From the NCBI GenBank assembly GCA_003135415.1, contig PLBP01000040.1, positions 160-64,159 of the forward strand: a stretch of 64,000 nucleotides of DNA, given 5' to 3'. Below the pieces are notes generated by a model, which ran no database searches, had not been told where the DNA came from, and saw nothing but the letters and a program-made list of their open reading frames with translations. This DNA is from Hyphomicrobiales bacterium (GTDB lineage: Bacteria > Pseudomonadota > Alphaproteobacteria > Rhizobiales > Xanthobacteraceae). Of the stretch, positions 1 to 64,000 are shown piece by piece. The stretch's first letter is position 1; each line of letters begins with the position of its first letter. Both the position numbers and the translations under genes were made by a program.

Positions 1-500
1 CGAGCTGCATCCTGCGCGGCGACAACACGCGCGGCGAGTTCTACTCGATCGCGATCTCGAACGGCCACCAGCAGGTCGATAGCGGCACCAAGATGATTCA
101 TCTCGGCAAGAATTCGACGAGCCGGATCATCTCCAAGGGCATCGCCGCGGCATCTTCCAACAACACCTATCGCGGCCTTGTCTCCGCGCACCGCAAGGCC
201 ACAGGCGCGCGCAACTTCACCAACTGCGATTCGTTGCTGATCGGCAACAACTGCGGCGCCCACACCGTGCCCTATATCGAGGCGAAGAATTCCTCCGCCG
301 TGTTCGAGCATGAAGCGACCACCTCGAAGATTTCCGAGGATACGCTGTTCTATTGCATGCAGCGCGGACTTTCCGCCGAGGAAGCGGTGGCGGTCGTGGT
401 CAACGGCTTCGTCAAGGACGTCTTGCAGCAGCTGCCGATGGAGTTCGCGGTCGAGGCGCAAAAGCTGATCGCGATCTCGCTCGAAGGCAGCGTGGGCTGA
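1..500 (+). CDS. sufB: SufB, Fe-S cluster scaffold subunit (C-terminal part, cut by window edge)
   Basis: The reading frame is open from base 3 to the TGA at 498-500 and gives the last 165 residues or so of SufB. SufB is the cytosolic scaffold of the SufBC2D complex on which Fe-S clusters are built. The fragment reads CILRGDNTRGEFYSIA, then a parallel beta-helix-like stretch and the conserved run NCDSLLIGNNCGAHTVPYIE, as in SufB C-termini. It heads sufB-sufC-sufD-sufS-DUF59-sufA on one strand, 44 bp before sufC. The N-terminus and promoter lie outside the window, so regulation by IscR/RirA/Iron-Rhodo-box elements cannot be judged. Confidence 0.95.
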   Translation, partial: SCILRGDNTRGEFYSIAISNGHQQVDSGTKMIHLGKNSTSRIISKGIAAASSNNTYRGLVSAHRKATGARNFTNCDSLLIGNNCGAHTVPYIEAKNSSAVFEHEATTSKISEDTLFYCMQRGLSAEEAVAVVVNGFVKDVLQQLPMEFAVEAQKLIAISLEGSVG

Positions 501-544
501 ACACCCGGCGCTCCCGGAACCTCAAAAGGTAAAGCGAGAACATA

Positions 545-1297
545 ATGGCTTTGTTGGAAGTCAAGAATCTGCAAGTCGAAGCCGGCGGCAAGAAAATCCT
601 GAACGGCCTCGACCTCAGCGTGAACGTGGGCGAGGTGCACGCGATCATGGGACCGAACGGCTCGGGCAAGTCGACGTTTTCTTATGTGCTCGCCGGTAAG
701 CCAGGCTACAAGATCACCGGCGGCAGCGCGCGCTTCGAAGGCGAGGATTTGCTCGCCTTGGCGCCGGATGAACGCGCGGCGAAAGGGCTCTTTCTCGCCT
801 TTCAATATCCGCTCGAAATTCCCGGCGTCACCACGATGACGTTCCTGCGCACCGCCGTGAACGCGGTTCGCAAGAAGCGCGGCGAAGCGGAAATCTCGAC
901 CCCTGATTTCTTGCGCTTCGTGCGCGAAAAAGCGGCGGCACTCCACATCGATCTCGAGATGCTCAAGCGCGCGGTCAATGTCGGCTTTTCCGGCGGCGAG
1001 AAGAAGCGAAACGAAATCCTACAGATGGCGTTGCTCGAGCCCAAGCTCGGCGTGCTCGACGAGACCGATTCCGGCCTCGACATCGACGCGCTGAAGGTCG
1101 TCGCCGAGGGCGTCAACAAGTTGCGCTCGAAGAAGCGCGCGATCATCGTGATTACGCACTACCAGCGCCTTCTCGACCACATCGTGCCGGACATTGTGCA
1201 CGTGATGGCGAAGGGCAAGATCGTGCGCTCCGGTGGGCCCGAGCTCGCGCTCGAACTCGAAAAAAAGGGCTATGCCGCCTTCGAACAGGCGGCGTGA
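545..1297 (+). CDS. sufC: SufC, ATPase of the SUF Fe-S assembly complex
   Basis: This is a 250-residue ABC-type ATPase that drives conformational change in the SufBC2D scaffold; it is cytosolic and not a transporter. Walker A GPNGSGKST is at residues 36-44, the Q-loop Gln near 87, the signature SGGEKKR at 149-155, the Walker B LGVLDE at 168-173 and the H-loop His near 205. The sequence LDETDSGLDID after Walker B is characteristic of SufC rather than of transporter ATPases. Length is normal. It lies 44 bp after sufB and only 4 bp before sufD, consistent with one operon. Confidence 0.97.
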   Translation: MALLEVKNLQVEAGGKKILNGLDLSVNVGEVHAIMGPNGSGKSTFSYVLAGKPGYKITGGSARFEGEDLLALAPDERAAKGLFLAFQYPLEIPGVTTMTFLRTAVNAVRKKRGEAEISTPDFLRFVREKAAALHIDLEMLKRAVNVGFSGGEKKRNEILQMALLEPKLGVLDETDSGLDIDALKVVAEGVNKLRSKKRAIIVITHYQRLLDHIVPDIVHVMAKGKIVRSGGPELALELEKKGYAAFEQAA

Positions 1298-1301
1298 TGC
1301 C

Positions 1302-2630
1302 ATGAATGCCGAAGTAAAGCCGATCCGCACGCCCGCCGAGCAGGCGCTTGCCGCCGCGATCGAGACCGCGCGCGCGAAATTTTCAAGCGCGAAGCCAGTC
1401 GCAAAGTTGCGCGAGAAGGCGGCGATGTCCTTCCTCGAAAGCGGACTGCCGCATCGGCGGATCGAGGAATGGAAATACACGGATCTCCGCGCGCTGATGC
1501 GCGAAGCCGCACCCCTTGCGCCGCCGCCGGACGCAGCCGCGATCAAGGCGGCGAAGACGCTTGATCCGTTTCCGGGCATCGAAGCGCGCCGGCTCGTGCT
1601 CGTGAACGGCACGTTCGTGCCGGAGCTCTCCGATCTGAAGGCACTGGAAGCGGGGCTCACCATCCTTCCGCTCGCGCGTGCGCTCGCCGAGGGTCACAAG
1701 CTGACCGGGAAAATCGGCGCGATCGTGCCCGATACTTACGATGCGGCACTCGCGCTCAATACGGCCTTTCTCAATGACGGCATCATCATCGCGCTTGAAA
1801 AAGACGCGAAGACCGAAAAGCCGATCCACATCATTCATTGCAATGTCGGCAAGTCTCCCGTTGCTACCTTTGCGCGCGCGCTTATTTTGCTCGGAGCATC
1901 GGCGCGCGCGCACATCATTGAGAGCTTCGTCGGTCCAGACGGCGTCGGCTATCAGGCGAATAGCGCGCTAGAGCTTCATGCGGGCGACGACAGCAAGCTC
2001 GATTTCGTCCGCCTGCAGGCCGAGGGCGACACCGCGCTTCACCTCGCAACGCTGCTCGCCGAGATCGGCGCGCGGGTGAAATTCTCGCTACATCCGGTCA
2101 CAATGGGTGCGGCACTCTCACGCTTCAGCGTTCTCCTGCGTTTTGCCGGTGCCGGCACCGAAGGAAAGCTCGCCGCCGCCAATCTACTGCGCGGCCGCCA
2201 GCACGCCGACACGACCCTCGTCGTCGATCACGCGGCACCTGGCTGTTCGAGCCGCGAGCTCAATAAATCGGCGCTCGACGGTGCAAGCCGCGGCATCTTC
2301 CAGGGCAAGATCATCGTCCGCCACGGCGCGCAGAAAACCGACGCCAGGATGGCGACGCATGCACTTTTGCTAAGCGACAATGCCGAGTCCGACAACAAGC
2401 CCGAGCTCGAAATCTTCGCCGACGACGTGCAATGCGGTCACGGCGCGACTTCTGGCGCGCTCGACGAAACCCTTCTGTTTTATTTTTTGGCGCGCGGCAT
2501 TCCGCGCGAACAGGCGGAGGCGCTGCTCATTCAATCCTTCGTTGGGGAAGCGATCGAGACGATCGCCCATGATGGCCTCCGCGAAGCGCTGATGGAGCGC
2601 GCTTCCAATTGGCTGAAAGAGCGTGGGTGA
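1302..2630 (+). CDS. sufD: SufD, Fe-S cluster assembly scaffold subunit
   Basis: SufD is the SufB paralogue that completes the SufBC2D scaffold. From the ATG at 1302 it is 442 residues (starts MNAEVKPIRTP). The frame stays open upstream into sufC, but the ATG 4 bp after the sufC stop is the natural coupled start. The C-terminal third carries the family hallmark DDVQCGHGATSG followed by a helix with FLARGIPREQAE, as in SufB/SufD proteins. It is followed by sufS after 9 bp. Confidence 0.95.
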   Translation: MNAEVKPIRTPAEQALAAAIETARAKFSSAKPVAKLREKAAMSFLESGLPHRRIEEWKYTDLRALMREAAPLAPPPDAAAIKAAKTLDPFPGIEARRLVLVNGTFVPELSDLKALEAGLTILPLARALAEGHKLTGKIGAIVPDTYDAALALNTAFLNDGIIIALEKDAKTEKPIHIIHCNVGKSPVATFARALILLGASARAHIIESFVGPDGVGYQANSALELHAGDDSKLDFVRLQAEGDTALHLATLLAEIGARVKFSLHPVTMGAALSRFSVLLRFAGAGTEGKLAAANLLRGRQHADTTLVVDHAAPGCSSRELNKSALDGASRGIFQGKIIVRHGAQKTDARMATHALLLSDNAESDNKPELEIFADDVQCGHGATSGALDETLLFYFLARGIPREQAEALLIQSFVGEAIETIAHDGLREALMERASNWLKERG

Positions 2631-2639
2631 GGGGCCGGC

Positions 2640-3884
2640 ATGGAATCGCACCCGGCGGTCAAGAACGGCTATGACGTCGCCCGCGTGCGCGCCGATTTTC
2701 CGATTCTCGCGCGCGAGGTTTACGGCAAGCCGCTCGTCTACCTCGATAACGCGGCTTCCGCGCAAAAGCCCCGCGCGGTGCTCGATCGCATGCGCGAGGT
2801 CTATGAGCGCGAATATTCCAACGTCCATCGCGGCCTGCATTTCCTCGCCAATGCTTCGACCGAAGCTTACGAAGGCGCGCGCGAGAGCGTCCGCGCGTTC
2901 TTGAACGCGAAGTCGACGGCGGAAATCGTCTTTACCCGCAACGCCACCGAAGCGATCAACCTTGTCGCGGCGTCTTTCGGCCTCGCCCACATTGGCGCGG
3001 GCGACGAGATCGTGCTCTCGATCATGGAGCATCACTCCAACATCGTGCCGTGGCATTTCCACCGCGAGCGCAAGGGCGCCGTGCTCAAATGGGCGCCGAT
3101 CGACGAGGACGGAAACTTCCTGCTCGATGCCTTCGAGAAGCTGCTCACGCCGCGCACGAAAATCGTTGCCATCACCCACATGTCGAACGTACTCGGCACC
3201 GTCGTGCCGATCAAGGAAGTGGTCAGGATCGCGCACGCCCGCAACATCCCGGTACTCATCGACGGCAGCCAAGCGGCCGTGCATCTGCCGATCGACGTTC
3301 AGGACCTCGGCTGCGATTTCTATGTCTTCACCGGCCACAAGCTGTACGGCCCCTCCGGCATCGGCGCGCTCTATGCAAAATCGCCCTGGCTCGACGAATT
3401 GCCGCCCTATAACGGCGGCGGCGAGATGATCCGTGAAGTCTCCGAGAACCGCGTCACCTATGCCGATCCGCCCTATAAGTTCGAGGCCGGCACACCCGCG
3501 ATCGTGCCCGCGATCGGGCTCGCGGCGGCGATTGACTATGTGCGCTCGGTCGGCAAGCCGCGCATCGCCGAACACGAGAAGTCGCTGCTCGGCTACGCCA
3601 CCGAGCGGCTTTCGCGCATCAACAGTTTGAAGATTTTAGGCCGGGCCCGCGACAAGGGTGCGATCATTTCCTTCGAGATGAAGAATGCGCACCCGCACGA
3701 TGTCGCGACCGTGATCGACCGCTCCGGCGTCGCGGTGCGCGCGGGCACCCATTGCGCGCTCCCACTTTTGAATCGTTATGGATTGACCGCGTCCTGCCGC
3801 GCCTCGTTCGCGATGTACAATACGCGCGAGGAGATCGACGTGCTTGCCGAGGCACTCCTAAAGGCGCAAGATTTGTTCGCATGA
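2640..3884 (+). CDS. sufS: SufS, group II cysteine desulfurase
   Basis: A PLP-dependent desulfurase of 414 residues that takes sulfur from L-cysteine for the SUF scaffold. The PLP-binding lysine is K234 in FTGHKLYGPSG, the cofactor-stacking HHSNIVPW region is at 131-138, and the persulfide cysteine is C372 in RAGTHCALP, the RxGxHC form that defines group II (SufS/CsdA). No SufE or SufU gene follows in this cluster, so the sulfur acceptor must be encoded elsewhere. The stop codon overlaps the next start (ATGA), implying translational coupling with the DUF59 gene. Confidence 0.97.
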   Translation: MESHPAVKNGYDVARVRADFPILAREVYGKPLVYLDNAASAQKPRAVLDRMREVYEREYSNVHRGLHFLANASTEAYEGARESVRAFLNAKSTAEIVFTRNATEAINLVAASFGLAHIGAGDEIVLSIMEHHSNIVPWHFHRERKGAVLKWAPIDEDGNFLLDAFEKLLTPRTKIVAITHMSNVLGTVVPIKEVVRIAHARNIPVLIDGSQAAVHLPIDVQDLGCDFYVFTGHKLYGPSGIGALYAKSPWLDELPPYNGGGEMIREVSENRVTYADPPYKFEAGTPAIVPAIGLAAAIDYVRSVGKPRIAEHEKSLLGYATERLSRINSLKILGRARDKGAIISFEMKNAHPHDVATVIDRSGVAVRAGTHCALPLLNRYGLTASCRASFAMYNTREEIDVLAEALLKAQDLFA

Positions 3885-4279
3885 TGGACGACAAGACCAA
3901 ACCCGAGAATTTGCAGGCGGCGCCCGCTTCGCCGCACGCGCCGGCCATTCACTCGGCGATTCCCGGCGACGAGTTGGCGCGCCTCACCGACGAGATCGTG
4001 TCCGCGCTGAAGAGCGTTTACGACCCGGAAATTCCCGCCGACATTTACGAGCTGGGGCTGATTTACAAGGTCGACATCGCCGACGACCACTCGGTCGCGG
4101 TCGACATGACCCTGACCTCGCCCAATTGCCCGGCGGCGGGCGAGCTTCCGGGCATGGTCGAAAACGCCGTTGCCTCGGTGGCGGGCGTCGGCCCGGTGAC
4201 GGTCAAGGTCGTATTCGACCCGCCCTGGGACCAGAGCCGCATGTCGGAAGAAGCCCGCCTTGCGCTCAATCTGTGGTAA
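3881..4279 (+). CDS. sufT: SUF-associated DUF59/MIP18-family protein (SufT-type)
   Basis: This 132-residue protein has an N-terminal extension of about 40 residues rich in Pro and Ala and then a complete DUF59 (MIP18-like) domain with VYDPEIPADIYELGLIYKV. The family helps deliver Fe-S clusters to target proteins, and in alphaproteobacteria a stand-alone DUF59 gene is a routine part of the suf operon. Two in-frame ATGs (3881, 3884) overlap the sufS stop; the longer is given. The frame extends upstream inside sufS, but the coupled start is preferred. The conserved Cys of many DUF59 proteins appears within SPNCPAAGELPG. Confidence 0.9.
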   Translation: MMDDKTKPENLQAAPASPHAPAIHSAIPGDELARLTDEIVSALKSVYDPEIPADIYELGLIYKVDIADDHSVAVDMTLTSPNCPAAGELPGMVENAVASVAGVGPVTVKVVFDPPWDQSRMSEEARLALNLW

Positions 4280-4324
4280 CCCCATCTTAGTTCAGGTAAA
4301 ATATGAAATAGGCTGGAATCGCAA

Positions 4325-4708
4325 ATGACCGCTCGCGCAAGAACCGCCGTAATCACTGTGACCGAGGCCGCTGCCGCGCGTGTTCGCGATATTGTCGCGC
4401 GGGCCGAAAAGCCCGCGCTCGGTGTGCGCGTCGGCATCACCAAGGGTGGCTGTGCCGGCATGTCCTATCAGCTGGATCTCGCCACCGAAGTCGCGCGCGG
4501 CGATGAAGTGGTCGACGCACATGGCGTGCGCGTCCTCGTCGATCCCAAAGCGGTGCTCTATCTGCTCGGTTCCGAAATGGACTTCGTGGTCGACAAGCTC
4601 TCTGCGCGCTTCGTGTTCCGCAACCCCAACGAAGTTTCGGCCTGCGGCTGCGGCGAATCGGTTTCGCTCGCGCCCGCGAAGGGCGAAGAAGCCCATCACC
4701 ACACCTGA
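4325..4708 (+). CDS. sufA: SufA/HesB-family A-type Fe-S carrier
   Basis: An A-type carrier of 127 residues that passes Fe-S clusters from the SUF scaffold to apoproteins. The three family cysteines are present: C43 in KGGCAGMSY, and C107 and C109 in SACGCGESV near the C-terminus. A short His-rich tail (AHHHT) ends the protein. It follows the DUF59 gene after 45 bp and closes the recognisable suf operon. IscA and ErpA share the same fold, but the context points to SufA. Confidence 0.93.
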   Translation: MTARARTAVITVTEAAAARVRDIVARAEKPALGVRVGITKGGCAGMSYQLDLATEVARGDEVVDAHGVRVLVDPKAVLYLLGSEMDFVVDKLSARFVFRNPNEVSACGCGESVSLAPAKGEEAHHHT

Positions 4709-4711
4709 CCG

Positions 4712-5086
4712 GTGGCGCTCGACCATCCTGAGGAAATCCGCGAACTGTTCTCGGCCTTCGGGAAGGTCACCGTGCGCCGCATGTTCAGCGGCGCCGGACT
4801 ATTCGCCGAAGGCCTGATGTTCGCGCTCAGAATTCGCGACGATATTTTCCTCAAGGCCGGCGAGGAGACGATTCCGTCGCTGCAATCCGAGGGCTCCCGG
4901 CCGTTCTCCTACGAAACGAAGAAGCGCAGGGTTGTCGTCAATTCGCTCTGGCGCTTGCCTGACCGTTTGCTCGACGACCCCAAGGATCTGGCGAATTTCG
5001 CCCGCGCGGCGCTGCAAGCGGCACATCCCGCCGCGGCGAAGAAATCACGGCCTGCGCGGCGAAAGACCGGAAAAAAGAAACGCTGA
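4712..5086 (+). CDS. TfoX/Sxy N-terminal domain protein
   Basis: The protein is 124 residues from a GTG start 3 bp after the sufA stop. It has the TfoX N-terminal domain pattern (EEIRELFSAFGKVTVRRMFSG near the N-terminus, then FLKAGEET), followed by a very basic tail of KK/RR pairs. TfoX/Sxy regulates competence in gammaproteobacteria, but in alphaproteobacteria single-domain versions have no established role. The almost abutting start suggests co-transcription with suf, though no clear Shine-Dalgarno sequence precedes the GTG. Confidence 0.85.
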   Translation: MALDHPEEIRELFSAFGKVTVRRMFSGAGLFAEGLMFALRIRDDIFLKAGEETIPSLQSEGSRPFSYETKKRRVVVNSLWRLPDRLLDDPKDLANFARAALQAAHPAAAKKSRPARRKTGKKKR

Positions 5087-5097
5087 CCGGAAAGGCT

Positions 5098-6156
5098 TTA
5101 GGCGACCCGCGGTTCGGGTTTTTCGACCGCCGTCTCGCCGACCACGCGGTTGCGGCCCGCGCGTTTTGCCGCATAGAGGCAGGAATCGGCACGCTCCAGC
5201 AGCGATGCCATCGTGTCGCCCTTCCGCCAGGCCGCGACGCCGAGCGAGATCGTGACATGTCCGAACGTCTCGCCGGTCGAGCGGCGGATCAATTCCTTGC
5301 TCATGACCGCGCGCCTTATGTGCTCGGCGACGGTCATGCCGTCGTCAAAGACGGTGCGCGGCAACAGCACGGCGAATTCCTCGCCGCCATAGCGCGCGGC
5401 AACGTCGCGCCTCTTGAGATTTTGCTTGAGCGCGATGGCGACGAGCCGCAGCACCTGGTCGCCGGTGAGATGGCCGTAGGTGTCGTTGAATGTCTTGAAA
5501 TGGTCGATGTCGGTGAGGATGACCGAAAGCGGTATGCCCTTGGACTGCGCCTCGCCGATAAAATGCGTGATCGCATCCTCGAGATATTTGCGGTTCGACA
5601 GCGTCGTCAGCGGATCGGTAAGCGACTCGGTGCGCACGACCTCGAGGTTTTCCTGCAGCTCGCGGATTTCCTCGCGCGAATCGACCAGGCGCTTTTGCAG
5701 CGTCTGGTTGGTGACTTCGACTTCCTGGGTGGAGCGCACCAGCGTCTCGACGATTAGCCGCAGCTGGTCGCGGTCGGCATCGGGCGCGATATCCTTGGCA
5801 GCACCAGCGAGCGACTCGCCGTAATCGCTGGCGGAGCCGATGGCGACGTCGATCATCGACATCACCTGTTCGATCTCACCCATGATCTTGCCGCCGACGG
5901 CGTCGATACGCTCGCTGAAGCGCACGGGCGACAGATGCGTGTCGTAGACGCGCTCGATCTCCTGGTCGGTGAGCGGGGCTTGGCGGGCGACGAAGTCGTT
6001 GATGGCCTGGTTGAGGCCGGGATTGTGGCCGGTCGCGTAGGCGTACCAGACCTCGAAATTGCGCGGATGCGCGCTTAACTTCAGCGCCTTGATCTGATTG
6101 AGCGCTGTTTCAGCGAAGGCGAGCGTTCGCTCGTGCTCGTCGTGCTTCTCGATCAT
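5098..6156 (-). CDS. GGDEF-domain diguanylate cyclase
   Basis: The 352-residue protein has an N-terminal region with LSAHPRNFEVWYAYATGHN, a coiled-coil-like linker (about 140-175) and a C-terminal GGDEF domain. The active-site motif is GGEEF at 257-261, which is compatible with c-di-GMP synthesis from two GTP. The inhibitory I-site position five residues upstream reads KRRD (248-251) instead of RxxD, so product inhibition may be weak. No membrane segment or signal peptide is visible, so it is probably cytosolic. It converges on the TfoX gene with 11 bp between stops. Confidence 0.93.
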   Translation of the reverse strand: MIEKHDEHERTLAFAETALNQIKALKLSAHPRNFEVWYAYATGHNPGLNQAINDFVARQAPLTDQEIERVYDTHLSPVRFSERIDAVGGKIMGEIEQVMSMIDVAIGSASDYGESLAGAAKDIAPDADRDQLRLIVETLVRSTQEVEVTNQTLQKRLVDSREEIRELQENLEVVRTESLTDPLTTLSNRKYLEDAITHFIGEAQSKGIPLSVILTDIDHFKTFNDTYGHLTGDQVLRLVAIALKQNLKRRDVAARYGGEEFAVLLPRTVFDDGMTVAEHIRRAVMSKELIRRSTGETFGHVTISLGVAAWRKGDTMASLLERADSCLYAAKRAGRNRVVGETAVEKPEPRVA

Positions 6157-6252
6157 GCCAAAGGGCCGCGGCTTGCGACCATCCCTATTCCGGATCGTAG
6201 CCGACCCTCCCGCAACCGAGGAAAGGATCGTGAAGGAGGGGTAAATCGGGCC

Positions 6253-7698
<1,446 letters not shown>

Positions 7699-7884
7699 CT
7701 AGCTTTGAATTCCGTGGGATGGCGCTCCGGAGGCCAGCCTTTCGTCGGACGAGGGCGGGCGATGAAGTCGATTGGGAGCGCGATTCAGTTCTCGATCATC
7801 GACGCAGTGCAACATAGGAATAAACCGGGCGAAGTCAATGTCCAATCCCGTGACTTTGGTTTGATGCTCAAGGCAGGGTGAACG

Positions 7885-8595
7885 ATGCCTGATCATTCCG
7901 ATTCCACGCCGATTTTATTGGTTCCTGGTTTGAATTGCTCACCGCGGCTCTATGCGGCGCAGATCCCGGCCCTTTGGCGTCTCGGCCCCGTCATGGTGGC
8001 TGATCATCGCCGCGGCGAGACCATGGCCGAGATTGCCAGCCGCATCTTGGCGGCGGCGCCAAGCCGCTTTCGCCTCGCAGGACTTTCGATGGGCGGATAT
8101 ATCGCGCTCGAAATCATGCGGCAGGCTGCCGGTCGGGTGGTGAAGCTGGCACTTCTCGATACATCGGCGCGGGCGGAAACGCCGGAGCAGACCGAGCGGC
8201 GCGAGAAACTGATCGCGCTTGTCGAGGCGGAACGGTTTCTCGAAGTTAATAACGTGCTCTGGCCGGTGCTGGTCGATCCGTCTCGCCAGAAGGACGTCGC
8301 CTTGCGCGCGGATATCGACAAGATGGCGGAAGAAACCGGCGCCGAGGCATTCGTGCGGCAGGAGCGCGCGATCATTGGCCGTGCCGACTCGCGCCCCACG
8401 CTCGGCGGGATCAAATGCCCCGTGCTCATGGTCGTCGGCGAGCACGACCAGTTGACGCCGCCCACGCACGCGAAGGAAATCGCCCAAGGAATTCCGGGCG
8501 CGAGGTTCGTGATCCTTGCGAGCTCGGGTCACATGTCGCCGATGGAAAAGCCCGAGGAAGTGACGCGCCTGTTGGTCGATTTTTTCGCGGGCTGA
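7885..8595 (+). CDS. alpha/beta-fold hydrolase
   Basis: A 236-residue hydrolase with the nucleophile elbow GLSMGG (Ser68), an oxyanion region LLVPGLNCSP near the N-terminus, a likely catalytic Asp in VVGEHDQLTPP and His in SSGHMSPMEKP. No signal peptide, so cytosolic. An AGGGTGAA Shine-Dalgarno-like sequence precedes the ATG at 7885. Substrate cannot be told; it is a stand-alone gene divergent from the helicase gene across a 186-bp intergenic region. Confidence 0.88.
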   Translation: MPDHSDSTPILLVPGLNCSPRLYAAQIPALWRLGPVMVADHRRGETMAEIASRILAAAPSRFRLAGLSMGGYIALEIMRQAAGRVVKLALLDTSARAETPEQTERREKLIALVEAERFLEVNNVLWPVLVDPSRQKDVALRADIDKMAEETGAEAFVRQERAIIGRADSRPTLGGIKCPVLMVVGEHDQLTPPTHAKEIAQGIPGARFVILASSGHMSPMEKPEEVTRLLVDFFAG

Positions 8596-8639
8596 TTTTT
8601 TTGAAATTTTGCTAGCGCCCTAGCTCGAATAGGGACACG

Positions 8640-8861
8640 TCATTTGTCGGATTTGCGCGCGTCGGACAGCGATTTCCAGAGCGCAGTCCCGAAGTCCACG
8701 ATGTGCTCCTGTTGGCAATGACCGCAGCGGTAGGTTCGCATGTCGTCGCCCGACATGGTGCTCCTGTCCACCAGGATCATTTCTTTTCCGCATTTGGGGC
8801 AATTCGTCGGAGATGCGCTCGATGAGCGGGATCTCAGTTTGATCCAAGAGGGTAACTTCAT
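8640..8861 (-). CDS. small zinc-ribbon protein
   Basis: A 73-residue protein with a treble-clef or zinc-ribbon arrangement: C21-x2-C24 (CPKCGKEM) and C46-x2-C49 (CGHC), spaced by 21 residues, which would bind one Zn ion. Ribbon proteins of this size in this order are mostly uncharacterised. It follows the hydrolase in convergent orientation. No clear Shine-Dalgarno sequence is seen at the ATG, so the start is less certain than the domain. Confidence 0.7.
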   Translation of the reverse strand: MKLPSWIKLRSRSSSASPTNCPKCGKEMILVDRSTMSGDDMRTYRCGHCQQEHIVDFGTALWKSLSDARKSDK

Positions 8862-8952
8862 CGGAGGTTCTTTGGATGCCCGATTGCCGCAGTGTCCCGG
8901 TTTGCATCGTCGGGCGCGCGGCGGCGTAACGCCATAACTGTACCGCCCGTGA

Positions 8953-9222
8953 TCATTTCTTTACTAGACCATGACATTGGTGGCTCCAGCCCGGAAACTC
9001 ACCGCTTTGCATGCATGTATCTCTCCATGCATTACAGTTCGGGAAGCAATTTTGGCCTGGAGTTTCCGTCTGCCGGCAGCCTGTATTCATGCAGAACGAA
9101 AACGCCTCGGTGCATGTCTTAGCCACGCAGCCCGCGGCTGAAGCTCGTGGCACATCAATAGTCAGCATGAAGATCACGGCCATCGCCACCAAAACGGTCT
9201 TCATAATATAACGATCAACCAT
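8953..9222 (-). CDS. small secreted cysteine-rich protein
   Basis: From the ATG at 9222 (preceded by GGAGGGGAAG) it is 89 residues. Residues 7-30 form a signal peptide (KTVLVAMAVIFMLTI, cleavage likely after RASAA). The mature part of about 60 residues has eight cysteines, enough for four disulfides, so it should be periplasmic or secreted. The frame is open further upstream to 9297, but the Shine-Dalgarno position decides this start. No family recognised. Confidence 0.72.
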   Translation of the reverse strand: MVDRYIMKTVLVAMAVIFMLTIDVPRASAAGCVAKTCTEAFSFCMNTGCRQTETPGQNCFPNCNAWRDTCMQSGEFPGWSHQCHGLVKK

Positions 9223-9318
9223 CTTCCCCTCCGGCTTTGGCGTTTTCTCTACCAATGCCTCTAGCGACTCTAGCCAATCCGTAACGTTCGCAGCCATAGC
9301 CAGGATGACGCATAACCT

Positions 9319-10491
9319 TTATGCGATCGGCAGGCCGACGTAATTTTCCGCGAGCGATTTCGACGCCGCCTCCGAAGTCGTGACATAATCGAGTTCGGCC
9401 CATTGCCGCCGGCGGTCGAACGGGCTGTCGGCCGGATTGAGATGCAGCATCGAGGTCATCCACCAGGAAAAGCGCTGCGCCTTCCATACCCGCGATAGGC
9501 ACTTTTTGCTGTAGCCCTCCAATAGCGCGGTCTTACCCGAGCGGTAGAATTCGGCGAGCGCCCGCGAGAAAAACAAAACATCTGCGATGGCGAGGTTCAT
9601 GCCCTTAGCCCCGGTCGGCGGCACGATGTGGGCGGCATCGCCCGCAAGATAGAGCCGTCCCACCTGCATCGGCTCGACCACGAAACTCCGCATCGCGGTG
9701 ACGCCTTTTTCCAGCACCTTGCCTTCTTGCAGCAACTTGTCGCCGCCGGGCCCGAGGCGCGCTTTCAGCTCTTTCCAAACCCTGTCGTCGGGCCATTTTT
9801 CGATGTCTTCGTCGGGCGCGCATTGCAGATAAAGCCGCGACACGCTCGATGAGCGCATCGAATAAAGTCCGAAGCCGCGCTCGGTATAGGAATAGATCAG
9901 CTCGTGCGAGGGCGGCGGCGACTGCGACAGAATCCCGAGCCAGCCGAACGGATAAATTCGGTCGTACTCGGTCAAGACACCGTTCGGAATGCTCGGCCGG
10001 CAAATACCGTGGAAGCCGTCGCAGCCGGCGATGAAGTCGCAGGCGATCTCCCGCGCCTCGCCGTTTTTCTTGTAGCGAATTTTCGGCGCGTCGCCGTCGA
10101 AATCGTGCACGCTGGTGTCGCTGATCTCGAATTCAATCTTGCCGCCGGCGGCAAGGCGTGCCTCGATCAAATCCTTCACTACCTCGTGCTGGCCATAGAC
10201 CATGATGCCGCGGCCGGTGAGGCGCTTGAAATCGATGCGCCGCCGTTCGCCATTTAGTCCAATCTCGATTCCTTCATGCACGAGGCCCTCGCGCTGCATG
10301 CGCGCGCCGACCCCCGTTTCCGCGAGCAAGTCCGCCGCCCAGTTCTCGATCACGCCGGCGCGGATCCGCGCTTCGACATAGGAGCGGCTCCGGGCCTCGA
10401 CGATGACGGAATCGATGCCCGCGCGGGCGAGGAGATGCGAAAGCATCAATCCCGCCGGTCCCGCGCCGACGATTCCGACCTGCGTGCGCAT
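9319..10491 (-). CDS. pobA: 4-hydroxybenzoate 3-monooxygenase
   Basis: A FAD-dependent, NADPH-using flavoprotein hydroxylase of 390 residues that converts 4-hydroxybenzoate to protocatechuate in the beta-ketoadipate pathway. The FAD dinucleotide motif GAGPAG is at 9-14, the second FAD motif GCDGFHG in the middle, and YLAGDAAHIVPPTGAKG in the C-terminal third, as in PobA. ATG 10491 has GGGGA five bases upstream. No pca genes or PobR-type regulator flank it here, so it is an isolated peripheral-pathway gene. Confidence 0.93.
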   Translation of the reverse strand: MRTQVGIVGAGPAGLMLSHLLARAGIDSVIVEARSRSYVEARIRAGVIENWAADLLAETGVGARMQREGLVHEGIEIGLNGERRRIDFKRLTGRGIMVYGQHEVVKDLIEARLAAGGKIEFEISDTSVHDFDGDAPKIRYKKNGEAREIACDFIAGCDGFHGICRPSIPNGVLTEYDRIYPFGWLGILSQSPPPSHELIYSYTERGFGLYSMRSSSVSRLYLQCAPDEDIEKWPDDRVWKELKARLGPGGDKLLQEGKVLEKGVTAMRSFVVEPMQVGRLYLAGDAAHIVPPTGAKGMNLAIADVLFFSRALAEFYRSGKTALLEGYSKKCLSRVWKAQRFSWWMTSMLHLNPADSPFDRRRQWAELDYVTTSEAASKSLAENYVGLPIA

Positions 10492-10582
10492 CCGATTCCC
10501 CAAGCCGTATTTCTATCTAACAGAATACCGGCGTATTTTCGGGCGCAAGGGGATGGGAGCGAGAAAGTCTAGAGCGTATTCC

Positions 10583-10671
10583 CGTCATGGCCGGGCTTGT
10601 CCCGGCCATCCACGTCTTCGCTGGAAGGAATAAAAAAGACGTGGATGCCCGCAACAAGTGCGGGCATGACG
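10583..10671. repeat. 89-bp palindromic intergenic repeat, copy 1
   Basis: An imperfect inverted repeat that begins CGTCATGGCCGGGCTTGTCC and ends with its near reverse complement GGGCATGACG; each arm also holds its own short palindrome (CCGGG...CCCGG). Close copies are at 31742-31831 and 41828-41916, all between genes. This is a dispersed REP-like element of the kind common in Hyphomicrobiales genomes. Confidence 0.9.
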
Positions 10672-10756
10672 ATAACCATGCTTCCCGCGCCGCTTCGGTT
10701 GCGCCCATTCGCTTCATCGCGCAAACTTGCGGCCCCGTGAAGAAGGCCTTTCCCTC

Positions 10757-11629
10757 ATGCAATGGAAAATCGGCGATGTCACCGTGACCAAGATCGTCGA
10801 GATCGAATCGACCGGGCGGACGAAATTCATCCTGCCGCAGGCGACGCCGGAAGAGATTCAGAAGCTTTCGTGGCTTGCGCCGCATTTCGCCGACGCGGAA
10901 GGCCGTCTCAAGATGAGCATCCACTCGCTCGTCGTGGAAACCCCTCAACACAACATCCTGGTCGACACCTGCATCGGCAATGACAAGCAGGGCCGCGGCA
11001 TTCCGGTCTGGAACGGGCTTTCGACGCCCTATCTCGAACGGCTCGCCGCCGCCGGCTACCCGGCGAAGACGATCGACACCGTGTTCTGCACGCACCTGCA
11101 CGTCGATCACGTTGGCTGGAATACGCGGCTTGAAGACGGCGGCTGGGTCCCGACCTTCGAGAAAGCGCGCTATTTGTTCGGGCAGACGGAATACGACTAC
11201 TGGAAAGCGCACCGCGACAATCCGCTCGAAGCAGCCGTGTTCGACGATTCGGTAAAGCCCATCGTCGACGCCGGCCTTGCCGATTTCCTTCGGCCCGGCG
11301 ATCGCATCTGCAAGGAGGTGAGCGTGTTTCCGACGCCCGGCCACAGCCCCGGTCACATGAGCGTGCTCATCCGCTCGCAAGGCGAGGAAGCCGTGCTCAC
11401 CGGCGACGTGGCGCATCATCCTTGTCAAATGGCGCATCTCGATTGGGCTTCGACCTTCGACTCCGATCCGGTGCAATCGACCCACACGCGCCGCGAGTTA
11501 TTTTCGCATTTGGCAAGTAAGCCGACGCTGGTCATCGGCGGCCATTTCATTGGCGGACGTATCGTGAAAGACGGCGCTACATTTCGATTCAAGGTCGATG
11601 GTTCCGTCGATGGTTCGCAGGGGCCTTGA
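10757..11629 (+). CDS. MBL-fold metallo-hydrolase
   Basis: A 290-residue metallo-beta-lactamase-fold hydrolase. The metal-binding motif HLHVDH sits at 113-118, with further ligands expected in the GHSPGHMS and TGDVAHHP stretches and near GGHF at the C-terminus. No signal peptide. ATG 10757 (MQWKIGDV) is preferred over an upstream in-frame ATG at 10727 because homologous proteins begin at this point. Substrate unknown; relatives include lactonases and other esterases. Confidence 0.88.
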
Positions 11630-11795
11630 TCGCGCCGCATTTCGTCTCTATATGGTTGTAATCGAGTTTTCGGCCGACGACTTGGCCCGCGTGGTGACAC
11701 GCCCAGCTAACGAACTCTCCAAAACGTCGATGAAACCGGGCTTCGCGCAGTGGCGCGCGGCTTCTACACACGCACTAACCGAGGGGCACGCACCC

Positions 11796-12005
11796 ATGAG
11801 CAAGGGCACCGTAAAGTGGTTCAATTCGCAAAAAGGCTACGGCTTCATTCAGCCGGATGACGGCGGCAAGGACGTGTTCGTCCATATCAGCGCCGTCGAA
11901 CGCGCAGGTCTGTACACGCTGAACGAGGGTCAGAAAGTCTCGTTCGAAGTCGTGCGCAGCCCGAAGAACGGCAAGGAATCGGCCGAGAATCTTCAAGCAG
12001 GCTGA
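11796..12005 (+). CDS. cspA: CspA-family cold-shock protein
   Basis: A single cold-shock domain of 69 residues that binds single-stranded RNA and DNA. RNP1 (KGYGFI) and RNP2 (VFVHIS) are intact. The frame is open upstream to 11598, but the protein clearly begins at the ATG 11796 (MSKGTVKWF). It is preceded by a gene-free stretch of about 165 bp that could serve as a long 5' leader, usual for cold-shock mRNAs. A strong terminator follows at 12085-12118. Confidence 0.95.
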
Positions 12006-12084
12006 ACACCCATAGCGGGCAACCGCTACTTTGACCAGCCGCGACCGACCACGGATGTACTGGCGGGCGCGAAGGTCGAGGGGG

Positions 12085-12118
12085 AACCCTCTCTCGTGAA
12101 AATCGAGAGGGGGTTTTT
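12085..12118 (+). terminator. rho-independent terminator after cspA
   Basis: A 12-bp stem (AACCCTCTCTCG / CGAGAGGGGGTT, one G-T pair) around a 7-base loop, followed by a T run. It lies 80 bp after the cspA stop and before the binding-protein gene. Confidence 0.85.
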
Positions 12119-12232
12119 GATTCCGCCCTGCAGAAATGCGAAACGCGATCGCCCTCGTTGACGCCCTTTCGGGCGCGGCGGATGATCCTCCCATAACGAC
12201 CGCGCGAAAAAGCGCGGCTTAGGGAGGATCTC

Positions 12233-13441
12233 ATGAAACGCTCGCTCGCGGGCTTGCTCGCGGCCACTGTGCTCGCCGTTACCACGCCGGCCAGCGCCCA
12301 GATTTCCGACGACGTCGTCAAGATTGGGCTCATCCTCGACATGTCGAGCATCTATGCCGACATCACCGGCAAGGGCAGCGCGGACGCAGCCCAAATGGCG
12401 ATCGACGATTTCGGCGGCAAGGTTTTGGGGAAGCCGATCGAGCTCGTCTACGCCGATCACCAGAACAAGGCCGACATCGCCGCCACCAAGGCGCGCGAGT
12501 GGTTCGAGAACGAAAAGGTCGACGCGATCCTCGAGGTCGCCGCTTCCGCGACGGCACTTGCCGCTCTCGAAGTCGCCAAGTCGAAGAACAAGATCATCGT
12601 CTTCAACGGCCCCGGCGCGACACGTCTTACCAACGAGGCCTGCAGCCCGCTCTCCGTTCATTGGGTCTACGACACTTATGCGATGGCGCACGGCACCGGC
12701 TACGCCACCATAAAGCAGGGCTACGACACCTGGTTCTTCATCACCGCCGACTACACCTTCGGGCAGGATCTCGAGCGCGACACCACCGCGGTGATAGTGG
12801 CGAACGGCGGCAAGGTGCTGGGCGGCGTGCGCGCGCCGATCAACACGCCCGACTTCTCCTCGTTCATCCTGCAGGCGCAAGCCTCGAAGGCGAAGGTTGT
12901 CGCGCTCGCCAATGCCGGCGCCGACACCACCAACGCCATCAAGCAGGCGTCCGAATTCGGCCTCGTCAAGGGCGGGCAGAAGCTCGCCGGCATGCTCGTC
13001 TTCATCACCGATGTGAACGCGCTCGGGTTGGAGAAGGCGCAAGGCATGTTGCTCACGACCGCGTTCTACTGGGACATGAATGACGAGACGCGGCAGTGGT
13101 CCGCGCGCTTCATGGCGAAGGAAGGCCGCATGCCGACGATGGCGCAGGCCGGCGTCTATTCGTCGGTGACGCACTATCTGAAAGCGGTGCAAGCGGCGGG
13201 CACCGACGAGAGCGAAGCGGTGATGAAGAAGATGCGCGAGACCCCGGTCAACGACTTCTTCGTCAAGAACGGCAAAATCCGCGAAGACGGCCGCATGGTG
13301 CACGACATGTATCTCGTGGAAGTGAAATCGCCGGCGGAGTCGAAAGCGCCGTGGGATTACTACAAGATCAGGAGCACGATCCCGGCCGAAGAAGCCTTCC
13401 AGCCGCTCTCGGCCTCGCGCTGCCCGCTGGTGAAGAAGTAG
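12233..13441 (+). CDS. ABC transporter periplasmic binding protein, branched-chain amino-acid type
   Basis: A 402-residue periplasmic-binding-fold type I protein. Residues 1-22 are a signal peptide ending ASA, so it acts in the periplasm. The mature start IGLILDMSSIYADITGKGS matches LivK/urea/aromatic-compound binding proteins. The Shine-Dalgarno AGGGAGG stands six bases before the ATG. No permease or ATPase genes are adjacent, so its partner transporter and ligand are unknown; orphan LivK-like proteins are common in this order. Confidence 0.92.
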   Translation: MKRSLAGLLAATVLAVTTPASAQISDDVVKIGLILDMSSIYADITGKGSADAAQMAIDDFGGKVLGKPIELVYADHQNKADIAATKAREWFENEKVDAILEVAASATALAALEVAKSKNKIIVFNGPGATRLTNEACSPLSVHWVYDTYAMAHGTGYATIKQGYDTWFFITADYTFGQDLERDTTAVIVANGGKVLGGVRAPINTPDFSSFILQAQASKAKVVALANAGADTTNAIKQASEFGLVKGGQKLAGMLVFITDVNALGLEKAQGMLLTTAFYWDMNDETRQWSARFMAKEGRMPTMAQAGVYSSVTHYLKAVQAAGTDESEAVMKKMRETPVNDFFVKNGKIREDGRMVHDMYLVEVKSPAESKAPWDYYKIRSTIPAEEAFQPLSASRCPLVKK

Positions 13442-13485
13442 GGGCGGATCACTTTCTTCGTCATGCCCGGGCTTGACCGGCCTTT

Positions 13486-13613
13486 AATCCCTCCCCGAGA
13501 GGGGAGGGTGGCCACGAGTGTCAGCGAGTGGCCGGGTGGGGAGAATCGCTGCGCCAGAGATTCACCCCACCCGGCTCGCTTCGCTCGCCATCCCTCCCCA
13601 AGGGGAGGGATGA
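13486..13613. repeat. inverted repeat element with CCTCCCC ends
   Basis: The segment starts TCCCTCCCCGAGAGGGGAGG and ends CCCTCCCCAAGGGGAGGG, with GGCCGGGTGGGGAG and CACCCCACCCGGC pairing inside. It can fold into one long hairpin and lies between the binding-protein and thioesterase genes. Just before it, 13459-13480 matches the start of the 89-bp repeat. Confidence 0.75.
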
Positions 13614-13624
13614 GAGAATCTCGC

Positions 13625-14038
13625 TCATCCCGCCGGCGCGATCTTCCGCTGCACCCGCGCGGCGAAGCGCTCGACATTGACGACGACGCGCTCATGCGTG
13701 CCGTCGCCGATCGGCTCCTTCTCGTCGTGGGCCTCGACACGGAAGGTGACGGTGCGGCCGTCGACCTTGACGATCTCCGCGGTCGCCGTGACGCGCATGC
13801 CCACCGGCGTCGCCGCGAAGTGGCGCACATCGAGGCGGATGCCGAGGCTCTGATGGCCGGGCGGTAGCAGGTTTTCCGCCGCCGCAAGCGCCGCCGCCTC
13901 GATCAAATTGATCATCACCGGCGTCGCCAGCACATGTACGCGGCCGGAGCCGACGCGCGGCGCCGTATGCTCCTCGCCGACGACGAGTTCGGCGGAGCCT
14001 TTCAGGCCGGGCTTCAGTTTGGAGAGATCGATCGTCAT
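13625..14038 (-). CDS. hotdog-fold thioesterase (FlK-like)
   Basis: A 137-residue hotdog protein from the ATG at 14038 (MTIDLSKLKPG). The pattern matches the thioesterase family related to fluoroacetyl-CoA thioesterase: VLATPVMINLIEAAAL for the central helix, then LGIRLDVRHFAATPVGMRVT. Such enzymes hydrolyse acyl-CoA thioesters in the cytosol; the substrate is not predictable. The frame is open to 14122, but the extra residues are encoded by a repeat-like intergenic palindrome. Confidence 0.85.
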   Translation of the reverse strand: MTIDLSKLKPGLKGSAELVVGEEHTAPRVGSGRVHVLATPVMINLIEAAALAAAENLLPPGHQSLGIRLDVRHFAATPVGMRVTATAEIVKVDGRTVTFRVEAHDEKEPIGDGTHERVVVNVERFAARVQRKIAPAG

Positions 14039-14055
14039 TCGCTGAACTTCATCAT

Positions 14056-14081
14056 GGATTGCCGGATCAAGTCCGGCAATG
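14056..14081. repeat. short palindrome ATTGCCGGATCAAGTCCGGCAA
   Basis: A near-perfect hairpin just upstream of the thioesterase start. It looks like one arm of the 89-bp repeat family. Confidence 0.55.
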
Positions 14082-14090
14082 ACAATAAAA

Positions 14091-16178
14091 TTAGATATCC
14101 AATTCCTTCGCGAACTCGGCATTCTCGGAAATGAACTGAAAGCGCGCTTCCGGCCTGTTGCCCATCAAGCGCTCGACCGTTTTTGTCGTCGCCGCCTTCA
14201 TTGCGTCTCGCACCGTCACCCGCAGCAAACTGCGCGTTTTCGGGTTCATCGTGTCCTTCAATTGCGACGGCAGCATTTCGCCGAGGCCCTTGAAGCGGCC
14301 GATCTCGATCTTGGTCTTGCCCTTGAACACCGTCTTCATCAGCTGGTCTTTGTGCTTATCGTCGCGGGCATAGACGGTGGTAGCGCCGTAGGTGAGGCGA
14401 TAGAGCGGGGGCACCGCGAGATAGAGATGCTTGTTTTCAATCAGCTTCGGCATCTCGCGATAGAAATAGGTGATGAGCAACGAGGCGATGTGCGCGCCGT
14501 CGACGTCGGCGTCGCACATGATGATGACCTTGTCGTAGCGGAGCTGATCGTCGCGATAGTGCGAGCCGGTGCCGGAGCCGAGCGCTTGCGCTAGATCCGC
14601 GAGCTGCTGGTTCTGCATGAGCTTGTCGCGACCGGCGCTCGCGACATTGAGGATTTTTCCGCGGAGCGGCAAAACCGCCTGCATCGAGCGGTCGCGTGCT
14701 TGCTTGGCGGAGCCGCCCGCCGAGTCGCCCTCGACGATGAAGATTTCCGAGCCCGCCGTCGCCCCGCTCGAACAATCGGCGAGCTTGCCGGGGAGCCTGA
14801 GCTTGCGCACCGCGCTCTTGCGCGAGATTTCCTTTTCCTGCCGCCGCCGCAGCCGCTCATCGGCGCGGTCGGAAGCCCAGTCGACGAGCCTGGTCGCCTG
14901 CAGCGGGTTGCTGGTGAGCCAGTGCTCGAAGGCGTCACGGATGACGGCTTCGGTGAGACGCTGCGCTTCGGCGGTGGCGAGCCGGTCCTTGGTCTGGCCG
15001 ACGAATTCGGGATCGCGGATGAAGATGGAGAGCATGGCGGCGGCGCCCGTCATCACGTCTTCGGCAGTGACCGAGCCCGCGCGCTTGTTGCCGACGCGCT
15101 CGGCAAAGTCCTTGAGGCCGCGCAAGAGCGCAGTGCGCAAGCCCACCTCGTGGGTGCCGCCTTCCGGCGTCGGGATGGTGTTGCAGTAGGAGTGGACAAA
15201 ACCGTCATCGTCGGCCGTCCAGGCGATCGCCCATTCGACCGCGCCGTGGCCGCCTTTCTTCTCCGACTTGCCGGCGAAGATGTCGGCGTGAACGAGGGTG
15301 TGGCCCTCGACTTCGCTGCCGAGATATTCGCGGAGGCCGTTTTCGAAGTGAAAGGTTTCCTTTTGCGGAATGTCATCGATGCCCTTCAGGAGCGCCCTGT
15401 CGCACAACCAGCGGATCTCGACGCCACCAAACAGATAGGCCTTCGATTTGGTCATGGCGAAGACACGCTTCGGATCGAACGCGGCGCCCTTGCCGAAGAT
15501 TTCCGGGTCGGGCTTGAGCTTCACGCGCGTGCCGCGCCTCTTCACGCCCTTCTGAACGAGCTTGACGTCGGTCTGCGGCACGCCGCGCTTGTAGACCTGG
15601 CGGTAGAGATTGCCGCCGCGCGCGACCTCGACTTCGAGCACTTCCGAAAGCGCGTTCGCCACGGACACGCCGACGCCATGCAGGCCGCCGGAGGTCTCGT
15701 AGACATCGTGGTTGAATTTTCCGCCCGCGTGCAGCGTCGTCATGATCACTTCGAGCGCGGATTTTTTCTTGAACTTCGGATGCTCCTCGACCGGAATGCC
15801 GCGGCCGTTGTCGGACACCGCCACGAAGCCGTCGGCGGTCATTTCGACCTCGATCGTGTTGGCAAAGTTCGCCACCGCCTCGTCCATGGCGTTGTCGATC
15901 ACCTCGGCGAAGAGGTGATGCAGCGCGCGCTCGTCGGTGCCGCCGACATACATGCCGGGCCGCCGCCGCACCGGCTCCAGCCCCTCCAGCACTTCGATGT
16001 GATGGGCGCCATAATCGGAGCGCGAAGACTTTGCGGCCGCTTTGCCGCCGCGCCCCTTTTCAGGAGTGTTCCCGAAAAGGTCAGGCTCCTTCGGCCCCTT
16101 GCGCGCCTTGGCGCCGGGAACGGGCTTCGACTTCTTCACTGATTTCTTGGCGTTCTTGGCCATGGTGCGTTGGGACAT
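14091..16178 (-). CDS. parE: DNA topoisomerase IV subunit B
   Basis: The ATPase subunit of topoisomerase IV (695 residues), which decatenates chromosomes together with ParC. A basic leader of about 60 residues precedes the GHKL ATPase domain: [23 protein letters not shown] and [13 protein letters not shown]. The TOPRIM domain follows with [20 protein letters not shown] and [10 protein letters not shown]. The lack of the GyrB insert and the extended N-terminus favour ParE. Start candidates are ATG 16178 and ATG 16163 and an upstream TTG; none has a strong Shine-Dalgarno sequence. Confidence 0.95.
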
Positions 16179-16374
16179 AGGGATTTCGCCGCTGCGAATC
16201 AATTTTGGCGATCATGCCATGTCTCCATGCCACGTCTTTGTACTTTCCAGCCCCTTGGCGGGTCCGTGACGCGAAAATCGGCTTCTCGCGCACAAAGTCG
16301 CCGCCAATGCGCCATCAGGGCTGCAAAATCCTGCGGCCATAAACGAGACGTTGGGGGCGGGAGAGGAAACCGCC

Positions 16375-17196
16375 ATGTTCGAACTCAAAAAGTTTCTGAA
16401 CCTCAATTCCTTCCGTGCCTTTGGCGCGGCCTTCGCCGGATTCGACAACATCCTCAACTGGAAGCTTCTGCGCGGCAGCCACTATTTTCCGGGCTCCGAT
16501 GGTGGCACCTGCGTCAACGAGGCGGCGATCGTCGCCGCCGGCTATCCCTATTGCGCCGTGCGCTCGATCGAGGATTGCCCGGCCAGTTTCTCGCGGCCGG
16601 CCGCGACCTATGCGATGTTTCTGAACGACCTCATCGAGAATGACGAGCTTCGCCGGCACGTTCTCATGCCCTTCGTGACAAAGCTCGAAGGCTCCGCCGA
16701 GGGGCAGGAGGGCGAGAAAGCGCGCGCCGAACTGATCGTCTTGCGCACCGCCTCCGCGATCCTGGCGCCGGCGCTCCTTCGCCTCGGTTTCTTCGAAGCT
16801 TCCGAAAAGATTCGCGTCATCGGCTCGCCCTACGACCTCATCGGGCTCAAGCATGAGCTGTTCAGCGCCGCGATACACTGGCCTACGCCGCCGTCATGGA
16901 TGGATCAGGCACTTTCCGAACTCGCCGATGCCGCCTATGCCTGCCTGCGGAGCGATTTCGTCGGCGCCGCGAAATGCGCGGCGATCGTAGCCGCGAATGT
17001 CGCGCTAGGGATGCAGCGGGCGAGTAACCGCCGAGGCCATCGCGCCATGGCGCGCGTCTATCACCAGGCGGGAGAAATCCTCGGTTCCGCCCTCAAGCTC
17101 GGCAAGCAGGGCGGCGTGATCGGCACGGAAGCGGCGGAGCGCCTCGACCGGGTGAAGCGCAAGGCGGCGATCCCCTCTCTCGTCGAGATCTCGTAG
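16375..17196 (+). CDS. uncharacterised protein, first of two tandem paralogues
   Basis: A 273-residue protein (start MFELKKFLNLNS; GGGAGAGGAAA upstream) sharing its first 90 residues or so closely with the next gene: ILNWKLLRGSH, GGTCVNEAAIVAAGYPY, DCPASFSR and LMPFVTKLEG. The middle is helical and the C-terminus diverges. No signal peptide, membrane segment or enzymatic motif is seen. Proteins with this WKLL-GSH / GGTC-NEAAIVAAG signature recur in Hyphomicrobiales without known function; the two invariant Cys (GGTC, DCP) are notable. Confidence 0.8.
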   Translation: MFELKKFLNLNSFRAFGAAFAGFDNILNWKLLRGSHYFPGSDGGTCVNEAAIVAAGYPYCAVRSIEDCPASFSRPAATYAMFLNDLIENDELRRHVLMPFVTKLEGSAEGQEGEKARAELIVLRTASAILAPALLRLGFFEASEKIRVIGSPYDLIGLKHELFSAAIHWPTPPSWMDQALSELADAAYACLRSDFVGAAKCAAIVAANVALGMQRASNRRGHRAMARVYHQAGEILGSALKLGKQGGVIGTEAAERLDRVKRKAAIPSLVEIS

Positions 17197-17240
17197 ACGA
17201 GCAAGCGGGCACCCGCAGGATTGCCAAAATTTAATGAAGC

Positions 17241-17268
17241 GGCGCCGTTCACGTCATGGAACGGCGCC
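17241..17268 (+). terminator. hairpin between the tandem paralogues
   Basis: A perfect 10-bp inverted repeat (GGCGCCGTTC / GAACGGCGCC) with an 8-base loop, 44 bp after the first paralogue stop. Only a weak T run follows, so it may be a terminator or attenuator for the second gene. Confidence 0.5.
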
Positions 17269-17321
17269 GTTTCCATGCGGTTGATGACGCGGGCGACCTA
17301 GCCAGCCGGAAGAGGACTTCG

Positions 17322-18128
17322 ATGTTCGACTTCAATCCGATTTTGAATTGGAAATTGCTTGCCGGGAGTCACGAGTTCCCCGGTCCCGACGGTGGCACCT
17401 GCATCAACGAGGCGGCGATCGTCGCCGCCGGTTTCGCCTATCGCGAGATCAGCTCGCCGGAAGACTGCCCGCTTTGTTTCTCGCGCGTGCTCGCGGCCTA
17501 CGCGCTCTCCCTCAACGACCGGATTCAGGACGACGAGCTTCGCCAGAAGCTGCTGATGCCGTTCGTGACGCGGCTCGCCGGCAGTGCCGACGCCGATGCG
17601 GTCGAGGAACGGCGCGCGGCGCATATCATCGCCGTCATTGTCGGCCGCGTGCTTCCGCCCGCGTTCGAGCTCGCCGGCCTGTTCAATGTCGCGATGGCAT
17701 GCCGCTCCGCCGGCACCATCGAAGAGACGCGCGTCGCGATGGCGGTGAGCGTCGAAGTCATCGAAAAGATGATCCGCTTCGATGAGAATTTGTCGCACGT
17801 GTTCGACGACCCCTTGTTGATGGTGGCCGATGCACTGCGCGATCTTCTTCTCTACGAAGCTTGGGGAAAGACCCAGCCGATGTTGCACGCCGGCGATCTC
17901 GCCGCTTACGCCGACACGATCCTGCACGGAAGGCAGCGCGCCAGCAGCACGAAGGTTGTAGAAGCCCGCTTCGCCGCCGCGGCCGCGATCCTGGGCGAGG
18001 CGCTCGATATCGGAAAGCAGGCCGACCCCGTTGCGGCAGAGACGATTCTTTCGCGGTTCGAGAAAGCGAAGCGCGTGGAGCGGGAGTCCGGCGCGGCGAA
18101 AGTTCTGGTTCTCGCCGCCGCGGCTTAA
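17322..18128 (+). CDS. uncharacterised protein, second tandem paralogue
   Basis: A 268-residue protein from ATG 17322 (MFDFNPILNWKLL; AGAGGA upstream). It repeats the first paralogue's block: ILNWKLLAGSH, GGTCINEAAIVAAGFAY, DCPLCFSR and LMPFVTRLAGS. The rest is predominantly helical with many Ala and Glu. It lacks the LKKFLNLNSFRAFGAAF extension present at the start of the first copy. No known domain is recognised; a soluble cytosolic protein is inferred. Confidence 0.8.
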   Translation: MFDFNPILNWKLLAGSHEFPGPDGGTCINEAAIVAAGFAYREISSPEDCPLCFSRVLAAYALSLNDRIQDDELRQKLLMPFVTRLAGSADADAVEERRAAHIIAVIVGRVLPPAFELAGLFNVAMACRSAGTIEETRVAMAVSVEVIEKMIRFDENLSHVFDDPLLMVADALRDLLLYEAWGKTQPMLHAGDLAAYADTILHGRQRASSTKVVEARFAAAAAILGEALDIGKQADPVAAETILSRFEKAKRVERESGAAKVLVLAAAA

Positions 18129-18152
18129 CGAGTCGTTCGCTCGAAAAGCAGC

Positions 18153-18185
18153 CGCCGCGCGTTCTGCCAAGCGCGCGGCGTTCTA
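18153..18185 (+). terminator. putative terminator after second paralogue
   Basis: A 9-bp GC stem (CGCCGCGCG / CGCGCGGCG) with a 10-base loop followed by TTCTATCT, 24 bp past the stop. Confidence 0.5.
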
Positions 18186-18214
18186 TCTCGGGTCGCGCGG
18201 AAGTCCGTGCAAAA

Positions 18215-18436
18215 TCAGCGGCGCTTCTTGCGCTTGGTGCCCTTGCGCCGCGCCTTCTTCATTTTGGCGACGGCGGCTTCCAACTTCTTGCGGCTGTGGC
18301 CGACTTTCTTGATCAGCTTGCGCACCGCGACTGCTGTCATGTGGTGTTTGCGGGCGAAATAATAAACTTCGGAACGTTGCTTCGCCGATACGAGAGATCT
18401 ATCGGCCTTGCGAGATCTGGTTTTCTTGCGGGCCAT
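18215..18436 (-). CDS. small very basic DUF3606-like protein
   Basis: A 73-residue protein whose centre (KQRSEVYYFARKHHMTAVAV and VRKLIKKVG) matches the short DUF3606 helix-turn-helix-like family; both ends are Lys/Arg-rich (KKARRKGTKRKKRR at the C-terminus). ATG 18436 is preceded by TTTGGAGGTCGAG, a strong ribosome site. DUF3606 proteins have no proven function; the charge suggests nucleic-acid binding. Confidence 0.75.
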   Translation of the reverse strand: MARKKTRSRKADRSLVSAKQRSEVYYFARKHHMTAVAVRKLIKKVGHSRKKLEAAVAKMKKARRKGTKRKKRR

Positions 18437-18605
18437 CTCGACCTCCAAAGGTTGAGTCGCAGATGGGAGAGTCGGCTCCGGAACGGAGCCGAGTCAAGCG
18501 AGCGGCGATCTTTTCGGCTTTGCCAGTGTGCGGCGCGGTTGCGGACGCGGCACTCACACGCGAACAGTTTAAAGAAATATGTTTTAGGGCGACGTGAGTT
18601 TGGCG

Positions 18606-18902
18606 TCAGGCGCGGGTGCCGGAGAAGGGCAGCGCGCCAAAGGCGCCGGCATTGGCGTCGCCGGAAATCTTGTCGCCGTCCACCGTGCCGGAGAATTCGA
18701 GCGTCATCGGCATCGGGTTGGTGATCGCGACTTTCCACGAAACCTTGTTGCCGTCGACCTTGCCGTCGGTGATCGCGGTCGAGTTTCCGTCCGCCCCTTG
18801 CGTGCCGGTGAGCGCGTTGCCCGCCGCCGCGACGTTGAGTGTCGCCTGCCGCGTGCCGATCGGCGTCTCAATGGAGATATTCCAGGTGCCGTCCACTGCC
18901 AT
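18606..18902 (-). CDS. small uncharacterised beta-rich protein
   Basis: From ATG 18902 (AAGGA eight bases upstream) it is 98 residues, with alternating beta strands and turns: DGTWNISIETPIG, then repeated T-D-G-K-V-D-G and DGDKISGDA. This resembles small lipocalin-like or calycin-type proteins found across Hyphomicrobiales. No signal peptide. Function unknown. Confidence 0.75.
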   Translation of the reverse strand: MAVDGTWNISIETPIGTRQATLNVAAAGNALTGTQGADGNSTAITDGKVDGNKVSWKVAITNPMPMTLEFSGTVDGDKISGDANAGAFGALPFSGTRA

Positions 18903-19097
18903 GGTGCCCATCCTTGTTCGCTGTTTCCTCGAAGTCGCGGCGACCCTATCGCGGCGCCCGTAGCCTAGCAATCGTGACGTTACGGAAGGCAAATAGCGAA
19001 TACGCGGAACCGGTTCGGGAACGGCACGTTATCCCGCCGCTTTCGCTCGCCGCGGGTTTGCGCTAAGGCTCCCGGCCCATTTGAGAAGGCGGCAATA

Positions 19098-20150
19098 ATG
19101 GATTCGAAGGTTCGCATCGGCATACTCGGCGCGTCCGGTTACACCGGCGGCGAACTCGTGCGCCTTTTGCTCCGCCACCCCCACGTGGAAATCAAGGCGC
19201 TCACCGCCGACCGTCACGCCGGTGAGGCGATGACGGCCGTCTTTCCGCAGTTTGCCGGGTTCGAATTGCCGAAGCTCGTGAAGATCGAGGAGATCGACGC
19301 CAATGCGCTCGATTTCGTCTTTTGCGGCTTGCCGCACGGGACGACGCAGACCGTGATCAAGAATCTTCTCGCGGCTTCCGCCAAGATCAAGATCGCGGAT
19401 CTTTCCGCCGATTTTCGCCTGCAGGATCCGGTGATGTACGAGAAATGGTACGGGCACAGCCATTTGGCGCCGGAGTTGCAGGGCGAGGCGGTCTATGGCC
19501 TCGCGGAAATCTATCGCGAGCAGATCCAGAAGGCGCGGCTCGTGGCGGTGCCGGGTTGCTTTCCCGCGACCTCGATCACCGCGATCGTGCCGCTGCTGGA
19601 GGCGGGCGCCATCGATCCCGACGCGATCGTCATCGACGCCAAGACGGGCATGACCGGCGCCGGGCGCGCGGCCAAGGAGAATATGCTGTTCGGCGAGGTG
19701 TCCGAGGGAATTCACGCCTATGGCGTCGGCAGCCACCGGCACACCGCCGAGCTCGATCAGGAATTTTCGCTGGCCGCCAAGCGGCCGGTGACGGTGACTT
19801 TCACGCCGCATCTTGCACCAATGAACCGCGGCATTTACGCGACGCACTACGTGAAGCTCGTGGGCAAGACGACGGCGGAGCAGCTGCATCGGTTGCTGGC
19901 CGATTTCTACAAGAACGAGCCGTTCGTGAAAATCCTCGAGCTCGGCGCGGTGCCGCAGTCACGGCACGTGCGCGGCTCGAATTTCATCCAGATCAGCGTC
20001 GTCGCCGACCGCGTGCCCGGCAAGGCGATCGTGATCGCGACGCTCGACAATCTGATCAAGGGCGCCTCCGGACTCGCGGTGCAGGATATGAATCTGATGC
20101 TCGGCTTCCCCGAGACCGAAGGGCTGATGCAGCTGGCCCTTTTTCCGTAG
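19098..20150 (+). CDS. argC: N-acetyl-gamma-glutamyl-phosphate reductase
   Basis: The third enzyme of arginine biosynthesis (350 residues): it reduces N-acetylglutamyl phosphate to the semialdehyde with NADPH. The Rossmann motif GASGYTGGE starts at residue 11 and the catalytic cysteine is C154 in VPGCFPATSI. Later family blocks KTGMTGAGR, GSHRHTAEL and LAPMNRGI are present. It is the type 1 (long) form. It converges on queD with only 3 bp between stops. Confidence 0.97.
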   Translation: MDSKVRIGILGASGYTGGELVRLLLRHPHVEIKALTADRHAGEAMTAVFPQFAGFELPKLVKIEEIDANALDFVFCGLPHGTTQTVIKNLLAASAKIKIADLSADFRLQDPVMYEKWYGHSHLAPELQGEAVYGLAEIYREQIQKARLVAVPGCFPATSITAIVPLLEAGAIDPDAIVIDAKTGMTGAGRAAKENMLFGEVSEGIHAYGVGSHRHTAELDQEFSLAAKRPVTVTFTPHLAPMNRGIYATHYVKLVGKTTAEQLHRLLADFYKNEPFVKILELGAVPQSRHVRGSNFIQISVVADRVPGKAIVIATLDNLIKGASGLAVQDMNLMLGFPETEGLMQLALFP

Positions 20151-20153
20151 GCG

Positions 20154-20609
20154 CTATTTTGCTGTCCACAGCGCCGAGCTTTGCGGCGTCTCCCACAACC
20201 GGATCGAGATGACACGCACGCCATGCGGCGCGAGTAACTCACCACTGACGCGCCCAAGCTCGGCGGCGATATTCTCAACCGTCGGATAGCCGCCGAGAAG
20301 ATAGACCGGCTTGCCGAGCCGCTTATTCGCCTCGATCACCGCTTTCACCGACGGTTCGTCGTCTTTCGCGGAGAGGATCGCCGTGTGGTCAAAATGCTGC
20401 TTGATCCAGCCGCCGACCGCGTCCTCGATCACGGAAAAATCGACGACGCGCCCGAGCGCGTCGAGTTTGTCGGCGGTGACCGAAATCTCGGCGGCGTAGC
20501 GGTGGCCGTGATAGGCCTTGCATACGCCCTCGTGGCCGGGGATGCGATGCATCGCGTCCCATTCCAGCCGTTGCACGATGGCGATTGATTTTGCGTTTTC
20601 GTTCGACAT
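20154..20609 (-). CDS. queD: 6-carboxy-5,6,7,8-tetrahydropterin synthase
   Basis: A 151-residue PTPS-family enzyme that makes 6-carboxytetrahydropterin for preQ0 and queuosine synthesis. Zinc ligands are H21, H34 and H36 (MHRIPGH, YHGHRY) and the catalytic cysteine is C30 in GVCKAYHGH. The second active-site block is VVDFSVIED and FDHTAIL. It is transcribed divergently from queE with just 34 bp between the two start codons, so the two queuosine genes share a control region. Confidence 0.92.
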   Translation of the reverse strand: MSNENAKSIAIVQRLEWDAMHRIPGHEGVCKAYHGHRYAAEISVTADKLDALGRVVDFSVIEDAVGGWIKQHFDHTAILSAKDDEPSVKAVIEANKRLGKPVYLLGGYPTVENIAAELGRVSGELLAPHGVRVISIRLWETPQSSALWTAK

Positions 20610-20643
20610 AGTTTGCTCTCAACCGGGTTCTAATCACGCTTCG

Positions 20644-21270
20644 ATGTACGCGGTCAAAGAGATATTCCTCACGCTGCAAGGGGAGGGCGCGCAAACCGGC
20701 CGCCGGGCCGTGTTCTGCCGTTTCGCCGGCTGCAATCTATGGTCCGGCCGCGAGGAGGACCGTGCGCGCGCGGTCTGCAAGTTCTGCGACACCGAATTCG
20801 TCGGCACCGACGGCACCAGGGGCGGCAAGTACACGGCGGAAGACCTCGCCCGGGCGATCGAGCAGGAATGGGGCGATGACCGCCATCACCGTTTCGTCGT
20901 GCTCACCGGCGGCGAGCCGCTATTGCAAATCGACGAGGCATTGATCGCGGCACTGCACGGCGTCGGCTTCGAGATCGCGGTCGAGACCAACGGCACCGTC
21001 GAGCCGCCCGCGGGCCTCGACTGGGTTTGCGTCAGCCCCAAGGCGGGCGCCGAGCTGGTCGTGCAGACGGGCAACGAGCTCAAGCTCGTGTTTCCGCAAC
21101 AAGGGGCTGCCCCCGAAGACTTCGCCGATCTTGCCTTCGAGAATTTTTCGCTACAGCCAATGGACGGGCCGAATGTCGGCGACAACACCGCGCAGGCAGT
21201 TGCTTATTGCATCAAACATCCGCAATGGCGCTTGAGTCTGCAGACCCACAAGGCGCTCGGCATCCGCTAG
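20644..21270 (+). CDS. queE: 7-carboxy-7-deazaguanine synthase
   Basis: A radical-SAM enzyme of 208 residues that turns carboxytetrahydropterin into 7-carboxy-7-deazaguanine. The cluster-binding cysteines are C30, C45 and C48, an exact CX14CX2C, the variant motif of one QueE group instead of CX3CX2C. GGEPLLQ follows as the SAM-binding GGE motif. The frame is open upstream across queD, but ATG 20644 (MYAVKEIFLTLQGEG) is the family start. Confidence 0.93.
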   Translation: MYAVKEIFLTLQGEGAQTGRRAVFCRFAGCNLWSGREEDRARAVCKFCDTEFVGTDGTRGGKYTAEDLARAIEQEWGDDRHHRFVVLTGGEPLLQIDEALIAALHGVGFEIAVETNGTVEPPAGLDWVCVSPKAGAELVVQTGNELKLVFPQQGAAPEDFADLAFENFSLQPMDGPNVGDNTAQAVAYCIKHPQWRLSLQTHKALGIR

Positions 21271-21275
21271 GCGGA

Positions 21276-21755
21276 TTATTCCCAATAGCCTGCCATCAAT
21301 TCCTGCGCCCATTTCGGCTCGCGAATCTCGCCGCGCGGGAGAAAGCCGCGCATCACCGGCTTGATGTCGAGCACCGGCGTGCCGTCGATGGCGTCGAGTC
21401 CCTGCACATAGAGAATGTTTTTCTCGGCCTTGAGCAACCGGCACATGGTGACGCTAAGCCGGTTCGGGCGATCCTTCGCGCGCTGCGCAAGAATTCCGGT
21501 GAGCGGCCAGTCTTCGCGCCCGCGCGAACGGCGGGCGCTGCGACAGGCTTTCGCCGGGTCGGCGCGGTCGAACAGGAACACGACCTCGATATGCAAAAAT
21601 TCCGACAGACCGAACACGGCGTCGGGCTCTAGCTCCTTTGCATCGAGTTCGATACGGGTCTCGATTCCATCCCAGCCGTCATCGATCGGCTCGTCGCGCG
21701 CGCTTCTGACAAAGCCGATGGGGCGGACGGTGAACTCTGGATATTCGCTATTCAT
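21276..21755 (-). CDS. trmO: TrmO/TsaA-family tRNA methyltransferase
   Basis: A 159-residue protein of the TsaA/TrmO family, which uses SAM to N6-methylate t6A at position 37 of some tRNAs. Typical features are the start YPEFTVRPIGFVRSAR and the block DIKPVMRGFLPRGE, plus NRLSVTMCRLL. Length fits the single beta-barrel domain without the C-terminal extension of the E. coli enzyme. It lies only 2 bp downstream of a small membrane ORF on the same strand. Confidence 0.85.
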   Translation of the reverse strand: MNSEYPEFTVRPIGFVRSARDEPIDDGWDGIETRIELDAKELEPDAVFGLSEFLHIEVVFLFDRADPAKACRSARRSRGREDWPLTGILAQRAKDRPNRLSVTMCRLLKAEKNILYVQGLDAIDGTPVLDIKPVMRGFLPRGEIREPKWAQELMAGYWE

Positions 21756-21757
21756 TG

Positions 21758-21901
21758 TCAGCTCTTACGTTTAAGGCGAAGAAGTTGGAGAACAAAAAAT
21801 AAGGTTGCTAAACAGATTATCACGCCGCACCCAACCCAAATCGCGAGATCACCTTCGGCTCGAAGAAGCAGGCCATATATATTTAGCTCTAAATGTCCCA
21901 T
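21758..21901 (-). CDS. 47-residue single-pass membrane protein (small ORF)
   Basis: An ATG at 21901 opens a 47-residue frame ending TGA at 21758-21760, immediately before trmO. It starts MGHLELNIYG, has one hydrophobic segment (about 20-41, WVGCGVIICLATLFFVLQLL) and ends with the positive tail RLKRKS. GGAGA precedes the ATG by eight bases. The topology signal, Shine-Dalgarno sequence and 2-bp spacing to trmO make it a credible gene despite its size. Function unknown. Confidence 0.55.
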   Translation of the reverse strand: MGHLELNIYGLLLRAEGDLAIWVGCGVIICLATLFFVLQLLRLKRKS

Positions 21902-22048
21902 CAGATTCGTCTCCAGTGGCATTGATTGGCCGCGCAAGCTCGGGTCAATTCAAAGCGGTCAATTTATTGATTGGGAGATTTGCGTCGGGCGCTTTCGCCT
22001 AGCAACGCACCTAACTCGAAGGGACAAAATTTTATTACGTGACGAAAT

Positions 22049-22900
22049 TTATCGCTTTAACCACGCAAGCAACGTCCGGCTCACCAAGTCGGCGGCGTCC
22101 TGCTGCACGAAATGATCGGCGCCGGGAATCGTGGTGATGGTCAAATCCGCATCGACCCAGTTCCACAGCCCATTCAAGCCGGTGGAAGCGAGCGCCTTGT
22201 CCTTGAGTCCATGGATGAGCAGCGTCGGCATCTTCACATGCACCGGCTCGCTGTCCCATACCCGATAGGGCTCGCGCGGATAATTCGCTTGATAGTAATG
22301 GAGCATCGCCTGCGGGTCGGAGCGCTTCATCGCCTCGAGATGCTTTGCCTTCGCGGCGGGGGCGCTGACCCAGTTGCCAAGGCGCTCGAGCGATATCTGT
22401 TTGTAGAATTCGGGGTTGAGGAAATTGCGGGCGTATTGGCTGTATCTCACCTGCTCGGCATTGGTCGCGAGCTCGCGCGCGAGCGAATAGGGGTGCGGCA
22501 TGTTGAGGATGGCGAGCTTCTCGACGAGTTCTGGCCGCCGCATCGCGATATTCCAGGCGGTGGCGCCACCCCAGTCATGGCCGACGACGACCGCGCTTTT
22601 CTCGCCTTGATCGGCGATCACCGCCGCGGCGTCGTCCACCAGCCGGTTGATGTTGTAGTTTTCCACGCCCTTCGGCTTGTCGCTAAGATTATAGCCGCGC
22701 ATGTCGAGGGCAGCGGAACGAAAGGATTTTGAAAGCGCCAGCATCTGGTGACGCCAGGTGAGCCAATAATCCGGGAATCCGTGCAGGAAGACGACGAGCG
22801 GGCCTGAGCCATAAAGCGCGTAGTGAATTTTCACGCCGTTGTTGTTGGCATAGCGATGTTCGGCCTTGTCTTCGAGCGCGAGCGCCTCGGCCTCGCTCAT
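22049..22900 (-). CDS. alpha/beta hydrolase, epoxide-hydrolase-like
   Basis: A 283-residue hydrolase. The oxyanion block FLHGFPDYWLTWRHQ and nucleophile motif GHDWGG (Asp nucleophile as in epoxide hydrolases and haloalkane dehalogenases) are clear; the catalytic His lies in GADHFVQQ near the C-terminus. ATG 22900 overlaps the stop of the upstream MaoC gene (ATGA), so the two are translationally coupled and probably share an acyl or lipid substrate context. No signal peptide. Confidence 0.9.
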   Translation of the reverse strand: MSEAEALALEDKAEHRYANNNGVKIHYALYGSGPLVVFLHGFPDYWLTWRHQMLALSKSFRSAALDMRGYNLSDKPKGVENYNINRLVDDAAAVIADQGEKSAVVVGHDWGGATAWNIAMRRPELVEKLAILNMPHPYSLARELATNAEQVRYSQYARNFLNPEFYKQISLERLGNWVSAPAAKAKHLEAMKRSDPQAMLHYYQANYPREPYRVWDSEPVHVKMPTLLIHGLKDKALASTGLNGLWNWVDADLTITTIPGADHFVQQDAADLVSRTLLAWLKR

Positions 22901-23373
22901 TGCAATACCGCCATCGTCAGCCACTCGGCGACGAGCGCGGGCTTTTTCGCGCCTTCGATCTCGACCGCCACCTCGTAGCGGAACATCACTTCTTTCGCGG
23001 CGCGCTCGTTCACTTCTTTTAGCTTGAAGCGGCCGCGGATCTTTCCGCCCGCCTTGACCGGCGAAATAAAGCGGATTTTGTCGAAGCCGTAATTGATGCC
23101 CATGGCGCGGCCTTCGATCGCCGGCATCACTTCGCCGCCGACGAGACTCAGGAGCGAGAGCGTGAGAAAGCCGTGCGCGATGGTGCCCCCGAACGGCGTC
23201 TCCTTCTTCGCGCGCACGGGATCGACGTGGATGAATTGGTGGTCGTGCGTCACGTCGGCGAAGCGGTCAATCATGTCCTGGCTCACCACGTGCCACTGCG
23301 AAACGCCGATTTCCTCGCCGATTTTCCCTTTCAGCTCGGCGACCGGAATCGCCGCCTTCTGCGGTGCGTTCAT
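22897..23373 (-). CDS. MaoC-family hydratase, NodN-like
   Basis: A 158-residue hotdog-fold hydratase. The hydratase active-site region reads FADVTHDHQFIHVDP followed by GGTIAHGFLTLSLL, matching the NodN branch of MaoC proteins; R-specific enoyl-CoA hydratases (PhaJ) belong to the same fold. It lies 49 bp downstream of the PHA synthase, so supplying (R)-3-hydroxyacyl-CoA for polymer synthesis is a reasonable inference, not shown by sequence alone. Confidence 0.85.
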   Translation of the reverse strand: MNAPQKAAIPVAELKGKIGEEIGVSQWHVVSQDMIDRFADVTHDHQFIHVDPVRAKKETPFGGTIAHGFLTLSLLSLVGGEVMPAIEGRAMGINYGFDKIRFISPVKAGGKIRGRFKLKEVNERAAKEVMFRYEVAVEIEGAKKPALVAEWLTMAVLQ

Positions 23374-23422
23374 GTTGAGCCCCTTATGCCAGCGATCTTT
23401 TCGAATGCAGGCGGCGTCTTCG

Positions 23423-25240
23423 TCAAGCGCGCACTTTGACGTAGCGCCCGGGCGCGTCCTCGATCGGCTTGAGCTTGCCCGCGCCCGGCGCGCGCGCGGC
23501 GACCCGCTCCTCGCCCATCGTCTTCACCCAGCCGAGCCAGTCGGTCCACCACGAGCCCTTGTGCTGCTCCGCTTCCGTGAGCCACGATTCGAGATCGCCA
23601 TTGGTCTCGCCTCCGGTCCAGTAACCGTATTTCGGCTTCAGCGGCGAATTGATGACGCCGGCGATGTGGCCGGAGCCCGCGAGCACGAACTTCACCGGCG
23701 CGCCAAAAAACCTGCTGCCGAGGAACACCGATTTCGCCGGCGCGATATGGTCCTCGCGGGTGGCGAGGTTGTAGATTGGGATGTTCACCTTGCCGAGGTC
23801 GATCCGCACATTGCCGATCGTCATCAATCCCTTCGAGAGTTTGTTTTCGAGGTAGCAATTGCGGAGATAAAACGAGTGGTTCGCCGCCGGCAGCCGCGTC
23901 GAATCCGAATTCCAGTACAAGAGGTCGAACGGGAAGGGCGACCTGCCACGCAAATAGTTGTTCACGACATAGGGCCAGACGAGATCGTTCGCCCTGAGCA
24001 TGTTGAAGGCGGTCGCCATTTTGCCGGCGTCGAGATAGCCGATCTCCTTCATGCGCCGTTCGATGCCGGCGATTTGGTCCTCGTCGACGAATACCTTGAG
24101 GTCGCCGGCATGGGTGAAATCGATTTGGGTGGTGAGGAGCGTCCCGCTCTTGATGCGATCGTCCGCTTTCGCCGCCATATAGCCGAGCGTGGTCGCGAGC
24201 AGCGTGCCGCCGACGCAATAGCCGACTGCGTGCGTACGCTGCTCGCCAGTCGCGTCCTCGATCCGGTCGAGCGCCGACAGAATACCGTCGCGCATGTAAT
24301 CCTCGAAGCTTTTTTCCGCGAGGCGACCGTCGGGATTGACCCAGGAAATCACGAACACGGTCAGGCCCTGATCGACCATCCACTTGATCAGGGATTTCTC
24401 CGGCGTGAGATCCAAGACATAGAACTTGTTGATCCAGGGCGGCACGATCAGGACCGGGATCGAGAACACGGTCTCGGTCGCGGGCGCGTATTGGATCAGC
24501 TGAATGAGATCGTTCTCGTAGATCACTTTGCCGGGACTAAGCGCGAGGTTCTTGCCGACCTCGAATTTGGAGGCGTCCGATTGACGGATTTTCAGCTCGC
24601 CGCCACCCGCCTCGATGTCTTCGGTCAGCATCTTCATGCCGCGCACGAGATTGTCGGCGTTCGACGAAAGCGTCTCGCGGAAGAGTTCCGGGTTGGTCAG
24701 CACGAAGTTCGAGGGCGAGATCGCGCCGGCAAGCTGGCGTACGTAAAAGTCGGCCTTGTGCTTGGTGTGATCGTTCAGGCTCTCGGCATCGCGGACCATC
24801 CGTTCGGCCCAGTTCGCGGTGATGAGATAGGCCTGCTTCATCGTGTCGAAGAAAGGGTTCGCCGACCAATCGGGATGAATGAATCGTTTGTCCTTGTCGC
24901 CGGGCGTCGCGATCGGCGTCGATTCCTCGCCGGAGAGCCGCCGCATGGTCTGCGCCCACAGCTCCATGTAGCCCTTCATCAGGCTCGATTGCGCTTCGAG
25001 CGTGCGCTTTGGATCGGACATCCAGTATTCGGCGACTTGGCCCAGCGTCTTCACCACGTCGGTGATTTCGCCCACCATGTCGTCGCGATTTTCGCCGGCC
25101 TCGCGCGGCTTCAAATAGGCGGCCATCGCCTTGCCGCCCTGCTCGATCAATTGGGCAATGTTCTTCGCGAGCTGATCGGCGTCGATCGCGCCCGGGGCGG
25201 GGGGGTCCAAATCGTTCTGGTCCATGTCCTTGCGGTCCAT
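23423..25240 (-). CDS. phaC: class I poly(3-hydroxyalkanoate) synthase
   Basis: A 605-residue PHA synthase that polymerises (R)-3-hydroxyacyl-CoA on granule surfaces. The lipase-like box is GYCVGG (340-345) with the acylation nucleophile C342; the catalytic Asp and His follow in the last third ([15 protein letters not shown]). Length is typical of class I, which needs no PhaE/PhaR partner. GGGAGG four bases before ATG 25240 decides the start over longer in-frame options. It is followed by the MaoC and hydrolase genes. Confidence 0.95.
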
Positions 25241-25370
25241 CGGTCCTCCCTTGACACCGGAACTTAACCTTCGTTCTTGCCGGCACTCGTCCGCTGACCG
25301 CGCTTCCGCCATAATATGCGCCGAAATAGCCCTAAACCAAAGGCTTAGGTGGGGTCGAAAGGGAATCCGC

Positions 25371-25679
25371 GTGCGCGATTTTTTGCTTCGCAAAATACTG
25401 GGAATGCGGGCTCCTTTGGCCCTCGTCTTGGGCGCGTTTCTCGCCCTTTTGTTGGCGGGCTGCGCCGGCGAGGTGCCGGTGCCCTTCCTCAATGCCGCAC
25501 TGCCGCCCGCGCCCCCCGGCCCCGCGCCCGACTACCCCTCGATCGCACCGCCGGTGGTGGAGGGGACCCGCATCCCGGTCATGACCCAGGCCGAGCGGGA
25601 GGCCATGGAGGCCCAGCTCAAGAAGCTGGTCTCGGACCGCGAAGGCTCGGTCAAAAAGACGATCGATAAGAGCAATTAA
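25371..25679 (+). CDS. small predicted lipoprotein
   Basis: From GTG 25371 (AAAGGGA upstream) about 102 residues; a second possible start is ATG 25404. The signal segment [16 protein letters not shown] ends in a lipobox with the modified Cys, so it is membrane-anchored by lipid. The mature part has a Pro-rich stretch ([12 protein letters not shown]) and a charged helix ([14 protein letters not shown]). It is divergent from phaC over a 130-bp shared control region. No known family. Confidence 0.75.
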
Positions 25680-25765
25680 TAGAAAAGATGGCGCTAAAGG
25701 CTTACCGTGTCATCGTGAAGTGCTAAAACGCTCGCGGTTTCGCTGATTGCCCCGAGGCATATGAG

Positions 25766-26986
25766 ATGGCCCCCGATTTTCACCGCATCCGGCGCCTTCC
25801 GCCCTACGTTTTCGAGGGCGTGAACCGCGTCAAAGCCGCCGCGCGCAACCAGGGCGATGACATCATCGACCTCGGTATGGGCAATCCGGATCTGCCGGCG
25901 CCCTTGCACGTCGTCGAGAAGCTGAAGGAGACGATCGGCAGGCCGCACACCGATCGCTACTCCTCCTCGAAGGGAATTCCCGGGCTGCGCAAGGCGCAAG
26001 CCGCCTATTACGGCCGGCGCTTCGGCGTGAAGCTCGATCCCGAGACGCAGATTTGCGTGACGCTCGGCTCCAAGGAAGGCTTCGCCAACATGGCGCAGGC
26101 GATCACCGCGCCCGGCGACCTCGTGCTGGTGCCCAATCCGAGCTATCCGATTCATGCGTTCGGCTTTCTCATGGCCGGCGGCGTCATCCGCTCGGTGCCG
26201 AGCGAACCGGGGCCGGACTTTTTCTATTCGCTCGAGCGCGGGGTCATCCATTCGATCCCGCGGCCGATCGCGCTGATCGTCTGCTACCCCTCGAACCCGA
26301 CTGCCTGCGTCGCCGACCTCGACTTCTATCGCGACGTTGTCGCGTTTGCGAAGAAGCATGAGCTGCTGGTGCTGTCAGACCTTGCCTATGCCGAGGTCTA
26401 TTTCGGCAACGATCCGCCGCCCTCGATTCTGCAAGTGCCGGGCGCGATGGATGTGGCGGTCGAGTTTACTTCGATGTCGAAGACGTTCTCGATGCCCGGT
26501 TGGCGCGTCGGCTTCGCCGTCGGCAACGAGCGGCTGATCTCGGCGCTCACCCGCGTCAAATCCTACCTCGACTACGGCGCCTTCACGCCGGTGCAGGTGG
26601 CGGCGACCGCGGCGCTGAACGGGCCGGAGGATTGCATCGTTGAGATGCGCGCGACCTATAAGCGCCGCCGCGATGCGTTGGTCGACAGCTTCTCCCGCGC
26701 CGGCTGGCCGATTCCGGCGCCGAAGGCTTCGATGTTCGCCTGGACGCCGATGCCGGAGCGGTTTCAATCGCTCGGCAGCTTGGAGTTCTCGAAGTTGTTG
26801 GTGGAAAACGCAGGCATCGCCGTTTCGCCCGGCGTCGGCTTCGGCGAGCACGGCGAGGGCTTCGTGCGCATCGCGCTCGTGGAGAACGAGCAGCGCATCC
26901 GCCAGGCTGCGCGCAACTTGCGCCGCTTCCTCGACTCGGCCGATAAGCTCCTCCACAACGTCGTCCCGCTGCAAGCGCGGCGATAG
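25766..26986 (+). CDS. class I/II aminotransferase (AlaC / LL-DAP aminotransferase-like)
   Basis: A 406-residue PLP fold-type I aminotransferase. The PLP lysine is in SMSKTFSMPGWRVGF; upstream are IDLGMGNPDLP, YPSNPTA and the conserved LSDLAYAEVYF. Proteins of this subgroup are annotated either as LL-diaminopimelate aminotransferases or as glutamate-pyruvate aminotransferases (AlaC). It lies 25 bp upstream of hom, in the order usual for this group, which fits amino-acid synthesis. Confidence 0.88.
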   Translation: MAPDFHRIRRLPPYVFEGVNRVKAAARNQGDDIIDLGMGNPDLPAPLHVVEKLKETIGRPHTDRYSSSKGIPGLRKAQAAYYGRRFGVKLDPETQICVTLGSKEGFANMAQAITAPGDLVLVPNPSYPIHAFGFLMAGGVIRSVPSEPGPDFFYSLERGVIHSIPRPIALIVCYPSNPTACVADLDFYRDVVAFAKKHELLVLSDLAYAEVYFGNDPPPSILQVPGAMDVAVEFTSMSKTFSMPGWRVGFAVGNERLISALTRVKSYLDYGAFTPVQVAATAALNGPEDCIVEMRATYKRRRDALVDSFSRAGWPIPAPKASMFAWTPMPERFQSLGSLEFSKLLVENAGIAVSPGVGFGEHGEGFVRIALVENEQRIRQAARNLRRFLDSADKLLHNVVPLQARR

Positions 26987-27011
26987 CCGGCGCATTTTCG
27001 GTCACGCGATC

Positions 27012-28334
27012 ATGGTCGAGCCGCTCAAGCTGGGTCTCGCCGGCCTCGGAACGGTCGGCTCGGCGGTGGTGCGCATGCTGCACCGCTCGCGCGCGGAGCT
27101 TGAAACCCGCGCCGGCCGGCCGATCGAGCTTGTTGCCTATGCCTCGAAGGATCCGCCCAAGGACAACACGATCGACCTCTCGAGCCTTCGCAAGCTCGCC
27201 GATCCCATTGCGCTCGCACGCGATCCCGGCATCGACATCTTCGTCGAACTGATGGGCGGCGAGGGCGATCCGGCCAAGAGCGCGATCGAGGCGGCGTTTG
27301 GCGCGGGCAAAGGCGTCGTTACCGCGAACAAAGCGTTGATCGCGAAGCACGGCGTTCGGCTGGCGAAATTCGCGGAGGAAAAACGCGCGCCGTTTTCCTT
27401 CGAGGCTGCGGTCGCCGGCGGCATTCCGATCGTCAAGACCTTGCGTGAGGGTCTGGGCGGCGCCCGCATCTCGCGCGTCTATGGAATCCTGAACGGCACC
27501 TGCAACTACATTCTGACGCGGATGGAGAAGGAAGGACGCTCCTTCGCCGATTGCCTGAAGGAAGCGCAAAAGCTCGGCTATGCCGAGGCGGACCCGTCCT
27601 TCGACATCGGCGGCTTCGACACCGCCCACAAGATCGCGATCCTGACGAGCCTCGCCTTCGGCACCGAAATCGATGCCGACGCCATCCACATCGAGGGCAT
27701 CGAACAGGTTTCGCTCGCCGATTTGGAAGCGGCCGACGAGCTCGGCTATCGCGTCAAGCTCCTGGGCGTGGCGCAACGCACCGAGACCGGCATCGAGCAG
27801 CGCGTGCATCCGACCATGGTGCCAAAGGGCTCGGTCATCGCCGAGATCGACGGCGTGTTGAACGCGGTCGCGGTCGATTCCGACATGATGGGGCTCACCC
27901 TCGTCGGCCCCGGCGCGGGGGGCGATGCCACCTCCTCGGCGGTGGTCGCCGACATCGTCGATCTTGCCGCCGGCCGCAAGGTGTTCCCGTTTGGCCGCCC
28001 GGTCGCTAAGCTCGGCAAGCTCTCGCGCGCGCCGATGCAGCGCCACGAAGGCGGTTACTACATCCGGCTCGCGGCGCTCGACCGGCCAGGGACCGCCGCG
28101 ACCATCGCGCGGCGCATGGCCGACGAAAACATCTCGCTCGAATCGATCATGCAGCGGCGCAAGAAATCGCGCCCGCATGGCGGCGACGACCCGAAGAGCG
28201 CCGCGGCACCCGCCTCCGTCGTGCTCATCACCTATGCGACGAGCGAGGACGCGGTGCGCCGCGCGCTCGCCGCGATCGAGAAGGAAGGCGTGCTCGCCGA
28301 GCGTCCTCAGGTGATCCGTATTGAAAAAAGCTGA
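27012..28334 (+). CDS. hom: homoserine dehydrogenase
   Basis: A 440-residue enzyme reducing aspartate semialdehyde to homoserine for threonine and methionine synthesis. NAD-binding GLGTVGSAV begins near residue 10; VTANKALIAKHG and the catalytic-domain block GILNGTCNYILTRM, then YAEADPSFDIGG, follow. The C-terminal 90 residues form an ACT domain (RLAALDRPGTAATIARRM), the site of threonine feedback inhibition. The true start is ATG 27012; the frame is open upstream inside the aminotransferase gene. Confidence 0.96.
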   Translation: MVEPLKLGLAGLGTVGSAVVRMLHRSRAELETRAGRPIELVAYASKDPPKDNTIDLSSLRKLADPIALARDPGIDIFVELMGGEGDPAKSAIEAAFGAGKGVVTANKALIAKHGVRLAKFAEEKRAPFSFEAAVAGGIPIVKTLREGLGGARISRVYGILNGTCNYILTRMEKEGRSFADCLKEAQKLGYAEADPSFDIGGFDTAHKIAILTSLAFGTEIDADAIHIEGIEQVSLADLEAADELGYRVKLLGVAQRTETGIEQRVHPTMVPKGSVIAEIDGVLNAVAVDSDMMGLTLVGPGAGGDATSSAVVADIVDLAAGRKVFPFGRPVAKLGKLSRAPMQRHEGGYYIRLAALDRPGTAATIARRMADENISLESIMQRRKKSRPHGGDDPKSAAAPASVVLITYATSEDAVRRALAAIEKEGVLAERPQVIRIEKS

Positions 28335-28436
28335 TATGCTTTGCAATACCGTCTTGGAACTTCGTCATCCTGAGCGCCACAACGCTAGCTTTGAGGGATG
28401 AAGGGGAGACTTTAAAAAATGTCCGGGGAAGACCGA

Positions 28437-29435
28437 ATGTCCACGCCGATTACCGTCCAGCCGAGCCTTGCGATAGAGCGCGTTCTCACGATCGAAATCG
28501 TGCGCGTCACCGAGCGCGCGGCGGTCGCGGCGGCGCGCCTGCGCGGGCGCGGCCACGAGAAGGCGGCCGACCAGGCGGCGGTCGACGCCATGCGCCGCGA
28601 GCTCAATAATCTGCCGATCGACGGCACCGTGGTGATCGGCGAGGGCGAGCGCGACGAGGCGCCGATGCTGTTCATCGGCGAGAGGGTCGGCAACAACCAT
28701 GGACCGAAGGTCGACATCGCCGTCGATCCGTTGGAGGGCACCACGCTCTGCGCCAAGAACATGCAGGGCGCGATCGCGGTGATGGCGATGGCCGAGGGCG
28801 GCACCTTGCTGAACGCCCCCGACGTCTACATGGAAAAGATCGCGATCGGCCCCGGCTATCCCAAAGGCGTCGTCGATCTCGACGCTAGCCCTGAGGAAAA
28901 TATTCGCGCGCTCGCCAAGGCCAAGGGCGTGAAGCCTGAAGAGATCTGCGTGCTCGTGCTCGACCGGCCGCGGCACTCCGAGCTAATCACCGCGGTGCGC
29001 AAGACGGGGGCCGCCGTGCGACTGATCACCGACGGTGATGTCGCCGGTGTCATCCACACCGCGGATTCCGAGAACACCGGCATCGATATTTACATCGGCA
29101 TCGGCGGCGCGCCCGAGGGCGTGCTGGCGTCGGCGGCGTTGCGTTGCATCGGCGGGCAGATGCAGGGCCGGCTCATCCTCGACTCCGACGAGAAGAAGAA
29201 GCGGGCCGCCGCCATGGGCGTCAAGGATCCGAAGAAGAAATACGACATGCACGACATGGTGCGCGGCGATTGTCTCGTCTCCGCCACCGGCGTCACCGAC
29301 GGCTCGCTCCTGCGCGGCGTGCGGTTCGCCAAAGACCGCATCTACACCCATACCGTGGTGATGCGCTCGGTCACCGGCACCGTGCGCTGGATCGATGCCG
29401 AGCACCGCGATCTGAAGAAGTTTCATCTGGATTGA
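28437..29435 (+). CDS. glpX: class II fructose-1,6-bisphosphatase
   Basis: A 332-residue GlpX-type phosphatase of gluconeogenesis; metal-dependent and cytosolic. Family blocks include GTVVIGEGERDEAPML and DIAVDPLEGTTLCA for the metal and substrate sites, and DGDVAGVI. ATG 28437 has GGGGAAG six bases upstream and matches the usual MSTPI start; an ATG 18 bp earlier (28419) is possible. The order hom-glpX-recJ is commonly conserved in Hyphomicrobiales. Confidence 0.95.
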   Translation: MSTPITVQPSLAIERVLTIEIVRVTERAAVAAARLRGRGHEKAADQAAVDAMRRELNNLPIDGTVVIGEGERDEAPMLFIGERVGNNHGPKVDIAVDPLEGTTLCAKNMQGAIAVMAMAEGGTLLNAPDVYMEKIAIGPGYPKGVVDLDASPEENIRALAKAKGVKPEEICVLVLDRPRHSELITAVRKTGAAVRLITDGDVAGVIHTADSENTGIDIYIGIGGAPEGVLASAALRCIGGQMQGRLILDSDEKKKRAAAMGVKDPKKKYDMHDMVRGDCLVSATGVTDGSLLRGVRFAKDRIYTHTVVMRSVTGTVRWIDAEHRDLKKFHLD

Positions 29436-29442
29436 ATCGGAT

Positions 29443-29892
29443 ATGACTGCGCCTTTCGCCATCCGCCCCGTCGGCAAAGGCGAACGCGCGGCCTGGGAGC
29501 CGTTGTGGAAGGGCTACCAAGCCTTCTACGAGGTCGCGCTCTCCGAGGAGGCTACCGACAAGGCATGGGAGCGGCTGCACGATCCGGCCGAGCCGATGTT
29601 CATCCTCGGCGCCTATGTCGAGGGCAAGCTCACCGGCATCGTGCACTATCTCTTCCACCGCTCGATGTGGACGGTCGGCAACTACTGCTACTTGCAGGAT
29701 TTGTTCGTCGCCGGCGAAGCGCGCGGGCTCGGCCTTGGCCGCGCTTTGATCGAAGCGATCTACGAGGCGGCGAACAATGTCGGGGCGAGCCGCGTCTATT
29801 GGCTGACGCAAGAGTCGAACATTTCGGGGCGCGCGCTCTACGACAAGGTGGCGGAACGCTCCGGCTTCATTCAATATCGCAAAGTCTTTTGA
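29443..29892 (+). CDS. GNAT-family N-acetyltransferase
   Basis: A 149-residue acetyltransferase. The acetyl-CoA-binding motif A reads DLFVAGEARGLGLGRALIEA (Q/RxxGxG/A form RGLGLGRA), followed by NNVGASRVYWLTQESN for motif B. Relatives act on small amines or protein N-termini. It starts 7 bp after glpX and ends 16 bp before recJ, so it is likely co-transcribed with both. Confidence 0.88.
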   Translation: MTAPFAIRPVGKGERAAWEPLWKGYQAFYEVALSEEATDKAWERLHDPAEPMFILGAYVEGKLTGIVHYLFHRSMWTVGNYCYLQDLFVAGEARGLGLGRALIEAIYEAANNVGASRVYWLTQESNISGRALYDKVAERSGFIQYRKVF

Positions 29893-29908
29893 GCCGCCCA
29901 ACCCAGCG

Positions 29909-31735
29909 ATGAGTGCATTGCCCGCATCCTACGCGCCCGAGCGCGCATTTCTCGGCGTCACGCGCTCGGTGACCGGGCGCGTTTGGCGCGATCGCTGCGG
30001 ATTGCGCGAGAACCAGACGGCGCTCGCCATCGGCCAGCGCTACGGCCTGCCCGAAATTCTTGCCCGCATCATCGCTTGCCGCGGCGTCGCGCTGGATGGG
30101 GTTGAGGATTTTCTCGACCCGAGCGTCCGCCGCCTGATGCCCGATCCTTCGACGCTGACCGACATGGACCGCGCCGCCATACGGCTCGCCGAAGCAGTCG
30201 AGCGCAAGGAACAAGTCGCGATCCTCGGCGATTACGACGTCGACGGTGCGACCTCGACAGCGCTCCTTGTGCGCACGCTGCGCGCGGCCGGGCTCGATCC
30301 GTTCTTCCACATCCCCGACCGGCTGTTCGAGGGCTATGGACCCAATATCGATGCCATACGCAAGATCGCCGAGCGCGGCGCGAAGCTCCTCGTCACCATT
30401 GATTGCGGCTCGACCAGCTTCGAGGCGTTGGCGGAAGCGGCGAAACTCAATCTCGAAGTCATCGTCATCGACCATCATCAAATATCCGGCGATCTGCCGT
30501 TTGCTTTTGCCATCGTCAATCCGCACCGCGCCGACGATCTTTCCGGGCTCAACCAGCTTTGCGCCGCCGGGCTCGCCTTCATGGCGGCCGCGGCACTCAA
30601 TCGCGAACTCCGCCGCCGCGGCTTCTGGAGCGGCTCGTTGCCCGAGCCCGATCTCCTGCAGCTCTTGGATCTCGTCGCACTCGGCACCGTCGCCGACGTG
30701 GTGCCGCTCACGGGACTGAACCGCGCCTTCGTGAAGAAGGGCCTGATCGCGTTGAAGAACCGCGAGCAGGTGGGCCTGCGCGCACTGATGGATGTCGCGC
30801 GCCTCGACGGGCCGCCATCGCCCTTTCATCTCGGCTTTCTGCTTGGCCCCCGCATCAACGCCGGCGGCCGCATCGGCGATGCCACGCTCGGCACGCGCCT
30901 GCTCGTCACCGACGACCCGGCCGAAGCCGCCCGCATCGCCAATGAACTCGATCAATTGAACCGCGAGCGGCAGGTGGTGGAAAAAGTGACCCTCGAGCTT
31001 GCCGAAGCCGAAGCACTCGCAGCGCTCGGCCTTGAGGAGCGCGGCGCGATTGTGATCGCCTCGGGCGAGGGCTGGCACCCCGGCGTTGTCGGCCTCATCG
31101 CCGCACGGCTGAAGGAGCGCTTCGGTCGCCCGGCTTTCGCCATTGCCATGCTGGGCGAAACCGGCACCGGTTCCGCCCGCTCGATCCCCGGCGTCGACCT
31201 TGGGCTCGCGGTGCGGAGCGCCCTCGTCGAGGGCTTGCTGATCAAGGGCGGCGGCCACGCGATGGCGGCGGGCCTCACGGTCGCGCGTGACAAGCTCGGC
31301 GCGCTCCGCGCGTTTCTGGAGCGGCATTTGAGCGAGCCGGTCGCCGCCGCGCGCGCAACCGACAGCCTCGTGATCGATGCCGCGATCACGGCGCGCGCCG
31401 CGACGGCCACGCTGATCGAGACCGTCGAGCGCGCCGGCCCCTTCGGCTCGGGCAATCCGGAGCCGGTCTTTGCTTTTCCGTCGCACGCCATCGCCTATGC
31501 CGATCCGGTCGGCAACGCGCATGTGCGGGTGCGGCTCCGGTCCGGCGACGGCGGCGCGCTCAACGCGATTTCATTCCGCTCCCTCGATCGCCCGCTCGGC
31601 CAGGCGCTCCTGGCCGCGCGCGGCCAAACCATGCATCTTGCGGGCTCGCTTTCCATCGACCGCTGGCAGGGACAGGAGCGGGTGCAGTTGCGCATTCTCG
31701 ACGCCGCCCCCGCCGACCCGCTTTCGGCGCGCTAA
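29909..31735 (+). CDS. recJ: single-stranded-DNA-specific exonuclease RecJ
   Basis: A 608-residue 5'-3' ssDNA exonuclease of recombination and mismatch repair. DHH-superfamily motifs are intact: ILGDYDVDGATSTALL, DCGSTSFE and IDHHQ; the DHHA1 block GWHPGVVGLIAARL and GGGHAMAAGLTV follow, with an OB-like C-terminal domain. Length is normal. It is the last gene of the hom-glpX-GNAT-recJ run, and a palindromic repeat follows its stop. Confidence 0.95.
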   Translation: MSALPASYAPERAFLGVTRSVTGRVWRDRCGLRENQTALAIGQRYGLPEILARIIACRGVALDGVEDFLDPSVRRLMPDPSTLTDMDRAAIRLAEAVERKEQVAILGDYDVDGATSTALLVRTLRAAGLDPFFHIPDRLFEGYGPNIDAIRKIAERGAKLLVTIDCGSTSFEALAEAAKLNLEVIVIDHHQISGDLPFAFAIVNPHRADDLSGLNQLCAAGLAFMAAAALNRELRRRGFWSGSLPEPDLLQLLDLVALGTVADVVPLTGLNRAFVKKGLIALKNREQVGLRALMDVARLDGPPSPFHLGFLLGPRINAGGRIGDATLGTRLLVTDDPAEAARIANELDQLNRERQVVEKVTLELAEAEALAALGLEERGAIVIASGEGWHPGVVGLIAARLKERFGRPAFAIAMLGETGTGSARSIPGVDLGLAVRSALVEGLLIKGGGHAMAAGLTVARDKLGALRAFLERHLSEPVAAARATDSLVIDAAITARAATATLIETVERAGPFGSGNPEPVFAFPSHAIAYADPVGNAHVRVRLRSGDGGALNAISFRSLDRPLGQALLAARGQTMHLAGSLSIDRWQGQERVQLRILDAAPADPLSAR

Positions 31736-31741
31736 TAGAAA

Positions 31742-31831
31742 CGTCATGCCCGGTCTTGTACCGGGCATCCACGTCTTACTTTATCGAAGGCCGCAAAGGC
31801 GTGGATGGCCGGGACGAGCCCGGCCATGACG
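31742..31831. repeat. 89-bp palindromic intergenic repeat, copy 2
   Basis: Same architecture as 10583-10671: CGTCATGCCCGGTCTTGTAC at the start and CCCGGCCATGACG at the end, with inner arms ATCCACGTC and GCGTGGAT. It lies just after recJ. Confidence 0.9.
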
Positions 31832-31909
31832 GGGAAGAAACTCGAGAAGGAAGAGAATTCGACCAGAACGCGCTATAAGCTTTGCCGCTTATACGGATCA
31901 GTGTTTCCC

Positions 31910-32917
31910 ATGCGCTTTCTCGTCACCGGCACCGCCGGCTTCATCGGCTTCCATCTCGCGCGCCGCCTGCTGGCGGACGGCCACGTCGTGCAGGGCGTTG
32001 ACGGAATGACGCCCTACTACGATGTCGAGCTGAAGAAGGCCCGCCAAGAGCTGCTCGCGCGCTCCAATCGCTTCACCGCGCACAATTTGATGATCGAAGA
32101 CGAGACGCGGCTGGCAGCCGTCGTCGCCGAGGCCAAACCTGATGTCATCGTTCATCTCGCGGCCCAAGCGGGCGTGCGCTACAGCCTGGAAAATCCGCGC
32201 GCCTATGTCGATTCGAATCTTGTCGGCACGTTCAATCTTCTCGAACTCGCGCGCCGCCATAAGCCGCGGCATTTTATTTTCGGCTCCACGAGCTCCGTTT
32301 ACGGCGCCAATATCGAAACGCCCTTCAAGGAGACCGACCGTGCCGATCACCCGCTCTCACTCTACGCCGCGACAAAAAAGGCGGGCGAGCAGATGTTGCA
32401 CAGCTATGCGCATCTGTTTGATTTACCGGCGACGGCGATCCGCTTCTTCACCGTTTACGGCCCCTGGGGCCGCCCCGACATGGCGCTCTTCAAGTTCGTC
32501 GATGCGATACTCGGCGACCGCGCCATCGACATTTACGGCGAGGGCAAGATGTCGCGCGATTTCACCTATATCGACGACCTCGTCGAGGCGATCGTCCGGC
32601 TCATTCCGCTCGCGCCCGCGCGCGAAAATGCGCACCTCACCGACGGGATCGATTCACTCAGTCCTGTCGCACCGTTCCGCGTCGTCAATATCGGTCGCGG
32701 CCAGCCGGTCGATCTTCTCGATTTTGTCGCCGCGATCGAAAAGAAGCTCGGCCGGCAAGCGAAGAAAAACATGCTGCCGATGCAGCCCGGCGACATCTCC
32801 GCCACATTCGCCAGCGCCGATCTCTTGCAAACGCTTACGGGTTATAGGCCCGCGACCGCGATCGAGGACGGCGTCGGCGCTTTCGTCGAGTGGTATAAGG
32901 AGTATTATCGAAAGTAG
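31910..32917 (+). CDS. NAD-dependent epimerase, UDP-glucuronate 4-epimerase type
   Basis: A 335-residue extended SDR protein. It starts [20 protein letters not shown] with the GxxGxxG NAD motif; the catalytic region has STSSVYG and Y-x3-K in YAATKKAGE; the substrate loop [15 protein letters not shown]-type block reads [16 protein letters not shown]. These features fit UDP-glucuronate/UDP-galacturonate interconversion for surface polysaccharide. The longer upstream frame starts inside the palindromic repeat, so ATG 31910 is used. No other polysaccharide gene is adjacent. Confidence 0.9.
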
Positions 32918-32963
32918 TTGACTGCCTGGCCGCCGGAAGAGTGGCAGGTGGGAGGGAAGGGCC

Positions 32964-33563
32964 ATGTGGATCGCCGGTAGTGCCAAGCCCGCGGCTATCG
33001 CGGCGTGCATGTTCTTGGCCGCGGCCTGCGCCGAAACCAGGACCGAGCCGCCTGCTCCCCAGATTCCGCCCGTCGCCTCCGTTCCGCCCGGCTCGACGCA
33101 GGACTTTTTCCTCAATGTCGGCGACCGCATCTTCTTCGACGAAAATACCGCCGAGCTTTCGCCGACCGCGCTTGCCACGCTCAACAAGCAGGGCGAGTGG
33201 CTGGTGAGATATTCGAACTACCGGGTCACGATCGAAGGGCACAGTGACGAAAAGGGTTCGAAAGAGAAGAACCTGAAGTTGAGCAGACAGCGCGCGGACG
33301 CCGTTCACGGCTATCTCTCCTCAAAGGGCGTCGAGCCGCCGCGCATACGGGTCGTTTTCTTCGGCCGCGAAAAGCGGGTCGCCACCTGCAACGATATGTC
33401 TTGCTGGTCGCAGAACCGCCGGGTGGTCACCGTGCTCGACACCGGCCCAATGGCGCCGCCGCCGGTCGCATCGCGCGGTGGGCGTCCGGGTCCGGGTTCA
33501 TATCCGGGCGCGCCCCCACCGGATCGCATGCCTACCTACGTGCCGCCTCCGCCGCGCGGCTGA
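32964..33563 (+). CDS. OmpA-family lipoprotein (Pal-like)
   Basis: A 199-residue outer-membrane-associated lipoprotein. The signal segment ends LAAAC (lipobox). Residues about 50-155 form an OmpA/Pal peptidoglycan-binding domain: VGDRIFFDENTAELSP, VTIEGHSDEKGSKEKNLKLS and RADAVHGYLSSKGVE. The tail is rich in Gly and Pro (PPPPRG at the end). A strong GGAGGGAAGG lies before the ATG. It is not in a tol-pal cluster, so it is a Pal-like paralogue rather than Pal itself. Confidence 0.88.
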   Translation: MWIAGSAKPAAIAACMFLAAACAETRTEPPAPQIPPVASVPPGSTQDFFLNVGDRIFFDENTAELSPTALATLNKQGEWLVRYSNYRVTIEGHSDEKGSKEKNLKLSRQRADAVHGYLSSKGVEPPRIRVVFFGREKRVATCNDMSCWSQNRRVVTVLDTGPMAPPPVASRGGRPGPGSYPGAPPPDRMPTYVPPPPRG

Positions 33564-33569
33564 GCGTCG

Positions 33570-36059
33570 CTACTTTTCACCACCAAGCGCCTTGATCGAG
33601 TGCCGGAGCCGCGCGATCAGTTTCTTGCTGCCCGTCAGATATTTCTCCTCGAGATCGATCACGCGGAGAAACGCCCGCTTCTTGATGCCGAGCACGTCGA
33701 TTTCGCCGGGCTCCACCGCGGCGGCGTCGCATACGATGTCGATCAGCCGGTCGATCGCGTGCAGGCGCCCGAGCAGATAGTCGTTCTCGCGATAGGCGCG
33801 GGACAAAAACGCCGCGAAATGGCCGAAGCCCGTGCCCCTCAGGCTTTTGATCCCGCCGAATTCTTTCAGCGCCTTGACGTCTTGCGGGCTGATGCGGTCG
33901 ACGAGAATCTCGTGCAACTCGCCGCTGTCGCGCGCGGTCGCTACCGAAAAGGTGAGCACGTCCCAGAACGGAAAGCCGAGATAATTCACCAGCACCTCGC
34001 GCCATGCCTCCGGCTTCCAGGCGGCGGGATCGAGGGAGGCGAGCAACTCGTCGAGGTCGCGGGTGCTGGTGGCGAGATTGATTTCGCGCCCGAGCGTCTC
34101 CACCAGCCGGTCGAGTTTTTCTCCGTGCAATTCGACGAAACCGCGCGCGAAGGCCGCAAGGTCCTTCGCCTCTTCTTCGGAAGGCTCGGTCTCGAATAGC
34201 TCGCGCACGAGACCGTGCGCCTCGACGCTGTAGAACCTCGCTTCTTCGCGCCGTTTCAGCCCGTCATGCAGGCGGTAGAAGTCGCGCTTCAGTCCGTCGA
34301 CGACGCCGGGCGCAAGACCCGGGAAGCGGCCCTCGTCGAGCAGGCGGTAAAGCCGGTTCTGGCCCTCGATCATGAAATTGAGACGCCGCTTGCGGTAATC
34401 GACGTCGAAGGCGAGAAAAAACTCGGCCCAGCGCGGAAGCTTGGAAGCCGCAGCAGTTTCGCGCAACAGCGCGTCGTGCTCGGCGTGGTGATAGACGACG
34501 CCGCGGCTCTTCGCCCACGCGTCGATGATCTCGGCGGTCGCGCGCGCTCGCGGCGAGCGGTCAGGTGCTCCGGCAAGCGTGAGGATGATCTCGCCGACGA
34601 AATCGCGCACCGAGGCGAGCTTCAGGCGCACATAACCTTCATAAGCAAAGCCGGCATCGCGGGCGACGCGAGAATTCACCGTTTCGCGCCAGCGGCGGAT
34701 CTCCTCGGCATCGATCCTGTGCTCGAGCGGCGCGGTGATCGTGTCGGTCACCAGCTCGCTGATATGCGGCCGCGCCTCCTCGATGATCGACTTGAAGCTC
34801 CGCACCTGTGCGTTGAAGTCGAACACGAATCTGAGTTCATCGGAAACCGGCTGCGTCGAGGGAATTTCGGAGAGCGCCCCTTTCAGCGTCATGAAGAATC
34901 CGGGCACCATCTTGTGCCTGAGCATGGAGAGCGGCGCGGGGTCGGGATCGATATAGACAAGCCGCCGGTCCACCTCACGATAGGCGGGGCGGCCATGGAT
35001 CGCCGAAATCGCCTCGCGGAAGGGGCGGTTGTTGAGCACCGCGCCGTCGATGAAGCAGGCCGTCGCGGGATCGAGGTCGGCGCGGATATGGCGCTCGAAA
35101 TTGCGCTCAAAGAAATTTTCGCGCCCCGGCCATTTCTTGCCGAGCTGGGCGAGCAATTCGTCGATCTCGGCGATTTGCGCCGGCGGAAACGCGCCCGGAA
35201 ACGATGAGGTCGCGCGCGCGGCGAAAGCGAGCGCCGGCGCGTTGTCGAGCGTAAAATCGCTCTCGACCTCGCCGCCCGGCCGCCGCCGGTAGTGGAAGTG
35301 CATGATATGGCGGTGCTCGAGCTCTTGAATAAGCGGCGGATCGTGAATTTGGATGCGCTGCAAATAGCCGTGAAAGTCGGTGACGGTAATGAAGAGATCG
35401 AGATCCTGGCCCGAGGGCAACAGCGAAGCGGTCGGCGATTTCGGCGCGCCCATCGCGGTCACGGCGTCGTACATCAATTTCGTCATGCCGAAGCCGTCGA
35501 GCGGCGGCTTGAACCAGCGCGAGCGCACGAAAAGCGAAAGCTTGTCGCGCACTTCCGAGTCGCGGATCGATTCGATCCATCCGAAGCGGGAAGCCGCCCA
35601 CAGCAGCGGCTTGAGAAAAAACTTGCTCCAGGCCTTCGCTCTCGCTTCCGGCGACAACAGCACGCTCACATCGGCGTTGTTGAGCCAAAGGTCGCGCAAT
35701 TTCGTCATCGGCAGATCGTGGCTGATCGCGCGCGCGAGCATCGCCGCATTGATGCCGCCGGCCGAGGCGCCCGCGATGATGTCGACGATAACGCGGAGCT
35801 CCATCTTGCGGCCGATCTCGCGCAGCAGTTCGAAATAATCGATTTCGGTGTCGAGTTCCTTATCGCGCTTGTCGAACTCGTCGATGTCATCGGTTCCGCC
35901 GAAGGCGGCCTTGGCGCGGGCGGCGCGATCGAGCGTCCCGTGCAGGCGCGAGGACGCGCGCAGGAGCTTGAGGATTTCCTTGGAAATGCCGTGCATGTAG
36001 ACGGCAAGCGAAACGCCGCCGAAGCAGACGAGCGCGATGCGAAGCTCTTTCTCGCGCAA
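33570..36059 (-). CDS. patatin-like phospholipase-family protein (long, DUF3376-type)
   Basis: An 829-residue patatin-related protein. The anion-hole loop is FGGVSLAVYMHG near residue 12, the nucleophile elbow GASAGG holds the catalytic Ser, and the Asp partner is in DGAVLNNRPF. The C-terminal half is a long helical region of the DUF3376 kind. Such proteins are predicted lipid acyl hydrolases; physiological substrate unknown. The start appears to be TTG 36059 with GGGGG six bases upstream; no ATG is in frame nearby. No signal peptide. Confidence 0.88.
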   Translation of the reverse strand: MREKELRIALVCFGGVSLAVYMHGISKEILKLLRASSRLHGTLDRAARAKAAFGGTDDIDEFDKRDKELDTEIDYFELLREIGRKMELRVIVDIIAGASAGGINAAMLARAISHDLPMTKLRDLWLNNADVSVLLSPEARAKAWSKFFLKPLLWAASRFGWIESIRDSEVRDKLSLFVRSRWFKPPLDGFGMTKLMYDAVTAMGAPKSPTASLLPSGQDLDLFITVTDFHGYLQRIQIHDPPLIQELEHRHIMHFHYRRRPGGEVESDFTLDNAPALAFAARATSSFPGAFPPAQIAEIDELLAQLGKKWPGRENFFERNFERHIRADLDPATACFIDGAVLNNRPFREAISAIHGRPAYREVDRRLVYIDPDPAPLSMLRHKMVPGFFMTLKGALSEIPSTQPVSDELRFVFDFNAQVRSFKSIIEEARPHISELVTDTITAPLEHRIDAEEIRRWRETVNSRVARDAGFAYEGYVRLKLASVRDFVGEIILTLAGAPDRSPRARATAEIIDAWAKSRGVVYHHAEHDALLRETAAASKLPRWAEFFLAFDVDYRKRRLNFMIEGQNRLYRLLDEGRFPGLAPGVVDGLKRDFYRLHDGLKRREEARFYSVEAHGLVRELFETEPSEEEAKDLAAFARGFVELHGEKLDRLVETLGREINLATSTRDLDELLASLDPAAWKPEAWREVLVNYLGFPFWDVLTFSVATARDSGELHEILVDRISPQDVKALKEFGGIKSLRGTGFGHFAAFLSRAYRENDYLLGRLHAIDRLIDIVCDAAAVEPGEIDVLGIKKRAFLRVIDLEEKYLTGSKKLIARLRHSIKALGGEK

Positions 36060-36144
36060 GGGCGACCCCCGGGTTCACGCCGCTAGGCGTCGATCGGCGA
36101 TCTTGGCCGGAAAGCGACTATAACGGATTCGCGCGAGGCGATAT

Positions 36145-36216
36145 CTAGTGCCCGAACCCGAAGTTCGTATGAGAGCGTGCGGCGAGGGCTTACGAACTTC
36201 GGAATCGGGACACTAG
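36145..36216. repeat. 72-bp inverted repeat CTAGTGCCCGA...CGGGACACTAG
   Basis: Left arm CTAGTGCCCGAACCCGAAGT and TCGTA pairs with right arm TACGAACTTCGGAATCGGGACACTAG with few mismatches. It lies between divergent genes and resembles dispersed palindromes of this order that carry GTGTCCCGATTCCGAAGTTC. Confidence 0.75.
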
Positions 36217-36530
36217 CGCTCGCGCGGCGGCGCCTCGATCGGTGCGCAATTGCGGCGCCCCTGCATCGCGCAATCCTGCATCTTGCCCATGTCCCGGAGC
36301 GTGTTCATCAGCCACACCCCCGAGAATACGAGGAGAACCAGAAAGAGGCCAATCCCGATCAGCGCGCCAGCGCTCAAGGGTTCCTCGCTATCCGCGGCCT
36401 GCGGCGCCGGTTTATTTGGGCGAGAAGCGGATTTTTGCGCTGTGGGAAATTGCACGATATTCGGCGCGCTCGCGGGTGCGTCGCTGTTTTTGCTCGATTC
36501 CGATGCCATCAACGGATTGTGCGACGGCAT
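36213..36530 (-). CDS. small single-pass membrane protein
   Basis: A 105-residue protein with a polar, Ser/Ala/Pro-rich N-terminal half (about 1-50), one membrane helix (about 54-75, ALIGIGLFLVLLVFSGVWLM) and a short C-terminal tail with two Cys (CAMQGRRNCAP). Cytoplasmic N-terminus is likely. Two in-frame ATGs (36530, 36509) are possible. No family recognised; it is divergent from the small lipoprotein-like gene at 36564. Confidence 0.65.
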   Translation of the reverse strand: MPSHNPLMASESSKNSDAPASAPNIVQFPTAQKSASRPNKPAPQAADSEEPLSAGALIGIGLFLVLLVFSGVWLMNTLRDMGKMQDCAMQGRRNCAPIEAPPRER

Positions 36531-36563
36531 TGGGGAGAGGTCGAGGCCGCCGTTTCGCCCGCC

Positions 36564-36881
36564 ATGCTTCCACGGTATAGTCCGGCGGTGAGGCGGATCG
36601 TCACACTCCTTTGTATTTGGTGGCTGGCACTCGGCTGTGCGCGCACGGCGAGCGAGCTATTGCGCTTCGGCATGACGACCGATGAGGTGACGGCGATTTT
36701 CGGCCCGAGCCTCACCTACGTCGCGCATGGCCGCGGCTCGGAGATCTACGCGCTGCGCGGGCCCGCGCCGATTCCCGGCGTCTATCCGCCCTGGGTGGAG
36801 GAGCGGCTCTATCTGCAATTCCGCCAAGGCCGGCTCACCGGCTGGAAGAACGAGTGGGATGCGCGCAAATTTTGGTTTTGA
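36564..36881 (+). CDS. SmpA/BamE-like small envelope protein
   Basis: About 105 residues from ATG 36564 (GTG 36588 is an alternative). After a hydrophobic segment (IVTLLCIWWLALGC, possible lipobox) comes LLRFGMTTDEVTAIFGPSL, the G-M-T-x-x-E-V/I-x-x-x-x-G-x-P-like signature of the SmpA/OmlA fold, then RLYLQFRQGRLTGW. This suggests a periplasmic or outer-membrane lipoprotein related to BamE in fold only. It is followed by the next small gene after 4 bp. Confidence 0.65.
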   Translation: MLPRYSPAVRRIVTLLCIWWLALGCARTASELLRFGMTTDEVTAIFGPSLTYVAHGRGSEIYALRGPAPIPGVYPPWVEERLYLQFRQGRLTGWKNEWDARKFWF

Positions 36882-36885
36882 TGCG

Positions 36886-37128
36886 ATGTGGAAATATTTA
36901 ATCCTGCTTTGCCTGCTCGCGGTTGCCGGTGCAACGGCCGAAGCCGCCGACATTCCGAATTTTCCGAAAGCCCCTGTCCCGGCGGCGCAAGGCAATGACT
37001 TACCGGCGGCCTGTCTCGAATGGACCGACGGCTGCCGCGTCTGCGCGCGGCAGAAGGACGGCAGCGACGCCTGCTCGAATGTCGGCATTGCCTGCATATT
37101 GCAGAAAGCGCGCTGCACCCGCCAATAG
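36886..37128 (+). CDS. small secreted cysteine-containing protein
   Basis: An 80-residue protein with a signal peptide (WKYLILLCLLAVAGA, cleavage near AEA-AD) and a mature part with six cysteines: AACLEWTDGCRVCARQ, DACSNVGIACI and ARCTRQ. The even number and spacing suggest disulfides in the periplasm. The ATG is 4 bp after the previous stop, so it is co-transcribed with the BamE-like gene. Confidence 0.65.
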   Translation: MWKYLILLCLLAVAGATAEAADIPNFPKAPVPAAQGNDLPAACLEWTDGCRVCARQKDGSDACSNVGIACILQKARCTRQ

Positions 37129-37213
37129 GCCCCGGTCCGCCCATTTCAACTTGGACGAGTCGTGGACAGCATTGACCGAATTGCGCTCTGATTCGCTAAA
37201 GGCGAATCAAATC

Positions 37214-37678
37214 ATGCGCAAAGCCACTTGCACGCCGGAGGAGTTGAACACCTTGCTCACCGCGGAATTGCGCCGCGTGCCCGGCTGCGAGGGTGCGGCG
37301 TGGGTTCGCGTCTATCGGCTGCGGAAGCACGTTCGCGGCAAGAACTGGCTCGCCGCTTTTCTCGCCGCCGGCAGCGCCGACAAGCGCGATTGCGCGCGCG
37401 CGCTGATCGAGATCGAGCGGCGGCTGCAGGCGGAGTTCGATCTCGCAGCGGAGCGGTTCAAACGCGAACGCTCGCGCCCGTTTCTCGGCTATCGCCGCCA
37501 TCACCGGCGGCTGCCGTCGCAATTGCTGCCGCAATCCGCTCCTCCAGGCGGAGCCGCGGCCGGCAGAGCCGCGAGCGCAATCGTCAAGGTGCTGTTTTCG
37601 CGGCGGCAAAAAAGCCCTCAAGCCCGAAGATCATCAGGCTCGTCGGTTTGGGCTTCCGCGAGGCCCGGTAATTTTTGA
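37214..37678 (+). CDS. hypothetical Arg-rich protein
   Basis: About 154 residues from ATG 37214. The first 80 residues look protein-like (TPEELNTLLTAELRRVPGCE, then KHVRGKNWLAAFLAAG and ALIEIERRLQAEFDLAAERF), while the rest is Arg/Pro/Ser-rich low complexity that may be out of selective constraint. No motif or signal. It could be a real gene whose C-terminus has drifted. Confidence 0.45.
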   Translation: MRKATCTPEELNTLLTAELRRVPGCEGAAWVRVYRLRKHVRGKNWLAAFLAAGSADKRDCARALIEIERRLQAEFDLAAERFKRERSRPFLGYRRHHRRLPSQLLPQSAPPGGAAAGRAASAIVKVLFSRRQKSPQARRSSGSSVWASARPGNF

Positions 37679-37830
37679 TACCCGGCGCGGAGTGATAAAC
37701 CGATTAGTGCAACGCTCCAGCCGCAGATTGCGGGGCATGCGGTAGGCAGTGCTGCCCCAAGGCTTGATCTTGATAATTTCGAGCGCCCGCAATATTGGGC
37801 TAAATTAGCGGTCGCGTTTTGATGGAAATT

Positions 37831-37905
37831 TGGCGCTCCCTAGCGGAATCGAACCGCTCTCTCCACCGTGAAAGGGTGGCGTCCTAACCGATAGACGAAG
37901 GGAGC
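37831..37905 (-). tRNA. tRNA-Glu (TTC)
   Basis: On the minus strand: acceptor GCTCCCT pairs with AGGGAGC, anticodon arm CCACC-CTTTCAC-GGTGG with anticodon TTC, T-arm GCGGTTCGATTCCGC, discriminator G and an encoded CCA at 37831-37833. Confidence 0.97.
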
Positions 37906-38190
37906 GTCTGTCGCGAGGCGCCCTTATAGGAAGCAGGGCGATCTGCGACAAGGCGGCCACAACTGCCTCTCCACGAGGCAGCGGGCCCCTGCCATCGGAT
38001 CGAAACCCGGCTTTTGTCTTGGTTTTTTCTCGATTCCGGCGGGGCAGCGGTATCTTTTCGGCATAGTGGCAAACAGATCACACCTTCGCGATTCTGTGCC
38101 TGAAGGCGGCCGGACCGCTTGTCGCGCGCGGCGGCATCATGCAAGAATTTTCACGGCCTGAATTAAGGGCCTGACACAGGATTTTTGAAC
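37906..38190. other. gene-free stretch
   Basis: About 285 bp between tRNA-Glu and the next gene. I see no coding frame with a ribosome site and no repeat here. Confidence 0.5.
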
Positions 38191-38439
38191 ATGATCAAGA
38201 AACTCGTTCTCGCTGTCGCCGTCGCGGCAGTCGCAGTCTCCTTCGCGCCGACCGCATCACACGCGAAGAAAATGCATCATCACATGATGCATCATAAGTG
38301 CACCATGGGCACGATGGCAAGCGGCCACGCTAACAGCATGGGCTGGGCGCCGGTCATGAGCTGTGGTGCGGATGGAAAAATGTATCCGACGATGATGATG
38401 TGCTACATGGGCAGCCAGTTATGCCCGCCGAGCATGTAA
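38191..38439 (+). CDS. small secreted His/Met-rich protein
   Basis: An 82-residue protein from ATG 38191. Residues 1-24 or so are a signal peptide (KKLVLAVAVAAVAVSFAP, ASHA cleavage). The mature part of about 58 residues is dominated by His and Met: KKMHHHMMHHKCTMGTM, then MYPTMMMCYMGS, plus Cys. Such composition suggests periplasmic binding of copper or another soft metal, but no known family is recognised. A strong terminator follows. Confidence 0.7.
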   Translation: MIKKLVLAVAVAAVAVSFAPTASHAKKMHHHMMHHKCTMGTMASGHANSMGWAPVMSCGADGKMYPTMMMCYMGSQLCPPSM

Positions 38440-38466
38440 TCAGCTAAGCGAACTGAACCGAAGTGG

Positions 38467-38511
38467 GAGCCCGCGCACCGGACGTCCGGTGAAGCGGGCT
38501 CTCGCCTTTTT
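38467..38511 (+). terminator. rho-independent terminator after His/Met-rich gene
   Basis: Stem GAGCCCGC / GCGGGCTC encloses the perfect palindrome ACCGGACGTCCGGT and is followed by CGCCTTTTT. It overlaps the end of the convergent gloA gene. Confidence 0.85.
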
Positions 38512-38968
38512 ACCAGTGCCCGGTATTTTTCATTGACGCCCACGGCTCCTGCGGAGCCTGCGCGTTGCCTTTTTGCAATAGCTCGATCGAGTGTTTGTCG
38601 GGCGAGCGTATGAAGGCCATGCGGCCGTCGCGCGGCGGCCGGTTGATGACGACACCCGCCTTCATCAGTTTCTCGCAAGTCGCGTAGATGTCGTCGACCT
38701 CGTAGGCGAGGTGGCCGAAATAGCGCGCTTCGCCATAGTCCTCGTCGCCGTCCCAATTATAAGTGAGTTCCACCAGTGGCGCCGCGAATCCCGAAGGCGC
38801 GCTGTTCGCGACCAGGCCTTCATCTTCCGCCCCCGCGAGAAAGACGAGGGTGAAGCGCCCCTGTTCGTTGTCGACCCGGCGCACCTCTTTCAATCCGAAC
38901 TTTTTCACGTAAAAATCGAGCGCGGCGTCAAGATTGCGCACGCGCAGCATAGTGTGAAGATAACGCAT
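38510..38968 (-). CDS. gloA: lactoylglutathione lyase (glyoxalase I)-like
   Basis: A 152-residue VOC-superfamily protein from ATG 38968. It reads RYLHTMLRVRNLDAALDFYV at the N-terminus, as in GloA, with metal-ligand positions expected at that His and at later acidic/His residues (ELTYNWDGDEDYG, GHLAYEVDDI, HSIELLQ). GloA isomerises the methylglyoxal-glutathione hemithioacetal. Length is slightly longer than E. coli GloA. The frame extends upstream to 39130, but the extra residues are not family-like. Confidence 0.88.
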   Translation of the reverse strand: MRYLHTMLRVRNLDAALDFYVKKFGLKEVRRVDNEQGRFTLVFLAGAEDEGLVANSAPSGFAAPLVELTYNWDGDEDYGEARYFGHLAYEVDDIYATCEKLMKAGVVINRPPRDGRMAFIRSPDKHSIELLQKGNAQAPQEPWASMKNTGHW

Positions 38969-39071
38969 GAAAGCCTCGCGGGATAATGATGGCGTCGAAG
39001 GTGGTTCTTGATCGAGGAACTTGGCATGATCGCACCGTTTCGCAACCGCAATATTGAGTGCCTGTGAAATC

Positions 39072-39686
39072 ATGCGCCCGAAGCCAAATCTGCCGAAGCC
39101 GGACCTGTCGAAGCCAGACCTGCCGATCATTTCGTTTCAATCCGCCCGCGGTTGGGGAAAATGGCTTGCGAAACATCACGCTCGCGCGAGCGGTGTCTGG
39201 CTCCATATTTTCAAAAAGGGTTCGGGCGAGGCGACCGTAACCTACGCCGAGGCGCTCGACGAAGCGCTCTGTTTCGGTTGGATCGACAGCCAGGGGCGGG
39301 CCTACGACAAATCATCGTATTTGCAGAAATTCAGTCCGCGCAAGGCCGCGAGCGGCTGGTCGAAAATCAATACCGGCCATGCGAAAAGCGGCTCCGCAAA
39401 GCCGGTCGAATGAAGCCTGCCGGTCTTTGCGGAAATTCAGGCGGCGAAGCGCGACGGACGCTGGAAGCGCGCCTACGATTCCCCCGCGAACGCCAAGGCG
39501 CCCGCCGATTTCCTGAAAGCGTTGGCGAAAAACAAAAAAGCAAAAGCGTTTTTCGGGACGCTCTAAAAGCGCAATAGCTATGCGATTATCTATCGGCTGC
39601 AGACCGCGAAAAAACCCGAGACCCGCGCCGCACGGATGCGGGCTATCATCGAGATGCTGGCAAAGGGCAAAAAGTTTCACCCATGA
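39072..39686 (+). pseudogene. YdeI/OmpD-associated-like (bacteriocin-protection) pseudogene
   Basis: An intact frame starts at ATG 39072 (GWGKWLAKHHARASGVWLHI, DEALCFGWIDSQGRAYDKSS) and stops at 39413. The remainder of the family continues in other frames: EKRLRKAGRMKPAGL after a first shift near 39385, then AKRDGRWKRAYDSPANAKAP after a second near 39435, an in-frame TAA at about 39564-39566 after FFGTL, then SYAIIYRLQTAKKPETRAAR up to the stop 39684-39686. Two frameshifts plus a nonsense codon argue for a decayed gene rather than one sequencing error. The N-terminus also carries a KPDL repeat. Confidence 0.8.
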
Positions 39687-39768
39687 TCTGCTTTCCGCGA
39701 GAGAAGAGATATTGAACGGGCTTCACCGATGACCGCTATACACAAGCGTTTCGATCCGTCCGCCATCA

Positions 39769-39790
39769 CGATCCGCGCCTGCGCGGATCG
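39769..39790. repeat. 22-bp palindrome before the sirtuin gene
   Basis: CGATCCGCGC-CT-GCGCGGATCG is a perfect 10-bp inverted repeat with a 2-bp spacer, 30 bp upstream of the sirtuin start. It could be an operator. Confidence 0.5.
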
Positions 39791-39820
39791 CGACGACCGC
39801 ACCCTACCGGGCAGGGCCGT

Positions 39821-40585
39821 ATGATCGTCAAGGATCGTAACAGCGCTTTTGAGCGCCTCGGCGAATTATTCGCCCAGTCCCGCCGCGGCGTCGCCTTTAC
39901 CGGCGCCGGCATCTCGACCGAGTGCGGCATTCCCGATTTCCGCTCGCCCGGCGGTCTGTGGACCAACAACCAGCCGATTCCCTTCGACGAATTCGTCGCG
40001 AGCCAGGAGATGCGCAACGAAGCCTGGCGGCGAAAGTTCGCGCTGGAAGATCAGTTCCGTTCCGCGAAACCCGGCCGTGGGCACCGGGCGCTGGCGCGGC
40101 TCGTCCGCACCGGCAAGCTCGAAGCCATCATCACGCAGAACATCGACAATCTACACCAGGAGTCTGGCGTGGCGCGAGAGAAGGTGATCGAGTTGCACGG
40201 CAACGGCACCTATGCCCTCTGTCTCGATTGTGCAGCGCGCTACGAGATCGACTGGGTGCGCGAGCGTTTCCAGCAATCCGGCGGCATCGCGCCTAGCTGC
40301 ACCGGCTGCGGCGGCCCGGTGAAATCGGCGACCATTTCCTTCGGCCAGGCGATGCCGGAGCTCGAAATGCAGCGCGCCGAAGAGGAAACGCTCGCCGCCG
40401 ACCTGTTTTTGTCGATCGGCTCCTCTTTGGTGGTATGGCCGGCGGCCGGGTTCCCCGTGATGGCCAAACGAAATGGTGCAGCGCTCATCATCATCAACCG
40501 CGAGCCGACCGATTTCGACCGCATGGCCGATCTCGTCGTCCGCGACGACATCGGCGACGTGTTGGAGCCCTTCCTGGCCGCCTGA
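39821..40585 (+). CDS. cobB: NAD-dependent protein deacylase, Sir2 family
   Basis: A 254-residue sirtuin that removes acyl groups from lysine using NAD+. Motifs are complete: [18 protein letters not shown] for NAD binding, [12 protein letters not shown], the catalytic His in ELHGNG, a zinc site with CLDC and CTGC pairs, and [12 protein letters not shown]. Cytosolic. It has one family-typical domain and no extensions. It follows the pseudogene by 134 bp. Confidence 0.94.
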
Positions 40586-40722
40586 TGCATTGCGGTGACA
40601 GTCTGCAGGAAACTGTGGCCATACCTCATTTTGGGCTTTGCCGCCGCCAACGCGCTGTTATCTTAAAGGGGACGATTCGGCGTCCGATCCCGGGCGCCAG
40701 AAGCGCGACGTTGGCGGCGTCA

Positions 40723-41319
40723 ATGGGGTCGGATCGGCTGGGGCCTAAGCTCGAAGTCAACGAGCAAGAGGCACGTATCGAGAGTCACACCGAAGAAGCA
40801 CCGGTGGGCTTGGTCGAGATCTCTGGATTCATAAAGTGGTTCGACGTCTCGAAAGGTTACGGCTTCATCGTCCCGGATAACGGCATGCCCGACGTGCTTC
40901 TGCACGTCACCTGTTTGCGCCGCGACGGATTTCAAACCGCCTATGAAGGCGCACGCGTCGTCGCCGAAGTGCAGGAGCGGCAAAAAGGTTTCCAGTGCTT
41001 CCGCGTCGTCTCGATGGACGAGTCGACGGCGATCCATCCTTCGCAGTTGCCGCCGCGCACCCATATTTCCGTCACGCCCACGAGCGGGCTCGAGTGCGCC
41101 TGGGTCAAATGGTTCAACCGACTGCGCGGCTTCGGCTTCCTTACGCGCGGCGAGGGCACGCCCGACATCTTCGTGCACATGGAAACCTTGCGCCGCTTCG
41201 GCCTGACTGAACTTCGCCCGGGCCAGATGGTGCTCGTGCGCTATGGCCCGGGCCCGAAAGGCCTTATGGCCGCCGAAGTTCGCCCCGATACGGCATCGAG
41301 TGCGCCTTCCTCGCACTAA
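40723..41319 (+). CDS. double cold-shock-domain protein
   Basis: A 198-residue protein with two CSDs: the first at about 33-100 ([32 protein letters not shown]) and the second at about 125-190 ([32 protein letters not shown]). RNP1 and RNP2 are recognisable in both. Two-domain cold-shock proteins of this size are typical of Hyphomicrobiales and presumably bind RNA. The frame is open well upstream, but ATG 40723 gives the family length. It is followed by the DUF192 gene after 15 bp. Confidence 0.9.
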
Positions 41320-41334
41320 GGCCAAGCCAGTTTT

Positions 41335-41811
41335 ATGACCCGAATGTTAGCGTCCACTCTTGCGCGCGTGCGTGCCTTGTTGATCGGCGGGGGCCTTATG
41401 CTCGCGGCGTCGATCGCCGCGCACGCTTTGAGCGTCGAGCAGCTCGAAATCGTCACCAAGGACGGCGTGCGGGTGTTCGAGGTCGAGATGGCGGTGACGG
41501 AGGAGGAGCAGGAACAAGGACTGATGTATCGCCGCGAGCTCGCGGACGGAAAAGGCATGCTGTTCGACATGGGCGAGGAGAGGCCGGCAGTGTTCTGGAT
41601 GAAGAACACGTATATGTCGCTCGACATGATCTTTATTCGCGCCGACGGCTCGATCGCGAGCATCGCCGAGAGCACCACGCCGCTGTCGGAGGCGCGCGTC
41701 TATTCCGGCGCTCCCGTGCGGGGCGTGCTCGAAGTGGTGGCGGGTACAGCCAAGCGCTACGGCATCGTGCCGGGCGACAAAGTGGGGCACCGGCTCTTCA
41801 CGGGGCGCTAA
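41335..41811 (+). CDS. DUF192-family exported protein
   Basis: A 158-residue protein with a signal peptide (about 1-32, ALLIGGGLMLAASIAAHA) and a complete DUF192 domain: EVEMAVTEEEQEQGLMYRRE, GKGMLFDMGEERPAVFWMKN and SLDMIFIRADG. The function of DUF192 is not established; it is a periplasmic beta-barrel-like fold. The gene follows the double CSD gene in the same orientation, a pairing often seen in the order, and is followed by repeat copy 3. Confidence 0.88.
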   Translation: MTRMLASTLARVRALLIGGGLMLAASIAAHALSVEQLEIVTKDGVRVFEVEMAVTEEEQEQGLMYRRELADGKGMLFDMGEERPAVFWMKNTYMSLDMIFIRADGSIASIAESTTPLSEARVYSGAPVRGVLEVVAGTAKRYGIVPGDKVGHRLFTGR

Positions 41812-41827
41812 GCTTTCATGGAGTTGT

Positions 41828-41916
41828 CGTCATGGCCGGGCTTATCCCGGCCATCCACGTCTTACTGCTTTGCAGGGAAGAAGGCGTGGATGCCCGGCAC
41901 AGGGCCGGGTATGACG
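41828..41916. repeat. 89-bp palindromic intergenic repeat, copy 3
   Basis: It begins CGTCATGGCCGGGCTTATCC and ends GGCCGGGTATGACG with the inner arms ATCCACGTC and GCGTGGAT, as in the other two copies. Confidence 0.9.
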
Positions 41917-42024
41917 CATGAGAATGATCACATTCCAGCATAAACTGGTTTGGCTTCCCGCCTTGCGGGCGGAAGGCACGGCGGTGTAATCGATAGCCGG
42001 ACGTCCGCCGTATGGTCGTCATGG

Positions 42025-42101
42025 CGGGGCATAGCGCAGTCTGGTAGCGCACCTGGTTTGGGACCAGGGGGTCGCAGGTTCAAATCCTGCTGCCCCGACC
42101 A
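42025..42101 (+). tRNA. tRNA-Pro (TGG)
   Basis: Acceptor CGGGGCA pairs with TGCCCCG, anticodon arm CCTGG-TTTGGGA-CCAGG with anticodon TGG, T-arm GCAGGTTCAAATCCTGC, discriminator A and encoded CCA. Confidence 0.97.
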
Positions 42102-42221
42102 GCCTTCGCTCTTCGAGCTTCGGGTGGCTTACGCCAGTAACCAAAGCTGAAGGCGTAGGATGCCCTTCGAAGCTCCCGAAGGGAGCGAAGGAGGGCGGGA
42201 GTAGCGTAAATTAGGACACGG
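42102..42221. repeat. intergenic inverted repeat with CCTTCGCTC arms
   Basis: CCTTCGCTC near 42104 pairs with GAGCGAAGG near 42185, with shorter inner palindromes (CTTCGAAGCTCCCGAAGGGAG). It looks like a further dispersed hairpin element between tRNA-Pro and the complex I gene. Confidence 0.5.
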
Positions 42222-42542
42222 GTGAGCGAGAAGGCGATGTTAGCGAGGATTTACAAGCCGGCCCGCAACGCGATGCAATCGGGCAGTGCCAACACCAAGC
42301 AGTGGGCGCTCGACTTCGAGCCGGAGACGCCGCGCGAGATCGAGCCTTTGATGGGCTGGACCGCTTCGAGCGACATGAAGCAGGAGCTGCGTTTGCGTTT
42401 CGACAGCAAGGAAGAGGCGGTCGCCTATTGCGAGCGCCACGGCATTCCGTATCAGGTGTCCGAGCCCAACGCGCCCGCGCGCAAGAAAATCGCCTATTCA
42501 GACAATTTCGCCTACAGACGCCTCGATCCGTGGACACACTGA
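42222..42542 (+). CDS. NADH dehydrogenase accessory subunit, ETC complex I NDUFS4-like
   Basis: A 106-residue protein of the ETC complex I subunit conserved region family (18 kDa/NDUFS4), an accessory subunit of alphaproteobacterial and mitochondrial complex I. Landmarks are ARIYKPARNAMQSGSANTKQW, then EPLMGWTASSDMKQELRLRF and EEAVAYCERHGIPYQV. GTG 42222 has AGGA five bases upstream; ATG 42237 is an alternative giving MLARIYKP. Tail YSDNFAYRRLDPWTH is family-typical. tRNA-Arg, the island target, follows after 9 bp. Confidence 0.9.
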   Translation: MSEKAMLARIYKPARNAMQSGSANTKQWALDFEPETPREIEPLMGWTASSDMKQELRLRFDSKEEAVAYCERHGIPYQVSEPNAPARKKIAYSDNFAYRRLDPWTH

Positions 42543-42551
42543 AAATTCCGT

Positions 42552-42627
42552 GGCCCCGTAGCTCAGGGGATAGAGCAACAGCCTTCTAAGCTGTGGGTCG
42601 CAGGTTCGAATCCTGCCGGGGTCGCCA
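42552..42627 (+). tRNA. tRNA-Arg (TCT), integration target
   Basis: Acceptor GGCCCCG pairs with CGGGGTC (one G-T), anticodon arm ACAGC-CTTCTAA-GCTGT with anticodon TCT, T-arm GCAGGTTCGAATCCTGC, discriminator G and encoded CCA. Its last 49 bases are repeated exactly at 59581-59629, so an element integrated in the 3' half and rebuilt the tRNA. Confidence 0.97.
42579..42627 (+). repeat. attL: 49-bp direct repeat within tRNA-Arg
   Basis: The 49 bases from CAGCCTTCTAAGCTG in the anticodon arm to the CCA end are identical to attR. This is the usual crossover region of tRNA-targeting tyrosine integrases. Confidence 0.95.
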
Positions 42628-42666
42628 GCTTTTCAATGACTTAGGTCAAAAAGTCGACCGCAATCC

Positions 42667-42684
42667 TTGTCGCAGCGTGTCGCA
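42667..42684 (-). promoter_or_regulatory. candidate integrase arm-type sites, left pair 1
   Basis: Two TGTCGC hexamers 10 bp apart (42668-42673, 42678-42683), reading TTGTCGC-agcg-TGTCGCA, 40 bp inside attL and in the inverted orientation relative to the right-end pair. Confidence 0.4.
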
Positions 42685-42714
42685 ACCGTTCCCGTCTCGT
42701 TTCAATGGGTTACA

Positions 42715-42969
42715 ATGACCGGCGGCAACTCCGTGCGACAAGTGCGCGACATGCGGGGGTCGCGAAGCGGTTGCTGTGTCGTCTTTGGTCACCATGGAAG
42801 CTTTCCCGAGCCAAAGCGGCAGTTCGCCTTTCGTTGGTTGCGTGAGAAGGAAAAAGCGAGCGAGCTTCGAGAGGCGCAAATGTATCGCTACGTGCGGTCG
42901 ACATTGTATGCAGCCGTCGCGTCGGTGATAGTGGGCGTCGTCGGCGTGATTGTGACTTGGATGCGGTAG
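42715..42969 (+). CDS. small membrane protein (start uncertain)
   Basis: The convincing part is the end of the frame: RWLREKEKASELREAQMYRY, a charged helix, followed by one membrane segment (LYAAVASVIVGVVGVIVTW). This helix-plus-single-TM layout is common for small proteins in mobile regions. The upstream part overlaps the candidate arm-type sites and looks non-coding, so the true start may be further in. The given start is ATG 42715. Confidence 0.4.
   Translation: MTGGNSVRQVRDMRGSRSGCCVVFGHHGSFPEPKRQFAFRWLREKEKASELREAQMYRYVRSTLYAAVASVIVGVVGVIVTWMR
42735..42751 (+). promoter_or_regulatory. candidate integrase arm-type sites, left pair 2
   Basis: GCGACAAGTGCGCGACA: two GCGACA hexamers 11 bp apart. 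It matches the right-end pair (59527-59543, GCGACAAGGGTGCGACA) at 15 of 17 positions. Confidence 0.45.
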
Positions 42970-43079
42970 AAGAACATCAAAATTGAGCGGTTGCGCGTTT
43001 TTCGTGCGCATCCGCTAAGGTCTATCGGTTCGCCTTGCGACGCTAGTGCTACCGCATATCGTCAAACGAGGGATGCGCC

Positions 43080-43556
43080 TTGGTCAGCATACAAGATCAA
43101 TTCACCGCTGTGTTAAACGCCCCGATCCCGTTTGGTCTTGCCTTGATTGCTTTTTGGTTTGCAATCTGGCGTGCGATGGTATGGCGCTACGGAGGAATTA
43201 TTGATCTATGGAAGACGATGCATCAACTTGCAACTACAGAAGCAGTAGCGGCTAAGGCGAAGCAAATCGAACTTGAAGCAACGGTGAAATCGCTGACGGC
43301 CGACGCTTCCAAGTTGCAGAAGGAAGCAGAGGGGAACGCCAAACTAAAGCCTCTCATACTCGACCTTTCTACCTCCGCGTCGACTGCAAGCGCACAACTG
43401 GCTGAGCTTCGTACGGCCAACAATGCCGTCTCTGCCGCTTTGAGTCGCGCGCCGACCGGAATTTTTAGATTTGGCGGCGAGCAAGTTGGGCCGGTTTTTG
43501 TGCCCGAGGATCATAAGCCCAAAAATAAGGAAAATCAGAAATTTGAATTGAAATAG
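43080..43556 (+). CDS. membrane-anchored coiled-coil protein
   Basis: A 158-residue protein. A membrane segment near the N-terminus (about 15-34, IPFGLALIAFWFAIWRAMVW) is followed by a long Ala/Glu/Lys/Leu helix with coiled-coil character (about 50-130) and a polar tail. Start is TTG 43080, supported by GAGGG seven bases upstream; no in-frame ATG lies before the membrane segment. No family recognised. It precedes the secreted protein gene by 18 bp. Confidence 0.65.
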   Translation: MVSIQDQFTAVLNAPIPFGLALIAFWFAIWRAMVWRYGGIIDLWKTMHQLATTEAVAAKAKQIELEATVKSLTADASKLQKEAEGNAKLKPLILDLSTSASTASAQLAELRTANNAVSAALSRAPTGIFRFGGEQVGPVFVPEDHKPKNKENQKFELK

Positions 43557-43574
43557 CATTACCGGAGCACAAAG

Positions 43575-44084
43575 ATGATCTGTCACGCCACACGCATTGC
43601 TGTTTTAGCGGTCGCATTTACCTGCTGGTTTTCTGCATCAGAAGCTCAGGCTGCAATGGGGCTGACATGTTCTGATTGGCTCAACGCTCGCGCCCACATG
43701 CGCATCGACGAACGCACAGGCAGGGCAGTGGCGGTAAACCCTCCTGGTGCACCTCCCGTAAGCGAGGAAGTCGATGATAACGCGGCTAAGCTCAACTTCT
43801 ATGTCGCTGGGATTGTCGAGACTTTGAACCGGCTGGATCAGTGGCTATCTAAAATTGCGGAAGCGCCAGGCGTCCAGCTACCTGCCACGGTCACCGTACC
43901 ATCTATGTTGGATGCGGTAGAGAAGTTCTGCCGTGGCGGGCTACAGATAGATTCTCGCAACTACGATGCTCTCGATATTGTTAGCCAGCAAGAACAAGCG
44001 TTGGTGTTATTGCGTGTCCACGTGATCCAGACACTCATAGAAAAGTTCATGGAAGCTGGACGGCGCGAGGGGGCGCGACGGTAG
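43575..44084 (+). CDS. secreted protein of unknown function
   Basis: A 169-residue protein with a signal peptide (about 1-26, IAVLAVAFTCWFSASEAQA) and a mature part starting AMGLTCSDWLNARAHMRID, with two Cys that could pair (CSDW, FCRGG). The layout resembles HdeA/Rap1a-type small periplasmic proteins (a conserved Cys-containing helix, a second Cys about 80 residues later), but I cannot assign it. GGAG precedes the ATG by eight bases. Confidence 0.7.
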   Translation: MICHATRIAVLAVAFTCWFSASEAQAAMGLTCSDWLNARAHMRIDERTGRAVAVNPPGAPPVSEEVDDNAAKLNFYVAGIVETLNRLDQWLSKIAEAPGVQLPATVTVPSMLDAVEKFCRGGLQIDSRNYDALDIVSQQEQALVLLRVHVIQTLIEKFMEAGRREGARR

Positions 44085-44273
44085 CGGCTTGCCCGCTATC
44101 AAGGCGTAAGCCGACCTGCTCGCAATTTCATAAGCCGTCCAGATTCTGTGCGCTCGACAGCGCAATTCCAGAACTTCTTCGGAAGGCCTGCCAGCATCAT
44201 CCGCAGCCGCCATTTCATTACGCGCGCGTGTGAGTTGTTCCCGAAGTTCCTTTGCACTGCATTTCTCGTTCAT
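44007..44273 (-). CDS. small helical protein
   Basis: An 88-residue protein from ATG 44273, which has the strong site GAGGAGCAGTT in front. It is largely helical and charged (SAKELREQLTRARNEMAAAD, PSEEVLELRCRAHRIWTAYE). Its 3' end overlaps the end of the convergent secreted-protein gene by 78 bp, which is unusual and lowers confidence somewhat. No family recognised. Confidence 0.55.
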   Translation of the reverse strand: MNEKCSAKELREQLTRARNEMAAADDAGRPSEEVLELRCRAHRIWTAYEIASRSAYALIAGKPLPSRPLAPSSFHELFYECLDHVDTQ

Positions 44274-44550
44274 AACTGCTCCTCTGTGAATCAAATCTGA
44301 TTTTAAGTATGCGCTGCTGGCACGCTCAAACAAGCCTGGCTGATGAAAAAAAGCGCCGCGTTTGACGCCATGGCCAAACGAAGGCTAATAATGGCCTTTA
44401 CATCCTTGGAGCCGACCAGATCGCAGGTATCCAAGGCGACGCTCCGGCGTCCGTTCGCGGCAAGGCAAGGCATGGCCTCTGTTCGAGGCGACGTGGTTCG
44501 AGCGTGATCTGGGGACCCCGTCACCTCTCCTCAACATCAGGAGAGTGAAC

Positions 44551-44886
44551 ATGCAAAATATCAGTGAAAAGGCGCTCGACCAACGTGCGCGCCGAGCAGC
44601 GCGTCGCGTTGGCTTGCTTGCTCGCAAGTCGCGCTGGCGGGCGAACAGCATTGACAACCTCGGCGGTTTCCAAATCGTCGATCCGTCCAACAATTTCATC
44701 GTGGACGGATCGAGGTTCGATCTGTCGGCGACAGATGTCATGGCCTACAGCTCCGACGACATAATCGGGCCAAGTGAAAAAAAGCGGCGGCGGCATGCCT
44801 CCAACCTCCTCATCCGAAAATGGAAAGAGGACGAATGGAGGGAACCGCCGCCGCCTATCGCGCGCCCAGCCTTGCAAATCTTCTAA
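44551..44886 (+). CDS. small conserved-looking basic protein
   Basis: A 111-residue protein from ATG 44551 with AGGAGAG five bases upstream. N-terminal half: DQRARRAARRVGLLARKSRW, then SIDNLGGFQIVDPSNNFIVD and GSRFDLSATDVMAY. Short proteins with this RVGL-ARKSRW / GGF-IVDP pattern occur in rhizobial accessory regions; function unknown. The C-terminus is charged and Pro-rich. Confidence 0.65.
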   Translation: MQNISEKALDQRARRAARRVGLLARKSRWRANSIDNLGGFQIVDPSNNFIVDGSRFDLSATDVMAYSSDDIIGPSEKKRRRHASNLLIRKWKEDEWREPPPPIARPALQIF

Positions 44887-45004
44887 TGGAAAGCCCGAGC
44901 GATCCAAGGCAGCAACCAAGCGGACCAAGGCGAGCACGTAAATTGTTGTTAGAATGTCGATTGGATTATCGCGTCAAGTGCGGCCCATATAAGAAAGCGG
45001 TCTA

Positions 45005-45247
45005 ATGAAGATTTTCAGTTTGTTCTTTGACTGGTTTGTGTTGTTACCAGCCGGTCTCATCGACTATTTGATCGCGGGAGTTATTGGCGTAGCGCCTTTT
45101 CCGGCCACCCTGATGACATGGCACTGGACTATTAAATTTTTTGAACCCATTGACCCCTCACTCGGCCGCCATGACTTTCCTGGAAAGCCGAGGGAATTTA
45201 TGACGGGGGTCATTGTTATGTTCGCGATCATGAAAACGACAGACTAG
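45005..45247 (+). CDS. small membrane protein
   Basis: An 80-residue hydrophobic protein with two likely membrane segments: about 4-28 (FSLFFDWFVLLPAGLIDYLI) and near the C-terminus (FMTGVIVMFAIM). The ribosome site is weak. No family recognised. Confidence 0.5.
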   Translation: MKIFSLFFDWFVLLPAGLIDYLIAGVIGVAPFPATLMTWHWTIKFFEPIDPSLGRHDFPGKPREFMTGVIVMFAIMKTTD

Positions 45248-45411
45248 CGCAGCGCCTATGTGCACTCGATATTCATTGACGAAGGGACAGGCCGCGATCC
45301 TCGCGTTCAGTAAGTACGCCAACTGATAGGGCGTTAAGACGTCATCGGCCTCTTGAAAACGGGCTTTTGAAAATCGTCCTGACTGGCGAGCAAAAGGACA
45401 AAGCAGGCGCA

Positions 45412-45516
45412 TCAGTTTGAGAAAAGTCGCCGAGCATACACAATCCCTCCGGCGATGATTGCGCCTAGAATTGCGAATCCAACTGCATCTGAGGTCCAGT
45501 AGTGTGTAAGCCATTC
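45412..45516 (-). CDS. possible 35-residue membrane microprotein
   Basis: A frame ending TGA at 45412-45414 encodes EWLTHYWTSDAVGFAILGAI and IAGGIVYARRLFSN: one clear membrane segment with a positive end. The only start is a GTG without a good ribosome site, so it may instead be the remnant of a longer gene. The frame reads open back to a TAG about 60 bp further upstream. Confidence 0.3.
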   Translation of the reverse strand, partial: EWLTHYWTSDAVGFAILGAIIAGGIVYARRLFSN

Positions 45517-45541
45517 CACAAACGGCCATGCGAATCTGAAA

Positions 45542-45645
45542 CTAGCGATGGTAAAACCAAACTAAAATTCCTGCTGCGGCCCAACCAGCATTGAGAAAAG
45601 CAACGCAATTTGATGCTCACGCTTCCAATTATACGGATTGATCAT
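45542..45645 (-). pseudogene. frameshifted small membrane microprotein
   Basis: ATG 45645 (AAGGA six bases upstream) starts MINPYNWKREHQIALLFS and stops at 45562. In the next frame the same region reads FLNAGWAAAGILVWFYHR up to a stop at 45542-45544, giving one smooth membrane segment if a single base is restored near CTTTTCTCAATG. This looks like a one-base deletion in a protein of about 34 residues. Confidence 0.35.
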
Positions 45646-45654
45646 TTGCAATCC

Positions 45655-46002
45655 TTAATAGCTCGGTACGCGATTCACTCTACAATCAAAGCGACCTTTG
45701 ATCGAGGCATTATAGAATCGACCCATCGAATCGGCGCTTAACAGTGACGCGACTGTACCGCTGTCGATTTCGCAATAGTGGTAATAAGTTCCATTCAAGC
45801 TAATGACCATATAGTTGTTTGAATGGTCATAGCAGACGCGCCTAACAAGGCTGCTACGATCAAAATTCGTGCACGAAAAATATTTTAGATCAATAGGTCC
45901 GCGATATTTCACGTCAACAATCTCGGATGAGAATTTAGATATGCCGAAAAGAACTAGCGCAACAAATCCACCGATTAAAAGCACCTTCGGTATCCGTCCC
46001 AT
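45655..46002 (-). CDS. membrane-anchored KTSC-domain protein
   Basis: A 115-residue protein: a membrane anchor at about 5-24 (PKVLLIGGFVALVLFGI) and a C-terminal KTSC domain of about 60 residues. The domain shows the YxY hallmark in NGTYYHYCEID, followed by VASLLSADSMGRFYNASIKG. KTSC was named from the C-terminus of some lysyl-tRNA synthetases and also occurs alone; its role is unknown. It starts 3 bp after the next gene upstream (46006-46479). Confidence 0.72.
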   Translation of the reverse strand: MGRIPKVLLIGGFVALVLFGISKFSSEIVDVKYRGPIDLKYFSCTNFDRSSLVRRVCYDHSNNYMVISLNGTYYHYCEIDSGTVASLLSADSMGRFYNASIKGRFDCRVNRVPSY

Positions 46003-46005
46003 GAT

Positions 46006-46479
46006 TTAATACCGATCAGGTGGGTCGCGATCATCAAATTCTTCTTGTAATTCTTGGGCCGTTTTGGCGAACCAACTCTCGCCAATATTCGCTGCGGCTA
46101 ATTCTCCGTAGAGCAAAATGCAAACTTCGGAATTTTCCGGCTGAACAAGTGCATAGGACTTTTGCTGTTGCGAGAGGGTTACAAAATATCGCCTTGCGGC
46201 CTCATCAAAAGCCCATGCACCCGCTACCTTGCTAGGCGCAAGCACTCGCTGCGAATTAGAGTCCCTTTCCAGCAGTTCTACTGTGTGATCCTCGCGAAAC
46301 GTTATTTCCTTCGTGCCATCAAACGACTGCATTGGAGAGCAAGCATCAATCTGCATCCAGCCCGGAGTAGGTGGCGGCTTTGGAACAGGCTTGGCTATTT
46401 TTGAAGGTCCACTTGTAACCATTACATATACAACGCAAGCGCCGCCAGCAAAAAGTAAAAATTTAATCCATGGTTTCAT
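46006..46479 (-). CDS. membrane-anchored protein of unknown function
   Basis: A 157-residue protein from ATG 46479. It has an N-terminal membrane segment (about 3-22, PWIKFLLFAGGACVVYVMV), a Pro-rich linker (KPVPKPPPTPG) and a periplasmic-facing domain with two Cys (DACSPMQ, EVCILLYGE) and the pattern FREDHTVELLERD. It precedes the KTSC gene with a 3-bp gap and follows the 46495 gene closely; all are leftward. Confidence 0.6.
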   Translation of the reverse strand: MKPWIKFLLFAGGACVVYVMVTSGPSKIAKPVPKPPPTPGWMQIDACSPMQSFDGTKEITFREDHTVELLERDSNSQRVLAPSKVAGAWAFDEAARRYFVTLSQQQKSYALVQPENSEVCILLYGELAAANIGESWFAKTAQELQEEFDDRDPPDRY

Positions 46480-46494
46480 CTTCAACCCAACAAT

Positions 46495-46896
46495 TTAGAC
46501 CGGAGCATCGGGCGGCAGCGTTGCAACGTGCGCCGCATATTTAGCGATCATTTCATCCACCCATCGGCGATAACGGCTTCTTGCGAAATACATAGAGCCT
46601 AAGCTTACGGCTAAAACGATAACTATTGCTGGTAAGGCTATTACGAATACAGGTGCAGCGAAGAAAATGATTGCCCCCAAAAATAAAACGCCGATCACAA
46701 TTACGCGGATTCTTTGGGTCGTAGTCCAATCTTCGGCGTCGGTAATTCGTTCTTGCTCCTTTTTGCTGAGATAAGGATGGTAGCGGCGCAAAAACTTTTC
46801 ACGACCTTCTTGTGCGATCTCCTTGCCAATCTGAATTTCTTGTTCAGGTGTCAGCTTAGGAGGCACCCAAGAATAAATATTGTAGGGAATAAACAC
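46495..46896 (-). CDS. two-TM membrane protein
   Basis: A 133-residue protein starting at GTG 46896, which is preceded by the strong site GGAGGAAGG. The N-terminal 60 residues are polar and charged (TPEQEIQIGKEIAQEGREKF, LSKKEQERITDAEDW). Two membrane helices follow at about 64-108 (IRVIVIGVLFLGAIIFF, VIALPAIVIVLAVSLGSMYF), then a basic tail. No family recognised. Confidence 0.65.
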   Translation of the reverse strand: MFIPYNIYSWVPPKLTPEQEIQIGKEIAQEGREKFLRRYHPYLSKKEQERITDAEDWTTTQRIRVIVIGVLFLGAIIFFAAPVFVIALPAIVIVLAVSLGSMYFARSRYRRWVDEMIAKYAAHVATLPPDAPV

Positions 46897-46920
46897 GCCT
46901 TCCTCCGGATCAATCCCAAC

Positions 46921-47148
46921 TTAATCCAATAGATGAATCGTCCAACCGTCGCCGGGATGAGTGAAATGATATTCATTGGTGCCATCCAGCAATAACCAAG
47001 GAACCACGGGTTTAGCCTTCGCATCGGCCATAACTGCCAAATGGCTTCTACCTTTCAACACACCTTCATGGGCGACACCTTTTTTCTCTATCCGAAGTTT
47101 CTTTTCGATGTGTTGTTCTAAATTCTCATCAGGTTTTAGAAGTTTCAT
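46921..47148 (-). CDS. small soluble protein
   Basis: A 75-residue protein from ATG 47148 with GGAGAG four bases upstream. Sequence starts MKLLKPDENLEQHIEKKLRI and ends PGDGWTIHLLD; a beta hairpin is likely around VPWLLLDGTNEYHFTHPG. No family recognised. It lies just downstream of the thermonuclease gene in the same direction. Confidence 0.55.
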   Translation of the reverse strand: MKLLKPDENLEQHIEKKLRIEKKGVAHEGVLKGRSHLAVMADAKAKPVVPWLLLDGTNEYHFTHPGDGWTIHLLD

Positions 47149-47240
47149 AGCGCTCTCCATACCAGTATGTTCTTTGCGACGTGCTTTCCCCAAAGTTCAC
47201 GCCATCCCACCTACGAACCCTTCCGTCTTGTCATCATAGA

Positions 47241-47978
47241 TCAGCGAGACGCCCGTACCCATCCCGCTGCCTGAGCTTCTTCCTCAGTGCAGAACCAGCG
47301 CTTTCCCTTATCCATCTTGATCTGCGCGTAGTTGAGTTGGCCGGGCAAGTGATAAAGGCGCTTACCATTCCGGTTCACATTGCCCTTGATGACACAGTCT
47401 GGAGATGGGGCCTCGGCAGCGGATACCGCAGATAGGAGAATTTTCTGAGCGTCTATCGGGACGCTGAGTGCTCCAAGAATTACCGTTTTCTTGTTGCGGT
47501 GACGCCAATCCCACGGAGCGATGAATGCTCCGCTCCAAAGGCCAAGTCGATTTTCGCGGGCAAAAATTTCATCTCCATCGTAGACATGCGAATAGCGAAT
47601 GAAGGATAGCGCCAGCCCTTCGCGAACAAGCCATTGATTGAGATTTTCCGATCCCAAACGGCAGGTAGCTAATTCGCGCCTATACTTGTCTTTTCCTGTC
47701 GTGCTGCAACTTATCGGGTTGCCGCCGATCTTTTGATCTAGACGGTCACGCGTGGTGATCCCACATGTCCAGCGTTGGGCTTGGTCATCGAGACAGACTT
47801 GATCTGATTCCGGTGCATCAATGCCTTCAAGGCGAATTTTGATGCCGGTCACAACTAGGGTGTCGCCATCGACTACGCGCGGAGTGCCAGCCAGTTCTGC
47901 GCTGCGAGCGGTTATCAACCAGAGACACACGCTTAGTGCTGCAAAGAAACATATCGTCGCGCGTGATCTAATGGCCAT
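47241..47978 (-). CDS. secreted thermonuclease-family protein with C-terminal Cys domain
   Basis: A 245-residue protein: signal peptide (about 1-27), a staphylococcal-nuclease-like domain (GTPRVVDGDTLVV, IRLEGIDAPESDQ, CGITTRDRL, YRRELATC, LNQWLVREGLAL) and a C-terminal module with PDCVIKGNVNRNGKRLYHLP and RWFCTEEEAQAAGW. The C-terminal module is found fused to nuclease domains in Hyphomicrobiales. It should degrade or bind nucleic acid in the periplasm or outside. Active-site Arg/Glu positions appear retained, but activity is inference. Confidence 0.85.
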   Translation of the reverse strand: MAIRSRATICFFAALSVCLWLITARSAELAGTPRVVDGDTLVVTGIKIRLEGIDAPESDQVCLDDQAQRWTCGITTRDRLDQKIGGNPISCSTTGKDKYRRELATCRLGSENLNQWLVREGLALSFIRYSHVYDGDEIFARENRLGLWSGAFIAPWDWRHRNKKTVILGALSVPIDAQKILLSAVSAAEAPSPDCVIKGNVNRNGKRLYHLPGQLNYAQIKMDKGKRWFCTEEEAQAAGWVRASR

Positions 47979-48007
47979 TTTGCATCGCTACGTTGGAACG
48001 ATGCCCT

Positions 48008-48817
48008 TCAATCTGAATCGTTATGTGCGGGAGTATTAAATGCTAAAAAGTTACCTCCCTTGAGCCAAGCAATACGTTGGGAAAAATTGATGTGTCGTTC
48101 AACACCATAAGCATCTTCGTAAGTAACTGTTCCGTAGACGTACAACTGTTTAGCCCCCCCGAATTGAATGTCGTGAACATCTTCATCAGAATAAATTTGA
48201 TCGGCAACCGGGTTCAAAATAAAATTCTGATGCGGACCCAAAACGCCAACGCTTCCTCCGCCCGACAACGGCGCTAAAGGAAAATCAAAATCACTTGGCA
48301 AGGGAACGGGCAATAGACTAACTCGTGCGATGTTCCTCACCTTATAGGCAGGCGTGTTGCCGTTATTCTGCAAGATCATGCGGACTTCGAAACAGTAGTT
48401 GGTTGTCTTGTCCTGATTAATGACACCACCGAAACCGATGTTAAGATATGCCCGCATCATTCGAGCGTTTGCGTCTTTGGATAACCCAAGACCTTCATTG
48501 GCTGCCTTGGTATTGGCGGCAACTGCCGTGGCGACCTCTTGCATTGCTGTGGCAGATCGAGCGGCCTCGGCGATTGAGGCCTTCATGTCATTGCTCTGCT
48601 CTTGGGCAAAATCTCTTAAGTCCCTCGTCTCCTTCCAAAGAAGAAGGGTAGAAACGGCAAGAACAACAGTGAAAATCGCCGTGATAATTGTGCTTAGTAC
48701 GTCAAAGACGCGCTCACGGCTGACGATGAGGCCTGCAAACTTCGACATACCATTTTTGGTCGGCTGCCCCTTCGGCTCGCTTGGCCCATCGACCTTGGAC
48801 TCATCATTGCTGGACAT
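48008..48817 (-). CDS. single-pass membrane protein with extracytoplasmic domain
   Basis: A 269-residue protein from ATG 48817 (GAGG nine bases upstream). A polar leader is followed by a membrane helix at about 40-60 (LSTIITAIFTVVLAVSTLLL), a coiled-coil stretch (ETRDLRDFAQEQSNDMKASI, SATAMQEVATAVAANTKAAN) and a beta-rich C-terminal domain with RAYLNIGFGGVI and LQNNGNTPAYKVRNI. This architecture is common in rhizobial accessory genes; function unknown. Confidence 0.72.
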   Translation of the reverse strand: MSSNDESKVDGPSEPKGQPTKNGMSKFAGLIVSRERVFDVLSTIITAIFTVVLAVSTLLLWKETRDLRDFAQEQSNDMKASIAEAARSATAMQEVATAVAANTKAANEGLGLSKDANARMMRAYLNIGFGGVINQDKTTNYCFEVRMILQNNGNTPAYKVRNIARVSLLPVPLPSDFDFPLAPLSGGGSVGVLGPHQNFILNPVADQIYSDEDVHDIQFGGAKQLYVYGTVTYEDAYGVERHINFSQRIAWLKGGNFLAFNTPAHNDSD

Positions 48818-49067
48818 GAATCGAGACCTCGTTAAAAATCGTCTCTGCGTATAATTCGAGTATAGCAATCTTTGCTGCGGCGGCGTATTGCCTCGCTGAT
48901 CGGCACTCACTAAGCAGTCCAGTTGGAATGTTAGTTTAACGCTGGGCTTTGCGCCAGCGGGCACTTCTAGCGCAAATTAGTGCCGTCTCCATGTCGTTCC
49001 CCGGCCCTAATTTTTAGTTGGTTGAAAGTTCGAAAGAACAAGATTGAAAAACGGAGGGCAGAATAAC

Positions 49068-49538
49068 ATGCATAAAACCCCTGAAATCACTCGCCTGATT
49101 CACGATAATTTCTCGATGGTAATATCGTTCGCGTTCGGTTTACCGGTCGCTGCAAAAGTAATACAGAAGAACTTTGCGGGTGAATGGAAATATCTACAAA
49201 AAAATGTTTTCGGGCTTGGAGAAATTCGTGCAGACCGCGCACTCCTAGAAATGGCAACACAGCTTCGCGCGCTTGATGATCAAGAAAAACTAAGTCACGT
49301 ATTCAAACAATCCAAAAGTCCACCCTTAGGAACGGTCACGCAAGAAGACGGAACAAACACCGATATGCATTTCAGGGATTTTACCAACAAAATTATACAC
49401 GCAACAGCATTTGAGTGGAATTTCGCCGTTCCGGAGGAACCCGTGATCATTTGTCATCCCCCCGACGGAGAGCGGTGGCGACGCGCGGAAATCAAGCTGA
49501 TCGCACTTATGGGGCTTATCGGTTCACTGGGATTTTGA
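49068..49538 (+). CDS. hypothetical soluble protein
   Basis: A 156-residue protein from ATG 49068, with GGAGGG nine bases upstream. Mixed alpha/beta sequence: HKTPEITRLIHDNFSMVISF, a Lys-rich middle, then HFRDFTNKIIHATAFEWNF and VIICHPPDGERWRRAEI. No signal peptide. Not recognised; the H-x-F-D-x-x-N-K-I-I-H segment suggests a conserved helical core. Confidence 0.6.
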   Translation: MHKTPEITRLIHDNFSMVISFAFGLPVAAKVIQKNFAGEWKYLQKNVFGLGEIRADRALLEMATQLRALDDQEKLSHVFKQSKSPPLGTVTQEDGTNTDMHFRDFTNKIIHATAFEWNFAVPEEPVIICHPPDGERWRRAEIKLIALMGLIGSLGF

Positions 49539-49657
49539 GTAGTTTAAGCCGTTAGTCCATGTCCGCCTTACCCCCAATAGCTGCCGCGCGGTGGTCGCTA
49601 TTTCCTCGGCGTCATTGGCAGAATTCTTCCAGAGGGCCGGTTCCAAAGATAGCCCGT

Positions 49658-49996
49658 CTATTTCCTTGGGGCGTTGGCCCGGAATGACGCAAGGTAATCA
49701 TCTGCCGAAACAAGGCGCGGCCATTTTTCCTCGAACATATGGAATGACATTGGCCTGCCTTCAAAGACGGCTTCCCACGAGTCCATTCCTCGCCACTCGC
49801 CTCTCATAAAAATCCGGCTTTCTCCGTTTGTCTCGATGACGACAGGACCATCTTCGACCTCCCAAAGTTGCATCGACGACAAGGGAGTTCCTCTCGTTTT
49901 CACGTCCATATTATTAATGACCTCCATTCGATCTGGAAGTTCATAGAGCCGAGGATCGAACGCTTCTTGCGTGGTGTCTCGTTTTCTAGTGCTCAT
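49658..49996 (-). CDS. hypothetical protein downstream of Tat-like ORF
   Basis: A 112-residue soluble protein: DPRLYELPDRMEVINNMDVK, then LWEVEDGPVVIETNGESRIF and WEAVFEGRPMSFHMFEEKWP. ATG 49996 lies inside the end of the upstream 62-residue ORF (11-bp overlap) and has GAGAGG in front, so the two are translationally coupled. No family recognised. Confidence 0.65.
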   Translation of the reverse strand: MSTRKRDTTQEAFDPRLYELPDRMEVINNMDVKTRGTPLSSMQLWEVEDGPVVIETNGESRIFMRGEWRGMDSWEAVFEGRPMSFHMFEEKWPRLVSADDYLASFRANAPRK

Positions 49997-50174
49997 TTTG
50001 CCTCTCTTTCATCGATGGGGTGAAACGTCTCGCGCATTGACAATCAATCCGTAGCCGATCAACAAATCCGAGATAGCTCCGCTCGATTGGCATGAGCGTT
50101 GCGGCGCGCCCGATGAACGGCGCATATGCGAACGCAGCCCAGAGATCGATCAGAAATTTGCGGCGGCTAGACAT
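49986..50174 (-). CDS. 62-residue protein with Tat-like N-terminus
   Basis: It starts SSRRKFLIDLWAAFAYAPFI, which fits the twin-arginine consensus (S/T)RRxFL followed by a short hydrophobic stretch. The rest is basic with two Cys (DCQCARR). Its Shine-Dalgarno sequence GAGGG is the 3' arm of a terminator hairpin (50176-50209), so expression is probably controlled by that leader. It overlaps the next gene by 11 bp. Confidence 0.55.
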   Translation of the reverse strand: MSSRRKFLIDLWAAFAYAPFIGRAATLMPIERSYLGFVDRLRIDCQCARRFTPSMKERQNEH

Positions 50175-50175
50175 G

Positions 50176-50209
50176 AAAAAACCCTCACCGGATCGACCCG
50201 AGGAGGGTT
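50176..50209 (-). terminator. terminator hairpin whose 3' arm holds a ribosome site
   Basis: On the minus strand AACCCTC pairs with GAGGGTT around a 20-base loop and is followed by TTTTTC and then the ATG of the 62-residue ORF. The GAGGG of the stem is also the Shine-Dalgarno sequence for that ATG. Confidence 0.7.
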
Positions 50210-50320
50210 GGCACTCATGCGACCCGTTTAGTTGCCTTTTGGCCGCATCCCCTTGCGGGAACCACCTTGCCCGAGTATGGCAGGTTGGTGAGGGCGTTTG
50301 GCCCTACTCGTGATGCATTG
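50176..50320 (-). ncRNA. candidate structured leader RNA / attenuator
   Basis: Read on the minus strand, three features line up: hairpin AGGGC-CAAAC-GCCCT (50291-50305), hairpin TTCCC-GCAA-GGGGA with a GNRA loop (50248-50261), and the terminator at the end. The CCCTCACC just after hairpin 1 (50287-50294) is exactly complementary to GGTGAGGG in the terminator's 3' arm, so two exclusive folds are possible. A partial copy at 51152-51205 keeps hairpin 1 with a changed loop. No RNA family could be checked. Confidence 0.5.
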
Positions 50321-50386
50321 TCTCGATTGATATATGATCGTTCGTTGCCACCCCGCAAGTCCGTTGCAGAAAATAATTGTTGGGGC

Positions 50387-50896
50387 TCATTCGGGCAGTT
50401 GTTTTTTCTTCTTTGGCGGCAACGTCGCGGGCGTAGATTTGGGCGGAGCTATAGGCCGAAGAATCGCGAGTGCAGGATTTGGCGTGTGATCGAGAGCTGC
50501 GCCAGTACCGGCGTCTACCGCAAGGCCGATCACGCCGCCTACTATCACGTTGCCAGCGAAACCGGCGGCTCCAGTCCCGGCTACTTTCCGGCGAATATTT
50601 ATCGTTTCCGGCTCGTATCCGTCTTTGGTGAAAGTCGCGATCAGTGCTTTGTTGCGCGGCACGACGATCGAACATGGGGTGATGCAAGCCGGTCCCGGTA
50701 CGGGTGGCGGATCATTTTCAGCCGGAGCAGTGGCCGCGCTGTCGACCATGCATGGGCCACAGTGTTCGTCCAAAACGCTTCGCATTGTCGCCCCGGGCGG
50801 CACAGAATCGAACGTCATAGTCTCATCAACGCCGCGCGTGACCGATGCACACCCGGCGCATAAAACGCCCAAGACGGCGATTTGTACGAAACGCAT
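50387..50896 (-). CDS. lipoprotein with PEGA-like region
   Basis: A 169-residue predicted lipoprotein: signal segment with lipobox LCAGC (Cys16). Then DSVPPGATMRSVLDEHCGPC, TPCSIVVPRNKALIATFTKD and GYEPETINI, a PEGA-like beta pattern, then a Gly/Ala-rich hydrophobic stretch (about 112-132, FAGNVIVGGVIGLAVDAGTG) and a Pro/Lys tail. Four Cys after the lipid site could form disulfides. Similar lipoproteins recur in Hyphomicrobiales chromosomes. Confidence 0.75.
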   Translation of the reverse strand: MRFVQIAVLGVLCAGCASVTRGVDETMTFDSVPPGATMRSVLDEHCGPCMVDSAATAPAENDPPPVPGPACITPCSIVVPRNKALIATFTKDGYEPETINIRRKVAGTGAAGFAGNVIVGGVIGLAVDAGTGAALDHTPNPALAILRPIAPPKSTPATLPPKKKKQLPE

Positions 50897-51023
50897 CTAG
50901 ACCCAGCCCGAGGTGGATTAAATAGCAACTTGAGGTCGTAGGCAACAGGAGACGCGAATGGCTTAAATCGAACTATGGCAGTAAAGATCGTGGCAACGCG
51001 ATCACGCTCAAGGGCCTAAACAC

Positions 51024-51212
51024 TTAAATCTGGACCGTGTTTTCGCGCGCGCGTTCTGCGATCTCCGATGCTGATCGAAGGCTTTCGCTTTTTTCAAACT
51101 TCGGTTCAATTCCGTTGGCGCGGAGAAAATTGAGAATCAAATCACTTCGGATTGCGACCCGAGCAGGCAGGTTGGCGAGGGTTGTCAGCCCTACTCTTGA
51201 TGCACAACTCAT
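51024..51212 (-). CDS. doubtful 62-residue ORF over a truncated leader copy
   Basis: The first 20 codons lie over the partial copy of the leader RNA (51152-51205) and there is no ribosome site, so that part is probably not coding. The rest (SDLILNFLRANGIEPKFEKS, SASEIAERAREN) is protein-like and might start at an internal TTG. Kept at low confidence. Confidence 0.25.
   Translation of the reverse strand: MSCASRVGLTTLANLPARVAIRSDLILNFLRANGIEPKFEKSESLRSASEIAERARENTVQI
51152..51205 (-). repeat. partial second copy of the 50.3-kb leader element
   Basis: About 52 bp matching 50268-50319: both contain GCAGGTTGG(T/C)GAGGG and CCCTACTC(G/T)TGATGCA on the plus strand. The copy stops before the GNRA hairpin and terminator. 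It lies in the otherwise empty 50897-51286 stretch. Confidence 0.7.
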
Positions 51213-51286
51213 TTAGGTATCGGCGGACGATAATTCCAGTACGAAAAGCCGCGCGCACGGCGACAAGAGGAAACGGCGCTGGTCGA

Positions 51287-51586
51287 TTAAGGGTCTTTAG
51301 GACCACCCTTATCCGGTTCGGGAGTCATTTCGGGTGTCGATGCAAAGGGAGTGGCAATACCTAGACGCCTTTGAAGGTAGGCGACCTCTGAAGGAGCGAG
51401 ATATTCTTCTAGGTCTGGCTCCGCGACTACGACTCGTCCCCCCTTGGGGTTAGTAATCTCAAGCACGGTATAAGGTTGCCCGGAGGCCCTGCGAACGCGC
51501 ACCTTGATCTCAGCAGCGCAGCCGTGATCGGTCGCCCATTCGACAAAGCGCCCAAGCTTTGGGTGTCCGCCGAATGGGTGCGCCAT
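51287..51586 (-). CDS. HicA-like dsRBD-fold protein without the catalytic His
   Basis: A 99-residue protein starting 5 bp after the HicB-like gene. Predicted order helix (LGRFVEWATDHGC), three strands (EIKVRVRRASGQ, YTVLEITNP, GGRVVVAEP), helix (APSEVAYLQRRLGI) matches HicA toxins, whose ending GRxVTVP...L-x-x-x-L-x-x-A-G-L is mirrored by RVVVAEPDLEEYL. The GSHH/GSH catalytic His motif of HicA is absent, so mRNA interferase activity is doubtful. The C-terminal 15 residues are Pro-rich. Confidence 0.55.
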   Translation of the reverse strand: MAHPFGGHPKLGRFVEWATDHGCAAEIKVRVRRASGQPYTVLEITNPKGGRVVVAEPDLEEYLAPSEVAYLQRRLGIATPFASTPEMTPEPDKGGPKDP

Positions 51587-51591
51587 TTAAT

Positions 51592-51924
51592 TCAAGCAGC
51601 TTTGGCTAGAGCCGCCTCTACACGAGGAAAGTGTTTGTCAATCGGCACGTGGACTCGCGCGAGTTTGACAGTCCGCTTTTCCCAAAGTTCGTGGTAATAG
51701 TTTGGGGCCGCACAAATTCCTTCGAACGGCTTTTGGCCGCGCTCAATACACATCGCGCACTCGGCCTCGATGGTTAGATCAAGACGTTCGAGCACAGCAT
51801 CCAAGTCGCGGGCCTGTGTCGAAATATCTAATTCCAAACACTGGGCGACGTAGAAGTCGCCCTCGCGGAAAACGATAGCTCTGATGCTATCGAGATCGTG
51901 CGTTAGCGATTTAGCGATGGTCAT
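51592..51924 (-). CDS. HicB-like antitoxin-family protein
   Basis: A 110-residue protein from ATG 51924. The core IRAIVFREGDFYVAQCLELD followed by STQARDLDAVLERLDLTIEA has the HicB partial-RNase-H-like pattern (strand-Y/W-V-A-x-C-x-E-strand, then helix). It lacks a recognisable C-terminal HTH or RHH domain; the tail is VKLARVHVPIDKHFP. It is immediately upstream of the HicA-like gene, the reverse of the usual hicA-hicB order but seen in some pairs. Confidence 0.65.
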   Translation of the reverse strand: MTIAKSLTHDLDSIRAIVFREGDFYVAQCLELDISTQARDLDAVLERLDLTIEAECAMCIERGQKPFEGICAAPNYYHELWEKRTVKLARVHVPIDKHFPRVEAALAKAA

Positions 51925-52117
51925 GAGACTCTCTCCCGGAACGGAGAAGCTATAGGACAGATAATCGGGATGCACAAATGAAGCTTTGATTAACGCGACC
52001 CAATAGGGCTTAGTTCCCCACCACCAATTAGTTGAAGAATCAGCCGCTTTCTGCCCTAATGGAAGTAGGCCCTGAGGGCCTGTTGTGCTTGTGGCGCTTA
52101 GTCAGGATGGACGCAAA

Positions 52118-52155
52118 AGCGCGCCACGACCAAAGGAGACCCGCCGTGGCGCGCT
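52118..52155 (-). terminator. rho-independent terminator closing the leftward terminase operon
   Basis: An 11-bp perfect stem (AGCGCGCCACG / CGTGGCGCGCT) followed on the minus strand by TTTTGCG. It lies 77 bp past the stop of the last leftward gene (52232-52705). Confidence 0.75.
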
Positions 52156-52231
52156 AGGCCGCTGTTACGTGCCACCTGCGGCTGGGCGTTTGCTGGCGAA
52201 GAATTCCCGATCCGTGCCAGCTAGAAGTTCA

Positions 52232-52705
52232 TCAGCAAGGCATTCCTTCGACTTGTTGGAGCCCAGCGAGCCGCGCCGCCGCATACACGCCGCAGTTCTC
52301 TTTCGCGTATTTCAACATGGCCTCTTCGATCGATATTTCTTCTTGGACCGATTTAAGTATGGCAAACACTTGAAATTCTTCCCGAGCATTCTGATTGCCT
52401 CCATCGGTCAACTGATCCTGCTTCGCGATTAGATAGGCTTGATAGAGCGCCGGATTTTTTGTGAGAGTACGGTTATACGCTTGCGCTTGTGTCTCCCCGT
52501 CCCGCTGGGTCGCGCTCGCTGATTTTTGAATCAGCGCTTCGACGCCCTCCACGCTTTGAGATGGTTCTGCGACTGTTTTCGCCTCCGATTTCTGGACCAC
52601 CTTCTTGAATTTGATTCTGCCTTCACGTTCTGTCTTTTCAAGGTTCTCGGAAAATGTCGGCTGACGAGGTTCGTTTCTTGTGATGGTAACGACCATTGAG
52701 GACAT
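52232..52705 (-). CDS. hypothetical phage-module protein
   Basis: A 157-residue protein; AGGAGATCAGC precedes the ATG. It is charged in its first half (RIKFKKVVQKSEAKTVAEPS) and has DGETQAQAYNRTLTKNPALY and EEFQVFAILKSVQEEISIEE, helical later. It is the last gene of the terminase transcription unit, 9 bp after the coiled-coil gene. The TRDGETQAQAY-like segment is reminiscent of phage head-maturation-region proteins, but no assignment is possible. Confidence 0.65.
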   Translation of the reverse strand: MSSMVVTITRNEPRQPTFSENLEKTEREGRIKFKKVVQKSEAKTVAEPSQSVEGVEALIQKSASATQRDGETQAQAYNRTLTKNPALYQAYLIAKQDQLTDGGNQNAREEFQVFAILKSVQEEISIEEAMLKYAKENCGVYAAARLAGLQQVEGMPC

Positions 52706-52714
52706 GCTGATCTC

Positions 52715-53356
52715 CTATGCTGCGTCTTGTTGTGTGTGTGAAATTTCCAGCTTGCGAATTGCAGTTAGCGTAGTTGCGTCCTGCTCGTGCAGCGAGACGC
52801 GATGCGCATTGTCGCGAGGCAAGTCGCAAAATTCTGTAAGACCTGCCTTGTGAAGCGCCCTATGTAGCGCTCCTTTGCTGATAAGATGGTTCACGTACTT
52901 CGGGGGGAATGCGCCAGTTTTTATCAACTGATTCCGTAACTCAGCGCGCAATTCTAGAGAGGCGGCCATTGTCGCCGCTGCTTCATCAATCTTTGCGCTC
53001 TCGACTAGCAATAGGTCGCGAATTCTGATCGCTTCCGCCAGTTTGGAATTAGATTCGGCATTCGCGAAGGCCCGCTCGGCCTCGCCGAGTTCTTTCCGCG
53101 CCTCAGCCAGAGCAAGTTCAGTGTCGCGCGCGGAGTTCGTGACATCGCGCTCGTCGGCTGTCAGGCGATCCAATTCAGCTTTCGCCGTCTGGTCGCCTTT
53201 TGCTGCTGCCAGCGCGTAAGTACGGCGCGCCTCCGTTAATCCGTGAATCGAGGCGACTAAACTCTCTCGGCGCTGCTCAAGCTCAGCTGCCGTTCGACGT
53301 AACATAGTCACGTCATCTGCTCTCAGCGCAACTGACTCTGAATTTTCCTTCGACAT
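52715..53356 (-). CDS. coiled-coil protein of the terminase module
   Basis: A 213-residue protein from ATG 53356 (GGAGAG four bases upstream). Residues about 20-130 form a long Ala/Glu/Arg/Leu coiled coil (RRTAAELEQRRESLVASI, ALAEARKELGEAERAFANAE). The C-terminal 60 residues have GAFPPKYVNHLISKGALHRA and CDLPRDNAH. It sits where phages often place scaffold or head genes, but coiled coil alone does not show such a role. Confidence 0.65.
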   Translation of the reverse strand: MSKENSESVALRADDVTMLRRTAAELEQRRESLVASIHGLTEARRTYALAAAKGDQTAKAELDRLTADERDVTNSARDTELALAEARKELGEAERAFANAESNSKLAEAIRIRDLLLVESAKIDEAAATMAASLELRAELRNQLIKTGAFPPKYVNHLISKGALHRALHKAGLTEFCDLPRDNAHRVSLHEQDATTLTAIRKLEISHTQQDAA

Positions 53357-53401
53357 TTTTCTCTCCATCATTGTGAAAGCCGACGTCATCGCGACGTTGG
53401 C

Positions 53402-54889
53402 TCAGAACATTCGGTGAGGATCGTGCGATCCAGAAACCCCCTCCGTTTGTTGCTGCATTTCGGATCGATAGATGTAGTCGCCCATCGGAATGTTAATCGG
53501 ATTACCGATGTCGATTTCAGCGATGACATTCGGCTTCGCCAATAGCAGCGCGCCTGCCACCGCATTCGCGACGTCGTCATGCGCACCGGGCCGATGATCG
53601 ATAGAGTCCTTGCCGCCGCGCGCCGTGCGTCGCTCAAGTCCGCAGAACTGCGTAAGCAGTCGAGGATCGTCGAGCAGATCAACACGCCGAGAGTTGATGG
53701 CAGGAAGCACCGACAAATAAATTTCAGATTTAACCTTGTCGGCTGCGAGGTATTCTATCCGCTGCTTACGGAGCAATTCGCGTGGAAATTCGCCGCCGTA
53801 CCTGTCGCCTCGGACCGTGCCGATGCGATAATTTTTCAACACATCGGCAAACTCGCTCAAAACGGCCTCGGGTGAGAACGGCGGCTTGCGCTCACGCACA
53901 CAGTCGAGAACTGTAATATTATTTTCAAGATGCGCGACGGCCATCGTCATGCTGTCCGACGAACCGCCCGAAGGATCAACAAAGCCGACATAGCGAACAT
54001 CTGAAAGCGGCGAACGCTCGAACACGCCGCGACTGACACAGGCCTCGACGGCCTCTCGCGCCACGAATGCCTGAACATCTCTCCGAAACTCCGCGAGATA
54101 TTCCGCGCTCGCCGAAGCAGGATCGCGTTCCATTGCGGCGTCAACTGTCGCCTGCGGGAAGGTTGGGTTCATCGTCCGCGTTGGCGCGTGCCAGACGAGA
54201 ACCGACGCATCATCCTGCGAGTGATAGCGACGCCAAGCGTCATAGAGTGCACCGTTCTGCGCGTAAGGCGAGGACGCGCACAACAACATCGCGCCGGGTA
54301 AGGTGCCAAGGCCGGGACGAAGCGCGTCGAGGATTTGATAATCCGGCTCGGCAGCATCATCGCTGCGCCAGAAGGCGATTTCGTCGCAAAGCACCGCCGC
54401 TAAGGTGTAGCCGCGCGTGGTTCGATACGATGCCACCGCGATCTCGATTGAAACGCCGTTGCTCAAGTCGATGGCTTCTGCCGCTTCACGCTCGATCAGT
54501 GGTGCGAGCATTGGAATGGAAAGGAGTCCTCTTACGTAGCGAAAAATGACGCGGGCTTGTTTTCGATCAGTCGCGATCACCATGATCGTCGCCCGTTCGC
54601 CCAGTGCGAGATGCGGTCGCCATTCGCGAAAGCAAGCGAGAAACACGGCCACGATTGCCAACACGAAACTCTTGCCAGCACGTCTGCCGCAGACGAGCCA
54701 TGCCTCGGTGAAAGGGGCCTCAGGAAGCGCACCGCGACCCGTACATGCGCGAAACACGTCCGCCTCGGTGTCGGACATAGGCAGCGCGAACAACGCGCAC
54801 AGGAAGGCTCGCCATGCAGACCACGTTGTCGGATCGCGAAGCGCACCGCCGAATAGCTTCGCGTCCGCGATGGCGTCGATGATCGTCAT
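53402..54889 (-). CDS. phage terminase large subunit
   Basis: A 495-residue DNA-packaging motor. ATPase: Walker A CGRRAGKSF (67-75), Walker B AVLCDE (165-170), coupling motif CASS (204-207). Nuclease: D305 in VGFVDPSGG, D362 in GDRYGGE and D438/D439 in GAHDDVANAV, the RNase-H-like metal ligands. All key residues appear intact. The start overlaps the small-subunit stop (ATGA). In the absence of capsid genes it may redirect DNA into a helper phage's heads. Confidence 0.9.
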   Translation of the reverse strand: MTIIDAIADAKLFGGALRDPTTWSAWRAFLCALFALPMSDTEADVFRACTGRGALPEAPFTEAWLVCGRRAGKSFVLAIVAVFLACFREWRPHLALGERATIMVIATDRKQARVIFRYVRGLLSIPMLAPLIEREAAEAIDLSNGVSIEIAVASYRTTRGYTLAAVLCDEIAFWRSDDAAEPDYQILDALRPGLGTLPGAMLLCASSPYAQNGALYDAWRRYHSQDDASVLVWHAPTRTMNPTFPQATVDAAMERDPASASAEYLAEFRRDVQAFVAREAVEACVSRGVFERSPLSDVRYVGFVDPSGGSSDSMTMAVAHLENNITVLDCVRERKPPFSPEAVLSEFADVLKNYRIGTVRGDRYGGEFPRELLRKQRIEYLAADKVKSEIYLSVLPAINSRRVDLLDDPRLLTQFCGLERRTARGGKDSIDHRPGAHDDVANAVAGALLLAKPNVIAEIDIGNPINIPMGDYIYRSEMQQQTEGVSGSHDPHRMF

Positions 54890-55269
54890 GCGGCCCTCGC
54901 TTTGCTGTCGAGGTACTCGCGAAGGTCAGAAGCGGGTTTGCGGGTCAGCTTGATACCCAGTGCACGCATCGCACGATCGGCAAGGTTCTCCAATTTCGTC
55001 AACTCAGAAATATCGACAGGATCGTCACGCAGGATGCGCGATCGGATTTGCTCGGCGGCCATTAGACGGCCCGCCGCGCGTTGAATCAGGACCATGGTCT
55101 GATCGTCGACGTTGCCGCCGAAGGACGTTTCTAGGGCGTCGATTAGGTCGCGGTAGCGCCTGCTCGTTGCTGAGCGACCGTCGAGGCCAGCAATCGCATG
55201 CGGAATGTTCGTTTCCCGCGCGCGAAGGCTGGGCGACCGAGGTACGAAGGAATTGCGCTGTCTAGGCAT
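54886..55269 (-). CDS. putative terminase small subunit
   Basis: A 127-residue protein directly upstream of and overlapping the large subunit (4 bp), which is the usual place for TerS. From ATG 55269: a basic N-terminus (MPRQRNSFVPRSPSLR), a segment RRYRDLIDALETSFGGNVDD and a C-terminal helix-rich part with ELTKLENLADRAMRALGIKL. The assignment rests mostly on position and length. Confidence 0.65.
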   Translation of the reverse strand: MPRQRNSFVPRSPSLRARETNIPHAIAGLDGRSATSRRYRDLIDALETSFGGNVDDQTMVLIQRAAGRLMAAEQIRSRILRDDPVDISELTKLENLADRAMRALGIKLTRKPASDLREYLDSKARAA

Positions 55270-55644
55270 TTCACGAATCTGCCTAGAACTCCTAAGCGTA
55301 AACGTCAATAAGTCATTGATTTTGCTTTACAATTACGTCGAACGGCTCCGAATGGCTACGAATTGTTACGCAGATTGGTGGGGAGGATGATCCGCAACAT
55401 GCTTGCGACAAGGCGGAAATAGCTATGTCTGGTCAGAAGCTTGTTGGTGGCTCCGCAGCTATAAAAGCTGATACTCCGAATCCTGACCTTCAATGTGAGG
55501 GCGGGTGATCGCTTTTTTTATTGAGGGTTACCCGGCCATGTGGGGCCTCATCTAAACACGCCGGGTGACGCATGTGACGTCTCGCTCTTTTATGGACGTC
55601 ACGCGCGCGCGAGACGGTGATAATGGAATTTGCCGTCACATGCG
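55270..55644. other. gene-free control region between primase and terminase genes
   Basis: About 375 bp with no convincing gene. It contains the nested inverted repeat 55565-55648 and must hold any promoter of the terminase operon. Confidence 0.6.
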
Positions 55645-55648
55645 TCAC
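55565..55648. repeat. nested inverted repeat with five GTGACG hexamers
   Basis: Outer arms GTGACGCATGTGACG (55565-55579) and CGTCACATGCGTCAC (55634-55648) are perfectly complementary with a 54-bp spacer. Inner arms CGTCTCGC (55578-55585) and GCGAGACG (55609-55616) pair too. Five GTGACG/CGTCAC hexamers start at 55565, 55574, 55597, 55634 and 55643; those in each arm are 9 bp apart. The right arm covers the primase stop codon. Confidence 0.85.
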
Positions 55649-56994
55649 GGCGATCGAATGCGAAGGCCGATGAGGCCGCGACCAGCGTGAATCCGCTTCA
55701 GTGTGATTCCGCGATCTTCAAGGTTCTGAACGAAGCGTTTTTGACTGCCGACATATTCGCCCGCAGCGGTGGCCCAATTCTTCCACGAGGTGAAGAGGGT
55801 ACTAGTCTTTTCAAATGCGTTTGGATCGCGGTCGCAGCATTCGTCAATCCATGCGGCAGTGGCGTCCTCGCCTTCGAGGTAGGCAGTTGTCGCCGCCGTC
55901 ACCGCCTTGGGCGCGGCGAGGCCCTTCTTCTGCCATTCGATGCAGCCCTCGATCATCCGCGCTAAAATGCCCGGCCACTCGGCTTTGAGTTTTTCAGAAA
56001 GCTTATCATCGCGTTCCTCCACAGGGATCGTTACCGTGAAGGGGATAAGGTTGAATCGCCGCCTGATTGCTTCGTCCACGGACCGCAGGCCCGGCTTGTG
56101 GTTTCCGGCGATCAGAAGCTTGAACTGCGGCATAAACTCGAAGAAGTCCTGTCGCATGAACCTCGCCGCAACCTTGTCGCCGCCAGTGAGACTTTTGATC
56201 TTGCTTTCCGCCCAGCGCCGCCCTTCTTCGGTTTCTGCTGCTGTGACTAATCGAGCACCGCGCAAGCGCGCAACGTCGGTTGGATGCCGCTCGCTTTTCG
56301 AATCGGTGAAGGTCTCGATTGGCGCTGTGCAGTGGTAGTCGCCCATGCAGCCGGTGTTAGCGTTGTGGAAGGTCGTCTTGCCATTCGCGCCGGTGCCATA
56401 AAGAAAGAAAAGGGCATGTTCGGTCGTCGATCCAGTCAATGCGTAGCCGGACATCCGCTGCAAGTAAGAGATAAGTTCGGTGTCGCCGTTCGTGACTCGA
56501 TCGAGAAAGCTTTGCCAATTCGGCGTTGGAACCGAAGCATCCGGCGCGACCGCGGTGATCTTCGTCATGTAGTCGTCGGACCGATGCGGTCGAACTTTCC
56601 CGGTGCGCAAGTCCACCACACCTCCCGGCGTGTTCAGCAACCATGGGTCAGCGTCCCACTGATCGGCAGTAGCGGCGAGACGACGATCAGAACGTGCAAG
56701 GCGCTCGACGGCCGCAATCGTTTTGGCGCTCGCCAAGACCATTGCGAGTTTCTTCTTGTTGCATTCAGCCGACGCAGCGCGACAGATTTTTCGTGCGCGA
56801 TTATAGGCATCTAACGTGTCGTCGAATTTCCAGCGCGCACCGTCCCATGAAAGCCAGCGGCCCCAAGTCGCGACGTAGCGAAGATCGGCCGCATGAGTTT
56901 CGGCGAAGCGTAACGCAAGCGCTTCATCACTGAACGCAGGTGGGCGTGATTCATCCGGTTCCGTTTGGTTCGAAGGAAGGATTGGAACCGTCAT
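55645..56994 (-). CDS. P4-family phage/plasmid primase-helicase (D5-like)
   Basis: A 449-residue protein from ATG 56994. A D5_N region (WLLNTPGGVVDLRTGKVRPH, then VTNGDTELISYLQRMSGYAL) leads into an SF3 helicase: Walker A GTGANGKT (200-207), B-type block TAAETEEGRRWAES, and motif LLIAGNHKPGLRSVDEAIRR with RRFNLIPF. A separate archaeo-eukaryotic primase domain is not evident at the N-terminus, so it may be mainly the helicase half. It should initiate replication of the excised element, perhaps at the GTGACG repeats next to its stop. Confidence 0.88.
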   Translation of the reverse strand: MTVPILPSNQTEPDESRPPAFSDEALALRFAETHAADLRYVATWGRWLSWDGARWKFDDTLDAYNRARKICRAASAECNKKKLAMVLASAKTIAAVERLARSDRRLAATADQWDADPWLLNTPGGVVDLRTGKVRPHRSDDYMTKITAVAPDASVPTPNWQSFLDRVTNGDTELISYLQRMSGYALTGSTTEHALFFLYGTGANGKTTFHNANTGCMGDYHCTAPIETFTDSKSERHPTDVARLRGARLVTAAETEEGRRWAESKIKSLTGGDKVAARFMRQDFFEFMPQFKLLIAGNHKPGLRSVDEAIRRRFNLIPFTVTIPVEERDDKLSEKLKAEWPGILARMIEGCIEWQKKGLAAPKAVTAATTAYLEGEDATAAWIDECCDRDPNAFEKTSTLFTSWKNWATAAGEYVGSQKRFVQNLEDRGITLKRIHAGRGLIGLRIRSP

Positions 56995-57043
56995 TGATCG
57001 ATCTCTCAAGCATTAAACGCGCATCGGTGACATTGTCGTTGGC

Positions 57044-57247
57044 TCACGCAACTTCGTTTCCGCCTTCAAGCGCTGTGATAAACGTGACTAGAGTGCTCTT
57101 CCGTGCGCACCACTTATTGCCGATCTTGAACAGCGGTAATTTTCCTGCCTCAGCCAGATAAAACACCCGTCGCGGCTTCATGCCGGTATAGACAGAAATC
57201 GCAGCTACTCCTTCAAGTAAATCGTCTGCGAGAACATCATTTTTCAT
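57044..57247 (-). CDS. AlpA/excisionase-like DNA-binding protein
   Basis: A 67-residue winged-helix (HTH_17, AlpA/Xis-like) protein: EGVAAISVYTGMKPRRVFYL then AEAGKLPLFKIGNKWCARKS. GGAG is eight bases before the ATG. Such proteins direct excision or activate integrase expression. A dyad AAAGGG-N7-CCCTTT lies 20 bp upstream, between it and the MerR-like gene. Confidence 0.82.
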   Translation of the reverse strand: MKNDVLADDLLEGVAAISVYTGMKPRRVFYLAEAGKLPLFKIGNKWCARKSTLVTFITALEGGNEVA

Positions 57248-57266
57248 TTTACTCTCCGTAAGGGGG

Positions 57267-57285
57267 AAAGGGCCATTATCCCTTT
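57267..57285. promoter_or_regulatory. dyad operator candidate 1 (AAAGGG-N7-CCCTTT)
   Basis: A perfect 6-bp dyad with a 7-bp spacer (AAAGGGCCATTATCCCTTT) directly upstream of the excisionase gene. The same half-sites and spacing recur at 57795-57813. Confidence 0.6.
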
Positions 57286-57300
57286 AAGGCACAAAAATAT

Positions 57301-57762
57301 TTAGAGCCTCAATCTTTTGAAAAGCTTGGTCAGATTTAAGACCACAGTAGCCTCGGTGGCCAACCTTCCAAGTTCGTGGTCTCCCCGAAGAGTGTAGGGA
57401 GGTTGAGGCCTATCATGTTCAAAACGAGGAAAAATTAGATAGACGATTTCTGAACCACTCCTCGCGGCGTCAAATGCTTTTTGCAAACCCGCACGCATAG
57501 TCGTTGCATTCGGGAAAATAAATTTTCGAGCGGCCCCAACGTGAATGCCCAGATCGGCAAGCTCGTTCAGTATGAGGGCAAATTCGAGTGCTGTTTCTGG
57601 ATACTTCCGATGGCGACCCGTTCCCGGATTCTTTTCGCCCCTTGGAATTAATAGACCTTCTCGCGTCCAATGGCGGATGCGTTCAATAACTGCGGAGGGG
57701 TCCTCGTCCCGTCGATGAATTCGATTTGCTAAGTCTCGCACTGTCAAAGTGGATAGAGCCAT
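57301..57762 (-). CDS. MerR-like helix-turn-helix regulator
   Basis: A 153-residue protein from ATG 57762. The N-terminal winged helix reads STLTVRDLANRIHRRDEDPS then IERIRHWTREGLLIPRGEKN, followed by TGRHRKYPETALEFALIL, as in MerR-type DNA-binding domains. The C-terminal half (VGAARKFIFPNATTMRAGLQ onward) would be the effector or dimer part. It is divergent from the integrase gene, the standard position for the switch regulator of an integrated element. Confidence 0.78.
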   Translation of the reverse strand: MALSTLTVRDLANRIHRRDEDPSAVIERIRHWTREGLLIPRGEKNPGTGRHRKYPETALEFALILNELADLGIHVGAARKFIFPNATTMRAGLQKAFDAARSGSEIVYLIFPRFEHDRPQPPYTLRGDHELGRLATEATVVLNLTKLFKRLRL

Positions 57763-57794
57763 CAGAATCGCCTTGTAATGGAGGTATAAGGGTA

Positions 57795-57813
57795 AAAGGG
57801 ACAGCTTCCCCTT
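57795..57813. promoter_or_regulatory. dyad operator candidate 2 (AAAGGG-N7-CCCCTT)
   Basis: AAAGGGACAGCTTCCCCTT, in the divergent promoter region between the MerR-like regulator and the integrase. It shares half-sites and exact spacing with candidate 1. Confidence 0.5.
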
Positions 57814-57872
57814 GTCAACAAGCGTGTGCGCTATTAAATATCGCCAGTGATTGACAGCCATTGGGGTTCAAT

Positions 57873-57891
57873 GAGGGGATAATGGCCAGTA
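57873..57891 (+). promoter_or_regulatory. partial operator match over the integrase ribosome site
   Basis: GAGGGGATAATGGCCAGTA matches operator 1 read on the minus strand (AAAGGGATAATGGCCCTTT) at 14 of 19 positions, including an unbroken GGGATAATGGCC. It covers the Shine-Dalgarno sequence and start codon of the integrase. Confidence 0.35.
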
Positions 57892-59051
57892 TACGAAAGC
57901 GCCATTGGATTTCTCGTCATGGGGAGCGAACAGCTTGGGTCGTCGATTACTTCGACCAAGCCGGAAAGCGGCATCTAAGGTCGTTTAAGACGCGCAAGGA
58001 GGCTGACAATTGGAAGGCTACCGCCCTGTTCGAGGTCAAGCAGGGGACGCATACTTCCGCCAGTGCGAGCATCACGGTGATCGATTGTTGGGAGCGTTGG
58101 CTCGATCATTGCCGCGCTGAGGGGTTGGAATTCGGCACGATCAAGCAAAGAGATCAGCATCTCAAGCTTCACGTCACGCCTTTTATAGGCCGCGAGAAGC
58201 TTTCTAATCTAACGACGCTACACGTCCATCAGTTTGATGCCGAGCTTCGCGCGAAAGGTCGATCCGGCTCAATGCGGCGCAAAGTCCTTTCCAACCTGAA
58301 AACTTTACTCACATTTGCACAGACGCAAGGACTTGTGGCGCAGAATGTCGCCCGCGCCATTCGTTTGAAAAATGAGGATCGTCACAAGGCAACTGGACCA
58401 TTGCGTGAGAGCGTGGACTTTCCGTCTAAAGCAGAGTTGAGAATACTGATCGAGAAGGCGAGTGGGCGCTGGCGCCCATTTCTGCTTGCCGCGATATTCA
58501 CCGGAATGCGCGCAAGCGAGCTTCGCGGCCTTTCATGGAACGACGTCGATCTCGAAGCTGGATTTATTCATGTCCGGCAGAGGGCCGACGCATGGAAAAA
58601 AATGGGTCCGCCGAAATCGAAATGCGGCAAGCGAGATATACCGCTCGCTCCAATCGTAGTGAACGAGCTCACTCGGTGGAAGAAGAAATGCCCTGCCGGA
58701 AAGCTCAATCTCGTGTTCCCGAATGGTGCGGGTAACGTCGAAAGCATGTCAAACATCTGGAAGCGGTTCTGGTCACCGCATCAGATAGCCTGTGGTGCGA
58801 GTGAGGACACTGGCAAAGTCGATGGTGAGAGTAAGCCGATCTTTCGGGCGAAATACGGTTTCCACATGCTCCGGCATGCCGCTGCGAGCCTATTCATTGC
58901 GCACCTTGGCTGGACGCCAAAACGCGTTCAAACTGTCATGGGACATTCAAGTATTGCGATGACATTCGATTTATACGGGCATCTCTTCGAGGATCACGAT
59001 GCCGATCGCGAGGCGATGAAGAAGATCGAGGCGGCAGTTATCGCCGCCTAA
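57882..59051 (+). CDS. int: tyrosine recombinase / integrase
   Basis: A 389-residue phage-type integrase that should recombine attP with the tRNA-Arg attB. An N-terminal arm-binding domain (ASIRKRHWISRHGERTAWVV) and SAM-like core-binding domain (DCWERWLDHCRAEGLE) precede the catalytic domain: R210 (TGMRASELRGLSW), H328-x2-R331 (HMLRHAAAS), H355 (GHSSIAM) and the nucleophile Y365 (FDLYGHLF). All catalytic residues are present. ATG 57882 with GAGGGG in front is preferred over the upstream ATG. It lies 530 bp from attR. Confidence 0.95.
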   Translation: MASIRKRHWISRHGERTAWVVDYFDQAGKRHLRSFKTRKEADNWKATALFEVKQGTHTSASASITVIDCWERWLDHCRAEGLEFGTIKQRDQHLKLHVTPFIGREKLSNLTTLHVHQFDAELRAKGRSGSMRRKVLSNLKTLLTFAQTQGLVAQNVARAIRLKNEDRHKATGPLRESVDFPSKAELRILIEKASGRWRPFLLAAIFTGMRASELRGLSWNDVDLEAGFIHVRQRADAWKKMGPPKSKCGKRDIPLAPIVVNELTRWKKKCPAGKLNLVFPNGAGNVESMSNIWKRFWSPHQIACGASEDTGKVDGESKPIFRAKYGFHMLRHAAASLFIAHLGWTPKRVQTVMGHSSIAMTFDLYGHLFEDHDADREAMKKIEAAVIAA

Positions 59052-59084
59052 GCGCCGAAGATCATTGATAGCTGGAGCGTAACC

Positions 59085-59507
59085 GTGATTCGTCAGAAAT
59101 CTTTGAGCTACGAATTTATAATTGAACGCTGGGCAGATGGGCTGAAAGTCCTCGGCGCAGGGAATGGCGCTGGTGTATTGGCATCGGCTGCATCACTGCA
59201 GTTTATTGCGACAAACAGACCGGATGTGCTCGGCTCAGTTAAATGGGGCGTGGGATGTTTCCTTGCAGGGCTCTTTTGTTTTTCGATGGCATTTCTGTTC
59301 CTCACCATTTTCCCGATAGCGATCGACCGATTTCTCACATCGTCCACGAGAAAATATAAAACACTCATGGACGCGATTAAGGCACTTACCAAGGCGAACA
59401 AGAGCGAACGCAACGCGTACTTGGGTCTTGTGATCTTTTCACTCCTTTCATTCGTTTTTTTCATCGCAGGTTTGTTGGAAGTTGAAGATCTGTTGATGCG
59501 TTTCTAA
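59085..59507 (+). CDS. multi-pass membrane protein between integrase and attR
   Basis: A 140-residue protein starting at GTG 59085 (GGAG seven bases upstream). Two to three membrane segments: about 50-80 (GVGCFLAGLFCFSMAFLFLT, IFPIAI) and 110-133 (YLGLVIFSLLSFVFFIAGLL), with a weaker one before. The loop is basic. It is the last gene before attR, a common cargo or immunity position. No family recognised. Confidence 0.7.
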   Translation: MIRQKSLSYEFIIERWADGLKVLGAGNGAGVLASAASLQFIATNRPDVLGSVKWGVGCFLAGLFCFSMAFLFLTIFPIAIDRFLTSSTRKYKTLMDAIKALTKANKSERNAYLGLVIFSLLSFVFFIAGLLEVEDLLMRF

Positions 59508-59526
59508 AGTCCGAGGAATCCGCACC

Positions 59527-59543
59527 GCGACAAGGGTGCGACA
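59527..59543 (+). promoter_or_regulatory. candidate integrase arm-type sites, right pair
   Basis: GCGACAAGGGTGCGACA, two GCGACA hexamers 11 bp apart, 38 bp inside attR. It mirrors the left-end pairs. Confidence 0.45.
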
Positions 59544-59580
59544 AAGCGCCAAATTCTCCAATGAGACCAACAGCCCTCGC

Positions 59581-59629
59581 CAGCCTTCTAAGCTGTGGGT
59601 CGCAGGTTCGAATCCTGCCGGGGTCGCCA
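59581..59629 (+). repeat. attR: 49-bp copy of the tRNA-Arg 3' half
   Basis: Identical over 49 bases to 42579-42627, ending with the CCA. It no longer has a tRNA 5' half and is not a functional tRNA. Beyond the repeat both ends share TCAA(T/C)GACTTAG a few bases on. Confidence 0.95.
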
Positions 59630-59803
59630 ATAAATCAACGACTTAGAATGTCAGCCTCACTGCCGCTTCAGAGTTTTTGGGTCATCGTTTTCAGAGTTTT
59701 GTTCTTCGGACGTTCGTCGCATTGCTCTCCGACCACGACGTCTGGCGGCGTCTGCGCGTCGCACTGGTTCAATCTCTACCGGCAAATACGTGCGAAGACG
59801 GCG

Positions 59804-60136
59804 TCATTTCAGCCGGTAGCGATCAGGCTCTTCAAAAAAATCGATGATTTTCGCGCCGGCCGGAAGCTTCCCACTGTGAACCACCCCGGCCGGGATGTAA
59901 TAGGAGCCGCCAGGACCATACATTCGGGTCTCGCCACCGATCGTGAGCTCAATTTGGCCCTCAAGCACCGTGCCCCATTGGCCTTTGTGACTGTGCGCCG
60001 GCAAATCAACGTCCTTCAGGATCTGGAAGAAGACCAATTGTCCCCGTTCGGATTGCAACACACTGGTTTTCACCTTCGTTGACGGGAAGGGCAGCTCCGC
60101 TTCAGGCAAGCGAGTGATGATTTCTGGAAGTTCCAT
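59804..60136 (-). CDS. cupin-domain protein
   Basis: A 110-residue single cupin. Motif 1 reads PAHSHKGQWGTVLEGQIELT (HSH and E retained as metal ligands) and motif 2 GPGGSYYIPAGVVHSG with the His ligand. It has no extension. Such small cupins range from isomerases to ligand sensors; function unknown. It is the first gene beyond attR. Confidence 0.82.
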   Translation of the reverse strand: MELPEIITRLPEAELPFPSTKVKTSVLQSERGQLVFFQILKDVDLPAHSHKGQWGTVLEGQIELTIGGETRMYGPGGSYYIPAGVVHSGKLPAGAKIIDFFEEPDRYRLK

Positions 60137-60240
60137 TTCCCCTCCTCAGACGGTAGTGCACAAGGCGTTCCGGCCGGCCAAGCAAATGCTTGGCAGTGCG
60201 TGGACGATACACTGCGTCGGACCCATTGCCAAAAGTTCGA

Positions 60241-60356
60241 AATGGGTCATTCGCTACAGACAAGTTCAGCATCAATGCCGGTGAATGTCCGCTCTTGGTC
60301 CGTTAGCGACCAAATCGGGGACGCGGTGGGATATCGGCTAAGTACCGCAAGCCGCG
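60241..60356. repeat. degenerate dispersed repeat, copy 1 (GGGTCATTCGCTACAGAC)
   Basis: Shares GGGTCATTCGCTACAGAC, then CAATG(C/T)C and TGTCCGCT...TTAGCGACC with the copy at 63240-63395. No gene occupies it. Confidence 0.65.
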
Positions 60357-60365
60357 CCTTTTCTC

Positions 60366-60614
60366 TCAAAAACTGGAAAACTGATTGCGATAGACCTGTC
60401 TACAATGATTGAGCCGATTGCTCAGTCGCTTCGCTTCCATATCCAATCCAAATCGTTCGGCAATTCCGATTGCTTGTGCAAAATAATCCTTCAGATCACT
60501 GTAGCAAGCTGCTGGAGAGCGAGAATCGTACATTTCGGCGTAAGCTTTTTCGGCGAGCGCCTCGTACCCGGAAATTTCTTTTAAGCTGGCCTCGTGCGAT
60601 GACGGCATTTTCAT
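60366..60614 (-). CDS. small conserved-looking helical protein
   Basis: An 82-residue protein: AEKAYAEMYDSRSPAACYSD, then FAQAIGIAERFGLDMEAKRL and HCRQVYRNQF, a three-helix pattern seen in short proteins of Bradyrhizobium relatives. ATG 60614 or the ATG two codons later may be used; the ribosome site is only moderate. Function unknown. Confidence 0.55.
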   Translation of the reverse strand: MKMPSSHEASLKEISGYEALAEKAYAEMYDSRSPAACYSDLKDYFAQAIGIAERFGLDMEAKRLSNRLNHCRQVYRNQFSSF

Positions 60615-60780
60615 CGGTCCATCTCATTATGTCGACAAACTCAACCGGTCCAGTTCCTTCGCGCCGCCGATAAACCAGCTTTATGTCGCTAATTTCAAGT
60701 AGCCGATAGATCGCGAAATGGAATCGCTTTAGGCGATAACGCACGATTTCACGCAAAATAATGCAATTTCGAGGAATTAG

Positions 60781-61221
60781 ATGGATTTTGATATTTTGTT
60801 CGAAGCCGAAGTGCTCAGGGGATTTGAAATCGTTTGTCGTAAGAGCCGACGCCGAAATTGGTTTCACCCCTACCTAGCCGCGGTCTTTACACTTGCCGTT
60901 GACCTCAAGCAGCGTGGCATTCTCGACGAGACGGCGCGCAAGCTTGCGAAGAAACTAGACCTCCATCTCGATCGCCGTACGCACCCTATAAAAACGATCA
61001 TTGACGCCTCGTCGAAAGCCGATCTCAAAACCCGCAGCCGCTGGGGAAAGACTTTGCGCTACGCATTCGAGGACAAAGACGACGAGGAGGGCGAGTGGAA
61101 TTCTACGATGACTTTGTCAAAGTATTTTGTGAATGAGGGGGGCGTCGCGAGATGTGCGGCCAAGATCGCGAAGCGTCGCCGACCAAAGAAGAAGGGCAAG
61201 AACGAATGGCCGAAGGATTAG
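60781..61221 (+). CDS. hypothetical basic protein
   Basis: A 146-residue protein with GAGGAATTAG before the ATG. N-terminal part FDILFEAEVLRGFEIVCRKS, centre RRTHPIKTIIDASSKADLKT followed by RSRWGKTLRYAFEDKDDEEG, and a Lys/Arg-rich tail (KRRRPKKKGKNEW). No signal peptide or membrane segment. Not recognised. Confidence 0.6.
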   Translation: MDFDILFEAEVLRGFEIVCRKSRRRNWFHPYLAAVFTLAVDLKQRGILDETARKLAKKLDLHLDRRTHPIKTIIDASSKADLKTRSRWGKTLRYAFEDKDDEEGEWNSTMTLSKYFVNEGGVARCAAKIAKRRRPKKKGKNEWPKD

Positions 61222-61294
61222 CATTGATCTGTCGGTCGAGCTTTTTTCGGAAAATCAGCAACTGAGTGTGAATGTAGCCTTTTACACTCAGTGT

Positions 61295-61370
61295 CTGCTT
61301 TGCCCCCAGAAGCGGACATGCCAACGTCTCACAGTGACGTCCGCTAAGTGCCAGAAGCAGACTCCCGCAG
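61295..61370. repeat. degenerate dispersed repeat, copy 2
   Basis: TGTCTGCTT...GAAGCGGACATG...GTCCGCTAAGTGCCAGAAGCAGAC forms a hairpin and shares the CCGCTAAGTGCCA core with the copy at 63240-63395. Confidence 0.55.
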
Positions 61371-61409
61371 CGTCATCGCCGGAAACCCGAGATCGGGTGT
61401 CGTAGTATG

Positions 61410-61757
61410 TCAATTTTGCCGCTCGAATATCTCGCCTTCGATCGAGATTGTCGTAGCGTTTACATAAACAACATTATAGTAAAACGGCGCATTGTTTTGG
61501 TAGACATTGAATATCGTCAGTATTCCGCCACCGGAGGAAGGGTTCCAGGAGCATGTACCCAGGATACGAAAATTGTAAAGTCTACTTTCAAAAAAGCAAT
61601 TCTGCGGGGATACGAAGAACGTCGCTGGTCCGGCTGTCGAACCCCAGGTTCCGAACGGTGGTGATGCTTGAGCCCGCGCTTCATTGCTCGCTAACAACGC
61701 CATTGCAATGAGAATCGATAGCAGAATGATGAGTTTAGAAAAGTAACGATGTCGCAT
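61410..61757 (-). CDS. small secreted protein
   Basis: A 115-residue protein from ATG 61757 with GGGAGGACGTC in front. Signal peptide about 1-29 (KLIILLSILIAMALLASNEA, cleavage near ARAQA). Mature part is rich in aromatic and beta residues (FGTWGSTAGPATFFVSPQNC, GGGILTIFNVYQNNAPFYYN) with two Cys that could pair. No family recognised. Confidence 0.65.
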   Translation of the reverse strand: MRHRYFSKLIILLSILIAMALLASNEARAQASPPFGTWGSTAGPATFFVSPQNCFFESRLYNFRILGTCSWNPSSGGGILTIFNVYQNNAPFYYNVVYVNATTISIEGEIFERQN

Positions 61758-62035
61758 GACGTCCTCCCTAATTGACATTCCCAGATGATTACAGATCGGC
61801 GTAATTGTAGCGGATGACCGGTGGGACGCGACGGCAGATGGCAGAGCACGATGCCGATCACTATTAAAAGCAGAATTTCCCACCGTGCGCTTTTTCACCG
61901 CTGATACGATATGCCGCCCAGGGCATCTTTGGGCTTTCTTTTTCGGAGTCCATTTACTTCACATTGGAAGTTGACCGATCAGCAGCCGCCGTAGGAGCTA
62001 CGGGCGGAAATTTTCGCCGGGCCGACTAGCGCCGA

Positions 62036-62338
62036 TCAATGCCCCGGGCACGCTTCCGGGGCAACGGCAGCATGGAGGCTAGTACACACCAGCCGCGCCT
62101 CGCGAACGTATTTGCTATTCGAAAGATTGACATGGGGGGAAGCTCCCGAGCGGTCGTCGTCGCGATAACAAGTTCCGTCGGGCTCGTAATTGCAGCCTGT
62201 CGCAGTCCAGCATTTACAAACATACTTGTATCCCTTTTCACATTGTATGTCTCCAACGTTGCACGCAGACGCAACTGAGCAGCCTAAAAACAATATGGCC
62301 ATGATTATCAGCATTAAGCGACCATGTGGCAATGTCAT
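62036..62338 (-). CDS. small secreted cysteine-rich protein
   Basis: A 100-residue protein; GGGAGA lies five bases before ATG 62338. Signal peptide about 1-25 (LMLIIMAILFLGCSVASA). The mature start CNVGDIQCEKGYKYVCKCWT has six to seven Cys in the first 35 residues, a knot-like spacing; the C-terminal half is less ordered. Exported and disulfide-stabilised by inference. Confidence 0.6.
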   Translation of the reverse strand: MTLPHGRLMLIIMAILFLGCSVASACNVGDIQCEKGYKYVCKCWTATGCNYEPDGTCYRDDDRSGASPHVNLSNSKYVREARLVCTSLHAAVAPEACPGH

Positions 62339-62635
62339 TCCTGTCTCCCGCTTGCGGATAAAGTTACCAATACCAGACTGCCGCGAAATGATATCTGTCA
62401 GGATGATCCTGTCAAATTTGAAAGTGCGCGACCAACAATCCCATACTGAAGCGGTCTGGTATTCCGGCTAGAACAACCCCGCATGCTGATACCGCATCGC
62501 GATACTGATTGGTTAGCGATTACATCTTTGCAATGTGCAGAATTAGATCGAATTATTTTCGCCCTGTACGCAACCCGCGCTCTAAGACTACCTTCTGGGG
62601 GCTCTCACTGGCGGTGTAACGGGGGGAGCGAATTA
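62339..62635. other. gene-poor stretch
   Basis: About 300 bp before the membrane protein gene. A frame is open from 62483 but has no ribosome site; I see no other feature. Confidence 0.4.
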
Positions 62636-63166
62636 ATGACTACGAACGAAGTCATGACCATTGAGCGCACGGACGGTACTCTAATCGTTCGCTCGATGCG
62701 CCGCGGTATTAACTGGATCGGAGCAGTCTTTTCTGCGTTCTCACTGTTCTGGACTTTGTTTTGGAACAGACACGATTCCCAGAGCGAGGGCATCTATTGG
62801 CTCGGACTGGGAGGTGGGATTATTTTTATTTTGATTGGCATCTTTTTATTGCTGCCACGCCGAATTCTTACGGTGTTTGATCTCCGGTCGCAGCGCGTTC
62901 GCCGCAGCATGACTGTGTTTGGCTACGTCTATCGAGACCAGACCTTTCAATTTTCCGAGATAGCCGGTGTCGATATCGTTGAAGGCTCGCAAATCGATAA
63001 CCGCGATGCCATGCCGGTCCTAATTGTCAAAGCTGGTCCGCCGCTGCCGCTCAATACCGTCAGGACTTATCGTGCAGGAATCGGCGAAATCGAGAGCGTT
63101 GCTCAGGTGGAAAAGATCTGCGCGGCGACCGGCCTGAAGAATGTGAGGGAGCATAACAAAGCCTGA
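62636..63166 (+). CDS. two-TM membrane protein with PH-like domain
   Basis: A 176-residue protein from ATG 62636 (GGGGGGAG eight bases upstream). Two membrane helices: about 24-42 (INWIGAVFSAFSLFWTLFW) and 56-75 (IYWLGLGGGIIFILIGIFLL). The C-terminal 100 residues begin RRILTVFDLRSQRVRRSMTV and have TFQFSEIAGVDIVEGSQIDN, a beta-rich pattern like bacterial PH/YcxB-type domains. Function unknown. Confidence 0.7.
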   Translation: MTTNEVMTIERTDGTLIVRSMRRGINWIGAVFSAFSLFWTLFWNRHDSQSEGIYWLGLGGGIIFILIGIFLLLPRRILTVFDLRSQRVRRSMTVFGYVYRDQTFQFSEIAGVDIVEGSQIDNRDAMPVLIVKAGPPLPLNTVRTYRAGIGEIESVAQVEKICAATGLKNVREHNKA

Positions 63167-63239
63167 TCTTTATGAGTGGTTGCTCGATTGTCTCCTAGGA
63201 CGATAGGGACGGATCGAAAATCTAGAACGCTTGCCGAAC

Positions 63240-63410
63240 GTGACGTGGGTCGCAATTGGCCACTGCCAAGCGACCTCGATGTCCGCTTCGGGTCATTCGC
63301 TACAGACGCTGTGCCAGTGCCGATCAATGTCCGCTATACCTCCGATAGCGACCATTTTGTTCCAAGGCCCGAACGGTCGCTAAGTGCCAATCGCGTCATT
63401 TCGCGTTGCA
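63240..63410. repeat. degenerate dispersed repeat, copy 3
   Basis: Contains GGGTCATTCGCTACAGAC, CAATGTCCGCT, TAGCGACC and GGTCGCTAAGTGCCAATCGC. Together with 60241-60356 and 61295-61370 it shows a repeat family confined in this window to the region beyond attR. The 63167-63589 interval holds no gene that I can support. Confidence 0.6.
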
Positions 63411-63589
63411 AACTTCATCGAGAAGGCATCTCGGCTTTATGAGCAGGAGCGGAGGCAAGGCTCATCAGTCTTTCCATTCTCTCCGCTTGAGATGTACGTC
63501 AGGCGATGGCTCCGATGGTCCACAGGTGGAGTTGACGGACGAGTGCGGCAAGCGGTTAAGTATGATGGCAGAGGGTACGGGGGATTATT

Positions 63590-64000
63590 GTGGCCTGGGG
63601 GCTCCTCAGGGGGTGTGTCCGAACTGGAGCGGCGGTTGCAGTCGTCGCGGCCATCGGCGTGATCGCAGGCGGAGGGCAATCCTTCGCCGTAACCGCCTCC
63701 AGTGGCTGCACCGCAGTGAATGCCGGAGGATTTAATGACTCCATCGACAGCACCACATTCGATCATAGCATCACCATCAGTAATTTTTCCGTAGGAGACA
63801 CACTCACCTTTTCATTTAGCATGAGTGGATTGGCCACGGCTTGGAATCTTTTTAGTGGTAGCTCCGCCGTACTTAAAGCCACTATCTTCTCCTCAACGCA
63901 GACATATACCGTAACCGGCACGAACAGCGATACGACACTCACTTCGTTCATTCAACATGACGCGACATTTCCGGGCAATGTCAGCGTGACCGCCACCTGC
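63590..64000 (+). CDS. N-terminus of a large secreted / autotransporter-like protein (cut by window edge)
   Basis: The frame is open from GTG 63590 (GGGGG six bases upstream) to the window end, 137 codons. The first 37 residues or so form a signal peptide (GAAVAVVAAIGVIAGGG, QSFA cleavage). The mature start VTASSGCTAVNAGGFNDSID is followed by Ser/Thr/Gly-rich beta sequence (ITISNFSVGDTLTFSFSMSG, TYTVTGTNSDTTL), typical of beta-helical autotransporters or surface proteins. The C-terminal part that would settle this lies outside the window. Confidence 0.65.
   Translation, partial: MAWGLLRGCVRTGAAVAVVAAIGVIAGGGQSFAVTASSGCTAVNAGGFNDSIDSTTFDHSITISNFSVGDTLTFSFSMSGLATAWNLFSGSSAVLKATIFSSTQTYTVTGTNSDTTLTSFIQHDATFPGNVSVTATC

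Follow-up and report, generated by a model that had tools for sequence, protein, structure and literature searches.

That SAM riboswitches regulate methionine metabolism is textbook knowledge, and the SAM-I, SAM-IV and SAM-I/IV classes belong to the same clan and share a ligand core. SAM-I/SAM-IV variants (RF01725) occur typically in metagenome sequences, with entries from several phyla and from marine samples, and share many structural features with SAM-I and SAM-IV but have a P2 with no internal loop (Weinberg et al. 2010, PMC2864571); SAM-I-IV is also listed among the SAM classes in PMC12452182. In riboswitches that work by strand exchange, the switching sequence lies most commonly in the first helix, according to a review (PMC10907184), whereas the sequence evidence presented here for SAM-I/IV points to P2. 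A riboswitch scan of pelagimyophages is reported to have found none (PMC7029224), and our search of titles and abstract openings, mostly of non-subscription literature, returned no published report of a SAM-I/IV riboswitch on a mobile element.

We analyzed a 64-kb stretch of a Hyphomicrobiales genome (the window), which carries on its minus strand a leader RNA belonging to this class. The leader resembles RF01725 by its full-length model match, its near-invariant core and its P2 without internal loop, and relatives in the same bacterial family precede metA. It differs in that the gene downstream encodes a small phage-type protein inside a mobile element and no recognised methionine or SAM enzyme. 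We consider it probable (roughly 0.8) that this SAM-I/IV riboswitch serves as the OFF switch of a mobile-element cassette made up of two small genes. What is unusual here is the cargo gene, the mobile setting and the sequence evidence for strand exchange through P2 in the class; the riboswitch class itself is known.

A SAM-I/IV aptamer in the leader

The whole window was scanned against all 4227 Rfam families. Four matches reached the gathering threshold, three tRNAs and RF01725, the latter with 71.5 bits against a cut-off of 41.1 (E 6.2e-10) and aligned over model positions 1-99 of 99. Around the leader, RF01725 was the only listed match up to E 5, one overlapping match of the same clan being omitted by the program. 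The first-pass annotation, made from the letters alone, had proposed a riboswitch-type leader RNA with a terminator-like hairpin holding the Shine-Dalgarno sequence, which proved right in kind, and the Infernal search against Rfam that it had suggested returned the family, SAM-I/IV. The C4 antisense RNA (RF01695) that it had also named for this search was rejected, as it is not among the four matches of the window.

Inspection of the aptamer agrees with this assignment. The window copy keeps 39 of the 40 near-invariant class columns (at least 95% conserved in an alignment of 152 sequences, the window copy and 151 others), and the single missed column is a C to U change in the P3 loop, where a wobble pair is still possible. 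The SAM-I/IV core pattern matched once in the window and in none of 100 shuffles. When P2 is aligned to that of RF01725, a single bulged base is the only irregularity and there is no internal loop, a criterion taken from PMC2864571. Judged by these sequence features, the leader RNA is a SAM-I/IV riboswitch, a known class, and its aptamer is established as such; SAM binding and regulation by it are putative.

A pseudoknot between the P3 loop and the 3' tail is expected in the SAM-I/IV class. In this copy the candidate pairing is ACUCG/CGGGU (p 0.22). For the class, the own-partner score was 13.0 against a permuted maximum of 12.0 (5000 permutations), with only 10 of 152 leaders at p<=0.05 against shuffles.

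Leader anatomy and predicted expression platform

The minus-strand elements listed in the first-pass annotation (two hairpins, a T-tailed hairpin, a complementarity and a GAGGG sequence) were all found in place (Table 1). The AGGGC/GCCCT hairpin (50305-50291) forms part of P2, and P3, with its conserved CCAACCTGC...GCAAGGTGG core, sits between P2 and the linker hairpin, which reads CCC-GCAA-GGG. On the 3' side of the aptamer the order is CAACCCTCCTCGG-loop-CCGGTGAGGG-TTTTTT-C-ATG (50210-50172), with the T-run (U6) at 50181-50176, directly after the hairpin, and GAGGG 7 nt from the ATG at 50174.

Table 1. Features of the leader, the cassette and the mobile element, in window positions.
Feature	Position	Strand	Evidence
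Left attachment site, 3' part of tRNA-Arg(TCT) 42552-42627	42579..42627	+	49-bp identical repeat
112-aa ORF overlapping the end of the 62-aa ORF, second cassette gene	49658..49996	-	paralog in L001
62-aa ORF with RR..AP.I.RA..LMP leader, likely regulated gene	49986..50174	-	alignment; paralog dN/dS
Terminator-like hairpin holding the Shine-Dalgarno sequence, then U-run; predicted expression platform	50180..50209	-	sequence; MFE folds
GAGGG, Shine-Dalgarno sequence of the 62-codon ORF	50182..50186	-	sequence
SAM-I/IV aptamer RF01725	50218..50321	-	Rfam match; near-invariant columns
GNRA-capped hairpin in the variable P3-P1 linker	50250..50259	-	sequence; RF01725 insert region
CCCTCACC, antiterminator strand of the first-pass annotation, complementary to 50189-50182	50287..50294	-	exact in this copy
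P2 hairpin of the aptamer, containing the AGGGC/GCCCT hairpin of the first-pass annotation	50290..50307	-	Rfam alignment
J1/2 and P2 5' strand CGAGTAGGG, inferred switching sequence	50302..50310	-	8/9 pairs with 50207-50199
Decayed SAM-I/IV remnant (partial copy of the first-pass annotation)	51101..51208	-	R1 23.1 bits, E 0.0067
Terminase large subunit-like protein	53402..54889	-	PF03237 E 5.3e-7; phrog_2 E 1.4e-25
P4-family primase/helicase	55645..57009	-	PF08706 E 4.3e-36; TIGR01613 330.6 bits, cut-off 108.7
Tyrosine integrase, adjoining the right end	57861..59051	+	PF00589 E 2.3e-18; phrog_1 E 3.8e-67
Right attachment site, 49-bp duplicate of the tRNA-Arg 3' part	59581..59629	+	identical repeat

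MFE folds form the platform hairpin with GAGGG in its 3' arm and the U-run directly 5' of the start codon; P2, P3 and this hairpin are present in them and the native P1 is absent. The folding energy of the leader is modestly unusual (z -2.1, 5 of 200 shuffles folding equally well). A simple scan for consensus terminators did not list the platform hairpin, perhaps because of its internal mismatch. The hairpin holding the Shine-Dalgarno sequence is a predicted expression platform.

The strand forming the 5' arm of this hairpin, CCCTCCTCG (50207-50199), is also the candidate partner of CGAGTAGGG in the aptamer, a pairing that is not significant in the window copy alone (p 0.15). The OFF fold, with the platform hairpin, has -62.5 kcal/mol against -52.2 for the forced ON fold, and is therefore better by about 10 kcal/mol in a calculation without ligand or pseudoknot terms. 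Given this difference, either switching must be co-transcriptional or the leader would be mostly OFF.

An integrated element carries the cassette

The leader lies between two copies of the tRNA-Arg 3' part, in a 17.0-kb integrated element that could equally be satellite-like or a reduced prophage on the basis of its gene content. Its integration at tRNA-Arg is directly legible in the identical repeats. Besides the proteins of Table 1, the element encodes an SNase-family nuclease and small unknown proteins; among the element ORFs scanned there was no capsid or portal match, and one sub-threshold tail-collar match. The tRNA attachment site, the tyrosine integrase and the P4-family primase are shared with P4-like phage satellites, from which the element differs by its terminase-like protein. 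The host genome assembly has 2,995,077 bases in 41 contigs and is 95% complete.

A paralogous copy of the module, evident from alignment, is found on a second contig of the same genome (C27; locus L001). The two regions are 93% identical over 341 nt covering the riboswitch and the small ORF and 81% over 429 nt covering the second ORF, and the other similarity between them consists of four pieces of 47-57 nt, one of which is the remnant aptamer. The cassette seems, from these alignments, to move as a unit. In the C27 region, part of a tRNA-Glu is duplicated over 17 bp, and one ORF there is integrase-like by eye. In another genome of the family (G055; L107: 7771-9094), the riboswitch and the small ORF lie in a 1.3-kb stretch running from tRNA-Trp to its 20-bp partial duplicate, an arrangement like a minimal island. 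A third RF01725 copy of the window's own genome (L106: 14408-14517, plus strand) precedes an unrelated 125-aa ORF without a Pfam match; tRNA-Ser and, by eye, an integrase-like ORF lie in the same region.

The partial copy at 51.15 kb pointed out in the first-pass annotation is real and keeps P2, but does not look like a second working copy. It was scored by a model (R1) built from 29 SAM-I/IV aptamers including the window copy, whose RNAalifold structure missed part of P2 and which we used for scoring only; Rfam's own model left the region unreported at E up to 5. P1 5', P2 and P3 5' are intact. As the P3 3' strand and the remaining core are lost or unrecognisable, the segment looks like a decayed remnant by its sequence.

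Two small genes downstream of the riboswitch

The 62-aa ORF has RR at positions 4-5, followed by a hydrophobic stretch and AP.I.RA..LMP, a putatively Tat-like leader (resembling a twin-arginine signal). Eight residues are invariant over 10 aligned sequences, and searches of Pfam, PHROGs and NCBIfam gave no match to the ORF. Compared with its paralog behind the C27 riboswitch, the small ORF has dN 0.040 and dS 0.207 (45 codons), and the 112-aa ORF has dN 0.139 and dS 0.896 (109 codons) against its own paralog; given these ratios, both ORFs look like real genes. Large IMG/VR phage proteins, primase-like by eye, contain a stretch similar to part of the 112-aa ORF (FMRGEWRGM...), at 51% over 36 query residues in 4 loci.

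The riboswitch-protein association within the bacterial family

We looked for RF01725 in 296 genomes of the bacterial family and found it in 30 of them at 37 places, one below the cut-off. The next gene was read at 32 of these places, by eye from the N-termini (one metA and one lyase were confirmed with Pfam): metA at 15, a beta-eliminating lyase at 6, a protein of the RR-AP-LMP type at 5 and others at 6. Finding metA and the beta-eliminating lyase downstream in the same family is as expected of a SAM sensor. Two of the five RR-AP-LMP loci are the paralogs of the window's genome.

The small protein was then searched with two profiles, A2 built from 14 viral proteins only and A1 including riboswitch-linked members. 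At E<=1e-5, A2 matched 4 of the 296 family genomes (G000:C38, G055:C18, G168:C1 and G244:C155), and each of the four follows an RF01725 on the same strand at a distance of 37-70 nt; C27, with the other copy of the window's genome, gave no A2 match at this threshold. With A1 at E<=0.001, 20 of the 296 genomes matched, the five strong matches being the five riboswitch-linked members; the remaining ones were weak (E 1.4e-6 or worse), and all but one fall in frames of 205-462 codons. Among 397 genomes of the order, A2 had matches in 8. Five of these matches fall in frames of 405-480 codons and one is that of the window; the remaining two (G583 and G635) are smaller and have neither RF01725 nor another Rfam family nearby.

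Relatives of the L005 member are encoded at 65 viral loci in IMG/VR; APAIVRASSLMPVK is typical of them, and their C-termini vary. These small proteins share the RR..APAIVRASSLMPVK leader motif with the 62-aa ORF and differ in that RF01725 was absent from all 50 viral records tested among the 65; on this count and the results that follow, we rejected a general association of the riboswitch with phage members of the family. No Rfam family matched at gathering threshold in 37 sources (19 and 18), 35 of which are viral loci. The R1 model gave no match above 14.8 bits in 48 viral loci together with L286 and L287 (best viral E 1.9), nor in 17 further loci, 13 reached through A1 and 4 through the 112-aa ORF (best E 0.27). 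A tblastn search with two small-ORF relatives against 50,697 phage records found none, similar DNA was found in none of the phage records, and in plasmids a single match, about 79 bases long, came from Aestuarium zhoushanense. As all A2 matches of the family sit behind RF01725, with the two smaller order-level matches and the viral records tested lacking it, the riboswitch-protein link is, in the sequences searched, strong in this bacterial family and not general.

The C-termini that follow the RR-APAIVRASSLMPVK leader differ widely among viral loci (L063, L091 and others), and some look like tail-spike or tail-collar sequences by eye.

Complementarity between P2 and the platform across the class

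We asked whether the post-aptamer strand of SAM-I/IV leaders is complementary to the aptamer of the same leader. The leaders came from titled genome contigs (at least 118 stretches, chosen by DNA pattern rather than by Rfam), relatives of the window and viral contigs; 163 pattern matches gave 162 with enough flank and 152 after removal of near-duplicates. One pattern match with no RF01725 match (L099) was excluded from the column conservation, permutation, sub-segment and sliding-window tests. It was included in an initial segment test and in the shuffled-platform test, from the latter of which the window copy is absent as a near-duplicate of L001. Both the permuted-partner and the shuffled-platform tests used the whole 30-nt 5' region.

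Results showed that the post-aptamer strand scores higher with its own J1/2-P2-loop region (mean 23.9 over 152 leaders) than with permuted partners, for which the mean was 19.6 and the highest value in 5000 permutations 20.7. Control segments, P3 and the P3-P1 linker with P1 3', gave no own-partner excess (t 0.5 and -0.1). In the comparison with shuffled platforms, p<=0.05 was reached by 67 of the 152 leaders and p<=0.01 by 40. Leader by leader the picture is mixed: the own platform outscored 95% or more of the foreign ones for 29 of the 152 leaders, and the median percentile was 0.78. Among the leaders labelled by eye as mobile-element, viral or non-metabolic, 10 of 14 had p<=0.05, the exceptions being L005, L098, L101 and L111.

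The signal was located with a 14-nt sliding window, with starts counted from CCAACC. It gave z 9.4 at -20 and -16, 6.1 at -12 and 5.5 at -24; among the other 15 windows z was 2.3 (-28), -2.4 (+32) and -2.1 (+36), the rest being smaller, so that the own-partner excess peaks in the P2 5' strand and loop. An initial segment test with badly placed segments had p<=0.05 in 17/152 (P2 5') and 19/152 (P2 3'), and splitting into sub-segments weakened the signal (21/152 in the 5' segment, 14 in the P2 3' strand and 10 in the P1 3' strand). The P2 3' segment of the class scored 16.1 with its own partner, above the permuted maximum of 15.3. The sequences themselves vary between leaders and complementarity is retained, as in GGGCTGGCGC/GCGCCAGTCC, TTGGGGAATGACGCC/GGCGTCATCTCCCAA and GGGTCGACGC/GCGTCGACCC.

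This excess over permuted partners suggests, at the level of sequence, that SAM-I/IV leaders exchange strands through P2. Our literature search returned no published P2-switching model for SAM-I/IV in the texts covered. The class-wide complementarity offers a concrete, testable switching model for these riboswitches.

Proposed mechanism and alternative explanations

Considering the anatomy of the leader, we infer that SAM turns expression off. When SAM is plentiful, the aptamer would be stabilised and the P2 5' strand occupied; CCCTCCTCG would then pair with the GAGGG arm, and the resulting hairpin would terminate transcription at the U-run, immediately 5' of the start codon, and hide the Shine-Dalgarno sequence. 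When SAM is scarce, CCCTCCTCG would pair back onto CGAGTAGGG of J1/2-P2, the hairpin would not form, and the 62-aa protein would be made, perhaps with the overlapping 112-aa protein too. At low host SAM, the element would express a phage-type and possibly exported small protein.

The riboswitch could also have been carried in from elsewhere and have lost its function in the element, leaving the 62-aa ORF free of SAM regulation. With a decayed aptamer 0.8 kb upstream, decay of the window module is indeed possible; moreover, the switch pairing common in the class is weaker in this copy than in many relatives, and the C-terminus of the small ORF differs between the paralogs (62 versus 49 aa). We nevertheless judge this loss unlikely, considering that the near-invariant columns are kept in all but one case, that the small ORF has a dN/dS of about 0.2, that aptamer and small protein are paired at five loci in four genomes (two of the loci being paralogs in this genome), and that every family match of the viral-only profile sits behind RF01725. 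A reading as a non-riboswitch attenuator or a C4-like antisense RNA of a prophage would suit the phage-like context, but it appears very improbable when SAM-I-IV and tRNAs are the only families matching the window at gathering threshold and RF01725 stands alone among the matches listed near the leader.

Another arrangement was the switch of the first-pass annotation, in which CCCTCACC, on the P2 3' strand (50294-50287), and GGTGAGGG, in the Shine-Dalgarno arm (50189-50182), form an antiterminator mutually exclusive with the terminator. Here the pairing is as described: eight exact pairs, to which a G-T, a mismatch and three A-T pairs can be added, with p 0.015 against shuffled platforms in the window copy, and the P2 3' segment of the class is also in own-partner excess. 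As a general switch it does not hold, being mostly lost in the nearest paralog (L001), where five pairs (CCCTC/GAGGG) and one G-T remain, with a score of 14.5 against 24.5 for the P2 pairing. The class-wide signal also peaks further 5', and the CCCTCACC/GGTGAGGG pairing would keep the Shine-Dalgarno sequence paired, so that translation would not turn on. We regard this arrangement as improbable, somewhat more so than loss of function, and favor exchange between CGAGTAGGG and CCCTCCTCG under control of the SAM-I/IV aptamer.

A broader proposal, which we put forward tentatively and at a little less than even odds, is that mobile elements carried by Xanthobacteraceae-like bacteria captured SAM-I/IV as a sensor of host SAM releasing a phage-type small protein, and that the class switches through P2 and not P1. 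In such a capture, host SAM would stand for a methyl-donor pool that restriction-modification, phage methyltransferases or infection drain. If true, a SAM sensor placed over a phage-type small protein would give mobile DNA a direct reading of that pool.

Other SAM-I/IV leaders

Several other leaders of the class were observed in the course of this analysis. On two viral contigs, SAM-I/IV (L098: 11362-11467, minus strand; L102: 13652-13757, plus strand) precedes proteins of 134 and 124 aa, respectively, which are alike by eye and have no Pfam match. SAM-I/IV leaders also precede DUF3293 proteins in L103 (by Pfam) and L222 (by sequence likeness). A tandem of SAM-II and SAM-V has been reported (PMC11508383). 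On the viral contig IMGVR_UViG_3300043434_001186 (L100), SAM-I/IV (541-642, plus strand) is followed by SAM-V (725-793, plus strand) before a metK-like ORF (by eye). In a genome of the same bacterial family as the window (G193; L110), two SAM-I/IV aptamers lie in tandem (1469-1571 and 1658-1763, plus strand) before an ORF for a MoxR-like AAA ATPase.
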